Assembly (NCBI GenBank): GCA_026393675.1 | Contig: JAPKZQ010000002.1 | Span: 1-62,283 of the forward strand | Reading direction: 5' to 3' | Length of the DNA: 62,283 nt | From: Acidobacteriota bacterium | GTDB taxonomy: Bacteria > Acidobacteriota > Vicinamibacteria > Vicinamibacterales > JAKQTR01 | In this document: in pieces, positions 1 to 62,283 of the stretch | Numbering within the stretch: the stretch's first letter is position 1 | Layout of the letters: each line of letters begins with the position of its first letter | Translations under genes and position numbers: made by a program | Notes under the pieces: generated by a model | Seen by the model: the letters and a program-made list of their open reading frames with translations, nothing else | Told to the model about the DNA's origin: nothing | The model's database searches: none

Positions 1-67
1 ATCCTCACGCGTGGGGCCGCTCGGCGGCTCCACGCGGTTCCGACCGCTGAGCCCACGGTTGTTAGCT
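1..67 (-). other. Possible attC site cut by the window edge
   Basis: Read on the minus strand this starts with AGCTAACAACCG (67 down to 56), close to the start of attC sites. A GC-rich hairpin follows at 8-36: arms CGCGTGG and CCACGCG, with an inner GCCGC/GCGGC stem. The other end would lie outside the window. The first core base pattern departs from RYYYAAC, so this is a weak call supported mainly by its place in the array. Confidence 0.3.
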
Positions 68-103
68 GTCGTCACCATGTCTTATCGTGGCCAAGTATGT
101 GGT

Positions 104-140
104 GCCTAAAAACAGCGACTTCTGCCACGGGCTGTTAGGC
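104..140 (-). other. Degenerate attC-like core pair
   Basis: GTTAGGC on the + strand at 134-140 is a perfect attC end (GTTRRRY). It pairs imperfectly with GCCTAAAAAC at 104-113. The usual inner arms with CAGCCG/CGGCTG are missing, so this is either a decayed site or one half of a larger one. Confidence 0.35.
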
Positions 141-259
141 GGCCATCGGCACTAGCCCAGAAGTCAGCGCCGTTGTCGTGCCGTCTGGCAAGAACGGCTT
201 CGACGTCGGGAATGTACTTCTTGCTCACCACCCTGAACTCCCGTCCATGACTCTGGCGC

Positions 260-333
260 CATCAACGCTTGCGCTTCAGCCGCGGCGCTTCACGATCGCA
301 CCGACCGCCGACGGCTGCAAGCGCTTGTTGGCC
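260..333 (-). other. attC recombination site of the 37-residue peptide cassette
   Basis: On the minus strand the site opens with GGCCAAC (333-327), and the inner left arm is GCGCTTGCAGCCG. The right arm is CGGCTGAAGCGC followed by GTTGATG (266-260). The left arm has one extra G relative to the right arm. That is the extrahelical base that gives attC sites their polarity, here matching cassettes read on the minus strand. Both ends deviate slightly from the consensus. The site is 74 bp long and lies 83 bp after the stop codon of the small gene. Confidence 0.7.
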
Positions 334-416
334 TCTCGGTGTTTCTGTGGTTCCGTGAACAGGCATTGGACTTCGTCGGGAATTGGGGTCTTCGCGCGCT
401 CGAATCCTGATTCCTC

Positions 417-530
417 TCACGGAGTGCTCTTCTGTTGCTTATCCTGCTTCTTCTGGGCCTTTTGCTCTTGTTTGGTTACCTTCTGTTTCTGACCCTTGTT
501 CCTATCCTTTTTCCCACCTTTGTCTCCCAT
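417..530 (-). CDS. Lys/Gln-rich 37-residue cassette peptide
   Basis: The function is unknown. The peptide begins MGDKGGKKDRNKG and contains 12 Lys and 8 Gln in 37 residues, with no hydrophobic segment, so it is probably soluble and disordered or helical, perhaps nucleic-acid binding. The start at 530 is chosen because AGGAG lies 8 bases upstream. A longer reading from 602 would run into the neighbouring attC site. Short basic peptides of this kind recur in integron cassettes and environmental genomes; this is general recollection, not a search result. The gene sits between attC sites 625-694 and 260-333, so it is the only coding content of its cassette. Confidence 0.7.
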   Translation of the reverse strand: MGDKGGKKDRNKGQKQKVTKQEQKAQKKQDKQQKSTP

Positions 531-624
531 TGTGTGACTCCTTTTCCGTTTGCGTTTATCGTTTCGCTGTGAGGAGTGTAGCCGCACGGCAGATTCTGGC
601 ACTGACTGTCTTCATGGTGCTGAA

Positions 625-694
625 GGCCAACGCCTGCAACTGAGCCGCGCGCGGCCACGACCCCGCGCGCGCCGGCTCCATTCGTCTGTTAGGC
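625..694 (-). other. attC recombination site of the pentapeptide-repeat cassette
   Basis: On the minus strand it opens with GCCTAAC (694-688) and closes with GTTGGCC (631-625). The inner arms GGAGCCGGC and GCGGCTC pair around a GC-rich loop. The 70-bp site starts 8 bases after the stop codon of the pentapeptide-repeat gene, the usual place of an attC in a cassette. Confidence 0.75.
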
Positions 695-702
695 CAATCC
701 CA

Positions 703-1995
703 TTAATCAAACGGCCGCCCAAAGTAGGTCGAAACCCACAGAGCGATCAGACACATGCTGATCAGCGACTGCCATCCCGCCACCGCCCTCGCCCATCCCA
801 CAGCCTTGATATCGAATTCTTGTCTCGCCAGCAGCCGTAGCCAGCGCCCAAAGTCGAACCCCCGAAACCCAATGTTGAAAGCGCTCATAAGGCTGAAAAA
901 CATTGACGTGCGCAATAACAACCATTCGTGCCAGAAAAATCGAAGAAACCGTTGCGCGCCCCCCGTTTGCTCGTTGCCAAGAGATAAAATTCTCACCGCG
1001 CGTTGTCGCGCCGAGGGGTTTTCGTCGATGCTTGGTCCGTAAACGCGATAAAGTCCTGTCTCGCCGGAGGTATGGATGCAGGCGAAATACAGCAAGGAGC
1101 ATATGAGCCAAAGCAAAACTCCGAGGCTCAGCGGTCGTCCCGGATTCAGTCCATACTGGCAGGTCCAATCAAAAAACACCGTGCTGAGGATAAAAGAGCC
1201 ACAGTTCGCCAGATTACTGTCTGACCACCACAGTATCGCGCGCGGAGGACCATTCGGGCCGACAGGCTGTCCGAGCCCATTTAATTGGGGAAGTCTCCTC
1301 GAAGTGCACCCCGCCCGAGAGAGTTCCGCCTCTCTTCGTTTCAATGCGTATGAAATCTTCCTTTGCTGTTCCCGGAAGCCTCCGTTTGCAAGTTGCTGGC
1401 GGAGCTGAACGAGAGCACTTGGATTGACTTCGTAGGTTAGGTGTTCCAGACCATTTGCTGTCGCAAATCCCAGCAACTCCGGAAGGGACTTGGGCTCAAA
1501 ATTAGCTCCATCCAGCTTTGCTCCACCAAGAAAGGCGCCGCTTAGCTCTGCATCGCGAAGGTTCGCGCGCCTCAGGTCAGCATAGACGAGATTGGCGTTT
1601 CGTAACGAAGCACCCTCCAAGCCTGCTCCGTCTAGATGCGCCGTGGCAAGGTTCGTGCCGTCTAGATGTGCGCCATTTATGAACGCACTGGTCAGGTTCG
1701 CCCCCATCAGATTCGCCCCGCTCAGATTCGCGCCTTGCCAGATCATGCTCTCTAGGTCTGCCCAGAGCAGCTTTGCACCCACTAGCTCCTCACTTAGGTA
1801 CGGTTCACTGTATCGACGAGCTTTCTTAAGAATCTCGTCCAGTTCGGCTCGAGTATGGGTTTTGCCGGCCTTGTCCTCCCAGGTCCACTCTTTATTCTGC
1901 TGCGCCTTGGTCGGAGGGACCACCAATAGAAGCAGGAGAATGCCAAAGCCCAGCACTCGACCTATCGCGGCGCTACTCATTCCGTGGCAAGCCAT
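703..1995 (-). CDS. Pentapeptide-repeat membrane protein in an integron cassette
   Basis: A 430-residue protein. Residues 13-31 form a signal peptide or anchor ending near TKAQ. About twenty pentapeptide repeats of the A(D/N)LxX type fill residues 72-166 and should fold as a right-handed quadrilateral beta-helix. The C-terminal half has membrane segments around residues 297-315 and 408-425 with an amphipathic stretch between. This suggests a membrane protein with a helical rod outside the membrane; the substrate or partner is not evident. The start is set by GGAG about seven bases upstream. The gene fills the stretch between attC sites 2022-2119 and 625-694, so it is a single-gene cassette, long for its kind. 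Fusion of pentapeptide repeats to membrane segments also occurs in ion-channel-like proteins, but no channel motif is visible. Confidence 0.85.
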   Translation of the reverse strand: MACHGMSSAAIGRVLGFGILLLLLVVPPTKAQQNKEWTWEDKAGKTHTRAELDEILKKARRYSEPYLSEELVGAKLLWADLESMIWQGANLSGANLMGANLTSAFINGAHLDGTNLATAHLDGAGLEGASLRNANLVYADLRRANLRDAELSGAFLGGAKLDGANFEPKSLPELLGFATANGLEHLTYEVNPSALVQLRQQLANGGFREQQRKISYALKRREAELSRAGCTSRRLPQLNGLGQPVGPNGPPRAILWWSDSNLANCGSFILSTVFFDWTCQYGLNPGRPLSLGVLLWLICSLLYFACIHTSGETGLYRVYGPSIDENPSARQRAVRILSLGNEQTGGAQRFLRFFWHEWLLLRTSMFFSLMSAFNIGFRGFDFGRWLRLLARQEFDIKAVGWARAVAGWQSLISMCLIALWVSTYFGRPFD

Positions 1996-2021
1996 TTGTG
2001 TCTCCGGTTGTCACCCATGTG

Positions 2022-2119
2022 GCCTAACGATCGGCGCTCAGCCGCGAGCCGCACGTGATCGCTGCTTCGGTTTGGCTTTCTGTCGAACGCGACTCGTCGG
2101 CTGCAGCGCCTTGTTAGGC
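2022..2119 (-). other. Near-canonical attC recombination site
   Basis: The best attC of the array, 98 bp. On the minus strand it opens with GCCTAAC (2119-2113), then the arm GGCGCTGCAGCCG. The matching arm CGGCTGAGCGCC and the end GTTAGGC (2028-2022) close it. The first arm has one additional C/G base, the polarity-setting bulge. It orients the cassettes along the minus strand, away from the integrase remnant at 3734. The 3' end of the antitoxin gene reads into it. Confidence 0.9.
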
Positions 2120-2340
2120 CGACTGCCGATGACGGCCTTCGTCTTCGAAAGTCGCACCAATAAACGCAGCGCCTGATTTACGGACGCCGAATCCGGGAAG
2201 ACCGCCGCAATATCTGGCGCAAGAAACACGACATTGGTGCCGGCTTGATAGGCCTTGTAGTGCTTCCCGCGCACGCCGTGCGAGAAATCGTACTCGGGCC
2301 GCATCTCGTCGCTATCCTTTGGCTGGATTTGTGGACTCAT
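2038..2340 (-). CDS. Antitoxin partner of the BrnT-type toxin
   Basis: A 100-residue protein. The body (residues 13-60) has the MRPEYDFSHGVRGKHY stretch typical of small proteins encoded after BrnT-like toxins. The part around NVVFLAPDIAAVFPDSASVN resembles a ribbon-helix-helix DNA-binding fold, so it should bind the toxin and repress the operon. The ATG at 2340 overlaps the toxin gene by 29 bases, suggesting coupled translation. The last 30 or so residues (from NKALQPTSR onward) are read from the attC site and are probably not functional. An upstream extension to 2448 would lie wholly within the toxin gene and is not adopted. Family assignment beyond BrnT-associated antitoxin is uncertain. 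Confidence 0.75.
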   Translation of the reverse strand: MSPQIQPKDSDEMRPEYDFSHGVRGKHYKAYQAGTNVVFLAPDIAAVFPDSASVNQALRLLVRLSKTKAVIGSRPNKALQPTSRVRQKAKPKQRSRAARG

Positions 2341-2599
2341 AATGCTTGCGCTCTTCGGAGTTCGCTTCACGTGCGTTGATGATCCGAGTTCGACCGGCTC
2401 GTTCAGTGTACGCGACCACGATGAGTCGCCGGGCCGTCGAGCTACCAATACTCAGAAACCGTTCCTCGCCGACCGAGTGGTCCGGATCCGGGATGGTCAC
2501 CTCGAGCGGGTCGCTAAACACGGTCATGGCTTCGGCGAAATCGACCCCGTGTTTCTTGGCGTTTGCAGCGGCCTTGATGGGATCCCACTCGAATTCCAC
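2312..2599 (-). CDS. brnT: BrnT family ribonuclease toxin
   Basis: A 95-residue protein with the family pattern MEFEWDPIKAAANAKKHGVDF at the N-terminus (W5, D6, K9, N13, K16, H17), then ERFLSIG and the C-terminal RIINAREANSEER block. BrnT toxins cut RNA and halt translation until bound by their antitoxin; that is family knowledge. Start GTG at 2599 with GGAG ten bases upstream; no in-frame ATG lies nearby. The toxin precedes and overlaps its antitoxin, as in other BrnTA pairs. The pair occupies its own cassette between attC-like sites 2638-2708 and 2022-2119. Toxin-antitoxin cassettes are common in sedentary integrons and are thought to stabilise the array. Confidence 0.85.
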   Translation of the reverse strand: MEFEWDPIKAAANAKKHGVDFAEAMTVFSDPLEVTIPDPDHSVGEERFLSIGSSTARRLIVVAYTERAGRTRIINAREANSEERKHYESTNPAKG

Positions 2600-2637
2600 G
2601 ATTGATTTTACTCCGCATCGAGTTCAGTTGGGGTTCG

Positions 2638-2708
2638 GCCTAGACGTCCCGCGCTCACCCGCAGGCGCTCACCATCGCGCCCGCGCCGGCTGCAAGCGGT
2701 TGTTGGGC
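2638..2708 (-). other. attC recombination site with a damaged end
   Basis: On the minus strand it opens with GCCCAAC (2708-2702) and the arm CGCTTGCAGCCGGC. The opposing arm is GGGTGAGCG, and the final core reads GTCTAGGC instead of GTTAGGC, an inserted or altered base that would impair recombination. It lies 130 bp after the signal-peptide gene, with 32 bp to the start of the toxin gene. Confidence 0.65.
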
Positions 2709-2837
2709 TGCCCGTTTGTCGGCGTGGTCCGCAGGGCCCTCACCCGTGCTGCTCGTTCTCGCTGCGGAAGCTGTCGCCGACATCGAGACACCAAGGATAA
2801 AGTCACTGGAGACGTTGATCTTCCAGCCGCCATCAAA

Positions 2838-3452
2838 TCAGGGCGTCTTGCGAACAACGCTTGCGGCTTCGTAGAGTGGCTGGCCAATCGGGACGAGGGC
2901 TCCTCCGATCGCGCCGCCGGGAAGTCCAATGAAGATGGCGCCAAGTCCCGCAGCCTCGACTGTGCTCGAGGGGCGAGAGGATTGTTTGTCGATGACCACG
3001 GTGACGAGGGCGCCGCCCGCCATGCCGATGAGCATCCCATAGATGACGTGACGCTTGCGGACGCCGGCGTATCGGACACGAACGACGTCGGCAGCCTCGA
3101 TGGCCCGTGGCCCTCCGGGTTGATCGACGCGGATGGAATGCGTATCTATGGCGAGCAGCTTGCCTTCCACATGTGTCGCGTTCACGAGCGTGACGATGAC
3201 CTTCTCGCCGGCCTTGACCTTGCCGACCAGCGTGTCCCAAGAACGGTTGGGTTCTGCACCGGAGGCGGCGACGGGCTGACTTGTGAGGCGGCCCGGCCGG
3301 GCGGCGTTGTGCGTGACCGCAGAGGCCGCGTGCCTGATGGCCTCTTGACTGAAACGCGGTTGGGAAACCGCCAGCATTCCCTCCTGCGCAACCACGCCCA
3401 CGGTTGACGCCGCCAAGGTTGCGACGAACACGACAAATAGAGTTCGTTTCAT
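2838..3452 (-). CDS. Exported hypothetical protein with glycine-rich C-terminal segments
   Basis: A 204-residue protein of unknown function. Residues 1-22 (MKRTLFVVFVATLAASTVGV...AQ) are a clear Sec signal peptide. Residues 70-120 look like a small beta-rich domain (VGKVKAGEKVIVTLVNATHVEGKL resembles an Sm-like or SH3-like sheet). Two glycine-rich hydrophobic stretches near residues 140-155 and 170-190 (GMLIGMAGGALV, GAIFIGLPGGAIGGAL) resemble glycine-zipper segments that insert in membranes. The start at 3452 has GGGAGGTC upstream. It is the cassette nearest the integrase remnant, between sites 3517-3602 and 2638-2708. Confidence 0.75.
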   Translation of the reverse strand: MKRTLFVVFVATLAASTVGVVAQEGMLAVSQPRFSQEAIRHAASAVTHNAARPGRLTSQPVAASGAEPNRSWDTLVGKVKAGEKVIVTLVNATHVEGKLLAIDTHSIRVDQPGGPRAIEAADVVRVRYAGVRKRHVIYGMLIGMAGGALVTVVIDKQSSRPSSTVEAAGLGAIFIGLPGGAIGGALVPIGQPLYEAASVVRKTP

Positions 3453-3516
3453 GCCGACCTCCCGTCAAGCCGAGGGGCTTCAGTGCTTCCTCGTCCTGGT
3501 TCGTTGCCTCCTGTCA

Positions 3517-3602
3517 GCCCAACGGATAGGGTTTTATCCGCGCGCGATGCCCGTCCGAGATCGAGGCCGTTGTGGTTGCGCGCGGATAAGACCCCGTTGA
3601 AC
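3517..3602 (-). other. attC-like or attI-proximal palindrome next to the integrase remnant
   Basis: Minus strand: GTTCAAC (3602-3596) and GTTGGGC (3523-3517) match RYYYAAC and GTTRRRY. They enclose 17-bp arms (GGGTTTTATCCGCGCGC on + and its near-complement GCGCGCGGATAAGACCC) around a 30-base loop. The arms lack the usual CAGCCG block, so a plain stem-loop or a fused attI/attC is possible. Its place between the first cassette and the integrase fragment favours a recombination site. Confidence 0.5.
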
Positions 3603-3733
3603 TGAGCCGCGTTGGGGGGCGTGCGGCTATGGGGATTGTAAGGCCGGCGACCTTAGACTGTGCAGGATTCTTCGGCCAAGCGCCGTGGGATCGGGGGTTG
3701 AGGGTACGCGATCGTGAGGGTGCGGCCGCTGGC

Positions 3734-3904
3734 GCCGAAGCGGTTCGCGACTACCTGACGCACCTGGCAGTACATCGGCGAGTCTCGGCCAGCACTCAGA
3801 ACCAGGCGATGTGCGCCATCCTGTTCCTGTGCCGCGAAGTGCTGGGGCTGAACCCGGAGGGGCTCTCGCTCACGCCGAGGGCCAAGCGCGGCCAGCGAGG
3901 AAAA
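3734..3904 (+). pseudogene. intI: Remnant of an integron integrase (IntI)
   Basis: About 57 codons read as an N-terminal core-binding segment of a tyrosine integrase, with the IntI-like block THLAVHRRVSASTQNQA followed by LFLCREVLGL. It corresponds roughly to residues 60-115 of a ~330-residue IntI. The first ~55 residues and the whole catalytic domain (Arg-His-Arg-Tyr) are missing. Similarity stops where a palindromic repeat begins at 3908. The + strand direction, opposite to the minus-strand cassettes and just beyond the first attC-like site, is the classic intI-attI-cassette arrangement. The surrounding reading frame is open from 3629 to 4099, but its ends do not look like integrase. Confidence 0.8.
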
Positions 3905-3907
3905 GAG

Positions 3908-3951
3908 GTCGGGCCTATTTTCGCGGTGTGGGCGGCGAAAATCGGTCCGAC
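3908..3951. repeat. Palindromic repeat, 17-bp arms
   Basis: The arms GTCGGGCCTATTTTCGC and GCGAAAATCGGTCCGAC pair with two mismatches, one a G:T wobble, around a 10-base loop. It overlaps the last codons of the M48 protease gene, which thereby ends in GSDRFSPPTPRK, and abuts the integrase remnant. It could act as a terminator for the protease gene. A dispersed REP-like element is likely, but no second copy is in the window. Confidence 0.65.
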
Positions 3952-5090
3952 CCCTTCTTCATCTGGCGGGCGGACCAGGCTCGGGCGAAGTCCAGCCGAT
4001 CACCCAGCGGTGGATGGGTGTAGAAGAACAGGCGGGCAAACGCGGGTGGATTCTCCTCGGCCAGGTTGCCGGCGCCCAGTCTCTTCATCGCGCTGGTGAA
4101 CGCGGCCGGGTTTCGCGTGATGTCGAGCGCGAATTGATCCGCCCGGCGCTCGTGCCACCTGGAAATGGCATTCACCAGTGGCAGGGCGAGCACCGACACG
4201 CCCATCGCCGTCAGCACGAGTACGGGCAGCCCAGCCACATCGGCAACGCCGCCGAGGCCGAGCCACTCGATCGACCGACGCAAGACCTCGTTGCCAGCCC
4301 AGAATCCTAAGCCTACGACCACGGCCTCCAACACGAGCGCCCGCCAGACATCGTGGGACACGTGATGCGACAACTCGTGGGCGAGGATGACCTCAATTTC
4401 GTCCTCGGAGTAATCGCCGACCAGCGTGTCCGACAGCAGAATCCTCCGCGTCTGGCCGAACCCGGTCAGCGCCGCATTTGCGCGTGACGTCTTCTGGCTG
4501 AGCCGCCATTCATAGATGCCGATGGTTCCCGTGCCGACGCGCTGGACCAGCGCGTTCAGCCGCTCGCTGAGCGAGTCGTTCTGCAGGGGGGTCACCTTGA
4601 AAAAGAGAGGGATGAGCACGACCGGCGCCAGCCACGTCAGGATGAGGCTCACGATCACGGCGCCCGCCGTGGTCGCCAGCCACCACCGATCAGGCCAGAG
4701 GGTCAGCGCGAGGTAGACGAACCCGGCCGAGAGGCCACCGAACAGGAGGCCGAGCCCGAGTGCCTTCAGATGGTCCCGGCCCCACTCACCCGCCGTCTGC
4801 CGCGACAGGCCATATCGCCGTTCGAGGATGAACCCCGTAAAAAAGGCGAGCGGAAACGCGACAGCTTCGTGGGCGAGCGCCACGGTCAGCGCGTAGACCA
4901 CGGCAATGGCGGGAACGACCAGGAATGCCGGGACGAAGGAAGATTCCAGAACGCCGTGAGCCGTATCGCGGAGCAGCGCAGACCAGCCCGTCGCCAGCAG
5001 CAGCGCCAGCAGCAGAACAGACCAACCCGCCGCCGCAATGGCCGCGCGGCGACGGAGCCGATGGAATCGTGTAGCCTTGTCCTCGTTCAT
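3915..5090 (-). CDS. M48 (Ste24/HtpX-like) membrane zinc metalloprotease
   Basis: A 391-residue integral membrane protease. The zinc site is H238-E239-x-x-H242 (in VILAHELSHH), with E314 in HERRADQFALD as third ligand, the M48 Ste24-type pattern. Membrane segments lie near residues 17-37, 52-75, 110-130, 138-165 and 255-305. Family members cleave near the membrane and take part in protein quality control or CAAX-like processing; the substrate here is unknown. The C-terminal tail comes from a palindromic repeat and is unlikely to be important. The gene follows the DUF4097 gene on the same strand after 113 bases. Confidence 0.88.
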   Translation of the reverse strand: MNEDKATRFHRLRRRAAIAAAGWSVLLLALLLATGWSALLRDTAHGVLESSFVPAFLVVPAIAVVYALTVALAHEAVAFPLAFFTGFILERRYGLSRQTAGEWGRDHLKALGLGLLFGGLSAGFVYLALTLWPDRWWLATTAGAVIVSLILTWLAPVVLIPLFFKVTPLQNDSLSERLNALVQRVGTGTIGIYEWRLSQKTSRANAALTGFGQTRRILLSDTLVGDYSEDEIEVILAHELSHHVSHDVWRALVLEAVVVGLGFWAGNEVLRRSIEWLGLGGVADVAGLPVLVLTAMGVSVLALPLVNAISRWHERRADQFALDITRNPAAFTSAMKRLGAGNLAEENPPAFARLFFYTHPPLGDRLDFARAWSARQMKKGSDRFSPPTPRK

Positions 5091-5203
5091 GCCCGGCTAT
5101 TGAGGCGCCGGCTGCCACCGAAGTGGTGTCTGGCGCCCGTGCGGCTGAACGAGGCGAGAGGGAGGAAGATGGCCGATGCCAAAATCCGGTCAGGATCCCG
5201 GTC

Positions 5204-6130
5204 CTAGCCAACGTACCCGTGCAGCCCCTTCAGCGCCTTCAGCCCTTTCAGTCCGTGGCGATCACCTGGCCGATCAAGGTCGGCGCCGACCTTTCCGCCC
5301 TCCTTGCCGCCAGCCTCGACCTGCCTCACTCGAACGCCGCCGTTGACGGTTTCCAGCGAAAGCACCGGACCGCCGCCGTTGATCTTGCCGTCAACTTTGC
5401 GCCGGTTGCTGTCACTGTCCTTCTCAAACGGCAGATCCGTCACGGAGATACCGCCGTTCACAGACCGCGCCTTCAGCGTGGCTTTCGTCTCAGCCGGCAG
5501 CTTCAGCTCGATGCCCCCGTTGGTGGTCTCCAGCGTCACGCCATCCGGCCCCACACTGGTCATCTGGATATCGAGTCCACCGTTGGTCGTGCTGGCATTG
5601 ACCGTGTTGGCCAGGTCCCGCCCTTTCACCCCGCCATTGGTGGTTTCGGCCTGCAGGCCACCCCTGACGCCAGTGACGTCGATGGTGCCGTTCACATTCT
5701 GCAGGTTGACTTTGACGTTCCGCGGCACGCGCAGCGTGTAGACCACCTCAACCGCGTTGCGGCTGCCCGGGTATTTCGCCTGAACGCGCACGCGCGTCTG
5801 GCTCGCGTCCGCCTGCATCTCGACCTGCTTGAGCAGTTCGAGGGCGGCCTCCATGGAGGCGCCCCTTGCCGTGATATGGGCTTTGACGTCGACAATGTTG
5901 CCATCGACGGCTTCCACGTTGATCTTCCCGCTGGTGTTGACGATTTCAACCGTGCCGGCCGCCCCGCCAAGCGTGAACGTCTTGGCGTAGTCCTTCACGA
6001 CCCTGAACCGGCCTCCGCCGATCCCGCCTTCCATACTGTTGATGACCACATCACAGGCGGCAAGGCTGGCGGCGGTCGCGATCAGGAACGCGGCTGGCAC
6101 TATCCGTCGAAACAGGCGCAGGTGCGGCAT
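5204..6130 (-). CDS. DUF4097-family beta-repeat lipoprotein
   Basis: A 308-residue protein. Residues 1-25 form a signal peptide ending in a lipobox (ASLAAC), so it is probably a lipoprotein. The rest is a parallel beta-repeat with recurring TNGG/VNGG turns (ETTNGGV, STTNGGL, ETTNGGI, RSVNGGI, ETVNGGV), the hallmark of DUF4097 adhesin-like domains. Its role is unknown; such proteins are frequent near envelope stress systems. The start at 6130 is preferred over 6163 because GGGGAGG lies seven bases upstream. It follows smc by 61 bases and may share its transcript. Confidence 0.82.
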   Translation of the reverse strand: MPHLRLFRRIVPAAFLIATAASLAACDVVINSMEGGIGGGRFRVVKDYAKTFTLGGAAGTVEIVNTSGKINVEAVDGNIVDVKAHITARGASMEAALELLKQVEMQADASQTRVRVQAKYPGSRNAVEVVYTLRVPRNVKVNLQNVNGTIDVTGVRGGLQAETTNGGVKGRDLANTVNASTTNGGLDIQMTSVGPDGVTLETTNGGIELKLPAETKATLKARSVNGGISVTDLPFEKDSDSNRRKVDGKINGGGPVLSLETVNGGVRVRQVEAGGKEGGKVGADLDRPGDRHGLKGLKALKGLHGYVG

Positions 6131-6191
6131 AAATACCTCCCCACGAACTTTGACGACGACCACCGTCGGGATGTTCCAGATCCCGCCCCGC

Positions 6192-9100
6192 TCAGTTGAG
6201 CTTGACCGAAATCAGCTTCGAGACGCCCGGCTCCTCCATCGTGACCCCGTAGAGCCGGTCGGCAATCTCCATCGTTTTCCGGTTGTGGGTAATCAGGATG
6301 AACTGGGTGTCCGCCTGCATGGCCCGCAGCATATCGAGGAACCTGCCGGTATTGGCGTCGTCGAGCGGCGCATCGATCTCGTCGAGCACGCAGAACGGGC
6401 TTGGCTTGTACCTGAAGATGGCGAACATGAGCGAGATCGCCGTCAGCGCCTTCTCGCCGCCCGACAGCAACTGCACGTTCTGGAGGCGCTTGCCCGGCGG
6501 TTGCGCGATAATCTCGATGCCGCTCTCGAGGATGTCGTCTTCGTCGAGCAGCGTCAGGCCAGCCCGGCCCCCGCTGAACAACGACGCGAACATCTCCTGG
6601 AAGTGCAGGTTGATGGCGTCAAACGCCTCGCGGAACCGCTCCCGCGTCGTGTGGTCGATCTTTTTGATGGCCTCACCGGTCGACGCGATCGAATCGACCA
6701 GGTCCTTCCTCTGGGTCGTGAGGAAACCGTGCCGTGACTCGAGTTCGTCATACTGCTCGATCGCCATCATGTTGACCGGGCCCAGCTTGTCGATCTTGCG
6801 CTTGAGTTCCGTGATGGCGTCTTCGGGCGTCAGCGCACGCGGCGCCGGCTCGACCACTGGCGAGCCCTCCACGGCGGCGACCTCCGCGGCCTCCGCGCCT
6901 GCCGGCGGCAACTGGATCCCATCGGTGTCCTGCGCCGGTTCGTCTTCCGGTTCGTCCGCGTAGATCGCCCGCCAGTCGGGGCTGACCTCGCCGTCTCTCT
7001 CCAACTGCTCGACCTCTGCAATCACCGACTCGAGATCGGTCTGCAGCGTCTCGGCGCAGATCGACGCAAGATGCGCCAGGTCGCTCTCGGCCTTGGCGCG
7101 GCCGACCTCGGCCTCAGACAACGACGACCGCACCGCGTCCAGCGTGCGTCTGGCCTCGCGAATGGCCGATTCCTGCTGCTCGCCCTGCTGCCGAACGAGC
7201 CCCACGGCTTCGTCCGCGCTCCGCACGGCCTCACGTCCGGCGTCCAGCGCGGCCAACTCGACGTCGAGGGATCGCGTGGCCTCAGAAAGCGCGTGACGCA
7301 GTCGATCCTGCTCACCGGCGATCTGCTGCTGCTCTTCGCGCCTGGCCACGAGTCGGGCTTCGATTTCCCGGCAGGCTTCCTCGAGGCGTGCGGCCTCGAG
7401 CGACACGGCCGCGGCCCGTTCGACCAGCCGTGCGTGTTCGGCCATCGCGTCTCTTACGCGCTCGCCTCGCAGCCGTGACTCGTCGCGCGCATCGAACAGA
7501 CGGCGTTGGGCCGCGCCGAGTTTCTCGTCGACCAGGCGCTGCTCGTCGGCCAGGCGTACCACTGACTGTCTGGCTTCCACCTGCCTCGCATCGAGACCCG
7601 CGATCTCCTCGTCTCCGCGGCGAATGTCGAGCGCCACGACCGATCGCTTCTGATCCACGCGCTGTGCCTGCTCGGACGCCTGTGCCACTCGCAGTCCAAA
7701 TTCGACGATCGCCTTTTCGTGGACGTGGACCTCGGCCGACATCGCTTCAATCGCCGCCGCCGCCGCGGTCGCACGGCGGTCGACATCGGCGAGCGTCGTG
7801 TCGAGCCTGGCGACCTGGGTGCGCTCGACCTCAAGACGTTCGCGCGTCTGCCGGATGTCGCTCTTGGTCTGGAGGATGCCCCCCTGATCGTGTTGTCCCG
7901 CCCCGCCCCACACGAGGTTCGCGCCGCGGCAGACCTCGCCGTCTCTGGTCGCCACGGGCGCGGCCGTCTGACGCGCTGCAGCGACGGCATCGGCAAACGT
8001 CCCTGCGATCCAGCCGTTGGTGACAAACGGGCGCAGGGCCCCGGCGCAGGCGCCCGACACCGAGACGACCGCGTCGAGCGGCGTGAGGCCCGGCAACGCC
8101 TCGGCGGACCTTCGCCCGCCATCAGTCGCCGGTGCCCCATCGACGACCACGAATCCGCAGCGTCCGGCGCCCCTGGTGCTGACCAGATGCAGGGCCCGTT
8201 CGGCTTCCTCGTGGGTGGGTACGACCACGAATTGAAGCGTGTCGCCCAGGCACGCTTCCACCGCGCGCTCGAAGCCAGGCTTGACGTCGAGATAGTCGGC
8301 AACCGAGCCGAGATGCCGGACTTCGCCGGCCGACTCGGCCAGCACGAGTCGCGCCGCATCACCGTACGCGGTACGGGCGGATTCAAAACGTTCGAGGGAG
8401 TCCAGCCGAGCGGCCAGACCAGCCAGTTCCTGCTCCGCCTCGCGGAGCATCTGGCCTGCACGTTCCCGTTCGGCTCGCAGGCCGGTCAGTTCGACTTCAC
8501 GGGCGCTGCGCGCACGCATCACCTCATCGAGCCTGGCGCTGGCGCTGGCGAGCGACGTCGCGGCTCCGTCGTGATCGGCCTTCGCGCGCGCGGCCTCGAC
8601 GTCCAGGTCGGAGGCTTCGGCGGTCCAGCGGGCGATATCACGCGACACGCGCTCACGGGCGCTGCTGGCGTTGTCGATGGCATGCTGCAGCGCGGACGCC
8701 GCACTGGCGGCGGCGAACTGCTCGCTGCGTGCCGCTTCGACATCGGCTTCGAGTCCTTCGAGCACGCCCTGCACAGCGACCTGGGCCTCGTTGGCCGCAG
8801 AGAGCGTGGCCGCTGCGGCCTCGCGGTCCTGCGCGGCGCGCTCAACTTCCTGCTGTTTGAGCGCCGCTCCTTGGGCGGCCGGTCCCCGCCGCAGGCCGAG
8901 TGTCTCGACTTCCCCCGCGATGTCGGTCGCCCGCCGGCCGAGCGCGGTGACCTGCTCCTCGTCATTCTGAATGCGCTGCTCGAGACGCCCGATCTCGACT
9001 TCGTGGGCATGCGCGGCCTCGCGCGCCGTACGGGCCGCGCTCTCCAACTGGACCAGTTCGAGGCGAAGCCGCTCGAGATCGGATTCCAGCTGCGCCAGGT

Positions 9101-9926
9101 GCCCTGACGCGCCGATCTCCGATTCCTTGATCTGGACGATGCGCGCTTCGGCGGACGCAATCGCCTGGGCCAGCACCCGCTGGCGCCTCGCGAGCTGCAC
9201 CTTCTCCCACTGGCGCAATTGGTCGCGAAGCCGCTGGTGGCGCCGGGCCTTGGCCGCTTGTCGCTTGAGCACGCCGCGTTGCTTCTCGACCTCGAAGACG
9301 ATGTCGTCGATCCGCGTGAGATTCTGCTGTGACGCATCGAGTTTCAGTTCCGCCGCCCGGCGGCGAGCCTTGTACTTGGTGACGCCAGCCGCTTCCTCGA
9401 TCAGTTGACGCCGGTCTGTCGGGCGCGAACTCAGGATGAGCCCGATCTTCCCCTGCTCGATAATCGCGTAGGCCTTGGCGCCCAGCCCCGTGTCCATCAG
9501 CAGTTCGTGGACATCCCGCAACCGCACGATCTCGCCGTTGATCAGGTATTCGCTCTCGCCCGACCGGTACAGGCGGCGGGTCACCTCGACTTCGCGCACC
9601 ATCGGCCGCCCGTCGTCATCGACCAGATCCGGCGTCGTGCCCGTCCCGCGATCAGGCAGGACCGGAACGCCGGCGAGCATCAACCGGACCTCGGCGGCGG
9701 CGTTCGGCTTGCGGGCATCGCTGCCGCCGAAGATCACATCTTCCATGCGGTCGCCGCGGAGGCTCTTGGCGCTCTGTTCGCCGAGCACCCACACGATCGC
9801 ATCCGCGACGTTGCTTTTGCCGCAGCCGTTCGGACCGACGATCGCCGTGACGCCACGGTCGAACGACAACTCGGAACGGTCACAGAAGGATTTGAAACCG
9901 GTGATTTCCAGACGCTGCAAACGCAT
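6192..9926 (-). CDS. smc: Chromosome segregation protein SMC
   Basis: A 1244-residue SMC ATPase that organises and segregates the chromosome with ScpA and ScpB. Visible are the Walker A motif GPNGCGKS (residues 31-38), two long coiled coils rich in Ala, Glu and Arg, a hinge around residues 510-670 (GSVADYLDVKPGFERAVEACLGD), the signature LLSGGEKAL (about 1153-1161) and Walker B CVLDEIDAPLDD (about 1179-1190). The start MRLQRLEITGFKSF at 9926 is the usual SMC beginning; the longer frame to 10034 lies in the preceding gene. An acidic, Pro-rich insert (about residues 990-1055) precedes the C-terminal head. The gap to the S41 protease gene is 7 bp, so the two are co-transcribed. Confidence 0.96.
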   Translation of the reverse strand: MRLQRLEITGFKSFCDRSELSFDRGVTAIVGPNGCGKSNVADAIVWVLGEQSAKSLRGDRMEDVIFGGSDARKPNAAAEVRLMLAGVPVLPDRGTGTTPDLVDDDGRPMVREVEVTRRLYRSGESEYLINGEIVRLRDVHELLMDTGLGAKAYAIIEQGKIGLILSSRPTDRRQLIEEAAGVTKYKARRRAAELKLDASQQNLTRIDDIVFEVEKQRGVLKRQAAKARRHQRLRDQLRQWEKVQLARRQRVLAQAIASAEARIVQIKESEIGASGHLAQLESDLERLRLELVQLESAARTAREAAHAHEVEIGRLEQRIQNDEEQVTALGRRATDIAGEVETLGLRRGPAAQGAALKQQEVERAAQDREAAAATLSAANEAQVAVQGVLEGLEADVEAARSEQFAAASAASALQHAIDNASSARERVSRDIARWTAEASDLDVEAARAKADHDGAATSLASASARLDEVMRARSAREVELTGLRAERERAGQMLREAEQELAGLAARLDSLERFESARTAYGDAARLVLAESAGEVRHLGSVADYLDVKPGFERAVEACLGDTLQFVVVPTHEEAERALHLVSTRGAGRCGFVVVDGAPATDGGRRSAEALPGLTPLDAVVSVSGACAGALRPFVTNGWIAGTFADAVAAARQTAAPVATRDGEVCRGANLVWGGAGQHDQGGILQTKSDIRQTRERLEVERTQVARLDTTLADVDRRATAAAAAIEAMSAEVHVHEKAIVEFGLRVAQASEQAQRVDQKRSVVALDIRRGDEEIAGLDARQVEARQSVVRLADEQRLVDEKLGAAQRRLFDARDESRLRGERVRDAMAEHARLVERAAAVSLEAARLEEACREIEARLVARREEQQQIAGEQDRLRHALSEATRSLDVELAALDAGREAVRSADEAVGLVRQQGEQQESAIREARRTLDAVRSSLSEAEVGRAKAESDLAHLASICAETLQTDLESVIAEVEQLERDGEVSPDWRAIYADEPEDEPAQDTDGIQLPPAGAEAAEVAAVEGSPVVEPAPRALTPEDAITELKRKIDKLGPVNMMAIEQYDELESRHGFLTTQRKDLVDSIASTGEAIKKIDHTTRERFREAFDAINLHFQEMFASLFSGGRAGLTLLDEDDILESGIEIIAQPPGKRLQNVQLLSGGEKALTAISLMFAIFRYKPSPFCVLDEIDAPLDDANTGRFLDMLRAMQADTQFILITHNRKTMEIADRLYGVTMEEPGVSKLISVKLN

Positions 9927-9933
9927 CGGACCG

Positions 9934-11556
9934 CTATTTCTCTCCAGGCGTGGACTTGACGCGGGCCATCCTGGCCAACCGCTCGGCCTCCGGGAAGAGG
10001 CCCAGGGCGAGTTGTGCCTGGGGGTCGGTGGCAATCAACTGACGCCGGGCGTCGCTGACCGTCCACAGGTTGAGATCAATCTCGTAGCGCATCATCGACT
10101 TGATGAACACGAGATCCTGGGCGAAGGCGGCTTCGTCAATCTTGATGTGCTCCGCCTGCAGGTACTGGCGGAAATCCTCGACCATCACCGCATCGACAAC
10201 AAAGTCCCTGGCCACGAACTTACGGTCGTGGGAGGCCGCCGCGATGCGCGTGTCGCCCACCGCCGAAAACTTCTGCGCGTAGGACGAAAAGGTCTGCCGC
10301 GCGTACAGCGTCCGGCCGAAGCGCGATGGGTTGAATCCTTCAATCGGCCCCTCGAGGCGATGGTCGGGCTCGACGCCACCGCCGCCGTACACCTTGCGGC
10401 CCGAGTCGGTGTAGCGCAACTGCGCCGGTGCGTGCTCGCGCTCCACACTCTGGTCCTTCAGGCCGTAATTGAGGTACTCGTCGAACGTCCCGTCCCACGG
10501 GCGCTGGATGAGCCGTCCGCTCGGCGTGTAGTAGCGCGCGGTGGTCAATGCCAGACCGGCTCCCTCACTGATGCGGTAGACCGACTGCACGAGCGCCTTG
10601 CCAAACGTCGTCTCGCCGACGATGACCGCGCGATCGTGATCCTGAAGGGCACCGCTCACAATCTCGGCGGCGCTCGCGCTGCTGCGGTTTGCTATCACCA
10701 CCAGCGGCACGTCGGCGTACTCGCTCTTGTTGGCGGCGCGGAAGTCCTGATCGGAATTCGGCACGCGGCCGCGGGTGTAGACCACCATCTGGCCGGGCAG
10801 GAGGAACTTGCTCGATACCTTGATGGCCTGATCCAGCGGCCCGCCGGGATTGCCGCGCAGATCGAGCATCAACCGCTTCATGCCCTTGTCTTTGAGCGCC
10901 TTGAGCGTCGACGTCAGGTCGTTGTCGGTCTGCTGGGCGAAATCCTGCAGGCGGATGTACCCGGTGGTCTCATCGATCATGAACGAGGCGGGTATCGTCG
11001 GGATGTTGATCTCGTCGCGCGGCACGTCGAGTTCGATCAACTGGTCGAAGCCCCGGCGCTTGAGCGAGATATGCACAAGCGTGCCCTTGGGGCCCCGCAT
11101 CCGGCGGGACGCCTGCTGGCTGGTCCACCCTTTGGCGCTGTCGCCGTCCACTCTTGCGATGATGTCCCCGCGGCGTACGCCCTTCTTGTAGGCGGGCGAT
11201 CCCTCGAACAGGGACACGGCGGTGACGTCACCATCGATCGTCTGGATCGTGATGCCAAGGCCGAAATACCGCCCACCCTGCCGCTCCTGCATCTGCGCAT
11301 AGGTTTGCGGATCGAGGAACGTCGAGTGCGGATCCAGCGTCTGCAGCATGCCCGAGATGGAGTTGTAGACCACGCGGTCAGTCGGCGTCTTCTCGACGTA
11401 GTTGGTCTCGATGAGCCGAACGGCGGTCGTATAGGCGCGATAGCGCTCGGGCAACCGCTCCTGGCTTGCGACCGTGGTTCGGCCCACCAGGCCGCCAGCC
11501 ACGGCCGACACGACGAGCACCGACGACACCAACGCCACCAAACGAGCTGTCCGCAT
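9934..11556 (-). CDS. ctpA: S41 family C-terminal processing protease
   Basis: A 540-residue periplasmic serine protease. It has an N-terminal signal anchor (residues 6-25), a PDZ domain (about 95-175, with GLGITIQTIDG and the substrate-binding GSPAYKKGV) and an S41 catalytic domain. By spacing to E. coli Prc, the Ser/Lys dyad is S295 (in SSASAAEIV) and K320 (in TFGKALVQ), with Q324 as the third residue. Such enzymes trim C-termini of exported proteins. The promoter just upstream would put the transcript start at or near the ATG, which has no Shine-Dalgarno sequence. It leads the smc operon. Confidence 0.93.
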   Translation of the reverse strand: MRTARLVALVSSVLVVSAVAGGLVGRTTVASQERLPERYRAYTTAVRLIETNYVEKTPTDRVVYNSISGMLQTLDPHSTFLDPQTYAQMQERQGGRYFGLGITIQTIDGDVTAVSLFEGSPAYKKGVRRGDIIARVDGDSAKGWTSQQASRRMRGPKGTLVHISLKRRGFDQLIELDVPRDEINIPTIPASFMIDETTGYIRLQDFAQQTDNDLTSTLKALKDKGMKRLMLDLRGNPGGPLDQAIKVSSKFLLPGQMVVYTRGRVPNSDQDFRAANKSEYADVPLVVIANRSSASAAEIVSGALQDHDRAVIVGETTFGKALVQSVYRISEGAGLALTTARYYTPSGRLIQRPWDGTFDEYLNYGLKDQSVEREHAPAQLRYTDSGRKVYGGGGVEPDHRLEGPIEGFNPSRFGRTLYARQTFSSYAQKFSAVGDTRIAAASHDRKFVARDFVVDAVMVEDFRQYLQAEHIKIDEAAFAQDLVFIKSMMRYEIDLNLWTVSDARRQLIATDPQAQLALGLFPEAERLARMARVKSTPGEK

Positions 11557-11562
11557 GGGGAA

Positions 11563-11591
11563 ATCGTACCAGATAACTGCTGGAGCGGCAA
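11563..11591 (-). promoter_or_regulatory. Sigma-70-type promoter of the S41 protease gene
   Basis: On the minus strand TTGCCG (11591-11586) and TACGAT (11568-11563) are separated by 17 bp. Only six bases lie between the -10 and the ATG at 11556, so the mRNA would be leaderless or nearly so. Confidence 0.55.
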
Positions 11592-11623
11592 CGAGTTCGC
11601 CAGGGTCAGATTCCCCGGCGTCC

Positions 11624-11653
11624 TTGACCGTTCGGACGCATGGTTCCTATAAT
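11624..11653 (+). promoter_or_regulatory. Sigma-70-type promoter of tatA-tatC
   Basis: TTGACC at 11624-11629 and a perfect TATAAT at 11648-11653 are 18 bp apart. The expected start near 11660 gives a leader of about 100 bases before tatA. It diverges from the promoter of the S41 protease gene. Confidence 0.7.
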
Positions 11654-11761
11654 TGACTGGGTTCTCTTGCGATCCTCATTCCCGAGACCCGTGGGGTTCG
11701 GCCGGCCAGTCGCTGGTCGTCCGAGGCCGGGTATGCGGCGCAGGAACCTATTGGAGCTGTT

Positions 11762-12025
11762 ATGGGTCCCATCGGCATGCCGGAACTAATCGTCATCCTG
11801 GTCATCGCGCTGATCATCTTCGGACCGCGCAAGCTGCCCGAACTCGGCCGATCGCTTGGAAAGAGCATCGCCGAGTTCAAGCGCGCCTCGAACGAGCTGA
11901 AGAACACACTCGAAGAGGAAATCCGCGTCGAGGACGGGAAGGCGGCGTCAGCCGCCAGGCAGGTGCCCCCCGCCGAGCACGCCACACCGCCGTCGGCGCC
12001 GCCACCGTCCGGTCAGGCCAACTAA
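11762..12025 (+). CDS. tatA: Sec-independent translocase subunit TatA
   Basis: An 87-residue TatA/E-type protein that forms the transport pore for folded proteins with TatC. It has a short N-terminal membrane helix (residues 8-21, PELIVILVIALIIF), the FGPRKLPELGRSLG hinge and amphipathic helix (21-34), and a charged Pro-rich tail. GGAG lies six bases before the ATG at 11762. It is followed after 19 bp by tatC on the same strand. No tatB is seen in the window, as in minimal TatAC systems. Confidence 0.95.
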   Translation: MGPIGMPELIVILVIALIIFGPRKLPELGRSLGKSIAEFKRASNELKNTLEEEIRVEDGKAASAARQVPPAEHATPPSAPPPSGQAN

Positions 12026-12044
12026 GTCGCCCGGGCGCTGATCG

Positions 12045-12884
12045 ATGGATTTTCCGTTTCGCCACAAGCAGCCGGCCGAGATCGGCCCGCCTCGATCCTC
12101 CCTACCCGCGTCAGTTGATCCGGATGATGCCGACGATGATGGTGCGGGGAAGATGTCGTTTCTTGAGCATCTGGACGAACTCCGGAAGCGCCTGACGGTG
12201 TCGGCGATCGCGCTTGCCGTGGGAGTGCTGATCGCGTTCTTGTTCATTGACCGCATCTTCGACTTCATCATGCTGCCGCTCGCCAGCGCGATGCCGAAGG
12301 GGTCGAGCCTGGTCGCCACCGAGCCGACCGAATTCTTCATGCTGTACATGAAGATCGCCCTGCTGGCCGGCGTCGTCATCGCCGCGCCTGCGATCACCTG
12401 GCAGTTGTGGCTGTTTGTCGCGCCCGGGCTCTACGCGAAGGAGAAACGCTTCGCGGTACCGTTTATTGTGCTGGCCTCGGTGTGCTTCGTGCTCGGCGCC
12501 GCCTTCTCCCACTACTACATCTTCCCGGTGGCGTGGAAATTCCTGGCCAATTTCAAGCCCGAGTACACGCTCTTCATGCCGAAGGTTGAGGCGGTGTTTT
12601 CGCTGTACTCGATGTTGCTGCTCGCTACGGGCATCGTCTTCGAGATGCCGGCGGTCATCCTGGTGCTGGCGCGCATGGGCCTGGTGACGCCGGGGTTTCT
12701 GTGGCGCAAACTCAAGTACTCGATCCTGATCATCTTCATCGTCGCGGCCGTCATCACGCCGACTGGCGATATGGTGACGCAGTCACTCGTGGCCGCTCCG
12801 ATGATCGGGCTCTACTTCATCAGCATCATCATCGCCTGGGTCTTCGGCAAGAAGCGGGAGCAGGAACCCGCCGACACCGACTGA
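12045..12884 (+). CDS. tatC: Sec-independent translocase subunit TatC
   Basis: A 279-residue, six-helix membrane protein, the receptor for twin-arginine signal peptides. The conserved SFLEHLDELRKRL block (residues 38-50) binds the signal peptide. Other hallmarks are the P-rich loop near EPTEFFMLYMK and the helices from residue 52 to 270. A 35-residue acidic N-terminal extension precedes the conserved start; ATG at 12150 (MSFLEHLDEL) is an alternative start. Co-transcribed with tatA. Confidence 0.95.
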   Translation: MDFPFRHKQPAEIGPPRSSLPASVDPDDADDDGAGKMSFLEHLDELRKRLTVSAIALAVGVLIAFLFIDRIFDFIMLPLASAMPKGSSLVATEPTEFFMLYMKIALLAGVVIAAPAITWQLWLFVAPGLYAKEKRFAVPFIVLASVCFVLGAAFSHYYIFPVAWKFLANFKPEYTLFMPKVEAVFSLYSMLLLATGIVFEMPAVILVLARMGLVTPGFLWRKLKYSILIIFIVAAVITPTGDMVTQSLVAAPMIGLYFISIIIAWVFGKKREQEPADTD

Positions 12885-13206
12885 CATCCTCCTTCTTGCT
12901 TCTTGGGCGCAGCCCGGTGCCTGCGGGACGACGGTTCCTCCGCGTCCCCGCTCACGCGCACCAAGACGCACCTTGCCCTCACGGCACGTTTTGCAGACTG
13001 ACGCCCTTCGACTTCGCTCCCTTCGACAGGCTCAGGGAGCCCCGAGCAAGGTCGAGGGGCTCAGGGCTTCGCTGTCGGCTTGGTTCGAGGGGCCGCTTCG
13101 GAAGCCGCCCTCCCACCGGCACGAGCGCCCGCCCGTTCGGTCTCTCGTGTCTTCCGCCTACCGGCTACCGACTACTGTCTACCGGTGTCTGTTGTATGCT
13201 TCCGCC
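12885..13206. repeat. Spacer with a TTCGACAGGCTCAGG-type repeat and a period-7 array
   Basis: About 320 bp without a convincing gene. Around 13008-13066 it holds CCCTTCGACAGGCTCAGG and the related inverted GCAAGGTCGAGGGGCTCAGG, a dispersed-repeat style of sequence. At 13157-13184 four 7-base units follow one another (CCTACCG, GCTACCG, ACTACTG, TCTACCG). The frame is open through this region, but its codons look non-coding. Confidence 0.6.
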
Positions 13207-14271
13207 GTGGCGATTCGCAAATCGGCCGCTTCGGAGGTTCGCCTGTTTATCGAGCACCTGAGCGACGCCGACCCGCCGACGCGGGAGGCGGCTCTGGCTC
13301 GCCTCAGTGTGGCGGGCGTCCGTGCGGTGCCGCACCTGCTCGATGCCCTCGATTCGACGACGTCTCCGGTTGCGCGGGCCATGGTGCTGAAAGGTCTCGA
13401 AGCCACGGGCGACAGGCGCGGCATTGATGCGGCGCTCGGCGTGCTGCACTCGCGTGCCACGGACCCCAAGGTGGCCTCGGCCGCCGTTCGACTGCTCGGC
13501 AGCCACCTGGACGCGGCGGAAACCGATCGCGCGCTCGATGCGCTGAGCGCGATTGTGCTGGACCCGGCGTACCAACAGGCCCTCCGCCTCGAGGCGTTTG
13601 CCGAACTCGAGCGCATGCCCGCACGGCTGATTGCGCCCATCCGAAAGTGGCTCGCGGCTGATCCGGACGAAGCGGTCCGACGCCGCGCGACCGCCCAGGG
13701 CACGTCTGGCGCGACGCCCGACGATCGGCTGGCGCAGCTTGACCTGGTCGCCAGCGGCCATCCCACCGATCCGACGGCGCTGAGGCAGTGGGTGCAGGAG
13801 GCGGCGCAGGACGCGTCACTGTCCACGTTGCATCGGCTGGTGGAGGTGGCTTGCGCGCGGGAAGAGCAGGCACCGTCGGCGGCAGATCGTGATGAATGGC
13901 GCGCGGCGCGCGGCGTGATCCACTTGGCGCTGGCGACACGCGCCAGCCGCGTGGCGATTTACGACCTGCGCGAATCGCTCGCGCAGACCGCCTTACCGCT
14001 GTCTGAGGATTTCGTGTCGGCGCTGCGCCTGGTGGGCGATGCGACTTGTCTCGAACCCATCGTGGCGGCAATCGCCCGGATGCCCATCGACATCGAGACG
14101 CGGGATCACCGGATCCACGACAGTTTGGTTGACGCCGGCCGGGCCATTGTCGAACGCGAAGGATTGACCCGGCGGCACGCAGCTGTGAAGAAGATCCTGA
14201 AAACCTGGCCTGACGCGGGCGCGTTGCTGTTCGCGCCGCCCGCCCTTCCCCAGTGCTTCGACTCGCGATAA
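13207..14271 (+). CDS. HEAT-repeat protein
   Basis: About 354 residues starting at the GTG at 13207 (VAIRKSAASEVRLF). The frame is open from 12973, but the upstream part is repeat-derived. The protein is almost all alpha-helical, with HEAT/armadillo-like repeats (for example DADPPTREAALARLSVAGVR and the TTSPVARAMVLKGLEATGD segment), a scaffold that binds other proteins. There is no signal peptide or membrane segment, so it is probably cytosolic. No Shine-Dalgarno sequence is clear, so the start is uncertain. Its last codons and stop lie in repeat element copy A. Function unknown. Confidence 0.72.
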   Translation: MAIRKSAASEVRLFIEHLSDADPPTREAALARLSVAGVRAVPHLLDALDSTTSPVARAMVLKGLEATGDRRGIDAALGVLHSRATDPKVASAAVRLLGSHLDAAETDRALDALSAIVLDPAYQQALRLEAFAELERMPARLIAPIRKWLAADPDEAVRRRATAQGTSGATPDDRLAQLDLVASGHPTDPTALRQWVQEAAQDASLSTLHRLVEVACAREEQAPSAADRDEWRAARGVIHLALATRASRVAIYDLRESLAQTALPLSEDFVSALRLVGDATCLEPIVAAIARMPIDIETRDHRIHDSLVDAGRAIVEREGLTRRHAAVKKILKTWPDAGALLFAPPALPQCFDSR

Positions 14272-14378
14272 CGGTCGCGTATGCTTGCGAAGCGATCCAG
14301 TGAGAGATGCTCGCTCAGCACTGAGTCCTGAGTGAATAAACTCGTGGCCGAATTTATGAATCGAAGGACTCAGTAGGA
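14253..14378 (+). repeat. Structured repeat, copy A
   Basis: About 125 bp that align without gaps to 17673-17796. The distal hairpin has 9-bp arms CTGAGTCCT (14321-14329) and AGGACTCAG (14365-14373), with an inner ATAAA/TTTAT pair. The proximal hairpin is GCTTCG...CGAAGC with inner CGCGA/TCGCG. It overlaps the end of the HEAT gene and the last codon of proS, so it may also serve as a bidirectional terminator. Confidence 0.7.
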
Positions 14379-15830
14379 CTTCGCGAACCAGGCGTCCGCC
14401 ACCGCTGGCTTGCCGCACTTGATGCACGTGGCGCTGGCCGGCCCGCCTTCCATCGGCAGGTTGCGGATGGTTGCCTGTGTCTCCGTCTTGATTTCGGCCT
14501 CGCACGCGTCGGTGCCGCACCACGGCGACACGACGAACCCGGGGCGACCGTCCATGATCTGCTTGAACTCGTCGTACGAGGTCGTCTCGGTGGTGTGATC
14601 GCGCTGGAACGCCAGTGCCCGATCAAACAGATTCTGCTGGATCGCATCGAGCAGGTCCTTGACGCGACCCGTGAGTCCATCCATCGGGGTCGGGATCTTC
14701 TCGCGTGTGTCGCGCCGGGCGAGCATCACCTGCTGTTTCTCGATGTCCTTCGGCCCGATTTCGAGCCGCAGCGGCACACCGCGCAGCTCCCACTCCGAAA
14801 ACTTCCAGCCCGGCGTGTACGCATCGCGGTCGTCGAGCATCACGCGCATCCCGTTGGCGATCAGGGCCGCCTTGATCTCCTGCGCTCGAGGCAGGACGGT
14901 CTCGCGCCAGTTTCCGCGAGGGATCGGCACGATGACCACCTGGTACGGCGCCACACGCGGCGGCAGCACCAGGCCCGTCTCGTCACCATGCGTCATGATC
15001 ACGCCGCCGATCAGCCGGGTCGACACACCCCAGGACGTGCCCCAGATGTACTGCAGCGACTTGTCGCGCGCTTGAAACTTTATGTCGAACGCCTTGGCGA
15101 AATTCTGGCCGAGGTTGTGAGAGGTGCCGGCCTGCAGCGCACGCCCGTCGCCCATCAGGGCCTCGATCGAGTACGTGCGCGACGCCCCGGCGAACTTCTC
15201 GCTCTCCGACTTGCGCCCGGCCATCACCGGCATGGCTAGCTCGGTCTCGCAGAACTCCTTGTAGAGCGCCAGGATCTTCAGCGTCTCCTCTTCGGCCTCT
15301 TCCGCGGTCTCGTGCGCCGTGTGGCCTTCCTGCCACAGGAATTCGGTCGTGCGGAGAAACAGCCGCGTCACCTTTTCCCAGCGCACGATGTTGGCCCACT
15401 GGTTGATCAGAACGGGCAGGTCCCGCCACGACTTGATCCACTTCGCGTACATGGTTCCGATGATGGCTTCCGACGTCGGACGCAGCACCAGCGGCTCGTC
15501 GAGTTCCTCGGTCCCGCCTTTGGTCACCCAGGCCACCTGCGGGGCGAACCCCGCGACGTGCTCCGCCTCCTTCATCAGGAGGCTCTTGGGAATCAGCAGC
15601 GGGAAGTACGCGTTGACATGGCCCGTAGCCTTGAAACGATCGTCGAGACCACGCTGGATGAGTTCCCAGACGGCATAGCCGTAGGGCCTGATCACCATGC
15701 AGCCCTTGACCGGTGAGTAGTCGGCCATCTCGGCACGACGGACCAGATCCGTGTACCACCTGGAGAAATCCTCCGACCGTGGCGTGATCGCCGTGATGAA
15801 CTGTTCCTTCTTGTCGTCTTTCTCGGCCAT
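14370..15830 (-). CDS. proS: Prolyl-tRNA synthetase, short (archaeal/eukaryotic-like) type
   Basis: A 486-residue class II synthetase that charges tRNA-Pro. It begins MAEKDDKKEQFITAITPRSEDFSRWY. The catalytic core carries LRPTSEAIIGTMYAKWIKSW (motif 1-2 region), FLRTTEFLWQEGHTAH (motif 2) and the HGDETGLVLPPRVAPYQVVI stretch linking to the anticodon domain. The C-terminus ends WFAKSY after a small zinc-like region with CGTDACEAE and CIKCG. It lacks the editing insertion of the long bacterial form. It converges with the HEAT gene and diverges from aroB. Confidence 0.95.
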   Translation of the reverse strand: MAEKDDKKEQFITAITPRSEDFSRWYTDLVRRAEMADYSPVKGCMVIRPYGYAVWELIQRGLDDRFKATGHVNAYFPLLIPKSLLMKEAEHVAGFAPQVAWVTKGGTEELDEPLVLRPTSEAIIGTMYAKWIKSWRDLPVLINQWANIVRWEKVTRLFLRTTEFLWQEGHTAHETAEEAEEETLKILALYKEFCETELAMPVMAGRKSESEKFAGASRTYSIEALMGDGRALQAGTSHNLGQNFAKAFDIKFQARDKSLQYIWGTSWGVSTRLIGGVIMTHGDETGLVLPPRVAPYQVVIVPIPRGNWRETVLPRAQEIKAALIANGMRVMLDDRDAYTPGWKFSEWELRGVPLRLEIGPKDIEKQQVMLARRDTREKIPTPMDGLTGRVKDLLDAIQQNLFDRALAFQRDHTTETTSYDEFKQIMDGRPGFVVSPWCGTDACEAEIKTETQATIRNLPMEGGPASATCIKCGKPAVADAWFAKSY

Positions 15831-15858
15831 CTTTGTGGGTCCTGCTGAAAAGCGGCAA

Positions 15859-15879
15859 AGGCCGCCACCTTGGCGGCCT
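15859..15879 (-). promoter_or_regulatory. Perfect hairpin in the proS leader
   Basis: Perfect 9-bp arms AGGCCGCCA and TGGCGGCCT with a CCT loop. On the proS strand the second arm ends in CCTTTGCCGCTTTTC, a weak T-rich run. It could be an attenuator or simply a stable leader stem. No T-box sequence is visible. Confidence 0.4.
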
Positions 15880-15962
15880 CGTCCGGCAATTTCTCCCGTA
15901 GATGTTATCCTACCATTGACGGCACAGCGCCCGGGATACCCGGGACGCGCCCGGATTCGGCC

Positions 15963-17057
15963 ATGTCATCACCGATTCGCATTGATGTCGCGACCCCGTC
16001 GCGTTCGTACCCCGTGCTGGTGGGATCGGGCCTCCTCCCGCAGTTGCGGCGCGCGCTTGACGAAGCCGGGTGCGGAACCCGCCGGTTCCTGGTGTCGAAC
16101 CAGACCGTCTGGCGTTTCTGGGGCGACGCGGTTCGCGAGGCGTTACCTGACGCCGAAGCGGTGATGGTGCCCGACGGCGAGCGCTTCAAGATCCTGCCGA
16201 CCGTGGCGAGGATCTACGACACCCTGCAGCGCGCCGGCGCGGATCGGTCCGCCGTCCTCATCACGGTCGGCGGCGGCGTGGTCGGCGACATGGGCGGCTT
16301 CGCAGCCGCCACCTATATGCGCGGCATCACCCTGGTGCACGTGCCGACGACCCTGCTGGCCCAGGTCGATGCATCGGTCGGCGGCAAGGTTGGCGTCAAT
16401 CTGCCGGGAGGCAAGAATCTTGTCGGTGCGTTCCATCAGCCGGCGCTCGTGCTGACCGATCCGGAGGTCCTGCAGACGCTGCCGCGCCGGGAGTTCCGCG
16501 CCGGGATCTACGAAGTCATCAAGTACGGTGTCGCGTGCAGCCGGGACCTGTTCGTGCGGTTGCAGGGGGGCCTGGGTCCGATTTCCAGGCGCGATGCGGC
16601 CACGCTGACGCCCGTGATTGCCGACTGTTGCCGGATCAAGGCGGAGATCGTCGGGAGAGACGAGCGCGAGGCGGGCCCCCGCAGGATTCTGAATTTCGGC
16701 CACACGGCCGGGCACGCGCTCGAGGCGCTGACGCGCTACCGTCGTTTCCTGCACGGCGAGGCGGTGGCGTACGGCATGCTGGTCGCCGCGGAACTGGCGC
16801 TCGCCAGGGGACTGATGAGCGCCGATGACCGTGACGCGCTCGCGAGCCTGATCGTTCAGCTTGGGCCGTTACCTCCCCTCGGGGATCTCGCAGCTCCCGC
16901 GACGATCGAGCAGATGCGGCGGGACAAGAAAGTCCACGAAGGACGCCTGCACATGGTCCTTCCCGCCGCGATTGGATCAGCCAGCATTGTGGATGATGTG
17001 ACTGACGACGAACTGATGCGGGCGCTGACCGGTGTCGGTCTCGCGGAATCGGCCTAG
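15963..17057 (+). CDS. aroB: 3-dehydroquinate synthase
   Basis: A 364-residue NAD-dependent enzyme that cyclises DAHP to 3-dehydroquinate in the shikimate pathway. Motifs include GGGVVGDMGGFAAATYMRG (NAD and metal region), HVPTTLLAQVDASVGGKVGV (active site), the metal-binding NFGHTAGHALE with RFLHGEAVAYG, and a Lys-rich DKKVHEGRL near the C-terminus. ATG 15963 (MSSPIRIDVATPSRSY) gives the family length; the longer frame from 15870 runs through the proS leader. It overlaps the end of the convergent coiled-coil gene by 4 bases. Confidence 0.95.
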   Translation: MSSPIRIDVATPSRSYPVLVGSGLLPQLRRALDEAGCGTRRFLVSNQTVWRFWGDAVREALPDAEAVMVPDGERFKILPTVARIYDTLQRAGADRSAVLITVGGGVVGDMGGFAAATYMRGITLVHVPTTLLAQVDASVGGKVGVNLPGGKNLVGAFHQPALVLTDPEVLQTLPRREFRAGIYEVIKYGVACSRDLFVRLQGGLGPISRRDAATLTPVIADCCRIKAEIVGRDEREAGPRRILNFGHTAGHALEALTRYRRFLHGEAVAYGMLVAAELALARGLMSADDRDALASLIVQLGPLPPLGDLAAPATIEQMRRDKKVHEGRLHMVLPAAIGSASIVDDVTDDELMRALTGVGLAESA

Positions 17058-17653
17058 CGCAGCCAGCCCGGGGGCACGCCAGCCCGCCGGGCTTCTTCCT
17101 CGATCGACGCCAGCTGTTTCTCGAGTTCCTGCTGTTCTTTCGTGAGCCGATCCAGCTCATTCAGCGCGCGCTGTCGGTCAGCGGCAATCAGGGCCCGCTG
17201 CGCGGGATCGTCACGCGCGGTGAAATCGGCCCACAACCCGTTGATGCGGCTCTGGAGGGCATCGAGGTACACGCGGTTGCGATCGCGCTGGTCGCGAGCA
17301 TCGCCGATCCGCTTGCGCCAGTACTCAGGGGTTTTCGTGGGGTCTGGTTCGGGCGTCGCGGGCGTGGTCCCGGTGGCCGCTAGCGCGTCAGCCGCCAGAC
17401 TGGCCGACTGGTTGGGGGCGGGTTTGGGCACCATGGGCACGGGCCCTGGCGGCGTTGGAATCGTTTCTCCGGGGATCTGCACGAGACTGTCGTTCGTATA
17501 GAGCTTGACCGGGGCCTTGATGGCCTTCCGGCGGGCCTCCTCCTGACGCGCGAGGTCTCCCAACGATTGGGCGGATGCCGGACGCGCCCCGGCACAGAGG
17601 GCAGCCACAACCCCGATTCCAATCACCAATCGAAAACGCCAGGTCATCCTCAT
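17054..17653 (-). CDS. Exported coiled-coil protein of unknown function
   Basis: About 199 residues from MRMTWRFRLV at 17653; the longer frame to 17689 enters repeat copy B. It has a signal peptide (cleavage near ARPASAQ), then the motif SLGDLARQEEARRKAIKAPV, common in small exported acidobacterial proteins. A Pro-rich stretch (residues 60-105) and a C-terminal coiled coil (residues 115-190, Glu/Arg/Gln-rich) follow. Possibly periplasmic. No catalytic motif is visible. Confidence 0.7.
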   Translation of the reverse strand: MRMTWRFRLVIGIGVVAALCAGARPASAQSLGDLARQEEARRKAIKAPVKLYTNDSLVQIPGETIPTPPGPVPMVPKPAPNQSASLAADALAATGTTPATPEPDPTKTPEYWRKRIGDARDQRDRNRVYLDALQSRINGLWADFTARDDPAQRALIAADRQRALNELDRLTKEQQELEKQLASIEEEARRAGVPPGWLR

Positions 17654-17672
17654 CCCTGCCTTGATCGCCCTC

Positions 17673-17796
17673 GTGCTTCGACTCGCCACTGCGGGTGCGT
17701 CTGCTGGTGAGGCGATCCGGTCACAACTGCTCGCTCAGCACTAAGTCCTGACTGGATGAACTCGTCACCGAATTCGTGGATCGTAGGACTTAGCGG
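17673..17796 (+). repeat. Structured repeat, copy B
   Basis: Matches copy A at 14253 with no gaps over the first 76 bases and the hairpin that follows. The distal hairpin has arms CTAAGTCCT (17741-17749) and AGGACTTAG (17785-17793): relative to copy A a G-C pair became A-T on both sides. The inner pair ATGAA/TTCGT corresponds to ATAAA/TTTAT in copy A, again with a compensated pair. Confidence 0.7.
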
Positions 17797-17942
17797 CCAG
17801 GAGACACTCCCACCCTCTCTCCATTATCGGTCGAATCCATGGCTGTGATTACCCTTTGACCGGAGTTCTCTGCGCACCACCCGACCTTCGGCCGCCGTCT
17901 GCCAGCCACGCAAGCTCAGGGTCCGGGCTCTGCCTGGCGGCC

Positions 17943-18698
17943 CTACCGGATCTCCCGCCACGCGACAACCTGAGGCGGCTGGTCCCCTGCCGGAGAACGG
18001 CTCACCGTCACGGTCACAACCCGGTGGGCCGCGCGGATGCCAAAGCCTTCGGCGCGAACGACGATGACGCCGGCGCCAGGCCGACGCGTGCCATCAGCTG
18101 CCGGCTGGCTGTCGCGTAAGGGATCTCCGTCCAGTTCCGCCGGGTCATCGCCAACCCAGACGATCACCTCGCACGGAGGCGGCGCGGAATCAGTCGACAC
18201 GAATTGATCCAGTCGCCGGTGCCCAAACACCTGCCAGCGCGGATTGTTCGGACCCCACGGCCGATCAGTCGTGAAGGCGTCCAGTTCGGCATTCGTGCAG
18301 ACGGCAGTGTGCCCGCAGTTGGCGACGTTGGTGAGGCTTCGCACGTCGGCCTGCGTGCCGTCCGGAAGGAGCAGGCGTGCATCGGTGCTGGATTGGAGGA
18401 TGGCGGACCGGACCTGCCCCGAGAGCACCAGGTTCCAATCCGCGATGCCGTTGAGTTCGTGGATCGCGATGGCCAGACCGGCTTCAGCCGCATACGCGCT
18501 ACTGAGCGACGCCTCGTGTGCCGACGCGATGGCCGGTTCCAGACTGGTCGTGAGCGCGAGGCCCAGGCCGACCACCGAGACCAGCATCAGGATGGCCAAC
18601 ACCGCGATGAGCGCCGCACCACTCTGAGCGTTCCGATCGGTCTCGCCGGTCTGGCCGCCGCGTGTATTATCATCTGCGCATCGATCGCGGAGCCACAT
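17943..18698 (-). CDS. PilX-like minor pilin (second set)
   Basis: A 251-residue protein with a type III-like pilin start: leader, G then AALIAVLAILMLVSVVGLGL, a hydrophobic helix at about residues 28-48. As in PilX proteins, position 5 of the mature helix is not Glu. The remainder is a mixed periplasmic domain with two Cys pairs (GHTAVCTNAELDA, PPPCEVIVW). It is last in an operon after the PilW- and PilV-like genes and overlaps the former by 29 bases. Such minor pilins prime pilus assembly. Confidence 0.75.
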   Translation of the reverse strand: MWLRDRCADDNTRGGQTGETDRNAQSGAALIAVLAILMLVSVVGLGLALTTSLEPAIASAHEASLSSAYAAEAGLAIAIHELNGIADWNLVLSGQVRSAILQSSTDARLLLPDGTQADVRSLTNVANCGHTAVCTNAELDAFTTDRPWGPNNPRWQVFGHRRLDQFVSTDSAPPPCEVIVWVGDDPAELDGDPLRDSQPAADGTRRPGAGVIVVRAEGFGIRAAHRVVTVTVSRSPAGDQPPQVVAWREIR

Positions 18699-19842
18699 CG
18701 GATGTCACCTCGAGATCAGGGACCAGCCGCGACCAGTCGCGCGACAGGCCGGGATTGCTGAACCACGTGGCTGACGGGCCCCGCACGCTGGCCGACTGCG
18801 CCTGCATTCTGAGCGTGACCCGCACAAGTCGTATCCGAAGCAGGTCCGCGTCGTATCGGTTTACCGAATTGGGGTCGGGGCACCACGGGCCATCGGCAAG
18901 CGCCGACAGCGGCAGCGGTGCCAGCCCCGACGCGCCAGCCGACAACGTCTCCAATCTCGCCACGTGATGGTCCCCGTCAACGGCGAACGTGCAGTTTTCA
19001 CCGGCCGGCCACGCGTCGAGGGGATTGTCGATGCCCACGGGCGGAGGCATCGGGCCGTATGAGACCGTCCGCCGCACCGGGTCATCCGGACTGATGACGA
19101 CCGGAGGCGCCGGGTCGCCGAAGTACTGAAACGACAACGACACAGCGTGATCGACGACCGGGAAACTGGATCCTCCGCCATCGGCGCGGCGCAGTTGCGC
19201 GATCCCCGTCGCCGATTCCACGGCGAGGTAGTAGCTCCTCGCGCTGACCTCGCCGACCAGCGCTCCGGCCGCATACGGCCCCGACAACCGGCTCTGGGCA
19301 TGCGTCACCTGCCCGCCATCAGGCGAGATGGTCGTGGCCGTAAACAGGTCGAAGGCCGACGTGCCGTCGACGATAAGCATCACGCTGCCGGCGTGAAGCC
19401 GGCACGCCGCACGATCCAGACTGCACGCCGATGCCGGCACGATCCGAATCGGCGACGCAAGATCGTCCACGGCAGCATCCGTGAGTGCCTGAGGTGCCGA
19501 CGACGCCATCGACAGGATGGTGATGCTGTCGGCCCTCGCGCACCCGCCCACGACCGACGACAGGGACGAGCCGGTCCATCGACAGGGCAACACCGCGGGC
19601 CACGTCAACGCCGCTCGTGCGCCCCATCCCAGGCTGAACCCGCCGCCGGCCGCGGTGAGATCGGACCTGAGCGCGTCGATGGCCACGCGGACACGCTGTT
19701 GAAGATCGGCTGCTTCCGGCAGCGAATGAAACGCGCCGGTGGCGGGCATGACGAGCGTCACCGCCAGGCTCACGGCTATCAACGTCACCGCCGCGGCGAC
19801 CATGAACTCAACGAGCGTGAATCCGCCAGCCCGCTTTACCAC
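18670..19842 (-). CDS. PilW-like minor pilin (second set)
   Basis: A 390-residue prepilin-like protein: short leader MVKRAGG, cleavage before FTLVEFMVAAAVTLIAVSLAV (Glu at mature position 5), then a helix with LQQRVRVAIDALRSDLTAAGGGF, typical of PilW/GspJ minor pilins. A large beta-rich C-terminal domain holds several cysteines. It overlaps PilV by 7 bases upstream and PilX by 29 bases downstream, indicating one translationally coupled unit. Confidence 0.8.
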   Translation of the reverse strand: MVKRAGGFTLVEFMVAAAVTLIAVSLAVTLVMPATGAFHSLPEAADLQQRVRVAIDALRSDLTAAGGGFSLGWGARAALTWPAVLPCRWTGSSLSSVVGGCARADSITILSMASSAPQALTDAAVDDLASPIRIVPASACSLDRAACRLHAGSVMLIVDGTSAFDLFTATTISPDGGQVTHAQSRLSGPYAAGALVGEVSARSYYLAVESATGIAQLRRADGGGSSFPVVDHAVSLSFQYFGDPAPPVVISPDDPVRRTVSYGPMPPPVGIDNPLDAWPAGENCTFAVDGDHHVARLETLSAGASGLAPLPLSALADGPWCPDPNSVNRYDADLLRIRLVRVTLRMQAQSASVRGPSATWFSNPGLSRDWSRLVPDLEVTSDVAPRSMRR

Positions 19843-20351
19843 GTCTCACCCGATCGCACCGTGGCGAGCCTGACTGTTCCGGCGGCGTCACCGCACTCGC
19901 CGGCGCGTGCCGCCACGCGGCGGCACGGCGAGACGGCGACGTGGATCAGGTTGAGCGACGTGTCGGCCGCGAGCGGGCTGATCGCCCAGCGGCGCACGTA
20001 GACCGCGCCACGCGCCTCCGCTCCCGTGCCCACAACCACGCCGGCCGCATCGAGGTACTCGACGAAACCGGGTTCGTCGTGGCTCACGGCGTCGGGCGAC
20101 GACTGCGACAGCGCTCGGGGCGCGAGGGACAACTCCTCCAGTTTCTGTGCCGCCAGGATAGCCGCGATGGTTCGCTCGCGCGTTGATGTGATCGTCCGAA
20201 CGGCGACCGACGCCAGCCCGGCAAGTGACACCACCGCTGTTGTGAGAATGGCGATCGCCACTACCGCTTCAATCAGGGTCGATCCGGTGTCATCGAGTGC
20301 GCGTCTCACGCAGATGGACGATGCAATCCGGGATCCAGACACCGCTTTCAA
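19836..20351 (-). CDS. PilV-like minor pilin (second set)
   Basis: A 171-residue prepilin-like protein with leader ending DDTG and mature start STLIEAVVAIAILTTAVVSL (Glu 5). The following ERTIAAILAAQKLEELSL helix is typical of PilV/GspI. Compact C-terminal domain with a Cys pair (CRRVAARAGEC). First gene of the second minor-pilin unit; 262 bp separate it from the large PilX-like gene upstream, with nothing recognisable in that gap. Confidence 0.8.
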   Translation of the reverse strand: MKAVSGSRIASSICVRRALDDTGSTLIEAVVAIAILTTAVVSLAGLASVAVRTITSTRERTIAAILAAQKLEELSLAPRALSQSSPDAVSHDEPGFVEYLDAAGVVVGTGAEARGAVYVRRWAISPLAADTSLNLIHVAVSPCRRVAARAGECGDAAGTVRLATVRSGETW

Positions 20352-20613
20352 TCCGCCGACGCCGCGCGCGATGCATAACGCCCATAGAAATGGGTCCTGC
20401 GCCCGAAGTCAACGTGAACGGGCCGCGAGACGCGGGATCAGGAGGCTGGCAGATATTGCCACGTGGAGCGACGCGGCGTGGTGCAGAAGATGCGATGCCG
20501 GCACGGCACGCCGGATCGCTCCGATGGTCAGCATGGTCTCGTCAACGTGAGGTGCCGCCCGCCCGGCTAAATGCATTCAGGACGAGTAGGCGGCTTCGTA
20601 GACGGCGCGAACG

Positions 20614-22035
20614 CTACATCTGCCGCCAGCCGACGACGGCTGGCGCGCCGCTCCCGCCAAGACCGCCGTCGTAGGTCAGGGAAAACGAACCGAAAAAACT
20701 GCTCACGGTATTCGAATGAACGAGGTTCGCCACGCTCGGCGAATTCTGGACGATGATCTGCCCTAGCATCGTCGGGTTGCCCGTGATCTCGATCTGTTCG
20801 CGCACCAGGACCCGCGCCTGTGCACCCGTCTGCGTGAGGTTGCCGCTGATCGAGATATCGCCGTCGGCCAGCAGGAACAGGCCCGGATCGTCTGCCGTCG
20901 CCCGCAGGTTGCCCGAAATGTCGATCGACCCTTCGCTGATGATGCTCACGTTGACGGGACCAGGGCTGCCCGAGATGTTGACGTCACCCTGGACGTAGTA
21001 GGTGCCCGCCTGCAGGGCGTTGCTGCTGACACTCCACGTGGCGCTGCCAAATGTCCAGCCGCGAGCGGAACAGCCGCCACCACTGGCAGTGCAGAGCACC
21101 GTCCCGCCCGGGTTGGTCATCGTGCCAGCACTGGTCAGGATGTAGTCGGCCTCGGCCCGGTGATCGCTGGCATGAATGTCGGGCACGGGCAGGCTCGGAT
21201 ACCCACCACCTGTCATGCCGCCCACCGTGGGATTGCCACTCGGGTCGTATTCCCCACTGGCCGTTGCGTCACCAGCGATGTTCGAACTCCCGGAAATCTC
21301 GAAGTTCCCGTTCGCATGGACGCCGCCCGCCGTCCCGAAAATATTGACGTTGCCCCCGATGTCCAAGTTTCCGTTGACCAGGATCGCCGGATCCTCCGGG
21401 CCATACCCCACCACCACCTCCAGCGTCACCTGCGCGTTGTTCGGGCCGTAGCCAGTTGCGCGAACGATGAGCCGCTTGTTGTGATCGATGTAGGCCTGGT
21501 TGGCCTCGGTGACTTCGTTGATCCGGATCACATCCGCCGCGCTCAGCGTGACGCCGCGGGCCGCGTCGTCCTCGTCGAACACACGCGCTTCATACGACTC
21601 GTCGGTGGCGAGCGTCCGCCGCGCCGGCGACCGGGGAATCCGCTGCGTCGCATCCGCGCCGAGGTTCTCGATGCTGCCGTTATCGGCATCGAGGGCAGTC
21701 GTTCCCGTCAACCCGTCTGGCCCCTTCAGGAGCGCGGAAATCGCGGCGCTCTCGCTCGCGTACCCATCGGCCTGCCAGGTGGCGAGTTTGTCGATGACGA
21801 CCGATGTGGCGTGATTGATCCCAGCCTCGGCCGCGGCTCTGGCCTTGGCCTGGGCTTCGTAGTTCTGCGAGATCTTGATCTCGGTCTGGCCACTCACCGT
21901 CAACGTCGCCACCATCCCCGTCAGCAGGATCAGCAGCAACAGCACACCGATCAGCGCGAAGCCGCGCTCGGATGAGCAAACGCCGGCCTGGATGGACCGG
22001 TCAGCTGGCAGCGTCGGGGGGGTGGTCGCCATCAT
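20614..22035 (-). CDS. PilX-like minor pilin with a beta-solenoid domain
   Basis: A 473-residue protein. The N-terminus has the pilin-like helix after ERG: FALIGVLLLLILLTGMVATL (position 5 Gly, as in PilX) and then a helix KARAAAEAGINHATSVV. From about residue 215 the sequence is repetitive, with NGNLDIGGNVNIFG, ANGNFEISGSSNIAG, GDVNISGS, GSIDISGNLRA, GDISISGNLTQ and EIEITGNP, like bactofilin or other beta-solenoid rungs. The fused layout suggests a rigid beta-helix carried by a pilin. It follows PilW by 7 bp. Confidence 0.78.
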   Translation of the reverse strand: MMATTPPTLPADRSIQAGVCSSERGFALIGVLLLLILLTGMVATLTVSGQTEIKISQNYEAQAKARAAAEAGINHATSVVIDKLATWQADGYASESAAISALLKGPDGLTGTTALDADNGSIENLGADATQRIPRSPARRTLATDESYEARVFDEDDAARGVTLSAADVIRINEVTEANQAYIDHNKRLIVRATGYGPNNAQVTLEVVVGYGPEDPAILVNGNLDIGGNVNIFGTAGGVHANGNFEISGSSNIAGDATASGEYDPSGNPTVGGMTGGGYPSLPVPDIHASDHRAEADYILTSAGTMTNPGGTVLCTASGGGCSARGWTFGSATWSVSSNALQAGTYYVQGDVNISGSPGPVNVSIISEGSIDISGNLRATADDPGLFLLADGDISISGNLTQTGAQARVLVREQIEITGNPTMLGQIIVQNSPSVANLVHSNTVSSFFGSFSLTYDGGLGGSGAPAVVGWRQM

Positions 22036-22042
22036 ATGATCG

Positions 22043-22723
22043 TCACCTCAGCCGGAGTCGAACCTCGGAGGTCAACGTGTACGTCGTCGGCGCGTTGCGA
22101 TACTCGTCGCGAGTGATAGTCTGGCCCGTCACCGAGACTTGGACGTACGCCACCTGCGTCGGCACCGCCGTCGCCACGCGCTGCGCGTTGAGATAGGTGA
22201 AGCGCAACGATGAGATCACGCGGTCGGTCATCACCACTGCGGCTTGATCGAGGTTGTTGTCGCGTTTCGTGATGGTGAGGTTCGCGAGGTTGTGAGCAAT
22301 CGTGAGGTCTTCGCCGCCCTCGTTGCACGCGCCCGCGGCGCCGCCAAGCAGACCGTTGGGTGGATTGATGTCTGCCTCGATCCGGACGTTGTCGGCGAGT
22401 CCGGTGCCGTTCGGATCGAGCTGAATGGGCGTGAACACGGTGCCTGCCGCCGGACACGCGCCGGTCGTGATCATATATGGGTTGGCGCCTGCCGACCGCA
22501 GCGCCGTGGTAATCCACTCGATGACAAACTGGACTTCCTCCTGCGTGGCCGATCCATCGAGCAGGACGTTCGACGCTCGTGTCGTCTGCCGCGTGACCAG
22601 CAGCGCCGAACCCATCAGGATGAGGCCAACCGTCATCGCCAGCAACAACTCGACAAGGGAATAGCCCTTGGCATTGGCCGCCCGGTGCCATCCCCGCGCG
22701 ATGGGTCGCCATGCCATCACCAT
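22043..22723 (-). CDS. PilW-like minor pilin (first set)
   Basis: A 226-residue prepilin-like protein. Cleavage is expected at NAKG before YSLVELLLAMTVGLILMGSA (Glu 5). The mature helix and EEVQFVIEWITTALRSAGANP match PilW/GspJ, and the rest is a beta-rich globular domain. It overlaps the end of the PilV-like gene by 7 bases and is followed after 7 bases by the PilX-like gene. Confidence 0.8.
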   Translation of the reverse strand: MVMAWRPIARGWHRAANAKGYSLVELLLAMTVGLILMGSALLVTRQTTRASNVLLDGSATQEEVQFVIEWITTALRSAGANPYMITTGACPAAGTVFTPIQLDPNGTGLADNVRIEADINPPNGLLGGAAGACNEGGEDLTIAHNLANLTITKRDNNLDQAAVVMTDRVISSLRFTYLNAQRVATAVPTQVAYVQVSVTGQTITRDEYRNAPTTYTLTSEVRLRLR

Positions 22724-23190
22724 GAGCGAACAATCGTCGTGATCGTGACGGGCTTGGTGATGCCCCGGTTTCCGCTGCTAGGCGTCATTCTCACCGTCAC
22801 GACCCGAGTTTTATTGTTGGCCGTCGGGCCGGCCGCAACGCTCCAGCGACGCGTGAAGCCGGCCGTCGGATTGTCGAAGTAGTTGGCGAGGTTGTTGTCG
22901 AGCGAGACGGTCCCCCCGGGCGTGATCTGGATGGCTGCATCGGCCGCGAAATCCAGTTTCTCGAGCTGCTCGATCTTGGCCACCGCCAGGCGTGCGGCAT
23001 TCTCGCTGTTGCGGGCAAGCTGATGCCCGCGCACGGACACACCGAGCAGTTGGGCAATGGCCAGGAGCCCGAACACCAGGATCGTCGCCGCAATCAGCGT
23101 CTCAATCAGCGTGACGCCGTCGGACCGGCGATACCGGCTATTGGAAGCTGACGCGGCCAGCCGCCGAAAGCGTGAGCGTTTGTGTGGCAT
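22717..23190 (-). CDS. PilV-like minor pilin (first set)
   Basis: A 157-residue prepilin-like protein: basic leader, cleavage at RSDG before VTLIETLIAATILVFGLLAI (Glu 5), then AARLAVAKIEQLEKL, the PilV/GspI-type helix. It overlaps the preceding FimT/GspH-like gene by 53 bases. That overlap is long, but the leader requires this start or one close to it. Confidence 0.8.
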   Translation of the reverse strand: MPHKRSRFRRLAASASNSRYRRSDGVTLIETLIAATILVFGLLAIAQLLGVSVRGHQLARNSENAARLAVAKIEQLEKLDFAADAAIQITPGGTVSLDNNLANYFDNPTAGFTRRWSVAAGPTANNKTRVVTVRMTPSSGNRGITKPVTITTIVRSW

Positions 23191-23683
23191 CGCTCTTCAC
23201 CACTGTAATCGACACCGGAGCCGCGCCGGTCACCGGCGTGATGCGGCCGGTCGGCGCGATATCGACGTTGGTTGCCTGGCTGAACGACACGCCGCCCCTC
23301 AACCCTCGAACCGGCCCGTCCAGATCTGGCCGGGCGTTGGCGTTCTGATCAGGATAGGGATACGCGGCAGGATCGCAGCGATTCGCCGCATTATCGATGG
23401 TGGCATTACCGACGATCTCCACCACGCGGTATTGGCCCGCGACCGGGCAATTGAATCGCACGCGCATGGTCCGGCCGCTCGACAGCGCCTGCAGCCGCGC
23501 CGACTGGACGGCGGCGGCCACGTCGTGAATCGCCCCACTCAACTCGAGACGCTGGCGTGCACCATTGATGGCGGGGATGGCGGCGCCGATGAGGACGGCA
23601 CCAATACCCAACACGAGCATCAGCTCGAGAAGGGTAAAGCCGTCTGCCGGCTGACAGCCAGCCCGTCGATCGCCCATATACAT
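23138..23683 (-). CDS. FimT/GspH-like minor pilin
   Basis: A prepilin-like protein of about 181 residues. Cleavage is expected at QPADG before FTLLELMLVLGIGAVLIGAA (Glu 5), and the helix continues with GARQRLELSGAIHDVAAAVQSARLQA, typical of FimT/GspH. A beta-rich domain with CPVAGQY follows. Starts at 23677, 23683 and GTG 23701 are all possible because no Shine-Dalgarno sequence is visible. First gene of the FimT-PilV-PilW-PilX set, which probably forms the tip complex priming pilus assembly. Confidence 0.8.
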   Translation of the reverse strand: MYMGDRRAGCQPADGFTLLELMLVLGIGAVLIGAAIPAINGARQRLELSGAIHDVAAAVQSARLQALSSGRTMRVRFNCPVAGQYRVVEIVGNATIDNAANRCDPAAYPYPDQNANARPDLDGPVRGLRGGVSFSQATNVDIAPTGRITPVTGAAPVSITVVKSDATQTLTLSAAGRVSFQ

Positions 23684-23900
23684 ATTGTATGCCGCAGGCA
23701 CATGGCCATCTTTGCACGAAATCCCGCCCCCCGGACCGTTTTGGGGGGTTCACCGGGAAATGTGCAAGGAACTCCGATTACGTTTATCGGTCGCTAGGCG
23801 ACAATCCTGCAGGTTCGTATCATGGGCCGGAAAGCGGGCCCTCATTTTCGAGGATGGTCTCCCGTTGCGGCTTCGCGTCGATGCCATACGATAGGGCACC

Positions 23901-24133
23901 ATGAAGATACTTGCAGTACGGTTGATGTCCTGCATCCTGTTTATGACATGCCTGGGACGACGGTCCTTGACAATGTGGTGTCAGGCAAGAACGAGCTTGT
24001 GCTGAAATATTCGGGAAAGCCGGGAGCGGAGGCGAAGTTCTGCGTGATCACGCCGGAAGGGATGACATTCCTGGCGAAGAAGATCACAGGCCCGTCAGAG
24101 GCCCTGGAGTCATTCCAGTTTGTCGTCAAGTGA
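23901..24133 (+). pseudogene. Possible frameshifted small exported protein
   Basis: The only + strand coding candidate inside the pilus locus. ATG 23901 has AGGG five bases upstream and starts MKILAVRLMSCILFMTC, a signal peptide with a lipobox-like end, but that frame stops near 24003. Another frame continues in protein-like style (TTVLDNVVSGKNELVLKYSG ... ESFQFVVK) to 24133. A one-base slip near 23950 would join them. It could also be two unrelated open stretches. Confidence 0.35.
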
Positions 24134-24155
24134 TCCCGTACGGTCTATCGGGACA

Positions 24156-24920
24156 CTAGCGGTAGAAGCTGAGATACCAGGCGAGCATCGTGTCGCCCGC
24201 GCTCGCCGCGAGCATGGCGCCGATCGCGAGGAAGGTGCCAAACGGCATCGACGCCTTCATGTCACGCTTTCGAATTGCCAGCGGCAGACCGACGAGCGAA
24301 CCGAGAAACGAGGCCACCACGAGCGTCAACAGCACATGCCGCCACCCGAGAAAGGCCCCGATGAGCGCAAGCATCTTCACATCACCCATGCCGAGGCCCT
24401 CGATGCGGCGCACTCGGTAGTAGATCTCGGCGACGACCAGCGGAATCAGGCCTCCGACCACCAGCCCGATGAGCGACGACACCCAGCCTGGCGGCGTCAC
24501 AAAACTGAACAGGAAGCCGATGACGGTGCCGGGAATCGTGATCGCATTCGGCAGAATGCGATGCTCGAGGTCGATGAAGAAGAGGACGACGAGCGCACAC
24601 CCGAACAGCAGCCGCGAGGCGAGCATCCAATCGATGCCGTACTGCCAGGTCGCCCACACGAACATCACGCCAGTGAACGCCTCGACGAACGGGTAGACGC
24701 CGGAAATGCGCGTCTTGCACGAGCGGCATCGTCCGCCAAGCGCCAGCCACGCCACCACTGGAACGTTGTCGAACCACTTCAGCGGCTGCGCGCAGGTGGG
24801 ACAGTGCGAGGCCGGCCACAGGAGCGACTTGTCGAGCGGCAACCGATAGATGCACACGTTGAGAAAACTGCCGACGCACAAGCCCAGCAGGCCTGCCAGT
24901 GTCAGCAGCCACGGGGTCAT
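24156..24920 (-). CDS. pilD: Prepilin peptidase (A24 family)
   Basis: A 254-residue membrane aspartyl protease that cleaves prepilin leaders and N-methylates the new end. N-terminal GSFLNVCIYRLP and the zinc-like CxxC pairs (CPTCAQ, CRSCKT) precede about seven membrane helices. The catalytic aspartates are in FFIDLEHRILPN and GLGMGDVKML. ATG 24920 shares one base with the stop of the upstream TPR gene (TGATG), so translation is coupled; the longer frame to 25088 lies inside that gene. It serves every pilin in this locus. Confidence 0.95.
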   Translation of the reverse strand: MTPWLLTLAGLLGLCVGSFLNVCIYRLPLDKSLLWPASHCPTCAQPLKWFDNVPVVAWLALGGRCRSCKTRISGVYPFVEAFTGVMFVWATWQYGIDWMLASRLLFGCALVVLFFIDLEHRILPNAITIPGTVIGFLFSFVTPPGWVSSLIGLVVGGLIPLVVAEIYYRVRRIEGLGMGDVKMLALIGAFLGWRHVLLTLVVASFLGSLVGLPLAIRKRDMKASMPFGTFLAIGAMLAASAGDTMLAWYLSFYR

Positions 24921-25867
24921 CACGATGATGGACCTGCCTTTCGCGCGAATTGAGCCGGCAGCGGATAGAGCTTCGACGATCGAGCGATGGTCACGCCGCC
25001 AGGCTGCGTCGCATCGAGCATGTACGGCGCACTCGACGGATCTGACGGCATCGCGTTGAGCAGGCCCGCCGCGCGCAGGGCTTCCCAATCCACCGGGAAT
25101 CGACCGACGATCTGCTGATATCTGGCCACCAGGACCGCCAATTGATCAATCTCGTCGAGCGCGTCGAGCTGGGCGAGTTTGAGTCGCGCGTTGGTCTTGA
25201 CCCAGTCGTCGTCCGAGGTCTCGTACAGCTGCATCCACAGCACCCTTGACGACCGGCGATCACCACCTTGCACCAGGGTTGTCGCGGCCATCGATCGCAA
25301 CCACCAGGGCGCGCCCGCGATCCGGCTCGCCTTGTCGAACCACATCGCCGCCTGTTTGTAGTCCTGCAGCCACCAGTAGTACACGAAGCCGGCGTCCTGG
25401 GCGTACTGCCACTTTGCTGGCTCTGCCGCGAGTCCCTTGTTCAGCAGGGCGATTGCCTGGTCCACCCGGCCGGCCCCATCGGGAAATGGCTCGGCCAGAA
25501 AGATCGCGCCAAAGCGGTACGCGATCGTGAATCGCGGATCGAGGCTTGTCGCCAGGTCCAGCAGCGGGTAGAGCGCCGAGTACTGCTTGGTCGGGCTGGT
25601 CGACACCCGCGTGTCACCGTAGTGCTGGATCGCCCGGATCCAGTACAGGTCGGCGAGCAGAGCGTGGTACGACAGCGCCAGGCGGTTCGCAGAGGCGCCG
25701 GACTTGAGGTACAGCAATGTGGCATCACCGGACGCGATGCGATAGTGCGTCTCGCGCACAGCCTGCAGCCCCAGTGCGGCGGCCACGAGCAACGCCGAGG
25801 CCGCCAGGGCCACCATCACCTGGCGGCGATCGGGCCGGCCCGACGCCGCTGCCGCGTCGGCGCTCAT
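24920..25867 (-). CDS. TPR-containing membrane-anchored protein of the pilus locus
   Basis: A 315-residue protein. A single membrane helix near residues 17-36 anchors it, and the rest is helical and TPR-like (LLADLYWIRAIQHYG, ALYPLLDLATSLDPRFTIAY, AQDAGFVYYWWLQDYKQAAM, ALDEIDQLAVLVARY). It lies between an ABC permease and pilD, overlapping both. In myxobacteria the comparable place in the pil cluster holds genes linked to an ABC transporter needed for pili. Its exact counterpart there is not clear from sequence alone. Confidence 0.75.
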   Translation of the reverse strand: MSADAAAASGRPDRRQVMVALAASALLVAAALGLQAVRETHYRIASGDATLLYLKSGASANRLALSYHALLADLYWIRAIQHYGDTRVSTSPTKQYSALYPLLDLATSLDPRFTIAYRFGAIFLAEPFPDGAGRVDQAIALLNKGLAAEPAKWQYAQDAGFVYYWWLQDYKQAAMWFDKASRIAGAPWWLRSMAATTLVQGGDRRSSRVLWMQLYETSDDDWVKTNARLKLAQLDALDEIDQLAVLVARYQQIVGRFPVDWEALRAAGLLNAMPSDPSSAPYMLDATQPGGVTIARSSKLYPLPAQFARKAGPSS

Positions 25868-26676
25868 TTGAAATCGCGCCTGGCAAACACCAGCATGGCC
25901 AGTCCGACGACGGCGGCCGCGTAGAGCAGGCCGTACCCGCTCGTCAGCAGCACGTAACCAACCGGAACCGTCTGACCGTGCACGACCGCCGCCTTCACAT
26001 CAAACGGTGCGAGATTCGGCAACAGGTAGTAAAGGGCACGGGCCAGAACAGCTGCGGCCCTCGACTTCACGATGTGTTCGAAATGCGCCAGATCCGCGTT
26101 GAAGTGTCCGACGATGTACAGACCAAACGTCAGGGCCGCCGACAGCATCGGGCTCGAGAAGGTCGAGAAAAACAGGGCCACCGCCGTGACAACGAGCAGC
26201 TGGACGTAGATCAGCACGAACGCCTTGAGCAGGTTCGGATCGACCACCGGCGCATCGATCATGGCGGCCCTGGCCAACGCCGGCTGCGTCCAGGCCATGA
26301 CGGCCAGCACCAGGTAGACGGCCGTCGCCATCACCGCGAGATTGACCAGCAGCGTCAGCGCCAAGCCGATGAACTTGCCGACGATGAAGTGGTGGCGCCG
26401 GAGTGGCTTGACCAGGACGTTGTAGACGCTGCGCCGATCGACTTCCTTCCAGACCAGGCCCACGCCGATGAAGACGGCCATGAACAGTCCGAACACGGCG
26501 CTGGCGGCCAGACCGAGGTCCTTGATGATCTTGATGTCCTGCCCCGCCGTCAACTGCCCAACCAGGTACGACGCCGAGATCATCAGGGTCGCGAACAGAA
26601 CCAGGTTGTACAGCACCTTGTCCCGTACCGATTCCTTGAACACGTGGTAGGCGATCAGTCCGATGACGCGCGCCAT
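25864..26676 (-). CDS. ABC-2 type permease of the pilus locus (PilI-like)
   Basis: A 270-residue membrane protein with six segments in two groups (about residues 20-40, 60-75, 105-125, 140-160, 175-195 and 245-262). The layout and the VIGLIAYHVFKESVRDKV start match ABC-2 permeases. Its ATP-binding partner overlaps by one base upstream, and the TPR gene overlaps by 4 bases downstream. By position and type it corresponds to PilI of Myxococcus xanthus, where the PilH-PilI transporter is needed for pilus biogenesis; that equivalence is inference. Confidence 0.8.
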   Translation of the reverse strand: MARVIGLIAYHVFKESVRDKVLYNLVLFATLMISASYLVGQLTAGQDIKIIKDLGLAASAVFGLFMAVFIGVGLVWKEVDRRSVYNVLVKPLRRHHFIVGKFIGLALTLLVNLAVMATAVYLVLAVMAWTQPALARAAMIDAPVVDPNLLKAFVLIYVQLLVVTAVALFFSTFSSPMLSAALTFGLYIVGHFNADLAHFEHIVKSRAAAVLARALYYLLPNLAPFDVKAAVVHGQTVPVGYVLLTSGYGLLYAAAVVGLAMLVFARRDFK

Positions 26677-27644
26677 CAGCCCTCCGGCATGAATCGCCCG
26701 GCCGGCGCCGCGGCCTGGCTGGCCTTGACCTGCTCCACAAAGACGTCCTCGAGCGTCGTGCGCAGCGGATTCAGCGAGACGAGGCGGCCGCCCCGATCGC
26801 GAACCGCCGCGATGACGCGCTCAGGCTCGCAGTCCGGTGCGAGATCGACGGTGCATCGGCCATCGGCAATCGGCGCGACGCTGCGAACGGCGGGGCCGAG
26901 CATGCCGAGTGCGGCCGGCTCAATGCCGGCCACCACCAGTTCCCATCCCGCGACCTTGAATGCGAGCATCTCCGACAGGCTGCCCATCGCCACCATCTGC
27001 CCGCCCACCAGAATGCCCACGCGGCTGCAGAGCGTCTCGGCATCCGACAGGATGTGCGAGCTGAAGAACACCGTGCACCCGCGATCGCGGAGGCTCAGGA
27101 TGAGGGCGCGCACGTCACGGCGCCCGATGGGGTCGAGTCCGGACATCGGTTCATCAAGAAACACGACCTCGGGGTCGTTGATCAGGGCCTGCGCGAGTCC
27201 GACACGCTGCAGCATGCCTTTGGAGAACTTCCGCATCGGCAGCCGCCGTTCGCCACCGATGCCCAGGCGGTCGAGCAGATCGCTCACCCGTCTCTGACGT
27301 TCGGGATTCCTGATGCCGAAAAGTCCGGCGAAATACGAGAGCAGTTCCTCGGCCGTCAGGTAGTCGTAGAAGTACGGGGCCTCCGGCAGAAATCCGACGC
27401 GACGCCGCACCTCGAGATCGCCGGCTGGCCGGCCCAGGATCGAGATTCGGCCAGAGGTGGGATAGATGAGCTGCATCAGCAGCTTCAGGGTCGTGGTCTT
27501 GCCGGCGCCGTTCGGGCCGAGGAAACCGAAGACCTCGTTGGCCTCCACGCGCAGCGTGACGCCGTCGAGCGCCCGGTACGGACGCGGGCGCCAGAAGCCG
27601 ACGGCATAGTCCTTGGTGAGACCGTCTGTCTCGATCGCAGCCAT
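26676..27644 (-). CDS. ABC transporter ATPase of the pilus locus (PilH-like)
   Basis: A 322-residue ATPase. Walker A GPNGAGKTTT (residues 44-53), signature FSKGMLQRVGLA (SKGM in place of SGGQ), Walker B VVFLDEPMSGLDP and the switch His in FFSSHILSDAE are all present. A C-terminal domain (about 225-322) is of the kind that follows ABC-2 exporters. It pairs with the permease directly downstream. The place between pilA and pilD matches PilH in myxobacteria. Confidence 0.88.
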   Translation of the reverse strand: MAAIETDGLTKDYAVGFWRPRPYRALDGVTLRVEANEVFGFLGPNGAGKTTTLKLLMQLIYPTSGRISILGRPAGDLEVRRRVGFLPEAPYFYDYLTAEELLSYFAGLFGIRNPERQRRVSDLLDRLGIGGERRLPMRKFSKGMLQRVGLAQALINDPEVVFLDEPMSGLDPIGRRDVRALILSLRDRGCTVFFSSHILSDAETLCSRVGILVGGQMVAMGSLSEMLAFKVAGWELVVAGIEPAALGMLGPAVRSVAPIADGRCTVDLAPDCEPERVIAAVRDRGGRLVSLNPLRTTLEDVFVEQVKASQAAAPAGRFMPEG

Positions 27645-27647
27645 CGA

Positions 27648-28874
27648 TCAGGGTGTAATCTTGCCGGCCTTCTTCAGTTCGTACTGGAGGGCCAGGTCGA
27701 AGTACTGCGGCGGGAGGGCGCCGTTCCGCCGGATGTACAGCACGGTGTCTTTGCCGGGCTCGCGATGCCCGATAAAGAAGGTCGGCGTCTGATTGATGCC
27801 GAGGATGGTCGCCAGCGCAATATCGCTTTTGACCTGGTTCAGCACCGTCTGATACTGCTCGTCGAAGTCCGGCACGCCGCCAATATCACGCGCGGCCTGC
27901 CGCACGATGGGTGGCGTCAGCGCCTGGTTTCGCGTATAGAGCCAGTCCTCCATCGCGTCGCCCCGCCCCTTGAGCCGCGCCAGTCGCACCGCGACGGCCG
28001 ACTCGCACGACGCCAGGTGCATGTCGCTCTTCATGTTGGCGTTGCACTCCATCTCGAGCGGGTAGTCCTTCGCGATGAACTTGACCTCGCCGGGATACTG
28101 CGCCCGGTACTTCGCCAGAATCTCCTTGTAATCCAGGTAGCTCTGCGCGCACGCCGGGCACATGTAGTCGGAGAACTTCACGATGACGACGCTCGCGCCT
28201 TCGGCTGAAACCGGCACCTGCACCCGGGGCTGGGATTCCCAGAAGCGAATGAACTCGCTGGTGGAATCACCGCCGGCCTGCGGGGCGGGTGACGCCTGCG
28301 TATCGCCGTGGCGCGGCATGAAGGCGATCGCTGCAGTTGACGACATGATGAAAACCATCACGACGGCCATGGCCGGCGGGCTGGCCAGCGCGGCCCGGAC
28401 GTCCTGCCAGATCCGGCGGGGAATCGTGGTCATGGGAAACGGTATCCTTGCACCTGAAGTGAGAAACACACCAGTCACCGCAACGTAGGTGATGATGCAC
28501 ATCGCGCAGACGGTCTTGAGGATCACGAGCGACGCGTACGCCAGGTAGATCACCGAGCCAAGCCCCAGCACGCCGAGCACGAAGACGTACCCCACGGCGC
28601 TTTCGCGCAGGCTCGGCCATCCCCAGCGCGATCCTGCCAGCAACACCATCACGCCCACGTACCACAGCGCGCCGAACAGGGCCACCGGCACCCCGGCAAG
28701 GCTTGCGTACCGGCTCTGGTATACCTGGGTGCAACTGACCGTCGGGCTCACGTCACAGAAGCTGACGTAGCCTGGCTGTCGCAGCAGTTGGACGTGCACG
28801 TACAGCGACGCGATAGACGAGGCCAGCCCGACCAGGGTCAACACGAAGAGGACACGGCGAACGCTATTCGACAT
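27648..28874 (-). CDS. VKOR and DsbA-like thioredoxin fusion
   Basis: A 408-residue oxidase that makes disulfide bonds. The N-terminal half is a VKOR domain with five membrane segments; the redox cysteines are C40 and C48 (CDVSPTVSC) and the quinone-site pair C123-x-x-C126 (CAMC). After a linker (residues 190-215) comes a DsbA/thioredoxin domain with C239-P-A-C242 and the cis-proline loop near NQTPTFFIG. Fused VKOR proteins oxidise substrates and pass electrons to quinone. It sits between the pilin genes and the ABC genes, 3 bp from the ATPase start. The pilins each carry a conserved Cys pair, an obvious possible substrate. Confidence 0.9.
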   Translation of the reverse strand: MSNSVRRVLFVLTLVGLASSIASLYVHVQLLRQPGYVSFCDVSPTVSCTQVYQSRYASLAGVPVALFGALWYVGVMVLLAGSRWGWPSLRESAVGYVFVLGVLGLGSVIYLAYASLVILKTVCAMCIITYVAVTGVFLTSGARIPFPMTTIPRRIWQDVRAALASPPAMAVVMVFIMSSTAAIAFMPRHGDTQASPAPQAGGDSTSEFIRFWESQPRVQVPVSAEGASVVIVKFSDYMCPACAQSYLDYKEILAKYRAQYPGEVKFIAKDYPLEMECNANMKSDMHLASCESAVAVRLARLKGRGDAMEDWLYTRNQALTPPIVRQAARDIGGVPDFDEQYQTVLNQVKSDIALATILGINQTPTFFIGHREPGKDTVLYIRRNGALPPQYFDLALQYELKKAGKITP

Positions 28875-28986
28875 CGTAGGAATGGCACCCCCTCACTCTC
28901 GCAGTTGTAGCGGCTTCCGGGGAGCGCCGTCAAGCGGGGACTTTGGGTCCGCGGCAACCCGGGTGGTGCCGCCACCTGAAATCGCT

Positions 28987-29523
28987 CTATCTATCGATGA
29001 CCGAAGCGTAGGCAGGAGCCGTCGTGTCCGTCATCGCCAGCGCCGTCTGCGACATGGCCTGGAAGATCGTCAAGCTCATGTTCGTCCCGAACGCCCGCGT
29101 GCCGGCGCCAGCCGCCGGGGTCGCCGTCGCGTTGTAGCCCTGCACCGCCGCGCCGGCCGCCAGACCGTTGCAGGAAGCCGGAGCCGTCGCCGCCACGCCC
29201 GACGAGCTGGCCATCGTGACGGTGTAGCCGCTCTTGGTCACCGACGCCGCTCCGCTCAGATCCGGGCTGATGAAGGGCATGCCAGCCGCCGGCGCCGTGC
29301 CGAGGTTCACCAAGCCCGGCGAGTAGAAGCCGTTGCCACAGCTGGCCGCGTAGGTCGCTTGGGCGCTGTTGATCGCGCGCAGCGATCCGATCGCCGACGC
29401 CTCATTGGCGGACTGGCGTGCGCGCAGCAGGCCAGGCACCGCGATGGCGGCGATGATGCCGATGATGGCCACAACAATCAGCAGCTCGATCAGCGTGAAT
29501 CCGCGTGGTTGCGTGCTGCGCAT
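28987..29523 (-). CDS. pilA: Type IV pilin, second tandem copy
   Basis: A 178-residue prepilin: leader MRSTQPRG, then FTLIELLIVVAIIGIIAAIA (Glu 5). The first 60 residues match the upstream pilin closely; the C-terminal half diverges. Cysteines near residues 62 and 117 match those of the other copy. The start at 29523 gives an ordinary leader; a longer frame to 29586 is possible. No Shine-Dalgarno sequence is visible, and a strong terminator lies upstream, so it may be weakly expressed or have its own promoter. Confidence 0.85.
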   Translation of the reverse strand: MRSTQPRGFTLIELLIVVAIIGIIAAIAVPGLLRARQSANEASAIGSLRAINSAQATYAASCGNGFYSPGLVNLGTAPAAGMPFISPDLSGAASVTKSGYTVTMASSSGVAATAPASCNGLAAGAAVQGYNATATPAAGAGTRAFGTNMSLTIFQAMSQTALAMTDTTAPAYASVIDR

Positions 29524-29644
29524 AGGCGAGTGGCCAATCAACCTGATGGGTCGCGTGACGTGTCGAAAAAAGGATACAGCAAACAACCACGCGACGCCAC
29601 GCCAGCGACCGCCGGCCAGGGCGCGCGACCCGCGCGAAAAGAAA

Positions 29645-29678
29645 CGAGGGATGACGGCACGACAGCCGACATCCCTCG
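29645..29678 (-). terminator. Intrinsic terminator after the first pilin gene
   Basis: A hairpin with 9-bp arms CGAGGGATG and CATCCCTCG and an inner CGGC/GCCG stem. On the pilin strand it is followed by TTTCTTTT. It lies 27 bp beyond the pilA stop codon and separates the two pilin genes. Confidence 0.75.
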
Positions 29679-29704
29679 CAGGAAACCCGTTGGTACTCTG
29701 GTAG

Positions 29705-30214
29705 TTACTGGAGCGGGCTCGCGGTCGCCGGAGCCGTCGTGTCCGTCATCACCAGGTTGACCGCACCGTAGAAGATCGTCGACGACGTGTTCGTGCCGAA
29801 GAACCGGCCGCCTCCTCCCACCGGGTCCGCCGTCGCGTTATACCCGGTCGTCACCGTACCGAGGTTGCACGACGCGGGCGTCCCGGCCGGCGCTGGGGTT
29901 GCTGCGTTCATCGTGATCGTGTAGTTGCTCTTCACCACGGCGCCGGCGCCGACCAGATCCGGGCTGATGAAGGGCGTACCGTTTGTCGGTGCCAGGCCAA
30001 GATTCGCCAGGCTCGGCGAGTAGAAGCCGTTGCCGCAGCTCGCGGCATAGGTCGACTGCGAGCTGTTGATGGCGCGCAGCGATCCAATGGCTGACGCCTC
30101 GTTGCCCGCCTGGCGTGCGCGCAGCAGGCCGGGCACGGCGATGGCGGCAATGATGCCGATGATGGCGACGACAATTAACAGCTCAATCAGCGTGAACCCC
30201 TTGTTGTTCTTCAT
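29705..30214 (-). CDS. pilA: Major type IV pilin
   Basis: A 169-residue prepilin with short leader MKNNKG and mature start FTLIELLIVVAIIGIIAAIA (Glu 5). Conserved middle SAIGSLRAINSSQSTYAAS and Cys60/Cys116 (likely one disulfide). A strong Shine-Dalgarno sequence (AAAGGAGC) sits before the ATG, in contrast to the other pilin copy, so this is probably the main subunit. Transcription is expected from the sigma-54 promoter at 30323-30338, activated by PilR from the gene just upstream. Confidence 0.93.
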   Translation of the reverse strand: MKNNKGFTLIELLIVVAIIGIIAAIAVPGLLRARQAGNEASAIGSLRAINSSQSTYAASCGNGFYSPSLANLGLAPTNGTPFISPDLVGAGAVVKSNYTITMNAATPAPAGTPASCNLGTVTTGYNATADPVGGGGRFFGTNTSSTIFYGAVNLVMTDTTAPATASPLQ

Positions 30215-30470
30215 TGCTCAGCTCCTTTGCGTGAATCGTTTCTAACGGAATCTCGTAATACGCGGCAGCCGCTCTGGTCTTGTCGGGGGCGCCTGGCACG
30301 CTGTCGTCGCAACCAACCGAAATGCAATGTCAGTACCATGTCGTTCAAGAAGATACATGTATCATTAAAGTATTGATATTAAATGACTTATCTTGAACTG
30401 GTGCTTGTCTCAATCTTCTGAGTCTCGTCAACGGAGTGACGCTCTGCGGCAGTTCAAGTGCCACAAATTG
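30215..30470 (-). promoter_or_regulatory. pilA control region with a sigma-54 promoter
   Basis: On the minus strand TGGTACTGACATTGCA (30338-30323) has GG and GC exactly ten bases apart, the -24/-12 signature, with the conserved TTGCA. Transcription would start near 30312, giving a leader of about 98 bases. The AT-rich stretch upstream contains the perfect palindrome GATACATGTATC (30352-30363), a possible activator or IHF-type site. PilR, the likely activator, is encoded next door. Confidence 0.65.
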
Positions 30471-31934
30471 TCAGCCCCCACCTTCGGTGCCGGCGTCTTC
30501 GGACGCCAGCCGGTGCCGGCGCAGGTCGTACTTGTCGAGGAGGTGGCGCAATTGCCTGGGTGTAATGCCCAACAGCTTGGCCGCCTTGTCGTGGCGGCCG
30601 TCCGCCTGTTTCAACGCCTGCTGAACGAGGTCGCGTTCACGGTTCTCCAGGTGCAACGGCAGGTCCAGGCCCTGGGCCGGCAACTGGATGGCGTGCTCGC
30701 TGTCACCGATTGCGCCGGGGCCGGCCGTGGGCAGGCGGACGTCGGCCGGAAGACTGTCGAGTTGAATGACTGGACCCCGCTCGAGCGCGACGGCCCGTTC
30801 GATCACGTTCTCGAGCTGGCGGACGTTGCCAGGCCAGCCGAATGCCTCGAGACACCTCACCGCGTCTGATGAGATTCCACCGATGGACTTCCCCATCTGC
30901 TCTCGGTACTTCGCGAGGAAGTGCTCGGCCAGTAGCGAAATGTCCTCCCGCCGTTCGCGCAGCGGCGGCAACTGGATCGGAATCACGTTGATGCGGTAGT
31001 ACAGGTCCTCGCGGAACTTCCCTTCGGCGACCAGTCGCGACAGATCGCGGTTGGTTGCGGTGATGATGCGGATGTCGGCGTCAATTTCGTCGGTGCCGCC
31101 GAGCCGGCGAAACTTGCGTTCCTGCAGGACGCGGAGCAGTTTCACCTGCATCATCGGGCTCATCTCGGAGATCTCGTCGAGAAACACGGTGCCGTGTTCC
31201 GCCGTCTCGAGCAGCCCCTTCCTGGTCATGGCGGCGCCCGTGAAGGCGCCGCGCATGTGACCGAACAGCTCCGCCTCCAGCAGGGTCTCTGGCAGCGCTC
31301 CACAATTGAGCGCGACAAACGCTCGATCACGGCGCATCGAGTTCACGTGGATCGCCCGGGCGACCAGTTCCTTGCCGGTGCCCGATTCGCCGGTGACGAG
31401 AATCGTGCTGTTAGTCGGCGCGATCGTCTCGATCAGATCGAAGACGGCTTCCATGGCCTTACTCCGTCCGACGATGTTCGCAAAGGCCGACGCGGTGCGC
31501 AGGGCCCGTTTCAGCAGCACGTTTTCCTGGCGCAGGTCGCGACGTTCGAGCGCGTTGCGGACCTTGGCCTTCAGTTCTTCAACGTCGAACGGTTTGGTGA
31601 TGTAGTCGTAGGCCCCGAGCCTGAGCGCCTCCACCGCGGTTTCGGTCGACGCGAACGCCGTGATCATGATGCCGACGATGTCGGGGTCGAGGCGTTTGGC
31701 CGCCCTGAGCAAATCCACGCCGCTCATTCCCGGCATCCGGATATCCGAGATCAGCAGGTCGATGGTCTCGTGCTCGAGCGTAGCCAGCGCCACCTCGCCT
31801 GTTTCCGCCAGCAGGACGTGATGCCCTTCTCGCCGCAGCACAATGGTCAGCAGTTCCCGCATCGATCGCTCGTCATCGACGACCAGAATGCGGCCGTGCG
31901 GACGGTCCGGGGCGGTCGTGGGTTCAGTCGTCAT
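30471..31934 (-). CDS. pilR: Sigma-54-dependent response regulator (PilR-type)
   Basis: A 487-residue NtrC-family activator. The receiver domain (about residues 14-130) has VDDERSM and phospho-acceptor LISDIRMPGMSG. The AAA+ domain has Walker A GESGTGKE, the sigma-54 contact loop GAFTGA and the arginine-finger region PLRERRED. The C-terminal Fis-type helix-turn-helix is HDKAAKLLGITPRQLRHLL. The start is set at 31934 by GAGG upstream; the longer frame to 31997 lies in pilS. Next to pilS and pilA, it should respond to PilS and activate pilA. Confidence 0.94.
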   Translation of the reverse strand: MTTEPTTAPDRPHGRILVVDDERSMRELLTIVLRREGHHVLLAETGEVALATLEHETIDLLISDIRMPGMSGVDLLRAAKRLDPDIVGIMITAFASTETAVEALRLGAYDYITKPFDVEELKAKVRNALERRDLRQENVLLKRALRTASAFANIVGRSKAMEAVFDLIETIAPTNSTILVTGESGTGKELVARAIHVNSMRRDRAFVALNCGALPETLLEAELFGHMRGAFTGAAMTRKGLLETAEHGTVFLDEISEMSPMMQVKLLRVLQERKFRRLGGTDEIDADIRIITATNRDLSRLVAEGKFREDLYYRINVIPIQLPPLRERREDISLLAEHFLAKYREQMGKSIGGISSDAVRCLEAFGWPGNVRQLENVIERAVALERGPVIQLDSLPADVRLPTAGPGAIGDSEHAIQLPAQGLDLPLHLENRERDLVQQALKQADGRHDKAAKLLGITPRQLRHLLDKYDLRRHRLASEDAGTEGGG

Positions 31935-31944
31935 GGCAGATTCC

Positions 31945-33612
31945 TCACGCGGCGGGCTCCCGGGCCGGCAACCGCACCTCGACCGTGGTGCCGGCACCTG
32001 GATTCGACGTCACCCGGATTTCGCCGCCATGGTCGCTGACAATGCGATGCACGATCGCCATCCCCAGCCCGCTCCCTTTCGCAAATGACCCGTGGAACGG
32101 CTGGAAGATGGCATCGAGATCGGCATCTTCGATCCCCACGCCTTCGTCCTGGACCACGATGACGGCCTCGTGCTGGGTCGCGCCTTCGTGGGACGACAGC
32201 AGCAGCCGGCCGCCATCCGGCATGGCGCGCAGGCCATTGGTGGCGAGGTTCCAGACGATCTGCCGGATCTGCCCTTCGTCGGCTTCGCACCACACGGGCA
32301 AGGCTGGTGATTCCACGTCGAGGCTGTGACGCGCCCCGACCTCGGAGCTGTTGCGCAGCAGCAGCGCCGCGTCCTGCAGAATCGAACGAACGTCGATCCG
32401 GCCGATGTTGAAGCGTTGGGGCCGCGCGTATGCCAGGAAGCTGCGAATCGTCGTGTTGAGCCGCTCCGATTCGCGCAGCACGATGTCCATCAATTGCGCC
32501 TGTTCGGGGTTCAGGCTGAGTTCGCTCCGGAGCACCTGGATCGAGCCGGACATCGACGCCAGCGGATTCCGGATCTCGTGCGCAATCCCGGCGGCCATCT
32601 CGCCGACCGCCGCCATCCGGTGCTGGACCCTGGCTTCGCGCTCGAGCCTGCGGGGTGCGGTCGTGTCCTGAAAGGTGAACAGAAAGCCCGAATGCCCGGC
32701 CGACGTCATCAACCCGGTGGCGGCCAGGCCGAGATCGACGACGGTGCCGTCGGCTCTTGTGTAGCGATAATCAGCTCGTGCGCTGGTGCGAGCCGGCAGG
32801 TCGCCCAGCTTCGCCGCGAACGGCGGCGGCAGTTGCAGCAGGCTGGCCACGTCGCCGCCCCGAGCGGTCTGGGCGGCGTGGCCGGTGATGGCCTCAGCCA
32901 CCTGATTGAATGTCAACACCCGCCCCGCCAAGTCCGTCGTCACCAGCCCCATGGCCAGGCTGTCGATCACGTGCTGATTGAACGCCTGGAGGTCGGCAAT
33001 CTCGGCCGACGCATCCGCCAGTCTCACGTCGGCGCGGCGGACGCGCTCGGCGAGTGACCCGCTGAGCCACGCGACCGCAAAGAAACCCGCGGTGTTGATG
33101 GCGACCGTATACCCGGCGACCTGTGCCGGAGGAATGGCTCCGGAGGTGCCGGTGGGCCAGAGCGACCACAGGGGCGATTGCTCGACGGCGTACTGCATGA
33201 TCACGAGGGCGGCATGGAGGACGGCGGCAAACGTCGCCATGAGCACGGCACTACGCCTGGAGCGGAGCGTACTTGCGCCGATGATGGGCAGAAAGTACAG
33301 CGACGACAGCACGCTGGCGATCCCGCCCGTCATCCACACGAACGCCGACACGGTCAGCGTGTCGAACGCCAGCTGGAGATCCACGAGCCAGGGGCGGCGC
33401 TCGGCCTGCCGGAGGGTCACGGCCCAGACGGCCGACAACGCAAAGGTCGATCCGATCAGTCCGTAGAGCAGCTCGGACTCGCCGACCAAGGGCGCGCGCA
33501 GTTGGAGCAGCACCGCCGATCCGAGCAGCGCCACGCTGACCGCGAGGCGCACCGTCATCAGCATGACGACTTCGCGCCGGATCCCGCGTTGGGTCACGCC
33601 GTGGCCACTCAT
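31945..33612 (-). CDS. pilS: Pilus sensor histidine kinase (PilS-type)
   Basis: A 555-residue membrane kinase. Five or six membrane helices (residues 15-195) precede a PAS domain (about 205-310), the phospho-acceptor H-box GIAHEIRNPLASMSGS and the ATPase boxes IVWNLATNG, DEGVGIED and FAKGSGLGMAIVHRI. The start overlaps the pilC stop by 4 bases (ATGA). PilS senses pilin levels in the membrane in other bacteria and controls PilR; the context here is identical. Confidence 0.93.
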   Translation of the reverse strand: MSGHGVTQRGIRREVVMLMTVRLAVSVALLGSAVLLQLRAPLVGESELLYGLIGSTFALSAVWAVTLRQAERRPWLVDLQLAFDTLTVSAFVWMTGGIASVLSSLYFLPIIGASTLRSRRSAVLMATFAAVLHAALVIMQYAVEQSPLWSLWPTGTSGAIPPAQVAGYTVAINTAGFFAVAWLSGSLAERVRRADVRLADASAEIADLQAFNQHVIDSLAMGLVTTDLAGRVLTFNQVAEAITGHAAQTARGGDVASLLQLPPPFAAKLGDLPARTSARADYRYTRADGTVVDLGLAATGLMTSAGHSGFLFTFQDTTAPRRLEREARVQHRMAAVGEMAAGIAHEIRNPLASMSGSIQVLRSELSLNPEQAQLMDIVLRESERLNTTIRSFLAYARPQRFNIGRIDVRSILQDAALLLRNSSEVGARHSLDVESPALPVWCEADEGQIRQIVWNLATNGLRAMPDGGRLLLSSHEGATQHEAVIVVQDEGVGIEDADLDAIFQPFHGSFAKGSGLGMAIVHRIVSDHGGEIRVTSNPGAGTTVEVRLPAREPAA

Positions 33613-34826
33613 CCGGTGAGCTTGCCGATCAGATCGAAGATCGGCATGTACATCGCGATGACGATCCCGCCCACCGCGCCGCCGAGGAAGCCGATCAGCA
33701 TGGGTTCCATCAACGTGAGCAGGCCGGCGACGGCCGTGTCGACTTCCTCTTCATAGAAGTCGGCGATCTTGGCCAGCATCGTATCGAGCGCCCCGGTCGC
33801 CTCGCCGACGCCGATCATCTGGCTGACCATGGCCGGAAACACGCCCGTCTCTTTGAGCGGCTGCGCGATGGTCTCGCCGCGCTCGATGCTGGTACGCGTC
33901 GTCAGGATGGCGTCCTCGATGATGGCGTTGCCCGAGGTCTTGGCCGTGATGTCGAGGCCATCGAGAATCGGCACGCCCGAACTGATCAGTGTCGACAGCG
34001 TCCGGCAGAATCGGGCGACGGCGATCTTGCGCAGGATCGCGCCGATCACGGGCGCGCGCAGGACCAGCCTGTCGAGCGCATGGCGCCCGGCATTGGTGGC
34101 GTAGTACTGCCTTACGAAATAGCCCGTGCCCACCACCACCACGACGATGATGGGCATGAACTTGACGAGCGTCTCGCTCAGCCAGATGACCACGCGGGTT
34201 GGCAACGGCAGTTCCGCGCCGAGGCCCGCGAACAGCGAGGCGAACGTCGGGATGACCTTCCACAGGATGACGGCGATGACCACCACCGCGATCGAGATCA
34301 CCGCGATCGGGTAGATCATGGCCGCCTTGACCTGGCCCTTCAGCTTGACGTTCTTCTCGATGTAGACCGCCAGCCGCTTGAGGATCGTGTCGAGAATGCC
34401 GCCCGCCTCGCCGGCGGCCACCATGTTGGTGAACAGGCTGTCGAACGCGCGGGGGTGTTTGCGCATGGCGTCGGCCAGCGACGCGCCCGACTCGACATCG
34501 CTCCGGGTCTGCAGAATCGTCTTCGCAAAGTGCTTGTCTTCTTCCTGGTTGCCCAGGATCTCGAGGCACTGGACCAGCGGCAGGCCCGCGTCGATCATCA
34601 CGGAGAACTGGCGTGTGAAAATCGCCAGATTCTTGGCCGGGACCTTGCGGCCCGACTTGCCGGTCCGCGCGACAGACTGGGCCTTGGTTTCGATCGGCAT
34701 GATCCTGGTCACCAGGATCTGTTCTTTGCGCAGCGCGGCGACCGCGTTCTCCATCGAGTCGGAAACCCGTTCGCCGCTGACCGTCTCGCCACTACGCTTC
34801 CGGCCGGTATACGCGAATGTCGCCAT
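33609..34826 (-). CDS. pilC: Type IV pilus inner-membrane platform protein
   Basis: A 405-residue protein with two cytoplasmic T2SSF domains (about residues 65-185 and 270-390) and three membrane helices (near 165-195, 215-245 and 375-400). It begins MATFAYTGRKRSGETVSGERV. The conserved FTRQFSVMIDAGLPLVQCLE and RFCRTLSTLISSGVPILDGL blocks are the paired T2SSF cores. It couples the motor ATPases PilB and PilT to pilin insertion and removal. Confidence 0.95.
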   Translation of the reverse strand: MATFAYTGRKRSGETVSGERVSDSMENAVAALRKEQILVTRIMPIETKAQSVARTGKSGRKVPAKNLAIFTRQFSVMIDAGLPLVQCLEILGNQEEDKHFAKTILQTRSDVESGASLADAMRKHPRAFDSLFTNMVAAGEAGGILDTILKRLAVYIEKNVKLKGQVKAAMIYPIAVISIAVVVIAVILWKVIPTFASLFAGLGAELPLPTRVVIWLSETLVKFMPIIVVVVVGTGYFVRQYYATNAGRHALDRLVLRAPVIGAILRKIAVARFCRTLSTLISSGVPILDGLDITAKTSGNAIIEDAILTTRTSIERGETIAQPLKETGVFPAMVSQMIGVGEATGALDTMLAKIADFYEEEVDTAVAGLLTLMEPMLIGFLGGAVGGIVIAMYMPIFDLIGKLTG

Positions 34827-34831
34827 GATGC

Positions 34832-35953
34832 TTATCCCCGATCACGAATCCCACCGGGCCGTCCGGTCCCGGCCCCCGGCACGGTGCCGACACCCCGGTT
34901 GATCATGTCCGTCAACTCGTCTTTGAGCGATGACGCCGCGCGCGCCACGTCGAGCGAGACCGCGCCGGCATAGTACAGACTGGCCAGCGACTGGTTGAGC
35001 GTCTGCGATCCCACTTTCTCCTGCCCGGCCTGCATCGATGAGTAGATCTGGTGGACCTTGTCCTCGCGAATCAGGTTCCGAATCGCGGGCGTCGGGATCA
35101 GTATCTCGACGGCGACGACCCGTCCCCTGCCATCCGCCCGCGGCAGGAGCGTCTGGCAGACGATCCCCTCGAGCACCATGGACACCTGTGTCCGGATCTG
35201 CGTCTGCTGATGCGCCGGGAACACATCGACAATCCGGTTGACGGTCTGGGCGGCCGAGTTCGTGTGCAACGTGGCGAAGGTCAGGTGACCGGTTTCCGCG
35301 ATGCGCAGCGCGGATTCGACCGTTTCGAGATCGCGCATCTCGCCGATGTACACCACGTCGGGGTCTTCGCGCAGCGCGGAGCGCAGGGCGGCACCGAATG
35401 TCAGGGTGTCACCGAGCAGCTCGCGCTGGTTGACCAGACAGTTCTTGTGCATGTGGATGTACTCGATCGGATCCTCGATCGTCAGGATGTGCTGATGGCG
35501 TTCGATGTTGATCTTGTCGATCATCGCGGCGAGCGTCGTGCTCTTGCCGCTGCCGGTCGGTCCGGTGACCAGGACCAGGCCGCGTGGACGATCGGCGAGC
35601 ATCGAGACGACCTGGGGCAGTCCCAGTTCCCTGAAATTCCGGATCTGATCGGGAATGACGCGGTACACCGCCCCGACGGCGCCCCGCTGGCTGAACACAT
35701 TGCAGCGGAAGCGCGCCAGGTTGCGCATGCCAAACGAGAAGTCGAGCTCGAATGTTTCCTCGAAGCGCTTCTTCTGGGCGTCGGTCAGCACGCTGTACGC
35801 GATCTGCTTGGTTTCGGTCGGCGTCAGGTCCGGCAGATCGAGACGAACCAGGCTGCCGCGGACGCGGACCTGGGGAGGCGTGCCGGCGGTGACATGCAGG
35901 TCGGACGCGCCCATTTCGATCGCTTTCCTCAGCAGATCCGGAAGCGTCGCCAT
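34832..35953 (-). CDS. pilT: Pilus retraction ATPase
   Basis: A 373-residue hexameric ATPase that powers pilus retraction and twitching. Walker A GPTGSGKST (residues 131-139), Asp box IEDPIEY, Walker B VVYIGEMRDLETV, His box TGHLTFATLHTN, and the PilT hallmark AIRNLIRE in the C-terminus. ATG 35953 (MATLPDLLRKAIEMGASDLH) gives the family start, not 35986. It lies 5 bp before pilC. Confidence 0.95.
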   Translation of the reverse strand: MATLPDLLRKAIEMGASDLHVTAGTPPQVRVRGSLVRLDLPDLTPTETKQIAYSVLTDAQKKRFEETFELDFSFGMRNLARFRCNVFSQRGAVGAVYRVIPDQIRNFRELGLPQVVSMLADRPRGLVLVTGPTGSGKSTTLAAMIDKINIERHQHILTIEDPIEYIHMHKNCLVNQRELLGDTLTFGAALRSALREDPDVVYIGEMRDLETVESALRIAETGHLTFATLHTNSAAQTVNRIVDVFPAHQQTQIRTQVSMVLEGIVCQTLLPRADGRGRVVAVEILIPTPAIRNLIREDKVHQIYSSMQAGQEKVGSQTLNQSLASLYYAGAVSLDVARAASSLKDELTDMINRGVGTVPGAGTGRPGGIRDRG

Positions 35954-35996
35954 ATCTGGTGTTCTCCCCAACCCGGCGTCCCTCATGGGGCGCCGG

Positions 35997-37733
35997 CTAG
36001 TTGACCGTCTCCCTCAGGACCTCTTCGATGGTGGTCACGCCGGCCTTGATCTTCAGGATGCCGCTCTGCCGCAGCGTGACCATCCCTTCCTCGACCGCCT
36101 TGCGCCTGAGCTCCTGGCTCGACGCACCGACCAGCACGAGTTCCTTCAGCGATTCCGAGATTTCCATGACTTCGTACAGGCCCACGCGGCCCTTGTAGCC
36201 GGTGCCATTGCACTTCTCGCAGCCGGCGCCGCGCTGCGGCACGACGATCCGCGCGTCCTCGGCGCTGAACCCGGCCTTGGCGAGCGCCTGTGGAGGCACC
36301 GGATTCGGCTGCTTGCAGTTGGTGCACACAACCCGCACGAGTCGCTGGGCGCAGATCAGGTTGACGGAGCTCGACACCAGGAAGGGCTCGATGCCCATGT
36401 TCATCAGCCGGCTGATCGTGCTCGGCGCGTCGTTGGTGTGCAACGTCGAGAGCACCAGATGCCCGGTCAGCGCCGCCTTGACGGCAATCTCGGCCGTCTC
36501 GAAGTCGCGGATCTCGCCCACCAGAATGATGTTCGGGTCCTGCCGCAGGAACGCGCGCAACGCGGCGGCGAAATTCAGACCGATGTTCTCACGAATCTGG
36601 ACCTGGTTGATGCCCGCCAGGTTGAACTCGACCGGATCCTCGGCCGTCATGATGTTGGTTTCGGTCGTATTCAGGCGGGAGATCGCCGAGTAGAGCGTGT
36701 TGGTCTTGCCGCTGCCGGTCGGCCCCGTCACCAGCACCATGCCCCACGGCCGCTGGATCGCGGCCTCGAAGCGCGCCAGCGGTTCGGGTTCGAACCCGAG
36801 CCGCGTCATGTCGAGCATCAGCTTGTCGCGATCGAGCAACCGCATGACGATCTTCTCGCCGAAGAGCGTCGGGAGCGCGGACACTCGGAAGTCGAGGTCC
36901 TTCGACTTGCCCTGGTCGTTGTAGCGGATCTTGATGCGGCCGTCCTGCGGCAGCCGCTTCTCGGCGATGTCGAGCTTCGCCATGATCTTCAGCCGCGACG
37001 CGATCGCGTCCCGGAACTTCATCGACGGGTTCATGATGGTGTAGAGCACGCCGTCGATGCGGTACCGGATCCGGTACTCCTTCTCGTACGGTTCGATGTG
37101 GATGTCGCTGGCGCCCTTCTGCATCGCCGACATCAGCAGCACGTTGACCAGCCTGATGATCGGCGCTTCCTCACCCTGCTTCAGCAGCGCGTCGACGCTG
37201 ATCTCCTCGAGGTCCCCGAGCACCTGGACGTCGGCATCGCCCCCCACGGGCATCTCGTCGAGCACGCGTGAGGCCATCTCGAGCGCGCTTTCGCCCGCCG
37301 GTCTGACCGCACTCGCGTAGTATTTCTGGATCGCATCCTGGACCGCCGACTCCGACGCGACCACCGGCTCGACGTTGTAGCCCGTCATGAACTTGATGTC
37401 GTCCATGGCGAAGACGTTGGTGGGATCGGTCATCGCGATCGTGAGCGTCGCGCCGGTGCGGCTCAGGGGAATCACCTGGTACTTCTGCGCGGTCTCGACC
37501 GGAATCAGCTTGATGACGACGGGGTCGATCTCGAACTGCGGCAGATTGATGGAGGGCACGCCGTATTGCCGGCTCAACAGGGCGGTGATGTCCTCGCCTT
37601 TCACGAAGCCGAGTTTCACCAGCGCAGACCCCAGCTTCCCTCCGTGAGCCTTCTGGTAAGCCAGCGCTTCCTGGAGTTGTTCCGGTGTGATGCGCCGCTC
37701 CTTGAGGAGCAGCTCGCCGATGCGTACAGCCAT
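35997..37733 (-). CDS. pilB: Pilus extension ATPase
   Basis: A 578-residue ATPase that drives pilus polymerisation. An N-terminal MshEN domain (residues 1-145) is a likely c-di-GMP sensor. The motor domain has Walker A GPTGSGKTNTL (337-347), the Asp box TAEDPVEF, Walker B PNIILVGEIRDFET and His box TGHLVLSTLHTND. A tetracysteine zinc site (CTNCKQ ... CEKCNGTG) follows. The start at 37733 has no Shine-Dalgarno sequence and lies only a few bases from the predicted transcript start. Confidence 0.95.
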   Translation of the reverse strand: MAVRIGELLLKERRITPEQLQEALAYQKAHGGKLGSALVKLGFVKGEDITALLSRQYGVPSINLPQFEIDPVVIKLIPVETAQKYQVIPLSRTGATLTIAMTDPTNVFAMDDIKFMTGYNVEPVVASESAVQDAIQKYYASAVRPAGESALEMASRVLDEMPVGGDADVQVLGDLEEISVDALLKQGEEAPIIRLVNVLLMSAMQKGASDIHIEPYEKEYRIRYRIDGVLYTIMNPSMKFRDAIASRLKIMAKLDIAEKRLPQDGRIKIRYNDQGKSKDLDFRVSALPTLFGEKIVMRLLDRDKLMLDMTRLGFEPEPLARFEAAIQRPWGMVLVTGPTGSGKTNTLYSAISRLNTTETNIMTAEDPVEFNLAGINQVQIRENIGLNFAAALRAFLRQDPNIILVGEIRDFETAEIAVKAALTGHLVLSTLHTNDAPSTISRLMNMGIEPFLVSSSVNLICAQRLVRVVCTNCKQPNPVPPQALAKAGFSAEDARIVVPQRGAGCEKCNGTGYKGRVGLYEVMEISESLKELVLVGASSQELRRKAVEEGMVTLRQSGILKIKAGVTTIEEVLRETVN

Positions 37734-37745
37734 GGATCGTGCCGA

Positions 37746-37773
37746 ACTATAGCTTTGTGACGATTCTTGTCAA
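37746..37773 (-). promoter_or_regulatory. Sigma-70-type promoter of the pilB operon
   Basis: On the minus strand a perfect TTGACA (37773-37768) and TATAGT (37751-37746) are 16 bp apart. The -10 ends 12 bases before the ATG of pilB, so the leader would be only about six bases. Confidence 0.7.
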
Positions 37774-37791
37774 CGGCTCGCGAATTCCGTC

Positions 37792-37850
37792 AATCTCGGG
37801 ACGTACTCTGGCGTTTTCATGACATTCTGGCCGGCAAACCGAGATTGATA
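37792..37850. promoter_or_regulatory. 10-bp inverted repeat upstream of pilB, possible operator
   Basis: Perfect arms TCAATCTCGG (37792-37801) and CCGAGATTGA (37841-37850), centres about 49 bp apart. They sit 19 bases or more upstream of the -35 hexamer of pilB. The spacing of nearly five helical turns would suit a looped or dimer-of-dimers regulator. The rest of this 438-bp divergent spacer shows no gene. Confidence 0.45.
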
Positions 37851-38171
37851 GACCTACCATTCTAGGCTATTCAACAGAAAACAACCCGCACAGCCCACGC
37901 ACACGCCAACCAACCGGACGACACCAAGCTCCGTCTCCTTCTTGTCGGCGCTTCTCCCCCTGGTCTTGAGCCTGACTCGGCAAAACCCGCCACGACGGCT
38001 TCCAATCGGACACTCCTGCCAATTGCGGGCCAGACCGGCCACCCCGCCGGTCCGGAACCAGAAAGCGTTGGAAATCGTCTACACTAAACAGGTTGCGCGT
38101 CCTCAAGGTACGGTTCCCTTGGAGCGACCTGCCACCTGAGATTGCATTTTTTTCAAGAAAGGCCAGGAGCC

Positions 38172-38933
38172 ATGAGTGAAGTGCCTACGACCCAGCCTGC
38201 CGTTGTCCAGGCGCCTCCGCCAGGCCAGAGCTTCGTCGCCCGTTTTCTGGGTGTGCTGACGTCCCCGAGAGCCACGTTTGCCGAGGTGGCCGCCAGGCCG
38301 CGGTGGTTCGGCATGCTCGCGGCGCTGGTCATCGTGGGAATCGTGGCGGGCACCGCCCTGATGGCGACCGACTCCGGCCGGCTGGCCGCGCTCGATGCGA
38401 GCCGAAGCGGCATGAAGAGCTTTGGCATCAACCTCCCGCCCGAAGCGGAAGCCGAGATGGAGCGCGGCATCATGGAAGCGCCGCTCTGGCGACTGGGACT
38501 CAACGCGGCGCTCGGACAAGTCACGATGGGCATCCTGCTGCCGCTCATCTTGGCGGGCGTGTTCTTCCTGGTCTTCAACGTCGTGCTGGGGGGCGATGCG
38601 ACCTTCAAGCAGATGTTCGCGACCGTCGTGCACGCCAACCCCGTCATGCTCGTGGGCGTGCTCTTCACAACGCCGCTGATGTACTTCCGCGGGTCGATGA
38701 CAGGGGTCACCAACCTCGGGGTGTTCCTGCCGATGCTCGATGAGAATTCGTTCCTGGCGAAGTTGCTCGGATCGGTCGATCTGATTCGCGTCTGGTGGGT
38801 CATCGTCCTGGCCACGGGTCTGAGCGTGCTCTACAAGCGCAAGACCGGGCCCATTGCCACAGCGCTGTTTGTGGTCTACGGCATCATTGCCGTCATCTTT
38901 GCTGCGGTCACGGCTGGCCGCGCGGGGGCATAA
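38172..38933 (+). CDS. Yip1-domain membrane protein
   Basis: A 253-residue membrane protein with a hydrophilic N-terminus (residues 1-45) and about five membrane helices spanning 50-250. The pattern FVARFLGVLTSPRATFAEVAARPRW followed by helices is typical of bacterial Yip1-family (YIPF-like) proteins. Role unknown. ATG 38172 has AGGAG in front; 38142 is the less likely longer start. Followed 2 bp later by the HlyD-type adaptor gene, so the two form an operon. Confidence 0.8.
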   Translation: MSEVPTTQPAVVQAPPPGQSFVARFLGVLTSPRATFAEVAARPRWFGMLAALVIVGIVAGTALMATDSGRLAALDASRSGMKSFGINLPPEAEAEMERGIMEAPLWRLGLNAALGQVTMGILLPLILAGVFFLVFNVVLGGDATFKQMFATVVHANPVMLVGVLFTTPLMYFRGSMTGVTNLGVFLPMLDENSFLAKLLGSVDLIRVWWVIVLATGLSVLYKRKTGPIATALFVVYGIIAVIFAAVTAGRAGA

Positions 38934-38935
38934 GC

Positions 38936-40270
38936 GTGAATCGCAAGAAGATCATCATCGGCATCCTCATCCTCCTGCTGGGCACCGCGCTGGTTGGGGC
39001 CAACCTCTATTTCAAGCGCGAAACCGGGCTCAGCGTGCAAGTGGAAAAGATCCAGAAGCGGAACCTCGAGGCGATTGTCTCGGCCTCGGGCAAGGTGCGG
39101 GCCAAGACGACAGTGAATATCAGCGCCAACACCATGGGCCGTGTCACCAAGCTGGCGGTTGAGGAAGGCGCCCGCGTCAAGGCCGGTCAGTTCCTGATGG
39201 AGATCGACCCGCGGCAGCTCCGCACCCAGGTCGAGCGCGGCGACGCGGGCCTGTCGGCCCAGCGCACAGCGGTCGAGCAGGCGAAGACGTCCCTCGAGTC
39301 TTCGAAGCTCCAGCTGAGCCTCGCAAAGGACAACCTGAAGCGCCAGCAGGACCTCTGGAAGGAACAGCTGACGACCAAGCAGGAACTCGATCGCGCCGTC
39401 AACGACGTGCAACTACGAGAGCGTGACGTCGAGGCGCGTCAGTCGGGGATTACCTCGGAAACGACGCGCATCCGGCAGACGCAGGCGGACCTCGAGAATG
39501 CAAGGTATAACCTGAGTCAAGTGACCATCGACTCGCCGATTGACGGGATCATCACGCGCCGCAACATCGAACTGGGCGAGATGGTCATGATTGGCACGAT
39601 GAACAACGCCGGCACGGTGCTGCTCACCGTGGCGGACATGTCGGTCATCGAAGCCGAGCTGGAAGTGGACGAGACCGACATCCCGAACGTGAAGATCGGG
39701 CAGAAGGTCCAGATCAGCATTGACGCGATTCCCGACAAGAAATTCCCGGCAAAGGTGACTGAGGTCGGCAACAGCCCGATCCAGACGACGGCGTCGGCCA
39801 GTTCGCAGGCCATCAACTTCAAGGTCGTGGTCACCGTCGACGGTCAGATCCCGGAGGTCCGACCGGGCTTCACCTGCACCGCCGACATCACGACGGCGAC
39901 CCGGAAGGACGTGCTGGCGATGCCCATCCAGGCGACCACGGTGCGGGAGCTCGTCTACGACGACAAGGGCAACATCGTGAAGCCGCCGGCGCCAGATCCG
40001 AAAACCGGCCGACCCGCGACAGCGGCGGCGCTTGCGGCGGCGGCCGAGCTGAAGCCGGGCCAGACGAAGAAGGAAACCGAGGGCGTGTTTATCGCGAAGG
40101 CCGGGAAGGTCGAATTCGTGCCCATCAAGACGGGCATCGCCGGCGAGAAGTACTTCGAGGTGCTCTCCGGGCTGAAGGACGGCGACGAGGTCATCACCGG
40201 GCCGTTCAGCGCGGTGCGCGAGCTGAAGGACGGCGTCGTGGTCAAGATCGACACCACGGTGAAGAAGTAG
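38936..40270 (+). CDS. HlyD/MacA-type periplasmic adaptor
   Basis: A 444-residue efflux adaptor. Signal-anchor helix (residues 5-23), barrel-sandwich hybrid domain beginning EKIQKRNLEAIVSASGKVR, a coiled-coil hairpin (about 85-185), then beta-barrel and membrane-proximal domains. An Ala-rich low-complexity insert (ATAAALAAAAELKPG) sits near residue 365. GTG 38936 is chosen; GGGGG lies 8 bases before. It should link the inner-membrane permeases encoded downstream to an outer-membrane exit. Confidence 0.88.
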   Translation: MNRKKIIIGILILLLGTALVGANLYFKRETGLSVQVEKIQKRNLEAIVSASGKVRAKTTVNISANTMGRVTKLAVEEGARVKAGQFLMEIDPRQLRTQVERGDAGLSAQRTAVEQAKTSLESSKLQLSLAKDNLKRQQDLWKEQLTTKQELDRAVNDVQLRERDVEARQSGITSETTRIRQTQADLENARYNLSQVTIDSPIDGIITRRNIELGEMVMIGTMNNAGTVLLTVADMSVIEAELEVDETDIPNVKIGQKVQISIDAIPDKKFPAKVTEVGNSPIQTTASASSQAINFKVVVTVDGQIPEVRPGFTCTADITTATRKDVLAMPIQATTVRELVYDDKGNIVKPPAPDPKTGRPATAAALAAAAELKPGQTKKETEGVFIAKAGKVEFVPIKTGIAGEKYFEVLSGLKDGDEVITGPFSAVRELKDGVVVKIDTTVKK

Positions 40271-40274
40271 CGTC

Positions 40275-41498
40275 ATGGGCCGTATCATCGAAGGCGTCGC
40301 GATCGCGCTCCGGGCGATCTGGGGGAGCAAGCTGCGCTCGTTCATGAGCGTGCTCGGCAATATCGTGGCCGTGACATCGATCATCGCCGTCGTCTCCCTC
40401 ATCCAGGGGTTGAACGCGAAGGTCACCGAAGCCATCGTCTCCGATGTGGGAGCCGACACGTTCACGGTCGACCGCTACGGGCTGACGCGAAGCGAGGAAG
40501 ACTTCGAAAAGGTGCGGAGCAATCCCCGGCTCACGATGCAGGATGCCGAGGCGATCCGGCGCTATAGTCCCTTAATCCGATCGGTGATGGCCGCGAGCGA
40601 GACCTCGGGCCAGGTGTCCTATAAGGACCACCTGCTTGAGAGCGTCACGATCCGGGGCGTGTCGGCGGAGTACATCAACTTCTCGTCTTACAACGCCGAG
40701 CGTGGCCGCCTGATCAGTCCGAGCGAGGTCGACCGCAACCGCAACGTGGTGCTCCTGGGCTGGGGCACGGCGGATCGCCTGTTCGGAGAACGCAACCCGC
40801 TGGACCAGAGCATCAAGATCCAGGGCATCCACTACCGGGTGATTGGTGTCAACGAAAAGAAGGGGGCCATCTTCGGGCAGTCCCAGGACGAGTTCGCGCT
40901 GATTCCGCTCGGCGCGTTCCAGAAGATCTTCGGCTCGCGCCGGAGCATCCAGCTGAATGTGAAGCCCATTCACCCGTCGCTCGTGGACGAAGCGATGAAC
41001 GACGCGACGATTGCCCTGCGCATCGAGCGCCGACTCAAGCCGAAGCAGCGGGACAATTTCGGCATGTTCACAGCCGAATCGATCCTGGCCATCTACCGAA
41101 CGGCGACCGCCGGCATCTTCGCGGTGCTGATTGGCGTGGTCGCCCTGTCGCTCGTCGTGGGCGGCATCGTCATCATGAACATCATGCTGATGGTGGTGAC
41201 GGAGCGCACCTTCGAGATCGGCCTGCGGAAGGCCCTGGGCGCGAAGCGGCGGGACATCATGCTGCAGGTGCTCGCCGAGTCGGTGACGCTGTCGGTCGCC
41301 GGCGGCATCGTCGGCACGTCGCTCGGATTCCTGCTGGCGCTGGCGATCGCGAAGCTGAGCCCGCTGCCGGCCGCGGTGCAGATGTGGTCGGTGGTCCTGG
41401 GCATCGGGATCACGGCGGTTGTCGGCCTGGTCTTTGGTGTGTATCCGGCGATGCGGGCGGCCAAGCTCGACCCGATCGAGGCGTTGAGGAAAGAGTAA
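40275..41498 (+). CDS. MacB/FtsX-type ABC permease A
   Basis: A 407-residue permease: one N-terminal membrane helix (about residues 20-40), a large periplasmic MacB_PCD domain (45-260) and three C-terminal helices (275-405) with the conserved GGIVIMNIMLMVVTERTFEIGLRKALGAKRRDI block. It follows the adaptor gene by 4 bp. The end overlaps the start of permease B (TAATG). Codons at 41132-41143 contain the 12-base word TGGCGTGGTCGC shared with two spacers downstream. Confidence 0.9.
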   Translation: MGRIIEGVAIALRAIWGSKLRSFMSVLGNIVAVTSIIAVVSLIQGLNAKVTEAIVSDVGADTFTVDRYGLTRSEEDFEKVRSNPRLTMQDAEAIRRYSPLIRSVMAASETSGQVSYKDHLLESVTIRGVSAEYINFSSYNAERGRLISPSEVDRNRNVVLLGWGTADRLFGERNPLDQSIKIQGIHYRVIGVNEKKGAIFGQSQDEFALIPLGAFQKIFGSRRSIQLNVKPIHPSLVDEAMNDATIALRIERRLKPKQRDNFGMFTAESILAIYRTATAGIFAVLIGVVALSLVVGGIVIMNIMLMVVTERTFEIGLRKALGAKRRDIMLQVLAESVTLSVAGGIVGTSLGFLLALAIAKLSPLPAAVQMWSVVLGIGITAVVGLVFGVYPAMRAAKLDPIEALRKE

Positions 41499-42811
41499 TG
41501 GTGATGCGCTTCGCGCTCCTCTCGGACGTCATCGTGATGGCGTACGACACGCTGCGCGCCAACAAGATGCGGTCGGCGTTGACGGTGCTGGGCGTGGTGA
41601 TCGGCATCACGGCGATTGTCGGCATGACCTCGATCATCCGTGGCTTCGACGAATCGTTGCGCGACTCGATCCGCCAGCTCGGGCCGGACACGCTCTTTGT
41701 CGCGAAGTTCAGCGGCTTGAGTTTCGCCTCCGGCAAGGAATTCAAGGACCTCATCAAGCGCCCGGTGCTCACGGTGGCCGACGCGCGTGCCATCGAGCGC
41801 GACGCGCCGTCGGCTGGCAAGGTGGACGTGTGGCTTGGCGCCTGGGGCGTAGGCACGAGGGAGCGCGCCTACTACAAGGGTGAGAAGACCAAGCAGCTCG
41901 CCATTATCGGCGTGTCGGAGAATTACGCCGAGGTCAACTACCTGAAGATCGCCGGTGGGCGGTTCTTCGTCGGGGCCGAGGTCGAGCACCGGCGCAATCT
42001 CGCTGTCCTTGGGGATTCGCCCTCCAAGGCCCTGTTTCCAAATGTCGACCCGGTCGGCAAACTGATTCGCATCGCCGGGGACGAGTACGAAGTGATCGGC
42101 TTCATTGCGCCGCGTCCGAGCGTCGGCGGTCTCGGCGGGGGCCAGGACGACTTCATCGTCATTCCGTTCACGACTTATCAGAAACAGTTCGGGTGGCGGA
42201 GGATGTCGGGTAACATCCACGCGGGCGGGACATCGACCAACGCCAACGCCTTCAAGAGCGCGATGATTGCCGTTGTGCCGGCCGAAGGCGCCACGCGCGA
42301 CCAGGCGATGGCCGAGGTGGAACAGGTCATGCGCATCCGGCACGGCCTGAAGCTCGAACAGCCGGACGACTTCGACCTCATCACGCAGGACGCGGCTCTG
42401 AAGATGTGGGACCAGATTTCTGGCGCGACCTTCATCGGCCTCGTGGTCATTTCGTCGATCGCGCTGATGGTGGGCGGCATTGGCGTCATGGCCATCATGA
42501 TGATCTCAGTCACTGAGCGGACCCGCGAAATTGGCGTCCGCAAGGCCCTCGGGGCCCGCCGCCGCGAGATCCTCTGGCAGTTCCTGTTTGAAGCCGTCTT
42601 CCTGACGTCGCTTGGGGGCATCCTCGGCGTCGTCATGGGCGCCTCGATTGGCATGGGCGTGCATTACTTTACCGGCTTCCCGGTGTCGCTCCCCTGGTGG
42701 AGCTTTGCCCTCGGCCTCGGCTTCTCGGGTGGCGTCGGCATCTTCTTTGGCCTGGTGCCGGCGGTCCGCGCCTCGCGTCTGGACCCGATCGAGGCGCTGC
42801 GGTACGAGTAG
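41498..42811 (+). CDS. MacB/FtsX-type ABC permease B
   Basis: A 437-residue permease with the same four-helix plan as permease A: MacB_PCD domain and C-terminal helices with GGIGVMAIMMISVTERTREIG. It starts at ATG 41498 (overlapping permease A) or ATG 41504. It is a close paralogue of permease C at 43060 (roughly 85% identical by eye). No ATP-binding protein is encoded in this cluster, so the ATPase must come from elsewhere. Confidence 0.9.
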   Translation: MVMRFALLSDVIVMAYDTLRANKMRSALTVLGVVIGITAIVGMTSIIRGFDESLRDSIRQLGPDTLFVAKFSGLSFASGKEFKDLIKRPVLTVADARAIERDAPSAGKVDVWLGAWGVGTRERAYYKGEKTKQLAIIGVSENYAEVNYLKIAGGRFFVGAEVEHRRNLAVLGDSPSKALFPNVDPVGKLIRIAGDEYEVIGFIAPRPSVGGLGGGQDDFIVIPFTTYQKQFGWRRMSGNIHAGGTSTNANAFKSAMIAVVPAEGATRDQAMAEVEQVMRIRHGLKLEQPDDFDLITQDAALKMWDQISGATFIGLVVISSIALMVGGIGVMAIMMISVTERTREIGVRKALGARRREILWQFLFEAVFLTSLGGILGVVMGASIGMGVHYFTGFPVSLPWWSFALGLGFSGGVGIFFGLVPAVRASRLDPIEALRYE

Positions 42812-42885
42812 GGGCGCGATTTATCCGCCTTCGCGTGAAGCTTCGGCGGACCGCCGTAGCCTTGGCGGAGGTGGTCGCGTCCGAG

Positions 42886-42955
42886 AAGTAGCAAGTAGCA
42901 AGAAGCAAGAATGGGAGGGCGTTCCATCCCGAATCCCGCTATCCCCGATCCCTCA
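42886..42955. repeat. Period-7 tandem repeats in the spacer after permease B
   Basis: AAGTAGC, AAGTAGC, AAGAAGC, AAGAATG follow in register from 42886. Then a run of ATCCCGA/ATCCCGC/TATCCCC/GATCCC units occurs at about 42926-42953. The same two arrays recur in the same order in the spacer after permease C. Confidence 0.7.
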
Positions 42956-42976
42956 CGCCTAGTAGAATAGGCTCCC

Positions 42977-43056
42977 TGGCGTGGTCGCCCTGTCACTCGT
43001 CGTGTGTGGCATTGTCATCATGAATCTCATGCCGAAGCCTTGAAGAAAGAGGCGTC
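42977..43056 (+). pseudogene. Fossil tail of a second permease A copy
   Basis: Bases 42977-43028 match permease A 41132-41183 closely (TGGCGTGGTCGCCCTGTC start; GVVALSLVV codons). Bases 43029-43056 match the end of permease A (the EALRKE region and junction with permease B). About 285 bp between the two matches are missing. It is a decayed piece of a duplicated permease A gene. Confidence 0.75.
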
Positions 43057-44367
43057 GTGATGCGCTTCGCGCTCCTCTCGGACGTCGTCGTGATGGCGTA
43101 CGACACGCTGCGCGCCAACAAGATGCGGTCGGCGTTGACGGTGCTCGGCGTCGTGATTGGCATCACCGCGATTGTCGGCATGACGTCGCTCATCCGGGGC
43201 TTCGACGAATCGGTGCGCGACTCGATCCGGCAGCTCGGGCCGGACACGGTGATTGTCATGAAGTTCAGCGGCCTGAGCATGATGTCTGGCAAGGAATTCA
43301 AGGATCTCATCAAGCGCCCGGTGCTGACCGTGGCCGACGCGAATGCGATCGAGCGCGATGCCCCATCGGTCGGCCGCGTCGACGTGATGCTGGGCAACTG
43401 GATAGCCGTCACACGGGAGCGCGTTTTCTACAAGGGCACGAAGACCAAGCAACTCACCATCTTCGGGGCGTCTGAGAACTACGCCGTGGTCAACGCCCTC
43501 AAGCTGCCGGGTGGGCGGTTCTTCCTCCAGGCCGAGGTCGAGCACCGGCGCACTCTCGCTGTCCTTGGGGATTCGCCCGCCAAGGCCCTCTTTCCGAATG
43601 TCGACCCGGTCGGCAAGCTGATTCGCATCGGCAGGGAGGAGTACGAAGTCATCGGCTACGTCGCGCCGCGTCCGAGCGTCGGCGGTCCGGGTGGTGGCCA
43701 GGACGACTTCGTCGTCATTCCGTACACGACCTATCAGAAGCAGTTCGGGTGGCGGAGTGCGTCGGGCAACATTCACGCGGGCGGGACAGCCACCAACGCC
43801 AACGCATTCAAGAGCGCCATGATTGCCGTCGTGCCAGACGAAGGGGCCACGCGCGACCAGGCGATGACCGAGGTGGAGCAGGTCATGCGCATCCGGCACG
43901 GCCTGAAACTCGAGCAGCAGAACGACTTCGAAATCGTCACAGCGGACGCGGCCCTGAAGATGTACGGACAGGTCACCGGCGCCATCTTCATCGGCCTGGT
44001 GGTGATCTCGTCGATCGCGCTGATGGTGGGCGGCATTGGCGTCATGGCCATCATGATGATCTCGGTGACCGAGCGCACCCGCGAGATTGGCGTCCGCAAG
44101 GCCCTCGGGGCCCGCCGTCGCGAGATCCTCTGGCAGTTCCTGTTCGAAGCGGTCTTCCTGACATCGGTCGGGGGCATCCTCGGTGTCGTGATGGGCAGCG
44201 TGATTGGCATGAGCGTGCACTTCCTCGCCGGCTTCCCGGTGTCGATGCCCTGGTGGAGCTTTGCAATCGGCCTCGGCTTCTCGGGCGGCGTCGGCATTTT
44301 CTTCGGCCTGGTGCCGGCCATCCGGGCCTCACGCCTGGACCCGATCGAGGCGCTGCGGTACGAGTAG
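43057..44367 (+). CDS. MacB/FtsX-type ABC permease C
   Basis: A 436-residue permease, a recent tandem copy of permease B with the same MMRFALLSD(V/I)VMAYDTLRANKMR start and C-terminal GGIGVMAIMMISVTERTREIG helices. Start GTG 43057 or ATG 43060, preceded by GAAAGAGG from the fossil. Differences from B are spread along the periplasmic domain, which fits a new substrate or ordinary drift. The preceding fossil tail shows how it arose. Confidence 0.9.
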   Translation: MMRFALLSDVVVMAYDTLRANKMRSALTVLGVVIGITAIVGMTSLIRGFDESVRDSIRQLGPDTVIVMKFSGLSMMSGKEFKDLIKRPVLTVADANAIERDAPSVGRVDVMLGNWIAVTRERVFYKGTKTKQLTIFGASENYAVVNALKLPGGRFFLQAEVEHRRTLAVLGDSPAKALFPNVDPVGKLIRIGREEYEVIGYVAPRPSVGGPGGGQDDFVVIPYTTYQKQFGWRSASGNIHAGGTATNANAFKSAMIAVVPDEGATRDQAMTEVEQVMRIRHGLKLEQQNDFEIVTADAALKMYGQVTGAIFIGLVVISSIALMVGGIGVMAIMMISVTERTREIGVRKALGARRREILWQFLFEAVFLTSVGGILGVVMGSVIGMSVHFLAGFPVSMPWWSFAIGLGFSGGVGIFFGLVPAIRASRLDPIEALRYE

Positions 44368-44407
44368 AGGGACGGGGGCGCGATTGATTGCGCCCGCGCC
44401 GCAATCA

Positions 44408-44640
44408 GTAGACGGTAGACGGTAGACGGTAGGAGACAAGAACAGAAGCAAGTAGCAAGTAGCAAGTAGCAAGAAGGGGAGAAGGGGAGAATGCCCCAGT
44501 CCCCAGCACCGAACTCCGAATCCCGAATCCAGACTCCCGAATCCCGCTTGCCCGCCGAAGCCCGACGAAGCTCGAAGAGCGGAGTCGGGCGAAGGCGGGA
44601 ATCTCTCTATCCCCAATCCCCCAGCGCCTAGTAGAATGTG
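44408..44640. repeat. Spacer with three kinds of period-7 array
   Basis: GTAGACG three times from 44408; AAGTAGC three times from 44450; then CCCCAGT CCCCAG near 44494 and GAATCCC units at about 44517-44548. CTAGTAGAAT near 44630 closes the block, as in the spacer before permease C. About 270 bp of this gap before EF-G2 hold no gene. Confidence 0.7.
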
Positions 44641-44685
44641 ATTTTTGGCGTGGTCGCATTGACGGCAGAAAGAGGGCTATCCGAT

Positions 44686-46785
44686 ATGAAGGTTTATGAC
44701 GCCGCAAATATCAGGAATGTCGCAATTGTCGGACACAGCGGATCAGGCAAAACCCAGTTGACGTCCGCCATCCTGTTCGACGCCGGCATGGTCAACCGGC
44801 TGGGCAAGGTGGACGAAGGCAACACGGTGACCGACTTCGACGAGGAAGAGATCGCCCGCAAGCACACCTTGTCGGCCAGCATCTGTTACGCCGAGTGGAA
44901 CAAGACCAAGGTCAACATCATCGATACGCCGGGCTTCGGGAACTTCTTCAGCGATGCCCGGGCCGCGCTGGGCGTTGCCGACGGCGCGCTGGTGGTCATT
45001 GACGCGGTCTCTGGCGTTGAAGTGCAGACCGAGAAGGTGTGGGAAGAAGCTGAGGCGCAGGAACTGCCGCGTTTGGTGGTGCTCAGCCGCATGGACCGCG
45101 AGCGCGCCAGCCTGAACCGGACGCTCGAGGCCATCCAGGCGTCGTTTGGCCGCATGGTCGTCCCGATCCAGATGCCGATCGGCGAGGAGAAGAACTTCAA
45201 GGGCGTGGTCGACCTGATCGGCATGAAGGCGTACACCTTCGCCGCCGACGGCTCCGGCAGGATGACCGAGGACGCCGTGCCAGCCGACCTCGTTGATGCG
45301 GTGACATCGGCGCGCGACGCGCTGGTCGAGATCGTCGCGGAAGCTGACGACACCCTGATGGAGAAGTTCTTCGAATCTGGCACGCTCACGCAGGACGAAT
45401 TGGTCGGCGGGCTGCGCCGGGCCGTTGTCGGACGCAAGATGTTTCCGCTGGTCTGCACCTCGGCCCTCGCGAACATCGGCATCCAGCCGGCCCTTGACGC
45501 GGTACTCGCCTACTTGCCGGCGGCATCCGAGCGCACGGTGAAAGCGACCGACAAGGCGGGCGCGGACACCCCCATCAAGGTCTCCGACAGCGGGCCGCTC
45601 TCCGTGTTCGTCTGGAAGACCATCGCCGACCCGTTCGCCGGGCGCATCAGCTTGTTCCGAGTCGTCCGCGGTTCGCTCAAGGCCGACTCGACCGTGCAGA
45701 ACCTGTCGCATGAATCGCCCGAGCGCATCGGTCACCTGATGTTGCTACAGGGCAAGACACCGACGGATGTCCCGGAGATCAAGGCTGGCGACATCGGTGC
45801 GGTGGCCAAGCTCAAGGACACGCAGACCAACCACACGATTGGCGACAAGGACGGCGGCGCGCGCTTCAATCCGCTGGTCTTCCCAGACCCGGTGCTCTCG
45901 TACGCGATCGAGCCGAAGACCCGCGGCGACGAGGACAAGATCAGCACGGCGCTCCACCGCATCCTCGAAGAGGATCCGACCGTCCGGTACAGCCGCGATC
46001 AGCAGACCAACGAGCTGCTGCTCGCCGGGCAAGGCCAGATGCACATCGAAGTGACGGTCGCGAAGATGAAGCGCCGGTTCGCCGTCGAGGTCAACCTGAA
46101 GCTGCCGCGCATACCCTACCGGGAGACGATCACGCTGGCGACCGAGGCGCACGGCCGGCACAAGAAGCAGACCGGCGGCCACGGCCAGTTCGGCGACTGC
46201 ACGATTAAGATGGAACCGCTCGCACGTGGCTCCGACTTCGAATTCGTCGACAAGATCTTCGGCGGGTCGATCCCGCTGAACTTCCGGCCGGCGGTTGAAA
46301 AGGGCATCCAGGACACCCGCGTGCGTGGGTACCTCGCCGGCTTCCCGGTGCTCGATTTCCGGGTCACCCTGATCGACGGCAAGTTCCACCCGGTCGATTC
46401 CAACGAGCTCTCGTTCAGGATGGCGGGCCGGCTGGCGTTCAAGGATGGCATGACTCGCGCCAGGCCCACCATCCTCGAGCCGGTCATGAACGTCGAGGTG
46501 TACGTGCCGAGCGACTTTGCCGGGGACATCATGGGCGACATCAACAGCCGGCGCGGGCACGTATCGGGCATGGACACGCGCGGGATCACCACGGTCGTCA
46601 AGGCGCAGGTGCCGATGTCCGAAATGCTCACCTATGAGCAGACACTGACGTCCACCACCGGCGGCCGCGGCACCTACCACATGGAGTATTCACACTACCA
46701 GGAAGTGCCGGCCCACCTGCAGGCGAAGATCATCTCGGCTGCGAAGGCCGAGAAGGGTGAGGCGGCCGAGGAAGAGGAAGAATAG
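44686..46785 (+). CDS. fusA2: EF-G2-like translational GTPase
   Basis: A 699-residue EF-G-like protein. The P-loop is GHSGSGKT (residues 16-23), not the GHIDAGKT of canonical EF-G. Switch II reads DTPGFGNF (80-87), with Phe replacing the catalytic His of DTPGH. All five EF-G domains are present, with LLAGQGQMHIEV in domain III and GRGTYHMEYSHYQEVP in domain V. EF-G2 paralogues are GTPases not essential for bulk translation in the species studied. The gene has AGAGGG eight bases before ATG. It converges on the ribosomal operon. Confidence 0.88.
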   Translation: MKVYDAANIRNVAIVGHSGSGKTQLTSAILFDAGMVNRLGKVDEGNTVTDFDEEEIARKHTLSASICYAEWNKTKVNIIDTPGFGNFFSDARAALGVADGALVVIDAVSGVEVQTEKVWEEAEAQELPRLVVLSRMDRERASLNRTLEAIQASFGRMVVPIQMPIGEEKNFKGVVDLIGMKAYTFAADGSGRMTEDAVPADLVDAVTSARDALVEIVAEADDTLMEKFFESGTLTQDELVGGLRRAVVGRKMFPLVCTSALANIGIQPALDAVLAYLPAASERTVKATDKAGADTPIKVSDSGPLSVFVWKTIADPFAGRISLFRVVRGSLKADSTVQNLSHESPERIGHLMLLQGKTPTDVPEIKAGDIGAVAKLKDTQTNHTIGDKDGGARFNPLVFPDPVLSYAIEPKTRGDEDKISTALHRILEEDPTVRYSRDQQTNELLLAGQGQMHIEVTVAKMKRRFAVEVNLKLPRIPYRETITLATEAHGRHKKQTGGHGQFGDCTIKMEPLARGSDFEFVDKIFGGSIPLNFRPAVEKGIQDTRVRGYLAGFPVLDFRVTLIDGKFHPVDSNELSFRMAGRLAFKDGMTRARPTILEPVMNVEVYVPSDFAGDIMGDINSRRGHVSGMDTRGITTVVKAQVPMSEMLTYEQTLTSTTGGRGTYHMEYSHYQEVPAHLQAKIISAAKAEKGEAAEEEEE

Positions 46786-46817
46786 CCCCGGCGGCGGGCG
46801 GCGGCGGGGAGCGACCG

Positions 46818-47423
46818 TTAGCTTCCCTTGTTACCGCCGGTACGGCCGGTCTGACGCGGTTTCGCCGTGGATCTTCCCGGGGCCTTGGTGCGCTCGTGCA
46901 CGGCGCCGCCGGTCTCGTCCGAGTCGGCCTTGCGCCCGCGGACCCGCTCGGCCGCGCGGCGCAGCCGACCGGCCATGCCGCCTTGCTTGCCGCCCTTGCC
47001 GGCAGCCGTGCCGTCCTTGTCGGCCTCAGCCTTCTTCGGATCGAATTCGCTGCCGACTAACTCGACCAGAGCCACCTGGGCTGCATCGCCCTTGCGAACG
47101 CCAGCCTTCAGGATGCGGATGTAGCCGCCGGGCCGCTCGGCGAATCGCTGCGCCAGCGTGTCGAACAGCTTCTTGAGGACGTCGCGGTTGGCGATATCCT
47201 GACCCACCATCCGTCTGGCGTGAAGCAACTGGGGTCCACCTGCCGCCACTCCGCGCTTCGCCACGCTGATCAAGCGCTCGACGTACGGCCGCAATTCCTT
47301 CGCCTTGGGCACGGTCGTGATGATGTGCTCGTGCTCGAGGATCGCGGTGGCCTGATTGCGCAGCAGGCTGATGCGGTGCTCGGTGGTTCGTCCCAGTTTC
47401 CGATGGGCAACTCGATGACGCAT
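46818..47423 (-). CDS. rplQ: 50S ribosomal protein L17, with a long tail
   Basis: A 201-residue protein. The core (residues 1-118, MRHRVAHRKLGRTTEHR ...) is L17; the last ~80 residues are a Lys/Arg/Gly-rich low-complexity tail not found in short forms such as that of E. coli (127 residues). It is the last gene of the alpha operon, separated from rpoA by a 133-bp spacer with repeats. Confidence 0.94.
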   Translation of the reverse strand: MRHRVAHRKLGRTTEHRISLLRNQATAILEHEHIITTVPKAKELRPYVERLISVAKRGVAAGGPQLLHARRMVGQDIANRDVLKKLFDTLAQRFAERPGGYIRILKAGVRKGDAAQVALVELVGSEFDPKKAEADKDGTAAGKGGKQGGMAGRLRRAAERVRGRKADSDETGGAVHERTKAPGRSTAKPRQTGRTGGNKGS

Positions 47424-47556
47424 GTCTTCGCTTCCTTACGCTGTACGTAGCCGGTGGTCAGTAGTCGATAGCCAGTCGGAGACCTTCGTGGTCCCAGCAA
47501 ACAGCCGTCCTGAGAAGCCTTCGTCTGTCTACTGACGACTGTCTACCGCCTACCGC
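47424..47556. repeat. Spacer between rpoA and rplQ with period-7 repeats
   Basis: At 47528-47555 four 7-base units follow (TCTACTG, ACGACTG, TCTACCG, CCTACCG), the same family as at 13157 and, inverted, at 44408. A related degenerate run lies near 47450-47480. Confidence 0.6.
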
Positions 47557-48543
<987 letters not shown>

Positions 48544-48627
48544 CGTTGGCGATCCTTTCTACAGGTCCAGTTTCCGCCTCGTCCGGGCCGCTCGCCGGAG
48601 CCGCCCGCCTGCCCCGCCTGGCCTTGA

Positions 48628-49257
48628 TTACTTCGAGTAGAGTTCGACGATCAGCTGTTCCTGCACGGGCAGGTTGATCTGCGCGCGGTTCGGCAGCCTG
48701 ACGACGCGGCCGGACATCTGCTCCGGCTGCACCGAGAGCCACTCCGGGACGCCGCGCCCCTTGACCTCTTCCATTGCGTGCAGCACGAATACGTTCTTCT
48801 GGCTGCGCGCCCGCACGCCAACCACGTCACCTTCGCGAACCAGCAGCGACGGGATGTCCGCCTTTCTCCCGTTCACCGAGAAGTGCCCGTGGCGGACCAG
48901 CTGCCGGGCCTGCGATCGCGACGTCGCGAAGCCCAGGCGGTAGACCACGTTGTCCAACCGGCACTCCAGCTTCTGGAGCAGCAGCTCGCCGGTGATCCCG
49001 CGCTGGCGCTCGGCCGCCTCGAAATAGCGGCGGAACTGATTCTCGAGCACGCCGTAGATGCGCTTGACGCGCTGTTTCTCGCGCAGCTGCAGGCCGTAGC
49101 CCGCCAGCTTCGCCTTGCGCGCTTTTCCGTGCTGGCCGGGAGGCGTGTTGCGCTTCTCGATCGCGCACTTCTCCGCGTAGCACCGCTCGCCCTTCAGAAA
49201 CAGCTTCATGCCCTCGCGGCGGCACAGGCGGCAAACAGGTCCGATGTATCTAGCCAT
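48628..49257 (-). CDS. rpsD: 30S ribosomal protein S4
   Basis: A 209-residue rRNA-binding protein that starts 16S assembly. It is the C+ form with a zinc-type cysteine set near the N-terminus (VCRLCRREG ... RCYAEKC). The S4 RNA-binding domain carries [20 protein letters not shown]. In E. coli it also represses the alpha operon. Located after rpsK, with 33 bp between. Confidence 0.97.
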
Positions 49258-49290
49258 GCGTATCTTCCGTGTACCTGGGTTTCCGTCGTT

Positions 49291-49725
49291 CTACACGCGC
49301 CGGCGCTTGGTGGGCCGGCAACCGTTGTGCGGAATCGGCGTGATGTCGCGAATCGACTTCACTTCGATGCCGACCGTGCTGAGCGCCCGAACGGCCGATT
49401 CGCGGCCCGCGCCGGGTCCCTTCATGCGCACCTCGCAGGAGCGCATCCCCATGCCCTTCGCCACATTGGCCGCCGCGAGCGCCGCCTGGGTCGCCGCAAA
49501 TGGCGTGCCCTTGCGCGACCCCTTGAAGGACACCGCGCCGGCGCTCGACCACGCGATCACGTTGCCCTCAGTATCGGCAATCGTGATGCTGGTATTGTTG
49601 AAGGAGGCGTGGATGCTGACGATGCCGTGGTGCACCACCCGCTTCTCACCGCGCTTCTTGAAAGCCTTCTTGGGCTTTCCGGCCTCTTTTTTCTCTCCGC
49701 CCTCGTTTGCTTCTGTCTTCGCCAT
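49291..49725 (-). CDS. rpsK: 30S ribosomal protein S11
   Basis: A 144-residue protein starting [17 protein letters not shown]. The ~25-residue charged extension precedes the conserved [17 protein letters not shown] core. The C-terminal [10 protein letters not shown] is the usual S11 end. ATG 49725 is 4 bp after the rpsM stop; a longer start at 49752 would overlap rpsM. Confidence 0.96.
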
Positions 49726-49729
49726 GTGG

Positions 49730-50104
49730 CTACACCGTCTTCTTCTTGGCAATAGCGCCCTTGCGCGGCCCCTTCCGCGTGCGCGCGTTGGTTCGCGTCC
49801 GCTGGCCCCGCACCGGCAGGCTGCGGCGATGCCGTAGTCCGCGGTAGCAGCCGATGTCCATCAGCCGTTTGATGTTCATGGAGACCTCCTTGCGAAGGTC
49901 GCCCTCGACGCCACCCTGCTCTTCGATGACGCGGCTGATCTTCCGCACATCGTCTTCGGAGAGATCCTTCACCCGGATGTCGGGGCTCACCCCGGCGTCC
50001 TTGCAGATCCCGGCGGCCCGCGTATGGCCGATCCCGAAAATGTAGGTCAGCCCGATCTCTACCCGCTTGGTCCGCGGCAGGTCCACACCCGCGATACGTG
50101 CCAT
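49730..50104 (-). CDS. rpsM: 30S ribosomal protein S13
   Basis: A 124-residue head protein of the small subunit: [20 protein letters not shown] start, the [21 protein letters not shown] helix-turn-helix, and the basic tail [19 protein letters not shown]. First gene after rpmJ, 4 bp apart. Confidence 0.97.
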
Positions 50105-50108
50105 GACG

Positions 50109-50222
50109 TTACCCCTGCCTCTGCTTATGCTTCTGGTTCGTGCAGATCACCCTCACCACCCCGCGGCGACGGACGATCTTACACTTGTCGCAAATCCGTT
50201 TGACCGACGCTCTGACCTTCAT
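50109..50222 (-). CDS. rpmJ: 50S ribosomal protein L36
   Basis: A 37-residue protein read [20 protein letters not shown] and ending KHKQRQG. The zinc ligands C11, C14, C27 and H32 are present, so this is the zinc-binding type. It lies between infA and rpsM, the standard order. Confidence 0.95.
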
Positions 50223-50298
50223 AGCCCTGGTCCTTCGCTTCCGGGCCGCGCCCGGTCCCTCTCGCCTGCTCGGCAGGCCGTCCGCTCCCGGCGTCGCC

Positions 50299-50517
50299 TT
50301 ACTTGTACCGATACGTCACGCGGCCCCGGCTCAAGTCGTATGGCGACAGCTCAATCAGCACCCGATCGCCCGTGAGGATGCGGATGAAGTTCTTCCGCAT
50401 CTTGCCCGACACGTGCGCGAGCACTTGGTGCTTGTTCTCCAGTTCCACCCGAAACATCGCGTTCGGGAGCGACTCGAGCACAATACCCGTGACTTCAATC
50501 GAGTCGTCTTTCGGCAC
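50299..50517 (-). CDS. infA: Translation initiation factor IF-1
   Basis: A 72-residue OB-fold protein from GTG 50517 ([20 protein letters not shown]), exactly the family length, with GGAG about 8 bases upstream. A longer TTG start at 50538 would add seven residues without family support. The middle has [17 protein letters not shown], and it ends RGRVTYRYK. It lies 30 bp after map. Confidence 0.93.
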
Positions 50518-50547
50518 CAGTTCGGCTCCACACTCCAACCTGACAGT

Positions 50548-51333
50548 TTACGTGGCGTCGCCTCGACTTGCCTGCCGGGCCGCGCCAGTCGGGACGGTCA
50601 TGATGACCGGCCCTCCTGCCGTGATAGCCACGGTGTGCTCGAAGTGGGCCGCCAGGCTGCGGTCTTTGGTCACCGCCGTCCAGCCGTCCCGAAGCACCTT
50701 TACCGCCGCCCGTCCCATCGCGACCATCGGTTCGATGGCCAGCGTCATCCCCTCGGCCAGCCTCGGTCCGCGTCCCGCGGGCCCGTAATTGGGCACCTGG
50801 GGGTCCTCGTGCAACGCGGTCCCGACGCCATGGCCGACGAACTCGCGCACGACCGAGAAGCCGTGGGCTTCGACGTGCTGCTGAACCGCGTGGCCGATGT
50901 CCGACACCCGCGCGCCCACCCTGGCCTGCTCGATCCCGCGGTAGAGCGACTCTTCCGTCACTCTCAGCAACTCGGCCACCCGTCTGTCGATCGGCACTAA
51001 CGGCACCGTGATCGCCGCATCCCCGTAGAAGCCATCCAGCAGGACGCCGAGATCGATCGACACGATGTCGCCCTCGCTGAGCACCCGCGCCGAGGGAATC
51101 CCGTGGATCACTTCCTCGTTCACCGACGTGCAGAGCGTCGCGGGAAACCCGTGATACCCCTTGAACGCCGGCACCGCACCGGCTCCGCGCACGCGGCTCT
51201 CCGCGAACTGGTCCAACTCGGCTGTCGTCACACCCGGCCGGACCCTCTCCCGCAACTCGGCCAGCACATCGGCCACGAGCAGGTTGGCCGCCCGCATCCT
51301 CGCCAACTCCGCCGCCGACCTGCACACAATCAT
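50548..51333 (-). CDS. map: Methionine aminopeptidase, type I
   Basis: A 261-residue metalloprotease that removes initiator Met. Metal ligands are in the conserved segments SIDLGVLLDGFYGDAAIT (Asp pair), GHGVGTALHEDP (His), EGMTLAIEPMV (Glu) and FEHTVAI (Glu). Start ATG 51333 (MIVCRSAAELARMRAANLL). In many bacteria adk lies between secY and map; here secY is followed directly by map. Confidence 0.95.
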   Translation of the reverse strand: MIVCRSAAELARMRAANLLVADVLAELRERVRPGVTTAELDQFAESRVRGAGAVPAFKGYHGFPATLCTSVNEEVIHGIPSARVLSEGDIVSIDLGVLLDGFYGDAAITVPLVPIDRRVAELLRVTEESLYRGIEQARVGARVSDIGHAVQQHVEAHGFSVVREFVGHGVGTALHEDPQVPNYGPAGRGPRLAEGMTLAIEPMVAMGRAAVKVLRDGWTAVTKDRSLAAHFEHTVAITAGGPVIMTVPTGAARQASRGDAT

Positions 51334-51389
51334 CGACCAGCCTCGCTCGACCGCTCGAGCCGCATCGCCCCTCTGGCCGCCAGCCTCAT

Positions 51390-52778
<1,389 letters not shown>

Positions 52779-52805
52779 ACCGTCTCGACCGTCGATCCCG
52801 AAGGA

Positions 52806-53246
52806 CTAGAGCGTTTCGATGGACCCACCGGCGGCAGCGATCTTCTCGGCTGCCTTGCCGCTGAACTTGTGCGCCTTCACCGTCAACGTGATGCTGATGT
52901 CGCCGCGCCCCAGCACCTTGATCGGCAGCTTCCTGGTCACCAGGCGCAGTTCGTGCAACGCCTCGGGCGTCACCACCGCGCCGGCCGCGAACCGCGCGGC
53001 CAGGTCGTCCAGATTCACCACGGCGTATTCGACCCGGCACGGGTTTGTGAAGCCCCGCTTCGGCACGCGGCGGTGCAGCGGCATCTGGCCGCCTTCGAAC
53101 CCCCGCTTCTTGTGATAGCCCGACCGGGACTGGGCGCCCTTGCTTCCGCGCCCCGCCGTCTTACCTTGACCCGACCCCGGGCCGCGACCTACGCGCTTCC
53201 GCTTCCGGGTCGCGCCCTTTGGCGGTTTGAGATTGCTGAGATCCAT
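52806..53246 (-). CDS. rplO: 50S ribosomal protein L15
   Basis: A 146-residue protein with the basic Gly-rich N-terminus ([17 protein letters not shown]...[15 protein letters not shown]) that threads into 23S rRNA. The C-terminal [18 protein letters not shown] block is the folded domain. It lies between rpmD and secY. Confidence 0.96.
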
Positions 53247-53266
53247 AACGTCCGACCTCTGATCCG

Positions 53267-53461
53267 CTACTCGACCGTGACGAGATGCCGGACCTTGAAA
53301 ATCATCCCGCGCACCTCGGGTGTGTCCGGCACGTCAATCGTGTGGCGGATGCGCCGCAGCCCCAGGCCGCGGACCACCAACGCCTGCTTCTGATTGAAGC
53401 CGATGGTGCTCTTCACCAATGTCACTTTCAGTGTCTTCTTCGCGCCGCGATCACCGCTCAT
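53267..53461 (-). CDS. rpmD: 50S ribosomal protein L30
   Basis: A 64-residue protein from [20 protein letters not shown], with the L30 ferredoxin-like fold ([20 protein letters not shown]). The longer reading to 53479 adds six residues without support. Between rpsE and rplO. Confidence 0.94.
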
Positions 53462-53530
53462 GTCGCTGCCTCGTCTCACTCAGCCGGCCAGCCCTCAGAC
53501 CCGGCGCCACGAGCGCCGTGTCGAAGGATG

Positions 53531-54052
53531 TCAGACCAAGCCCTTCTCGAATTCGGCCAGGTCGCGTCCACGCATCCGAGCCACCATCACAGGATCCTTC
53601 AACGTCATCAGCCCGACAAACGTCGCGCGCACCACGTTGTGCGGATTCGCGCTGCCAAGCGACTTGGTCACCACGTTCTGGATGCCCGCCGACTCCACCA
53701 CCGCGCGAACCGCGCCGCCGGCGATGATGCCCGTGCCTTCGGGCGCCGGCTTGAGCAAGACACTGCCCGCCCCGTACTTGCCGGTGACGATATGCGGCAC
53801 CGTCGTCCCCACCAGCGGCACCCGGATGAGCCCCTTCTTGGCGGCCTCGATGCCCTTCTTGATGGCCGACGGCACTTCGCGCGCCTTGCCGACGCCAAAG
53901 CCCACCACGCCATGCCCGTCGCCGACGACGACCAGCGCGCTGAAGCTCAGGTTCTTGCCACCCTTGACGACCTTCGTCACGCGATTGATGGAGACGACGG
54001 TGTCTTTCAGCTCCAGCTGGGACGGATCGATCTTTTCTCGTGTTCTGAACAT
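53531..54052 (-). CDS. rpsE: 30S ribosomal protein S5
   Basis: A 173-residue protein. The double-stranded-RNA-binding-like N-terminal domain has [19 protein letters not shown] and [18 protein letters not shown]. The conserved [19 protein letters not shown] motif is intact. It abuts the rplR stop directly (0 bp). Confidence 0.97.
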
Positions 54053-54427
54053 CTAGAACTCCAACCCTGCTTCGCGCGCGGCATCGGCCACGGCCTTGAC
54101 GCGTCCGTGGTACAGGAATCCGCTGCGGTCGAACACGACCCGCTTGATCCCTTTGGCCTGCAACCGCTCGGCGATCGTCTTGCCGATGGCCTTGGCGCCC
54201 TTCAGGTTGCCGCCCTTGGACCCGCCGGCCAGTACGGCCTTGACGGCCGGCTCGGTCGTCGCGGCCGAGGCCAGCGTCTGCCCGGTCATGTCGTCGATCG
54301 CCTGCGCGTACATATGCTCGACACTCCGGAAGACGCTGAGGCGCGGGCGCTCGCCCGTTCCATGGACGCGCTTCCGGATGCGCAGCTGAATGCGCCGGCG
54401 ACGATCTAGCTTCGTCTTGATCTTCAT
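54053..54427 (-). CDS. rplR: 50S ribosomal protein L18
   Basis: A 124-residue 5S rRNA-binding protein: basic start [40 protein letters not shown] and the end [17 protein letters not shown]. Between rplF and rpsE; it ends where rpsE begins. Confidence 0.96.
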
Positions 54428-54440
54428 ACTCAGTCGACCT

Positions 54441-54977
54441 CTACGCGCCGGTCTTGCCGACCTTCTTCTTCAACACCTCACCGGTATAGCGCACGCCCTT
54501 CTGCTTGTAGGGATCCGGTTTGCGCATCCGGTGGATGTCAGCGGCCACCTGGCCGACCATCTGACGGTCGACTCCGGTCACCGTCACGTGTGTCTGCTTG
54601 TCGACAGTCACCTCAATCCCGGTCGGGATGTCGAACACGATCGGGTGCGAGTACCCAAGCGCGAAGGTGATCTGCCGCCCCTTCAGCTCGGCCCGGTAGC
54701 CGACGCCGACGATGTCCAGTTCCTTCTTGAAGCCGTTGACGACGCCCTCGACGGCGTTCGCCACCAGGCTCCGGGCCAGGCCGTGGAACTTGCCGAGCCC
54801 CGGCGCATCGCTCTCGGTGGTCGCGCGCAGCTCGGCGCCCGCGAGTTCGAAGTTGATGCCTTTTGGAACCGGCTGGTGCAGCTTGCCCTTCGGGCCCTGC
54901 ACGTCGACAGCACCGGCGCTGACCTTGACGGTCACGCCTTTGGGAATTGCAATCGGTTTCTTGCCAATACGGGACAT
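54441..54977 (-). CDS. rplF: 50S ribosomal protein L6
   Basis: A 178-residue two-domain protein with start [20 protein letters not shown] and conserved C-terminal [19 protein letters not shown]. It binds 23S rRNA near the factor-binding site. Follows rpsH. Confidence 0.97.
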
Positions 54978-54998
54978 GGACGTCTACCTACGCCTTCG

Positions 54999-55412
54999 CT
55001 ACCAGACGTTGCACAACACTTCGCCACCGACGCCGCTTTTCACAGCCTCGCGTCCCGTCATGACGCCACGCGACGTCGTCAGGATGCTGATGCCGAGGCC
55101 ACCCAGCACGGGCGGCACCTTGTCGTGGCTGTAGTACACCCGGCGACCAGGGCGGCTGATGCGCCGGATTCCGCTGATCACACCCTCGCCGCGAGGTCCG
55201 TACTTCAGGAAGATGCGCAGCTGCCGCATGGGCACCTTGCGCGCCGTGTCGGAGGGTTCGTCGACCATCTTGAAGCCGGCGACGTAGCCCTCGTCCTGGA
55301 GGATCCGCGCGATCTCGGCTTTCAGCGTGTTGGCCGGTACGTCGACACGCGCATGCTTCGCCTGTACGGCGTTGCGGAGGCGCGTGAGCATGTCAGCAAT
55401 CGGATCGGTCAT
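54999..55412 (-). CDS. rpsH: 30S ribosomal protein S8
   Basis: A 137-residue protein: MTDPIADMLTRLRNAVQAKH start, the KYGPRGEGVISGIRRISRPG middle, and the end TSRGVMTGREAVKSGVGGEV. In E. coli it is the spc-operon repressor. Follows rpsN. Confidence 0.97.
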   Translation of the reverse strand: MTDPIADMLTRLRNAVQAKHARVDVPANTLKAEIARILQDEGYVAGFKMVDEPSDTARKVPMRQLRIFLKYGPRGEGVISGIRRISRPGRRVYYSHDKVPPVLGGLGISILTTSRGVMTGREAVKSGVGGEVLCNVW

Positions 55413-55436
55413 GGCTTCTCAACTCTGTCGTCGTGC

Positions 55437-55622
55437 TTACCAGCTGCTCTTGATAACCCCGGCCACCTCGCCCCGGAGCGCCAGCTCCCGGAAACAGAGA
55501 CGGCAGAGCGCGAACTTGCGCAGATATGCGCGGGGGCGCCCGCACAACCGGCACCGATTACGGTGGCGGATCTTGTACTTGAGCGCCGTTGCTTCCTTGG
55601 CGATTTTCGCGGTAGTAGCCAT
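55437..55622 (-). CDS. rpsN: 30S ribosomal protein S14, zinc type
   Basis: A 61-residue protein with two CxxC motifs (CRLCGRP and CRLCFRE) that bind one zinc. The compact form differs from the ~100-residue zinc-free type. It lies between rplE and rpsH. Confidence 0.97.
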
Positions 55623-55627
55623 AGTGT

Positions 55628-56170
55628 CTAGCTCGTCCGGAACGGCAGGCCGACCAGCTGCAGCAGCCGCCGGGCCTCCTGGTCGGTCCGCGCCGAGGTG
55701 CAGACCGACACGTTCATGCCGCGCGCCTTGTCGACGCGCATGTAGTCGATCTCCTGGAAGATCAACTGGTCGCGCAGCCCCAGCGTGTAGTTGCCGCGGC
55801 CGTCGAACCCCTTGGGCGAGATGCCCTTGAAGTCGCGCACGCGGGGTAACGCAATCGCGATGAGGCGATCCAGGAACTCGAACATCCGCTCGCCGCGCAG
55901 CGTGACCATGCTGCCAATCGGCATGCCCTCGCGCACCTTGAACTGCGCGATGGACTTGCGCGCCCGCGTCACCACGGGCTTCTGGCCCACGATGCGGCCG
56001 AGTTCGTCCTGGGCAACGTCCACGATCTTAGCGTTCTGCGTGGCCTCGCCGAGCCCCATGTTGACCACGACCTTGGTGATCTTGGGGACGGCCATCACAT
56101 TGGTGTAGCCGAACTCCTTCATCAGGGCCGGCACGACGTCCCGGAGGTACTTCTCCTTCAACCGGTTCAT
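55628..56170 (-). CDS. rplE: 50S ribosomal protein L5
   Basis: A 180-residue 5S rRNA-binding protein from ATG 56170 ([20 protein letters not shown]). Conserved [30 protein letters not shown] and [18 protein letters not shown]. It overlaps the rplX stop by 4 bases (ATGA); the longer frame to 56260 lies in rplX. Confidence 0.97.
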
Positions 56171-56499
56171 TTGTCGACCACTCCCTCGCACTTGCGGCAG
56201 ATCCGGACCTTGCGCCCGTCTCCGAGCGTCCGGCGGCCGATGCGCGTGCGCGCGCTGCACTCGGGGCAGATGATCTGCACGTTGGACGCGTGCAGGGGCG
56301 CCTCGCGCTTCATAATGCCGCCCTTGATGTTCTTGCCCGGGTTCGGCCGGGTATGACGGCTGATGAAGTTCACGCCTTCGATGACGAGGCGGTTCTTCTC
56401 CGGCAGGACCTTGAGCACGCGCCCGCGCTTGCCGCGATCCTTCCCGGCCGTCACGATGACGGTGTCGTTTCGACGGATGGGTGTCTGCAACCGTGACAT
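56167..56499 (-). CDS. rplX: 50S ribosomal protein L24 with a zinc-ribbon tail
   Basis: A 110-residue protein. The KOW motif has [20 protein letters not shown]. The C-terminus carries two CxxC pairs ([10 protein letters not shown] ... ICRKCEG), a zinc ribbon seen in many but not all L24 proteins. Between rplN and rplE. Confidence 0.96.
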
Positions 56500-56503
56500 G
56501 ACG

Positions 56504-56872
56504 CTAAATCACCTCGGGCGCGAGTGAAATGATCTTCATGAACCGCTTCTGGCGCAACTCGCGCGCCACCGGCCCGAACACGCGCGTGCCGATTGGTTCG
56601 CCCTCATCGTTGACCAGCACCGCCGCGTTCCGGTCGAACCGGATGTAGCTGCCGTCCTTGCGGCGCTGCTCCTTCCGGGTCCGGACGATGACGGCCTTCA
56701 CGACCTGGCCCTTCTTGACGCTCGACTCCGGCGTGGCCTCTTTGACCGACGCCGTGACGATGTCGCCGAGCCGCGCGTACCGCCCCACCGAGCCGCCGAT
56801 CGGGTTGATCACCGAGATCTTGCGGGCGCCGGAGTTGTCGGCGACGTCGAGGATCGACCGCATCTGAATCAT
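56504..56872 (-). CDS. rplN: 50S ribosomal protein L14
   Basis: A 122-residue protein starting [20 protein letters not shown], with [20 protein letters not shown] and [13 protein letters not shown]. It contacts 16S rRNA in an intersubunit bridge. Follows rpsQ by 12 bp. Confidence 0.97.
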
Positions 56873-56884
56873 GGTTCGTTCCTC

Positions 56885-57148
56885 CTACTCGGCGGACGCG
56901 CCGCTCACCCGCTGCACGATGCGGGTGATCACCCAGCGCTTGCGACGCGACAGCGGGCGGCTCGCGACCATGGCCACCACGTCACCTGTGTGCGTCTCGT
57001 TCTTCTCGTCGTGAGCCATGAACGTCGTGGTCAGCCGCTGGGCCTTCCCGTACATCGCATGACGCACCTGGCGCTCGATGGCCACCACGCGGCTCTTCGC
57101 CATCTTGTCGCTGACGACCTTTGCCGTGATTTCAGTTGTTGCCGCCAT
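56885..57148 (-). CDS. rpsQ: 30S ribosomal protein S17
   Basis: An 87-residue OB-fold protein with KVVSDKMAKSRVVAIERQVRH (start of the S17 core), FMAHDEKNETHTGDVVAM and the RPLSRRKRWVI block. Between rpmC and rplN. Confidence 0.96.
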   Translation of the reverse strand: MAATTEITAKVVSDKMAKSRVVAIERQVRHAMYGKAQRLTTTFMAHDEKNETHTGDVVAMVASRPLSRRKRWVITRIVQRVSGASAE

Positions 57149-57154
57149 AGGTTC

Positions 57155-57340
57155 CTACCGTTTTTCCCTGAGGACCGTCTCGACACGTGCCAGTTCGCGC
57201 CGGAGCGTGCGCACCTTGTGCGGCGTGTCCAGCTGTCCCATGGCCTTCTGGATGCGCTGCCGGAAGACCTGATCCTGCAGATCCTTTACCTTGTTCTGCA
57301 GATCGCCGACGTTGAGCGCACGGATCTCCTGGACCTTCAT
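57155..57340 (-). CDS. rpmC: 50S ribosomal protein L29
   Basis: A 61-residue two-helix protein at the exit tunnel: [20 protein letters not shown] start and [19 protein letters not shown] end. ATG 57340 follows the rplP stop; the longer frame to 57427 lies in rplP. Confidence 0.95.
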
Positions 57341-57341
57341 C

Positions 57342-57764
57342 TCACACCTTCTCCTGGGCGAACCGCGTCGCAAAGCGGGTCGGGATGGGCAGCTTCGCCG
57401 CCGCCCGGTCCATCGCCTGGCGCGCATCGAGTTCGCTCACGCCCTCCATCTCGAACAGGATCTTGCCCGGCCGCACCACCGCCACCCAGAACTCCGGCGC
57501 GCCCTTGCCCTTGCCCATGCGCGTTTCCTGCGGCTTCTTGGTCACCGGCTTGTCGGGGAACACCCGCACCCAGATCTTGCCGCCGCGCTTGATGTAACGG
57601 GTCATCGCGACGCGGGCCGCCTCGATCTGCCGTGCCGTCATCCAGCACGCTTCCATCGCCTTGAGCCCGTACTCGCCAAACGCCACGTCCGACCCGCGCC
57701 AGGCCTTGCCGCACCGGCGGCCGCGCTGCTGTTTTCGGTACTTGACTTTCTTCGGCATCAACAT
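57342..57764 (-). CDS. rplP: 50S ribosomal protein L16
   Basis: A 140-residue protein: [20 protein letters not shown] start, [20 protein letters not shown] and the [20 protein letters not shown] motif. It binds near the A-site tRNA. The conserved Arg-rich loop ([12 protein letters not shown]) is intact. Confidence 0.97.
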
Positions 57765-57782
57765 GGCTTATGCCACCTCGCC

Positions 57783-58469
<687 letters not shown>

Positions 58470-58478
58470 GTCTCGCTC

Positions 58479-58910
58479 CTACTTCTGCGCGGCGGTCTCG
58501 CCCTGAGCCGCCTTGGTTGCCTTGCGGGTCCTGGCTGGCGCACCAGCCTTCACGGCGCCCGTAGTCTCTGGACGCTCCGTCACCCTGACTGTCAGGTGTG
58601 CGGTGCGCTTGACGACGCGAAACGCGCGGCCCATCGGGGCCGGACGAACCCGCTTCTGCGACGGCCCCTGGCCGGCATAACACGCCGAGACGAACAGCCG
58701 CTCGACCTCGCCGCCAAAGCCCGGCTTCTGCTGCGCGTTGGCAATCGCCGACCGCAGCACCTTCTCGATGTCCCGCGCAATCCGCTTGGTCGAGAACCGG
58801 AGGGTGGCCAGCGCCTGATTGACCTCGTGCCCCCGGATCAGGTCGAGCACCAGGCCCGCCTTCTGCGCGGATGTGCGAACGTATTTCGCCGTTGCGTGAG
58901 CTGCAATCAT
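58479..58910 (-). CDS. rplV: 50S ribosomal protein L22
   Basis: A 143-residue protein. The core has YVRTSAQKAGLVLDLIRGHE and the extended loop with RAFRVVKRTAHLTVRVTE. A ~25-residue Ala/Lys-rich tail follows. Its loop lines the exit tunnel. Two bp from the rpsS stop. Confidence 0.96.
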   Translation of the reverse strand: MIAAHATAKYVRTSAQKAGLVLDLIRGHEVNQALATLRFSTKRIARDIEKVLRSAIANAQQKPGFGGEVERLFVSACYAGQGPSQKRVRPAPMGRAFRVVKRTAHLTVRVTERPETTGAVKAGAPARTRKATKAAQGETAAQK

Positions 58911-58912
58911 CG

Positions 58913-59233
58913 CTAGCTCCCCGCCTTCGGAGCGGCCGCCGGTGCCGCGGCCGCCACCTGGGCGGCTTTCTCCGACTTGGTGGTGTGGCCTTTGAAGCCT
59001 CTGGTCGGCGAAAACTCACCGAGCTTGTGCCCGACCATGTTCTCGGTGACGTACACCGGGATGAACTTCTTGCCGTTGTGCACCGCCAGCGTGTGCCCGA
59101 GCATTTCCGGCAGCACGGTCGACCGGCGCGACCAGGTCCGTATGACCTTCTTCTCGCCAGCGCGGTTCATCACTTCCACCTTCTCGAGGAGGTGGGTGTC
59201 CACAAACGGCCCTTTACTCAAGGATCTGCTCAT
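58913..59233 (-). CDS. rpsS: 30S ribosomal protein S19
   Basis: A 106-residue protein: [39 protein letters not shown] and [20 protein letters not shown]. An Ala-rich tail (about 20 residues) extends the usual ~92-residue form. Between rplB and rplV. Confidence 0.96.
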
Positions 59234-59257
59234 AACCTACCCTGAAGCCCTGGCGCC

Positions 59258-60082
59258 CTACTTCGGCCGCCGCTGGATGATGAACTGATCCGTCGCCTTG
59301 CTGTTGCGCGTCTTGAAGCCCTTGGTGGGCATGCCCCACGGCGACACCGGATGCCGGCCGCCCGAGGTCTTGCCCTCGCCGCCGCCGAGCGGGTGATCCA
59401 CCGGGTTCATCGCAACGCCGCGCACGTGCGGCCGCTTGCCGAGCCAGCGGCTCCGGCCGGCCTTACCGAGCGACACGTTCTCGTGATCCAGGTTCCCCAC
59501 CTGGCCCACTGTCGCCCGGCACTCGACGTTGATGCGCCGAAGTTCGCCCGACGGCATCTTCACCGAGGCATACTCGCCTTCCTTCGCCACCACCTGCACG
59601 GCCGCTCCGGCGCTGCGCGCCAGCTGGCCGCCCTTCCCCGGCCGCAGCTCCACGTTGTGGACCTGCGTCCCGAGCGGGATGTTCTTGAGCGGAAGCACGT
59701 TGCCCGGCAGGATGTCGACGGTGTCGCCAGCCACGATGCTGTCGCCCACCTTCAGCCCCACCGGGTGGAGGATGTAGCGCTTCTCGCCGTCGGCGTACTG
59801 CACCAGCGCAATGCGCGACGACCGGTTCGGGTCGTACTCCACCGTGACAACCTTGGCCGGAATGCCAATCTTGTCGCGCTTGAAGTCGATGATCCGATAC
59901 AGCCGGCGGTGCCCGCCACCACGCCACCACATGGTGATCTCGCCGTGGTTGTTGCGACCGCCCGACTTTTTGAGGTTCTCGGTCAGCGGCTTATAGGGCT
60001 TCGCCGACGTAATTTCGGCGTAGTCCTGGATCGTCTGGAATCGCCGCCCCGGTGATGTCGGTTTATAACTGCGGATAGCCAT
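59258..60082 (-). CDS. rplB: 50S ribosomal protein L2
   Basis: A 274-residue protein from ATG 60082 ([17 protein letters not shown]). It has the [10 protein letters not shown] loop and [13 protein letters not shown]: the first His of HPH is kept, the second is Leu. Another departure is [11 protein letters not shown] where RHRGGGHK is usual. Central to the peptidyl-transferase region. Follows rplW. Confidence 0.97.
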
Positions 60083-60095
60083 CACTCACCCCGCG

Positions 60096-60386
60096 CTACG
60101 CGCCTTCCAGGAACTCCGGCATCTTCTCGCCATCGCGAAGCCGGACATATGCCTTCTTCCAGTCGGACCGCCGTCCGACGAACCGCCCCTGGCGCTTCTC
60201 CTTGCCATGCGCGATCGTCGTGCGTACGGTTGCCACCTTGGCGCCGAGCAGATGCTCGATGGCGCGCTTGATTTCCACCTTCGTCGCCGCGGTCGCCACG
60301 TGAAAGACCACCGTCTTGCCGTCCTCGCGCAGGATGGAGGTCTTCTCGGTAATCAGCGGCCGCCGGATCACGTCCGTAAGATTCAT
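60096..60386 (-). CDS. rplW: 50S ribosomal protein L23
   Basis: A 96-residue protein from ATG 60386 (MNLTDVIRRPLITEKTS), with KVEIKRAIEHLLGAKVATVRT. It sits at the tunnel exit and docks trigger factor and SRP. It overlaps the rplD stop by 4 bases; the longer frame to 60488 lies in rplD. Confidence 0.96.
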   Translation of the reverse strand: MNLTDVIRRPLITEKTSILREDGKTVVFHVATAATKVEIKRAIEHLLGAKVATVRTTIAHGKEKRQGRFVGRRSDWKKAYVRLRDGEKMPEFLEGA

Positions 60387-61003
60387 GATCCCAGCACCTC
60401 CTGCAGCCGCTCCACCGCGGCTCTGGTCGCGATGACGCGCTTGGCGAGCATCACGTCCCGGGCTGTCAGCCGCCCGCTCGGCAGGCACTGCGTCCTCGGA
60501 ATATTCCGCAGCGCCCGGGCCAACGCCTCGGCCGGCTTCACGTCGACCACCAGCGCCGAACCTGTGGCGCCGAACCGGCCCAGCATCTCGGCCGCCGCCT
60601 TCGTCTTGACCACGTCCTCGAACTGGTCCACCACGATCACTTCACCCGCCTGGAACTTGGCCGCAAGCGCCTCGCGCAGCGCGACGCGTTCCTGCTTGCG
60701 CGGGATCGCGTACTCGTAACTGCGCGGCTGCGGCCCGAACGTCGTGCCGCCATGGCGCCACAGCGGATTGCGGGCCTCGCCGACTTGCGCCCGGCCGGTG
60801 CCCTTCTGCTTCCACGGCTTCTTGCCGGTTCCACTGACCATCGCGCGGGTCTTGGTCGCGTGCGTGCCGCGCCGTTTGCTAGCGTTCTCGCGGATGACCG
60901 ACTGCCAGATCACGTCACCCTTCACGCGACCGCCAAACAATTCGTCGCGCAGGTCGAGCGAGCCAATCTTCTCGTTCTGTGCGTTCACGATATCGAGCGT
61001 CAT
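60383..61003 (-). CDS. rplD: 50S ribosomal protein L4
   Basis: A 206-residue protein with the tunnel loop region GTGKKPWKQKGTGRAQVGEA and FGPQPRSYEYAIPRKQERVA. In E. coli L4 also represses the S10 operon; no leader can be judged here because the operon start is partly outside the window. Two bp after rplC. Confidence 0.96.
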   Translation of the reverse strand: MTLDIVNAQNEKIGSLDLRDELFGGRVKGDVIWQSVIRENASKRRGTHATKTRAMVSGTGKKPWKQKGTGRAQVGEARNPLWRHGGTTFGPQPRSYEYAIPRKQERVALREALAAKFQAGEVIVVDQFEDVVKTKAAAEMLGRFGATGSALVVDVKPAEALARALRNIPRTQCLPSGRLTARDVMLAKRVIATRAAVERLQEVLGS

Positions 61004-61005
61004 GG

Positions 61006-61689
61006 CTACTTCTTGCCCTTCTTCGGCTTCTCGGCCTGCGGCTTCGGCTCAGGCTTGGCCGCGGCGGCCTTGCGAACCATGATGTAGGATCCGCGCGCGC
61101 CAGGCACGGCGCCGCGCAGCAGGAGCAGGTGCTGTTCGCCGTCCACCTTCTCGACCCTCAGATTCAGCGTCGTCACCCGCTCGGCGCCCATGTGGCCGGC
61201 GGCCCGCATGCCCTTGATGACCCGCGACGGATATGACGACGCGCCGATCGAACCGGGCGCCCGGTGGAACATCGACCCGTGTGTTGCCGCGCCACCTGCG
61301 AAGTGGTGCCGCTTGACAACGCCCTGGAACCCAAGCCCGCGGCTGGTCCCGACCACATCCACGCGCTCACCGTCCTTGAACACCGACGCGACGAGCACCT
61401 GGTCGCCCGGCTTTAGCGCCTCGGCGCCCTTGGCCAGCTTCACCTCGCGCCGGACCCGCGTGGGTGGCACGTTGGCCTTCTTGTAGTGGCCCGCGAGCGG
61501 CTTGACGACTTTGGCCGGCTTCTCTTCGACCAGCCCGATCTGCACCGACTGGTAGCCGTCCGTCTCGACCGTCTTCGCCTGCACGACCACGCACGGCCCG
61601 GCCTTGATCACGGTCACGGGCTGCACCGTCCCATCGGGACGGAACACCTGCGTCATGCCGAGTTTCTTGCCGATGATTCCTGTGACCAT
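61006..61689 (-). CDS. rplC: 50S ribosomal protein L3
   Basis: A 227-residue protein from ATG 61689 ([16 protein letters not shown]). GTG 61695 is an alternative overlapping the rpsJ stop. The [20 protein letters not shown] loop and [19 protein letters not shown] are the L3 hallmarks. The C-terminus has a Lys/Pro-rich tail. Confidence 0.96.
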
Positions 61690-61691
61690 GG

Positions 61692-62027
<336 letters not shown>

Positions 62028-62040
62028 TGGTGTCTCTCAC

Positions 62041-62125
62041 TAGGGATTAGGGGTTAGGGATTAGGGGTTAGCGAAGCCAGCGCTTCTCGATTCCCCCGTC
62101 CCCGCCAATCCCCAATCCCCAATCC
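62041..62125. repeat. Two period-7 arrays between tuf and rpsJ
   Basis: TAGGGAT/TAGGGGT alternates four times at 62041-62068. CCAATCC occurs three times at 62105-62125. On the + strand the first array has four G-runs. On the minus (mRNA) strand the second array has G-runs GGG-GGGG-GGGG-GGGG near 62099-62126. Both fit G-quadruplex patterns. Confidence 0.7.
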
Positions 62126-62132
62126 CTGTTCC

Positions 62133-62283
62133 CTACGCAATAATCTCCGTGACCGTCCCGGCGCCCACCGTGCGGCCGCCTTCCCGGATCGCGAACTTCG
62201 AGCCCTTCTCAATCGCCACCGGCTGGATCAACTCCGCCGTAATCTGCGTGTTGTCCCCGGGCATGATCATCTCCACGCCCTCC
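62133..62283 (-). CDS. tuf: Elongation factor Tu, 3' end only
   Basis: The last 49 codons and stop of EF-Tu: [20 protein letters not shown], then [17 protein letters not shown], the standard C-terminus of domain III. The 5' part lies beyond the window. Standard place before rpsJ. Confidence 0.96.

What the first reader, a model, noticed from the sequence alone, without database searches (positions are those of the whole stretch)
1..3951. Fossil integron: intI fragment plus divergent attC cassettes in a housekeeping region
Seen: an IntI-like block on + (3734-3904); at least four attC-like sites on the minus strand with RYYYAAC/GTTRRRY ends, CAGCCG/CGGCTG inner arms and a single bulged base; and one small gene or operon between successive sites. 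The site bulges and the gene directions agree, and all cassettes point away from the integrase remnant. Established: this is the intI-attI-cassette plan of integrons. Inference: the integrase has lost its catalytic part, so the array is immobile unless an integrase acts in trans. A chromosomal integron in what looks like an acidobacterium is little described.
Basis: partly seen in the sequence, partly recalled or inferred. Interest (0 to 1): 0.8.

Follow-up and report, generated by a model that had tools for sequence, protein, structure and literature searches.

The report
Relic integron with chromosomal gene cassettes
Next to ordinary housekeeping genes, this probable acidobacterium carries the remains of a bacterial gene-capture system (an integron): a scrap of its integrase gene and a row of captured genes with their recombination sites, while a complete integrase gene elsewhere in the same genome might still move them.

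Summary
A covariance model built from 20 attC sites outside the window finds four sites in the first 2.7 kb, all on the minus strand (66, 56, 49 and 35 bits; E 2.6e-14 to 1.2e-6); the next place in 62 kb scores 11 bits. The + strand block at 3725-3901 is an IntI fragment by profile and tree; only model positions 40-95 of 315 remain, so catalytic domain and N-terminus are gone. Cassette genes include a BrnT toxin pair. The window is a whole contig that ends inside the array. In the sister genome, and in four of six other relatives examined, the same locus is empty, so this looks like an insertion. The genome holds at least 36 attC places, one complete IntI and one 5'-truncated IntI. The relic belongs to another IntI lineage, whose complete members carry an extra N-terminal segment that weakly matches a second SAM-like domain. 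Best reading: a decayed chromosomal integron, now an integrase-less attC cluster (CALIN) with an integrase scrap, perhaps still serviced in trans. Integrons, CALINs and dead integrases are known, also from Acidobacteriota, so it is a new member of a known kind; the tandem-domain IntI lineage is the most unusual part.

The parts
1..67 (-). possible start of a further attC-like site (AGCTAAC box at 61-67 and an inverted repeat) cut off by the contig end
   Evidence: read from the sequence; no model hit there; unproven
260..333 (-). attC site, most distal scored one
   Evidence: R1 66.1 bits, E 2.6e-14; DNA fold z -2.69 on both strands
420..530 (-). cassette gene, 37-aa Lys/Gln-rich small protein
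   Evidence: matches at E<=0.001 in 16 of 162 genomes of the order, own included
625..694 (-). attC site
   Evidence: R1 49.0 bits, E 4.7e-10; relaxed finder; folds weakly
703..1995 (-). cassette gene, 430-aa protein with pentapeptide repeats
   Evidence: PF00805 E 2.1e-20
2022..2119 (-). attC site, exact GCCTAAC/GTTAGGC boxes, one-base bulge in the left arm
   Evidence: R1 55.9 bits; strict finder; fold z -4.17/-4.36
2038..2340 (-). cassette ORF, putative antitoxin partner of BrnT; its stop codon lies inside the attC (C-terminus ...PNKALQPTS...)
   Evidence: ORF; no Pfam match; the pairing is inferred from adjacency
2312..2599 (-). cassette gene, BrnT-family ribonuclease toxin
   Evidence: PF04365 E 8.6e-26
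2638..2708 (-). attC site, eroded (core box damaged, stem poor)
   Evidence: R1 35.3 bits, E 1.2e-6; fold no better than shuffles
2838..3452 (-). cassette gene, 204-aa protein of unknown family, signal-like N-terminus by eye
   Evidence: no Pfam match over its cut-off; matches at E<=1e-5 in 4 of the 161 other genomes of the order
3517..3602 (-). attC-like palindrome with both consensus boxes (GTTCAAC/GTTGGGC) at the proximal end; nature open
   Evidence: R1 11.2 bits, E 1.3; fold z -3.74/-5.81
3725..3901 (+). intI relic: internal piece of the SAM-like domain, model positions 40-95 of 315
   Evidence: 79% identical over 52 aa to an IntI of G008
3898..3960 (.). palindromic repeat (REP/MITE-like) at the junction with M48
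   Evidence: 81-83% similar copies at C30:32104-32166 (both strands) and C5:167-224
3964..5090 (-). chromosomal flank: M48 peptidase gene (ORF 3915-5090; its last codons are insert sequence)
   Evidence: PF01435 E 1.4e-23; homology to G001 stops at 3964

Best explanation
The segment is a decayed sedentary chromosomal integron. An integron of the 'long-IntI' lineage entered the locus between the M48 protease gene and the cupredoxin-pnp genes in this species' line, gathered cassettes in the classical divergent layout, and then lost nearly all of intI: both ends of the gene are gone, perhaps by deletion involving the junction repeat. What remains is a cluster of attC sites lacking an integrase (CALIN) plus an integrase scrap. 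The better-kept sites resemble the other attC sites of the genome enough that the complete IntI on contig C16 might excise or reinsert these cassettes by recombining the folded bottom strand of attC. Shown: sites, polarity, IntI fragment, empty locus in relatives, complete IntI, other attC clusters. Inferred: order of events, cause of the integrase loss, trans mobilisation.
For: attC by a model without window sequence; 0 R1 hits at E<=0.01 in 21 other loci, 62.8 kb. IntI profiles, IntI4 the only PDB match, tree clade of 7 rows with 100% SH-aLRT. 8 of 11 long-IntI loci have an attC at E<=0.01, all 8 on the opposite strand on the 5' side, as in the window (strands; see the caveat against). Locus: in G001, G002, G003, G012 and G037 (5 of 7 relatives examined) M48 and cupredoxin are direct neighbours with pnp beyond, without attC. 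In this genome cupredoxin and pnp open contig C12, whose first 1.3 kb does not match that G001 stretch and holds an ORF in the array's direction and a group II intron. Complete IntI on C16 with an upstream region conserved with G001 up to GTT, then divergent. 36 attC places in the genome.
Against: No contig joins C2 to C12, so a single insertion is inferred. No attI was recognised. Two of four sites fold poorly. R1 finds no attC in C12:1-8000. The relic is about 56 residues, and of its six clade partners only L026, L029 and L038 hold that stretch fully. The layout count is biased: stretches other than L038 and L026 reach only about 0.5 kb past the 3' end of intI, so attC there would be missed (L176 is weak, E 0.0086). 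Of the 7 relatives examined, G005 has M48 and cupredoxin about 5 kb apart without attC, and G020 has an attC (41.8 bits) by M48 and no cupredoxin or pnp in the stretch held, so repeated insertion at this place is not excluded.
Confidence: 0.83

Rival explanations
1. The array is a CALIN made by off-target insertion of cassettes at a genomic site by an integrase in trans, and the intI scrap arrived separately.
For: attC places are scattered in this family: 27 in G001, 2 in G002, 6 in G003 and 2 in G004 at E<=0.001, while G002-G004 show no IntI at E<=1e-60. G020 has an attC beside M48.
Against: The scrap lies at the proximal end of the array, on the strand and side found in its own lineage.
Confidence: 0.1
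2. The array belonged to the C16 integron and came here by recombination between arrays; the scrap is debris of an older element.
For: C16 ends 0.7 kb past intI, just beyond the presumed attI; C2 ends within its array; R1 finds sites of one general type across the genome.
Against: Both C2 and C12 flanks match one G001 locus and C16 matches another (G001 C36); relic and C16 IntI are of different lineages.
Confidence: 0.05
3. The block is a Xer/phage integrase remnant and the palindromes are chance or terminators.
For: A phage-collection record (KX853513.1, gene named xerD by its depositors) matches the block at 53.8%, E 1e-7; SAM-like domains occur in many tyrosine recombinases (general knowledge).
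Against: Profiles and tree favour IntI; attC scores with strand polarity.
Confidence: 0.02

Closest known systems
CALIN (cluster of attC sites lacking an integron-integrase)
   Same: two or more attC sites in one orientation with cassette genes and no complete intI beside them
   Different: an intI scrap is still attached at the expected end, and the contig ends inside the array
Sedentary chromosomal integrons of Xanthomonas with inactivated intI
   Same: chromosomal arrays kept after intI was truncated or deleted; CALINs at further places (passages, PMC12444791)
   Different: other phylum; there one ancestral locus at ilvD, here one complete and two broken IntI at three loci of one genome
Integron integrase family (TIGR02249; IntI4 structure 2a3v)
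   Same: the fragment aligns to residues 46-95 of IntI4
   Different: catalytic domain absent; the nearest relatives have an extra N-terminal segment of about 100 residues

Membership tests
complete integron | intact intI gene in cis | tested here: not met
   only model positions 40-95 of 315 at C2:3725-3901
complete integron | attI site next to intI | tested here: inconclusive
   nothing recognised; 3517-3602 unclear
complete integron | array of attC sites with boxes, paired arms and strand polarity | tested here: met
   four minus-strand sites by R1; two of the four fold clearly better than shuffles
complete integron | site-specific recombination of cassettes | not testable with these tools
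   needs a recombination assay
CALIN | two or more attC sites without a recognisable complete integrase nearby | tested here: met
   threshold of two from a passage of PMC9024848; IntegronFinder itself not run
IntI for the 3725-3901 block | profile match better than to other tyrosine recombinases | tested here: met
   TIGR02249 E 2.3e-9 and PRK15417 are the only NCBIfam matches listed; 37 bits, far under the 265-bit cut-off because it is a fragment
IntI for the 3725-3901 block | catalytic domain | tested here: not met
   match ends at model position 95; no PF00589 match

The most novel reading that the evidence does not exclude
This bacterial order hosts a separate lineage of integron integrases with a tandem pair of SAM-like N-terminal domains. 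Genomes such as this one run a dispersed integron: one complete integrase of another lineage maintains many small attC arrays in trans, including arrays left by extinct integrases such as the one in the window.
Probability: 0.35. Interest if true: 0.52.

Novelty: new member of a known kind. Interest (0 to 1): 0.34.

Why it matters
It is an example, polarised by empty sites in relatives, of a chromosomal integron that decayed into an integrase-free cassette array. One genome holds a complete integrase, two broken ones and at least 36 attC places, which makes trans mobilisation of orphan arrays testable. The IntI lineage with an added N-terminal segment may be worth biochemical work.

Tried and rejected
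A relaxed box search with one mismatch per box and length up to 170 was too noisy to use alone: best in the first 4.5 kb 15.0, 12.6 and 10.9 (the third on the + strand), but up to 13.8 elsewhere in the window and up to the 10-11 band in 10 shuffles. Tightened, it gave 2 sites in the array, 0 in the other 57.8 kb and 1 in 81.3 kb of 20 M48 loci, that one a chance hit in coding DNA by my reading. For attI, window 3400-3964 was compared with three long-IntI loci (L038, L029, L026): beyond the coding match only short matches at E>=0.2 appeared, one of them 13 bases over a GTTGGGC core. Cassette recurrence: in 21 loci of relatives with the 37-aa or 204-aa gene R1 finds no attC, so these genes are not shown to be cassettes elsewhere. 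PADLOC gave nothing for four window proteins and the C12 ORF. In the window Rfam gave nothing at gathering thresholds, ARAGORN no tRNA. One phrase search for integron integrases with an N-terminal extension gave one paper, whose passages do not describe this lineage; that is no proof of absence.

Caveats on R1: its 20 training sites were picked by my own finder near IntI genes (16 from unnamed relatives, 1 from contig C46 of this genome, 2 from a Gemmatirosa plasmid, 1 aadA attC), none from the window; its E-values are rough by the tool's own statement. Genome counts are lower bounds (150 of 5954 candidates scored; likewise).

Full report
What is there. The window is the whole of contig C2 of a 3.25-Mb draft genome (46 contigs, 98.57% complete). 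Its first 3.9 kb differ from the rest. From 3964 on, DNA is syntenic with G001 (same genus): M48 peptidase, a DUF4097 protein and a large SMC-like gene, 78-85% identical. Homology stops at 3964, at the last codons of M48. A named 'Acidobacteria gp6' MAG (L130) is among the nearest tree rows of the C16 and C46 IntI, which fits but does not prove it.

The integrase relic. The block 3725-3901 (+) matches TIGR02249 at positions 40-95 of 315 (E 2.3e-9 for the ORF) and PF13495. No Xer profile is among the NCBIfam matches listed at E<=1, and the only PDB match is IntI4. The N-terminal end and the whole catalytic domain are missing. A palindromic repeat with copies on two other contigs lies between it and M48. 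One phage-collection record, with a gene named xerD, matches the block at 53.8%.

The attC sites. Sites were collected near IntI genes; 20 of them, none from the window, were aligned and made into model R1. With filters off R1 gives four minus-strand sites in the window, at 66.1, 55.9, 49.0 and 35.3 bits; apart from their own reverse strands (15.9 bits at most) the next place in 62 kb has 11.2 bits. In 21 other loci of relatives R1 found nothing at E<=0.01. As folded DNA, 2022-2119 and 260-333 beat shuffles; 625-694 hardly does and 2638-2708 does not, which fits decay. The palindrome 3517-3602 folds very well (z -5.81 as +) but is no R1 site; I leave it open.

The cassettes. Between the sites lie a 37-aa protein (16 of 162 genomes, own included), a 430-aa pentapeptide-repeat protein, a BrnT toxin with a short ORF as likely antitoxin, and, between 2638-2708 and 3517-3602, a 204-aa protein of no known family. 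The antitoxin ORF ends inside the attC. The 21 loci of relatives with the 37-aa or 204-aa gene have no attC, so these are not recurrent cassettes on this evidence.

The locus. Seven relatives were examined. In G001, G002, G003, G012 and G037 M48 and the cupredoxin-like gene are neighbours with pnp beyond, and R1 finds no attC. In G005 about 5 kb separate M48 and cupredoxin, without attC. In G020 an attC of 41.8 bits lies about 110 bases past the matched end of M48, and no cupredoxin or pnp appears in the 19.9 kb held. In this genome cupredoxin and pnp open contig C12. C12:1-1306 does not match that G001 stretch; it holds a 265-aa ORF in the array's direction (squalene-hopene cyclase domain, E 3e-5, under the cut-off) and a short group II intron whose Rfam match ends at 1310, at the cupredoxin stop codon. 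R1 finds no attC there. One insertion bridging C2 and C12 is the simplest reading; the assembly does not show it.

The rest of the genome. C16 carries a full-length IntI (427.9 bits; Pfam domains; aligned to IntI4 along its length). Its upstream region is conserved with G001 up to GTT and then diverges, as at a cassette insertion point. C46 carries an IntI without the first 60 model positions. R1 places 36 sites at 27 bits or more: 4 in C2, 6 at the start of C46 and 2 more in it, 6 in C10, 8 in C37, 8 in C41 (both ends), 1 each in C44 and C45; two more at 37 bits or over appear. One of the 36 (C46:73153-73220) was in the training set. G001 has 27 at E<=0.001, G002, G003 and G004 have 2, 6 and 2. 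IntI at E<=1e-60 occurs in 58 of 162 genomes of the order, own included.

Lineages. In a quick tree of 61 IntI rows the relic falls in a clade of seven with 100% SH-aLRT, all from this order; C16 IntI groups with G001 (100%), and C46 IntI stands apart from both, weakly placed. The relic fills 17% of the columns, and three of its six partners lack most of that stretch; the best match is 79% over 52 aa. The three members whose N-terminus is held share an N-terminal segment of about 100 residues before the SAM-like domain. Scanned alone it matches PF13495 along nearly its whole length in L026 (8-86 on profile 2-82 of 85, E 3.4e-4) and weakly in L038 (E 0.032), both under the cut-off: a diverged second SAM-like domain is likely. 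The segment occurs in 17 of 162 genomes at E<=1e-8, not in this one, whose relic lacks that part. 8 of 11 loci of this lineage have an attC at E<=0.01, all on the opposite strand on the 5' side, as in the window; the three without (L026, L171, L175) begin near a contig start, and most stretches reach only 0.5 kb past the 3' end of intI. C46 and G019 have the other layout, attC on the same strand downstream of intI.

What is known, from passages or abstract starts only. Integrons are listed for Acidobacteriota, and CALINs are thought to arise by off-target insertion, intI loss or rearrangement (PMC8618304). Acidobacteria has a published attC model (PMC8352920). CALINs are reported from two attC sites up and draft assemblies inflate them (PMC9024848). 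Xanthomonas integrons often have inactivated intI (PMC12444791). The bottom strand of attC recombines (PMC2727003). Group IIC introns are associated with integrons (start of abstract, PMC7923331). So this is a new member of a known kind. The least expected parts are the probable second SAM-like domain of one IntI lineage and one complete integrase beside two broken ones in one genome.

Noticed in passing
L038:1489-2772 (-), L026:363-1652 (+), L029: IntI lineage with an extra N-terminal segment of about 100 residues that weakly matches a second SAM-like domain (PF13495, E 3.4e-4 in L026); segment found in 17 of 162 genomes of the order.
   Followed up: partly
G000 C37 (L136:2375-4249, +): Group II intron with a reverse transcriptase/maturase ORF inside a cassette array.
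   Followed up: partly
G000 C12 (L080:937-1310, +): Short group II intron without room for an ORF, whose Rfam match ends at the stop codon of the cupredoxin gene.
   Followed up: no
G000 C46 (L010:9173-9910, - and 8154-8221, -): 5'-truncated IntI followed by a PfpI-like gene (named by eye) and an attC on the same strand: opposite layout to the window; the same layout is seen in G019 (L062).
   Followed up: partly
G020:C36 (L146:13388-13460, -): Single attC about 110 bases past the matched end of the M48 gene in another family of the order.
   Followed up: partly
G000 C41 right end (L138) and C46 left end (L140): Both contigs end in nearly the same ORF, so a repeat shared by two arrays probably broke the assembly.
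   Followed up: no
window 3898-3960: Palindromic repeat at the insert/M48 junction with 81-83% similar copies at C30 and C5.
   Followed up: partly
G000 C10 and C41 arrays (L135:16-294, L137:190-612): Cassette genes include two PIN-domain proteins, so toxin-like genes recur in these arrays.
   Followed up: no

Follow-up and report, generated by a model that had tools for sequence, protein, structure and literature searches.

How does an exporter locus that carries two permease genes in related genomes come to carry three? The question is raised by an Acidobacteriota genome in which two similar permease genes, here called B and C, follow a third, A, and precede a gene for an elongation factor G-type protein (EF-G2). 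Coordinates are those of the window, by which we mean the whole stretch of 62,283 nucleotides that was analysed, and the features of the locus lie on its + strand. We suggest, with a probability of roughly 85%, that this arrangement is what a single tandem duplication of ~3.5 kb left behind. The duplicated unit would comprise the tail of A, B and the spacer behind B, and the event would have taken place at a short homology and been followed by a 289-bp deletion.

Exporter genes and their layout in the family

The exporter set begins with a gene for a HlyD/MacA-type membrane fusion protein (38933-40270; Pfam PF16576 and PF13437), followed by permease A (40275-41498), which is intact and shares 92% amino acid identity with A of the same-genus genome G001. 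Permeases B (41504-42811) and C (43057-44367) adjoin each other in direct orientation on the same strand. C is also intact, with 85% amino acid identity to B, and has more amino acid changes than B. EF-G2 (44686-46785) is recognized by the Pfam families GTP_EFTU, EFG_III, EFG_IV and EFG_C.

PF12704 and PF02687 (MacB_PCD and FtsX) are present in A, B and C. By Pfam, none of the three has a fused ATPase domain, only permease domains being found, and we therefore refer to them as MacB-like permeases and not as MacB. The likeness to the MacB permeases (PDB 5lil, 5gko and 5nik) consists of the MacB periplasmic core domain and the FtsX C-terminal domain, and phmmer matches residues 9-434 of C to MacB with E-values down to 7e-51. 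The exporter described here differs from MacB, however, in lacking the fused ATPase, in having two or three separate permease genes, and in that no ATPase gene is seen alongside the membrane fusion protein and three permeases of the set (38933-44367). ABC ATPases occur elsewhere in the genome, with 51 PF00005 matches, one of them inside the window at 27144-27569.

The first-pass annotation of this DNA had predicted that relatives would hold A, B, a spacer and EF-G2 only, and this is the layout seen in the sister genome G001 and in G003, one of three further family members that were compared (G002, G003 and G004). In both G001 and G003, YIP1, HlyD, A, B and EF-G2 lie in a row with a single B. 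G002 has A-B, with no EF-G2 match in the stretch compared. Exactly one orthologue of B is present in G001, G002 and G003, that is, in three of the four family genomes; at the cut-off applied, G004 has none.

The join-point

The 12-bp word TGGCGTGGTCGC is found as an exact match within permease A (41132-41143), between B and C (42977-42988) and in the EF-G2 leader (44646-44657), where it had been placed by the first-pass annotation, and nowhere else in the window. When up to one mismatch is allowed, the window holds six sites against 1.28 expected, a number that none of 100 shuffles reached. Across the 3.25 Mb genome, however, there are 11 exact sites (two for a reversed control), and the word alone was rejected as evidence of a duplication. 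Because it is not rare in the genome, the case rests on its flanks.

In a genome-wide search with the B-C spacer, positions 42931-42988 matched 44599-44657 in the EF-G2 leader at 81% (E 3e-8), their sole match in the genome, and positions 42977-43035 matched 41132-41190 in permease A at 88% (E 1e-14). The two matches overlap solely in the 12-mer. They confirm the claim that the left flank of the middle 12-mer is EF-G2 leader and its right flank permease A, and they mark this copy as the join-point, with the leader copy as the left-hand source and the copy within A as the right-hand source. The word CCTAGTAGAAT, which ends 8 bases 5' of the middle 12-mer, has three sites in 3.25 Mb; two are at the duplication locus, and the third lies shortly upstream of another open frame. 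One point counts against the duplication scheme: of the 8 bases between the element TAGTAGAAT, described below, and the middle 12-mer, just two are identical to the EF-G2 leader when counted by eye.

A microhomology of 12 bp had been proposed. The 12 bp are identical today, but the homology at the time of the event may have been shorter or interrupted, since several of these bases differ in G001 and/or G003, namely, within A, the first T and, within the EF-G2 leader, GG and the final C. In G001, G002 and G003, permease A has C instead of T at the first position of the word, and the corresponding place in the EF-G2 leader reads TTTGGCGTTCTTCGG in G001 and TTTGGCGTAGTCGGA in G003. Given these differing counterparts, part of the 12-bp identity is lineage-specific; it may have been present at the event and enabled it, or it may have grown later by chance. 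We consider it unlikely that the identity arose because the middle copy later converted the EF-G2 leader. The two share the word over 12 bp only, with different flanks, neither of which was converted, so a conversion tract would need a length of ~12 bp and would have to end at both ends of the 12-mer.

Unequal crossing-over, the mechanism originally put forward, is one of several that leave an identical scar. We give an even chance that the join was made on a single chromosome, through template switching during replication or another short-homology route independent of RecA; this is a variant of the duplication and not an alternative to it. The homology of just 12 bp or less points in that direction, and short-homology joins, among them some with borders of 9 bp in an E. 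coli system, have been described as illegitimate recombination (PMC11111574). Crossing-over between sister copies would nevertheless yield the same product, and the sequence fits either route.

The A-tail remnant and the two spacers

Behind the join-point lies a second A-tail remnant (42977-43056), made up of 56 nt of A, a 289-bp gap and the last ~22 nt of A, with AGAAAGAG before C. Positions 42977-43032 are identical to permease A at 50 of 56 positions, and 43033-43059 share 20 of 27 bases with the end of A and the junction between A and B. The alignment bears out the earlier description of this region as permease A sequence, then the last codons of A, then permease C. The loss from the extra A tail, previously put at ~285 bp, is also real, but its size is exactly 289 bp, the stretch 41188-41476 of A being the part that is missing. 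Since 289 is not divisible by 3, the deletion puts the stub out of frame, with a stop codon at 43041-43043. The AGAAAGAG in the retained end of A is the likely ribosome-binding site for C.

Non-aligning spacers had been named beforehand as a refutation of the duplication. Spacer 1, behind B, and spacer 2, before EF-G2 (44368-44645), do align, with a local score of 54 against a shuffle mean of 18.9 and a shuffle maximum of 41; neither the 1000 shuffles nor any of 854 other stretches of the window reached 54. Nearly all of this signal comes from the last 46 nt, which alone score 51. The copy of the EF-G2 upstream region (42931-42988) forms the left side of the join-point and has TAGTAGAAT at 42960-42968, and the corresponding element of spacer 2, which was aligned to the G001 spacer, is at 44629-44637.

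Repeats common to both spacers had been offered as further evidence. Such repeats are only partly diagnostic. Other places in the genome match both the AAGTAGC copies and the opening ~75 nt of spacer 1, which makes the repeats weak evidence of duplication, and the dispersed palindromic repeat of spacer 1 (42812-42886), for which the genome has more than 20 similar sites, is not evidence for it. The palindromic element GGGGCGCGATTYATCCGCCTTCGCG... directly after the B stop is a REP-like intergenic repeat of the lineage. A palindromic stretch before the CTATCCCC region is common to spacer 2 and the G001 spacer, and spacer 1 is without it; the differences of spacer 1 in this stretch and in the palindromic element are changes later than the duplication. 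The proposal that one unequal exchange explains every junction holds in outline, with a correction: the 289-bp deletion in the A tail, which the same proposal had included, and the changes in spacer 1 are separate events.

Age and divergence of B and C

B and C share 85.3% amino acid and 87.0% nucleotide identity, with dN 0.089 and dS 0.33. B and the B of G001 share 91.5% amino acid identity (dS 0.64), and C and the B of G001 share 85.7% (dS 0.48). Site patterns favour a grouping of B with C, by 31 against 18 and 15 with G003 as the outgroup and by 28 against 21 and 18 with G002. An AU test kept all three topologies, and the tree is a polytomy for B, C and the B of G001.

These values bear on the possibility, which we regard as rather unlikely, that C was present before G001 branched off, or was acquired from a diverged strain, and that recombination between B and C removed it from G001. 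Such a history would change the date of the event and not its mechanism. It is consistent with the AU test and with the C protein being equally distant from B and from the B of G001. However, the dS between B and C is lower than that of either gene to G001, the site patterns with the G003 outgroup favour B+C, and spacer 1 aligns better with spacer 2 (82.5) than with the G001 spacer (46), all of which argue against it. Conversion between B and C could in turn mimic the dS, site and spacer evidence, and could be the source of the uneven identity of B and C along the gene, which ranges from 70% to 97% in 99-nt windows.

Unique amino acid changes are more numerous in C than in B. The ratio is 40 to 15 with G001, which may not be a true outgroup, as the reference (binomial p 0.001), 26 to 14 with G003 (binomial p 0.08) and 21 to 13 with G002. 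At positions fixed in three family relatives, C has 15 changes and B has 5 (p 0.04).

Permease pairs in more distant relatives

Two full A-B pairs in relatives had likewise been named as a refuting layout, and they are absent from all of the order-level relatives examined. Neither a second B nor two A-B pairs occurs in any of the 25 order-level loci (named records). Fifteen of these have B and then EF-G2, with EF-G2 on the other strand in L079 and with L080 and L082 beginning inside B; the stretches of the other ten have no EF-G2 match. Among 16 further loci, the layout is A-B-EF-G2 in 11 and A-B-B-EF-G2 in two (G039 and G029), and three are without an EF-G2 match.

It could be argued that the complete A-B-spacer unit was duplicated first, and that the second A was afterwards shortened, losing its 5' part and subsequently an internal 289 bp. 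Two consecutive A-B pairs are frequent in distant relatives, being found in 33 of 55 Gemmatimonadota loci, although these double pairs are mostly at 35-45% identity and none of the 55 loci has an EF-G2 match in the stretch. We consider this order of events very improbable, given that neither the 25 order-level loci nor the 16 further loci hold a double A-B pair, and that it leaves to chance the fact that the 5' end of the stub is exactly the word shared with the EF-G2 leader. An assembly artefact, in which two strains were joined at a short repeat, is hardly credible: the genome is a draft of 46 contigs, but 12 bp is shorter than the usual assembly word length, the stub has a 289-bp deletion and its own substitutions, and B and C are both intact.

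In two genomes from other families of the order, G039 (L141, 3318-5896) and G029 (L142, 3493-6051), a tandem pair of permease B separates A from EF-G2. We rejected the idea that these pairs stem from the same event, as the matched copies are 8 and 28 bp apart and neither a spacer nor an A stub lies between them. Their B copies are more diverged, at 74% amino acid identity in G039 and 68% in G029, than B and C are. In a speculative reading, to which we attach little confidence, the doubling of B in these lineages by different joins might reflect selection that repeatedly favoured a second copy.

The EF-G2 upstream element and possible promoter capture

In the window, G001 (L054) and G003 (L058), the element TAGTAGAAT precedes the EF-G2 start at -57/-58; the other EF-G2 leaders compared all lack it. 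A copy lies upstream of C at -97. The hexamer TAGAAT differs from the -10 consensus by one base. A scan of 42800-44700 for consensus sigma-70 promoters and intrinsic terminators found neither. Genome-wide, TAGTAGAAT is not enriched, and with five sites against five in the control it is unsupported as a general promoter word of the genome.

We believe that promoter capture by C is likely because the element is conserved. The duplicated piece brings this conserved upstream element with it, so C probably gained its own promoter. It now lies 97 nt downstream of a duplicate of the likely EF-G2 promoter and probably forms a separate transcription unit. The carrying over of the element is a point that the first-pass annotation missed. 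A GTG at 44638 would also allow a longer EF-G2 frame, which reads through the 12-mer (MIFGVVALTA...; window 44638-44688) in the same frame as the GVVA of permease A. This extension is probably due to chance, given an in-frame TAG in the G003 leader.

Proposed history

We suggest that the duplication started from an A-B-spacer-EF-G2 locus in two sister copies, each with a single B. An out-of-register join at a short chance homology would have linked the EF-G2 leader (44646) to the 3' part of permease A (41132), and the product would have been a chromosome with ~3.5 kb extra, made up of the A tail, B and the spacer. The useless A tail would then have lost 289 bp but retained its last ~22 nt, which probably provide the ribosome-binding region for the gene that follows. 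The two B copies would have remained intact under purifying selection, with C evolving faster, and the copied spacer end would have carried the conserved EF-G2 upstream element, so that a duplicate of the likely EF-G2 promoter came to precede C.

A more speculative extension, to which we attach little confidence, concerns the role of a diverging B copy behind a translation-factor promoter region. The A-tail deletion might have been selected for bringing the promoter near C, and C might serve as an alternative half-transporter under growth-linked control, pairing with A in place of B and extending the exporter to a second range of substrates.

Precedents and significance

Short-homology duplications and promoter captures are already known in bacteria, and duplication scars tend to decay or to be rewritten by recombination between the copies. 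A literature search combining Acidobacteria, MacB, permease and paralog found no paper. A laboratory E. coli system is described in which tandem duplications have 9-bp borders and capture promoters, and the same account refers to Anderson and Roth 1978 for Salmonella his-gene fusions (PMC11111574). The likeness to those short-homology duplications lies in the short shared word at the join and in the second copy coming under a new upstream region. In contrast, the event described here is old, the copies have diverged, the join has been trimmed by a deletion, and the promoter capture is putative. In Streptococcus pneumoniae M184, duplication of the ABC exporter locus patAB is likewise reported to place a second copy behind another promoter (PMC4432121), but that duplication is 9.2 kb, semistable and present in a laboratory mutant with a known resistance phenotype, whereas the one described here is ~3.5 kb with diverged copies.

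The scar at this locus preserves both parental sites, the join-point and the trimming deletion, together with the single-copy state in a sister genome. The route itself is an ordinary one, and the accepted picture of how such duplications arise stays unchanged. The locus is a natural counterpart of laboratory short-homology duplications with promoter capture, the capture being putative here, and it provides a concrete, testable example of an exporter acquiring a third permease.
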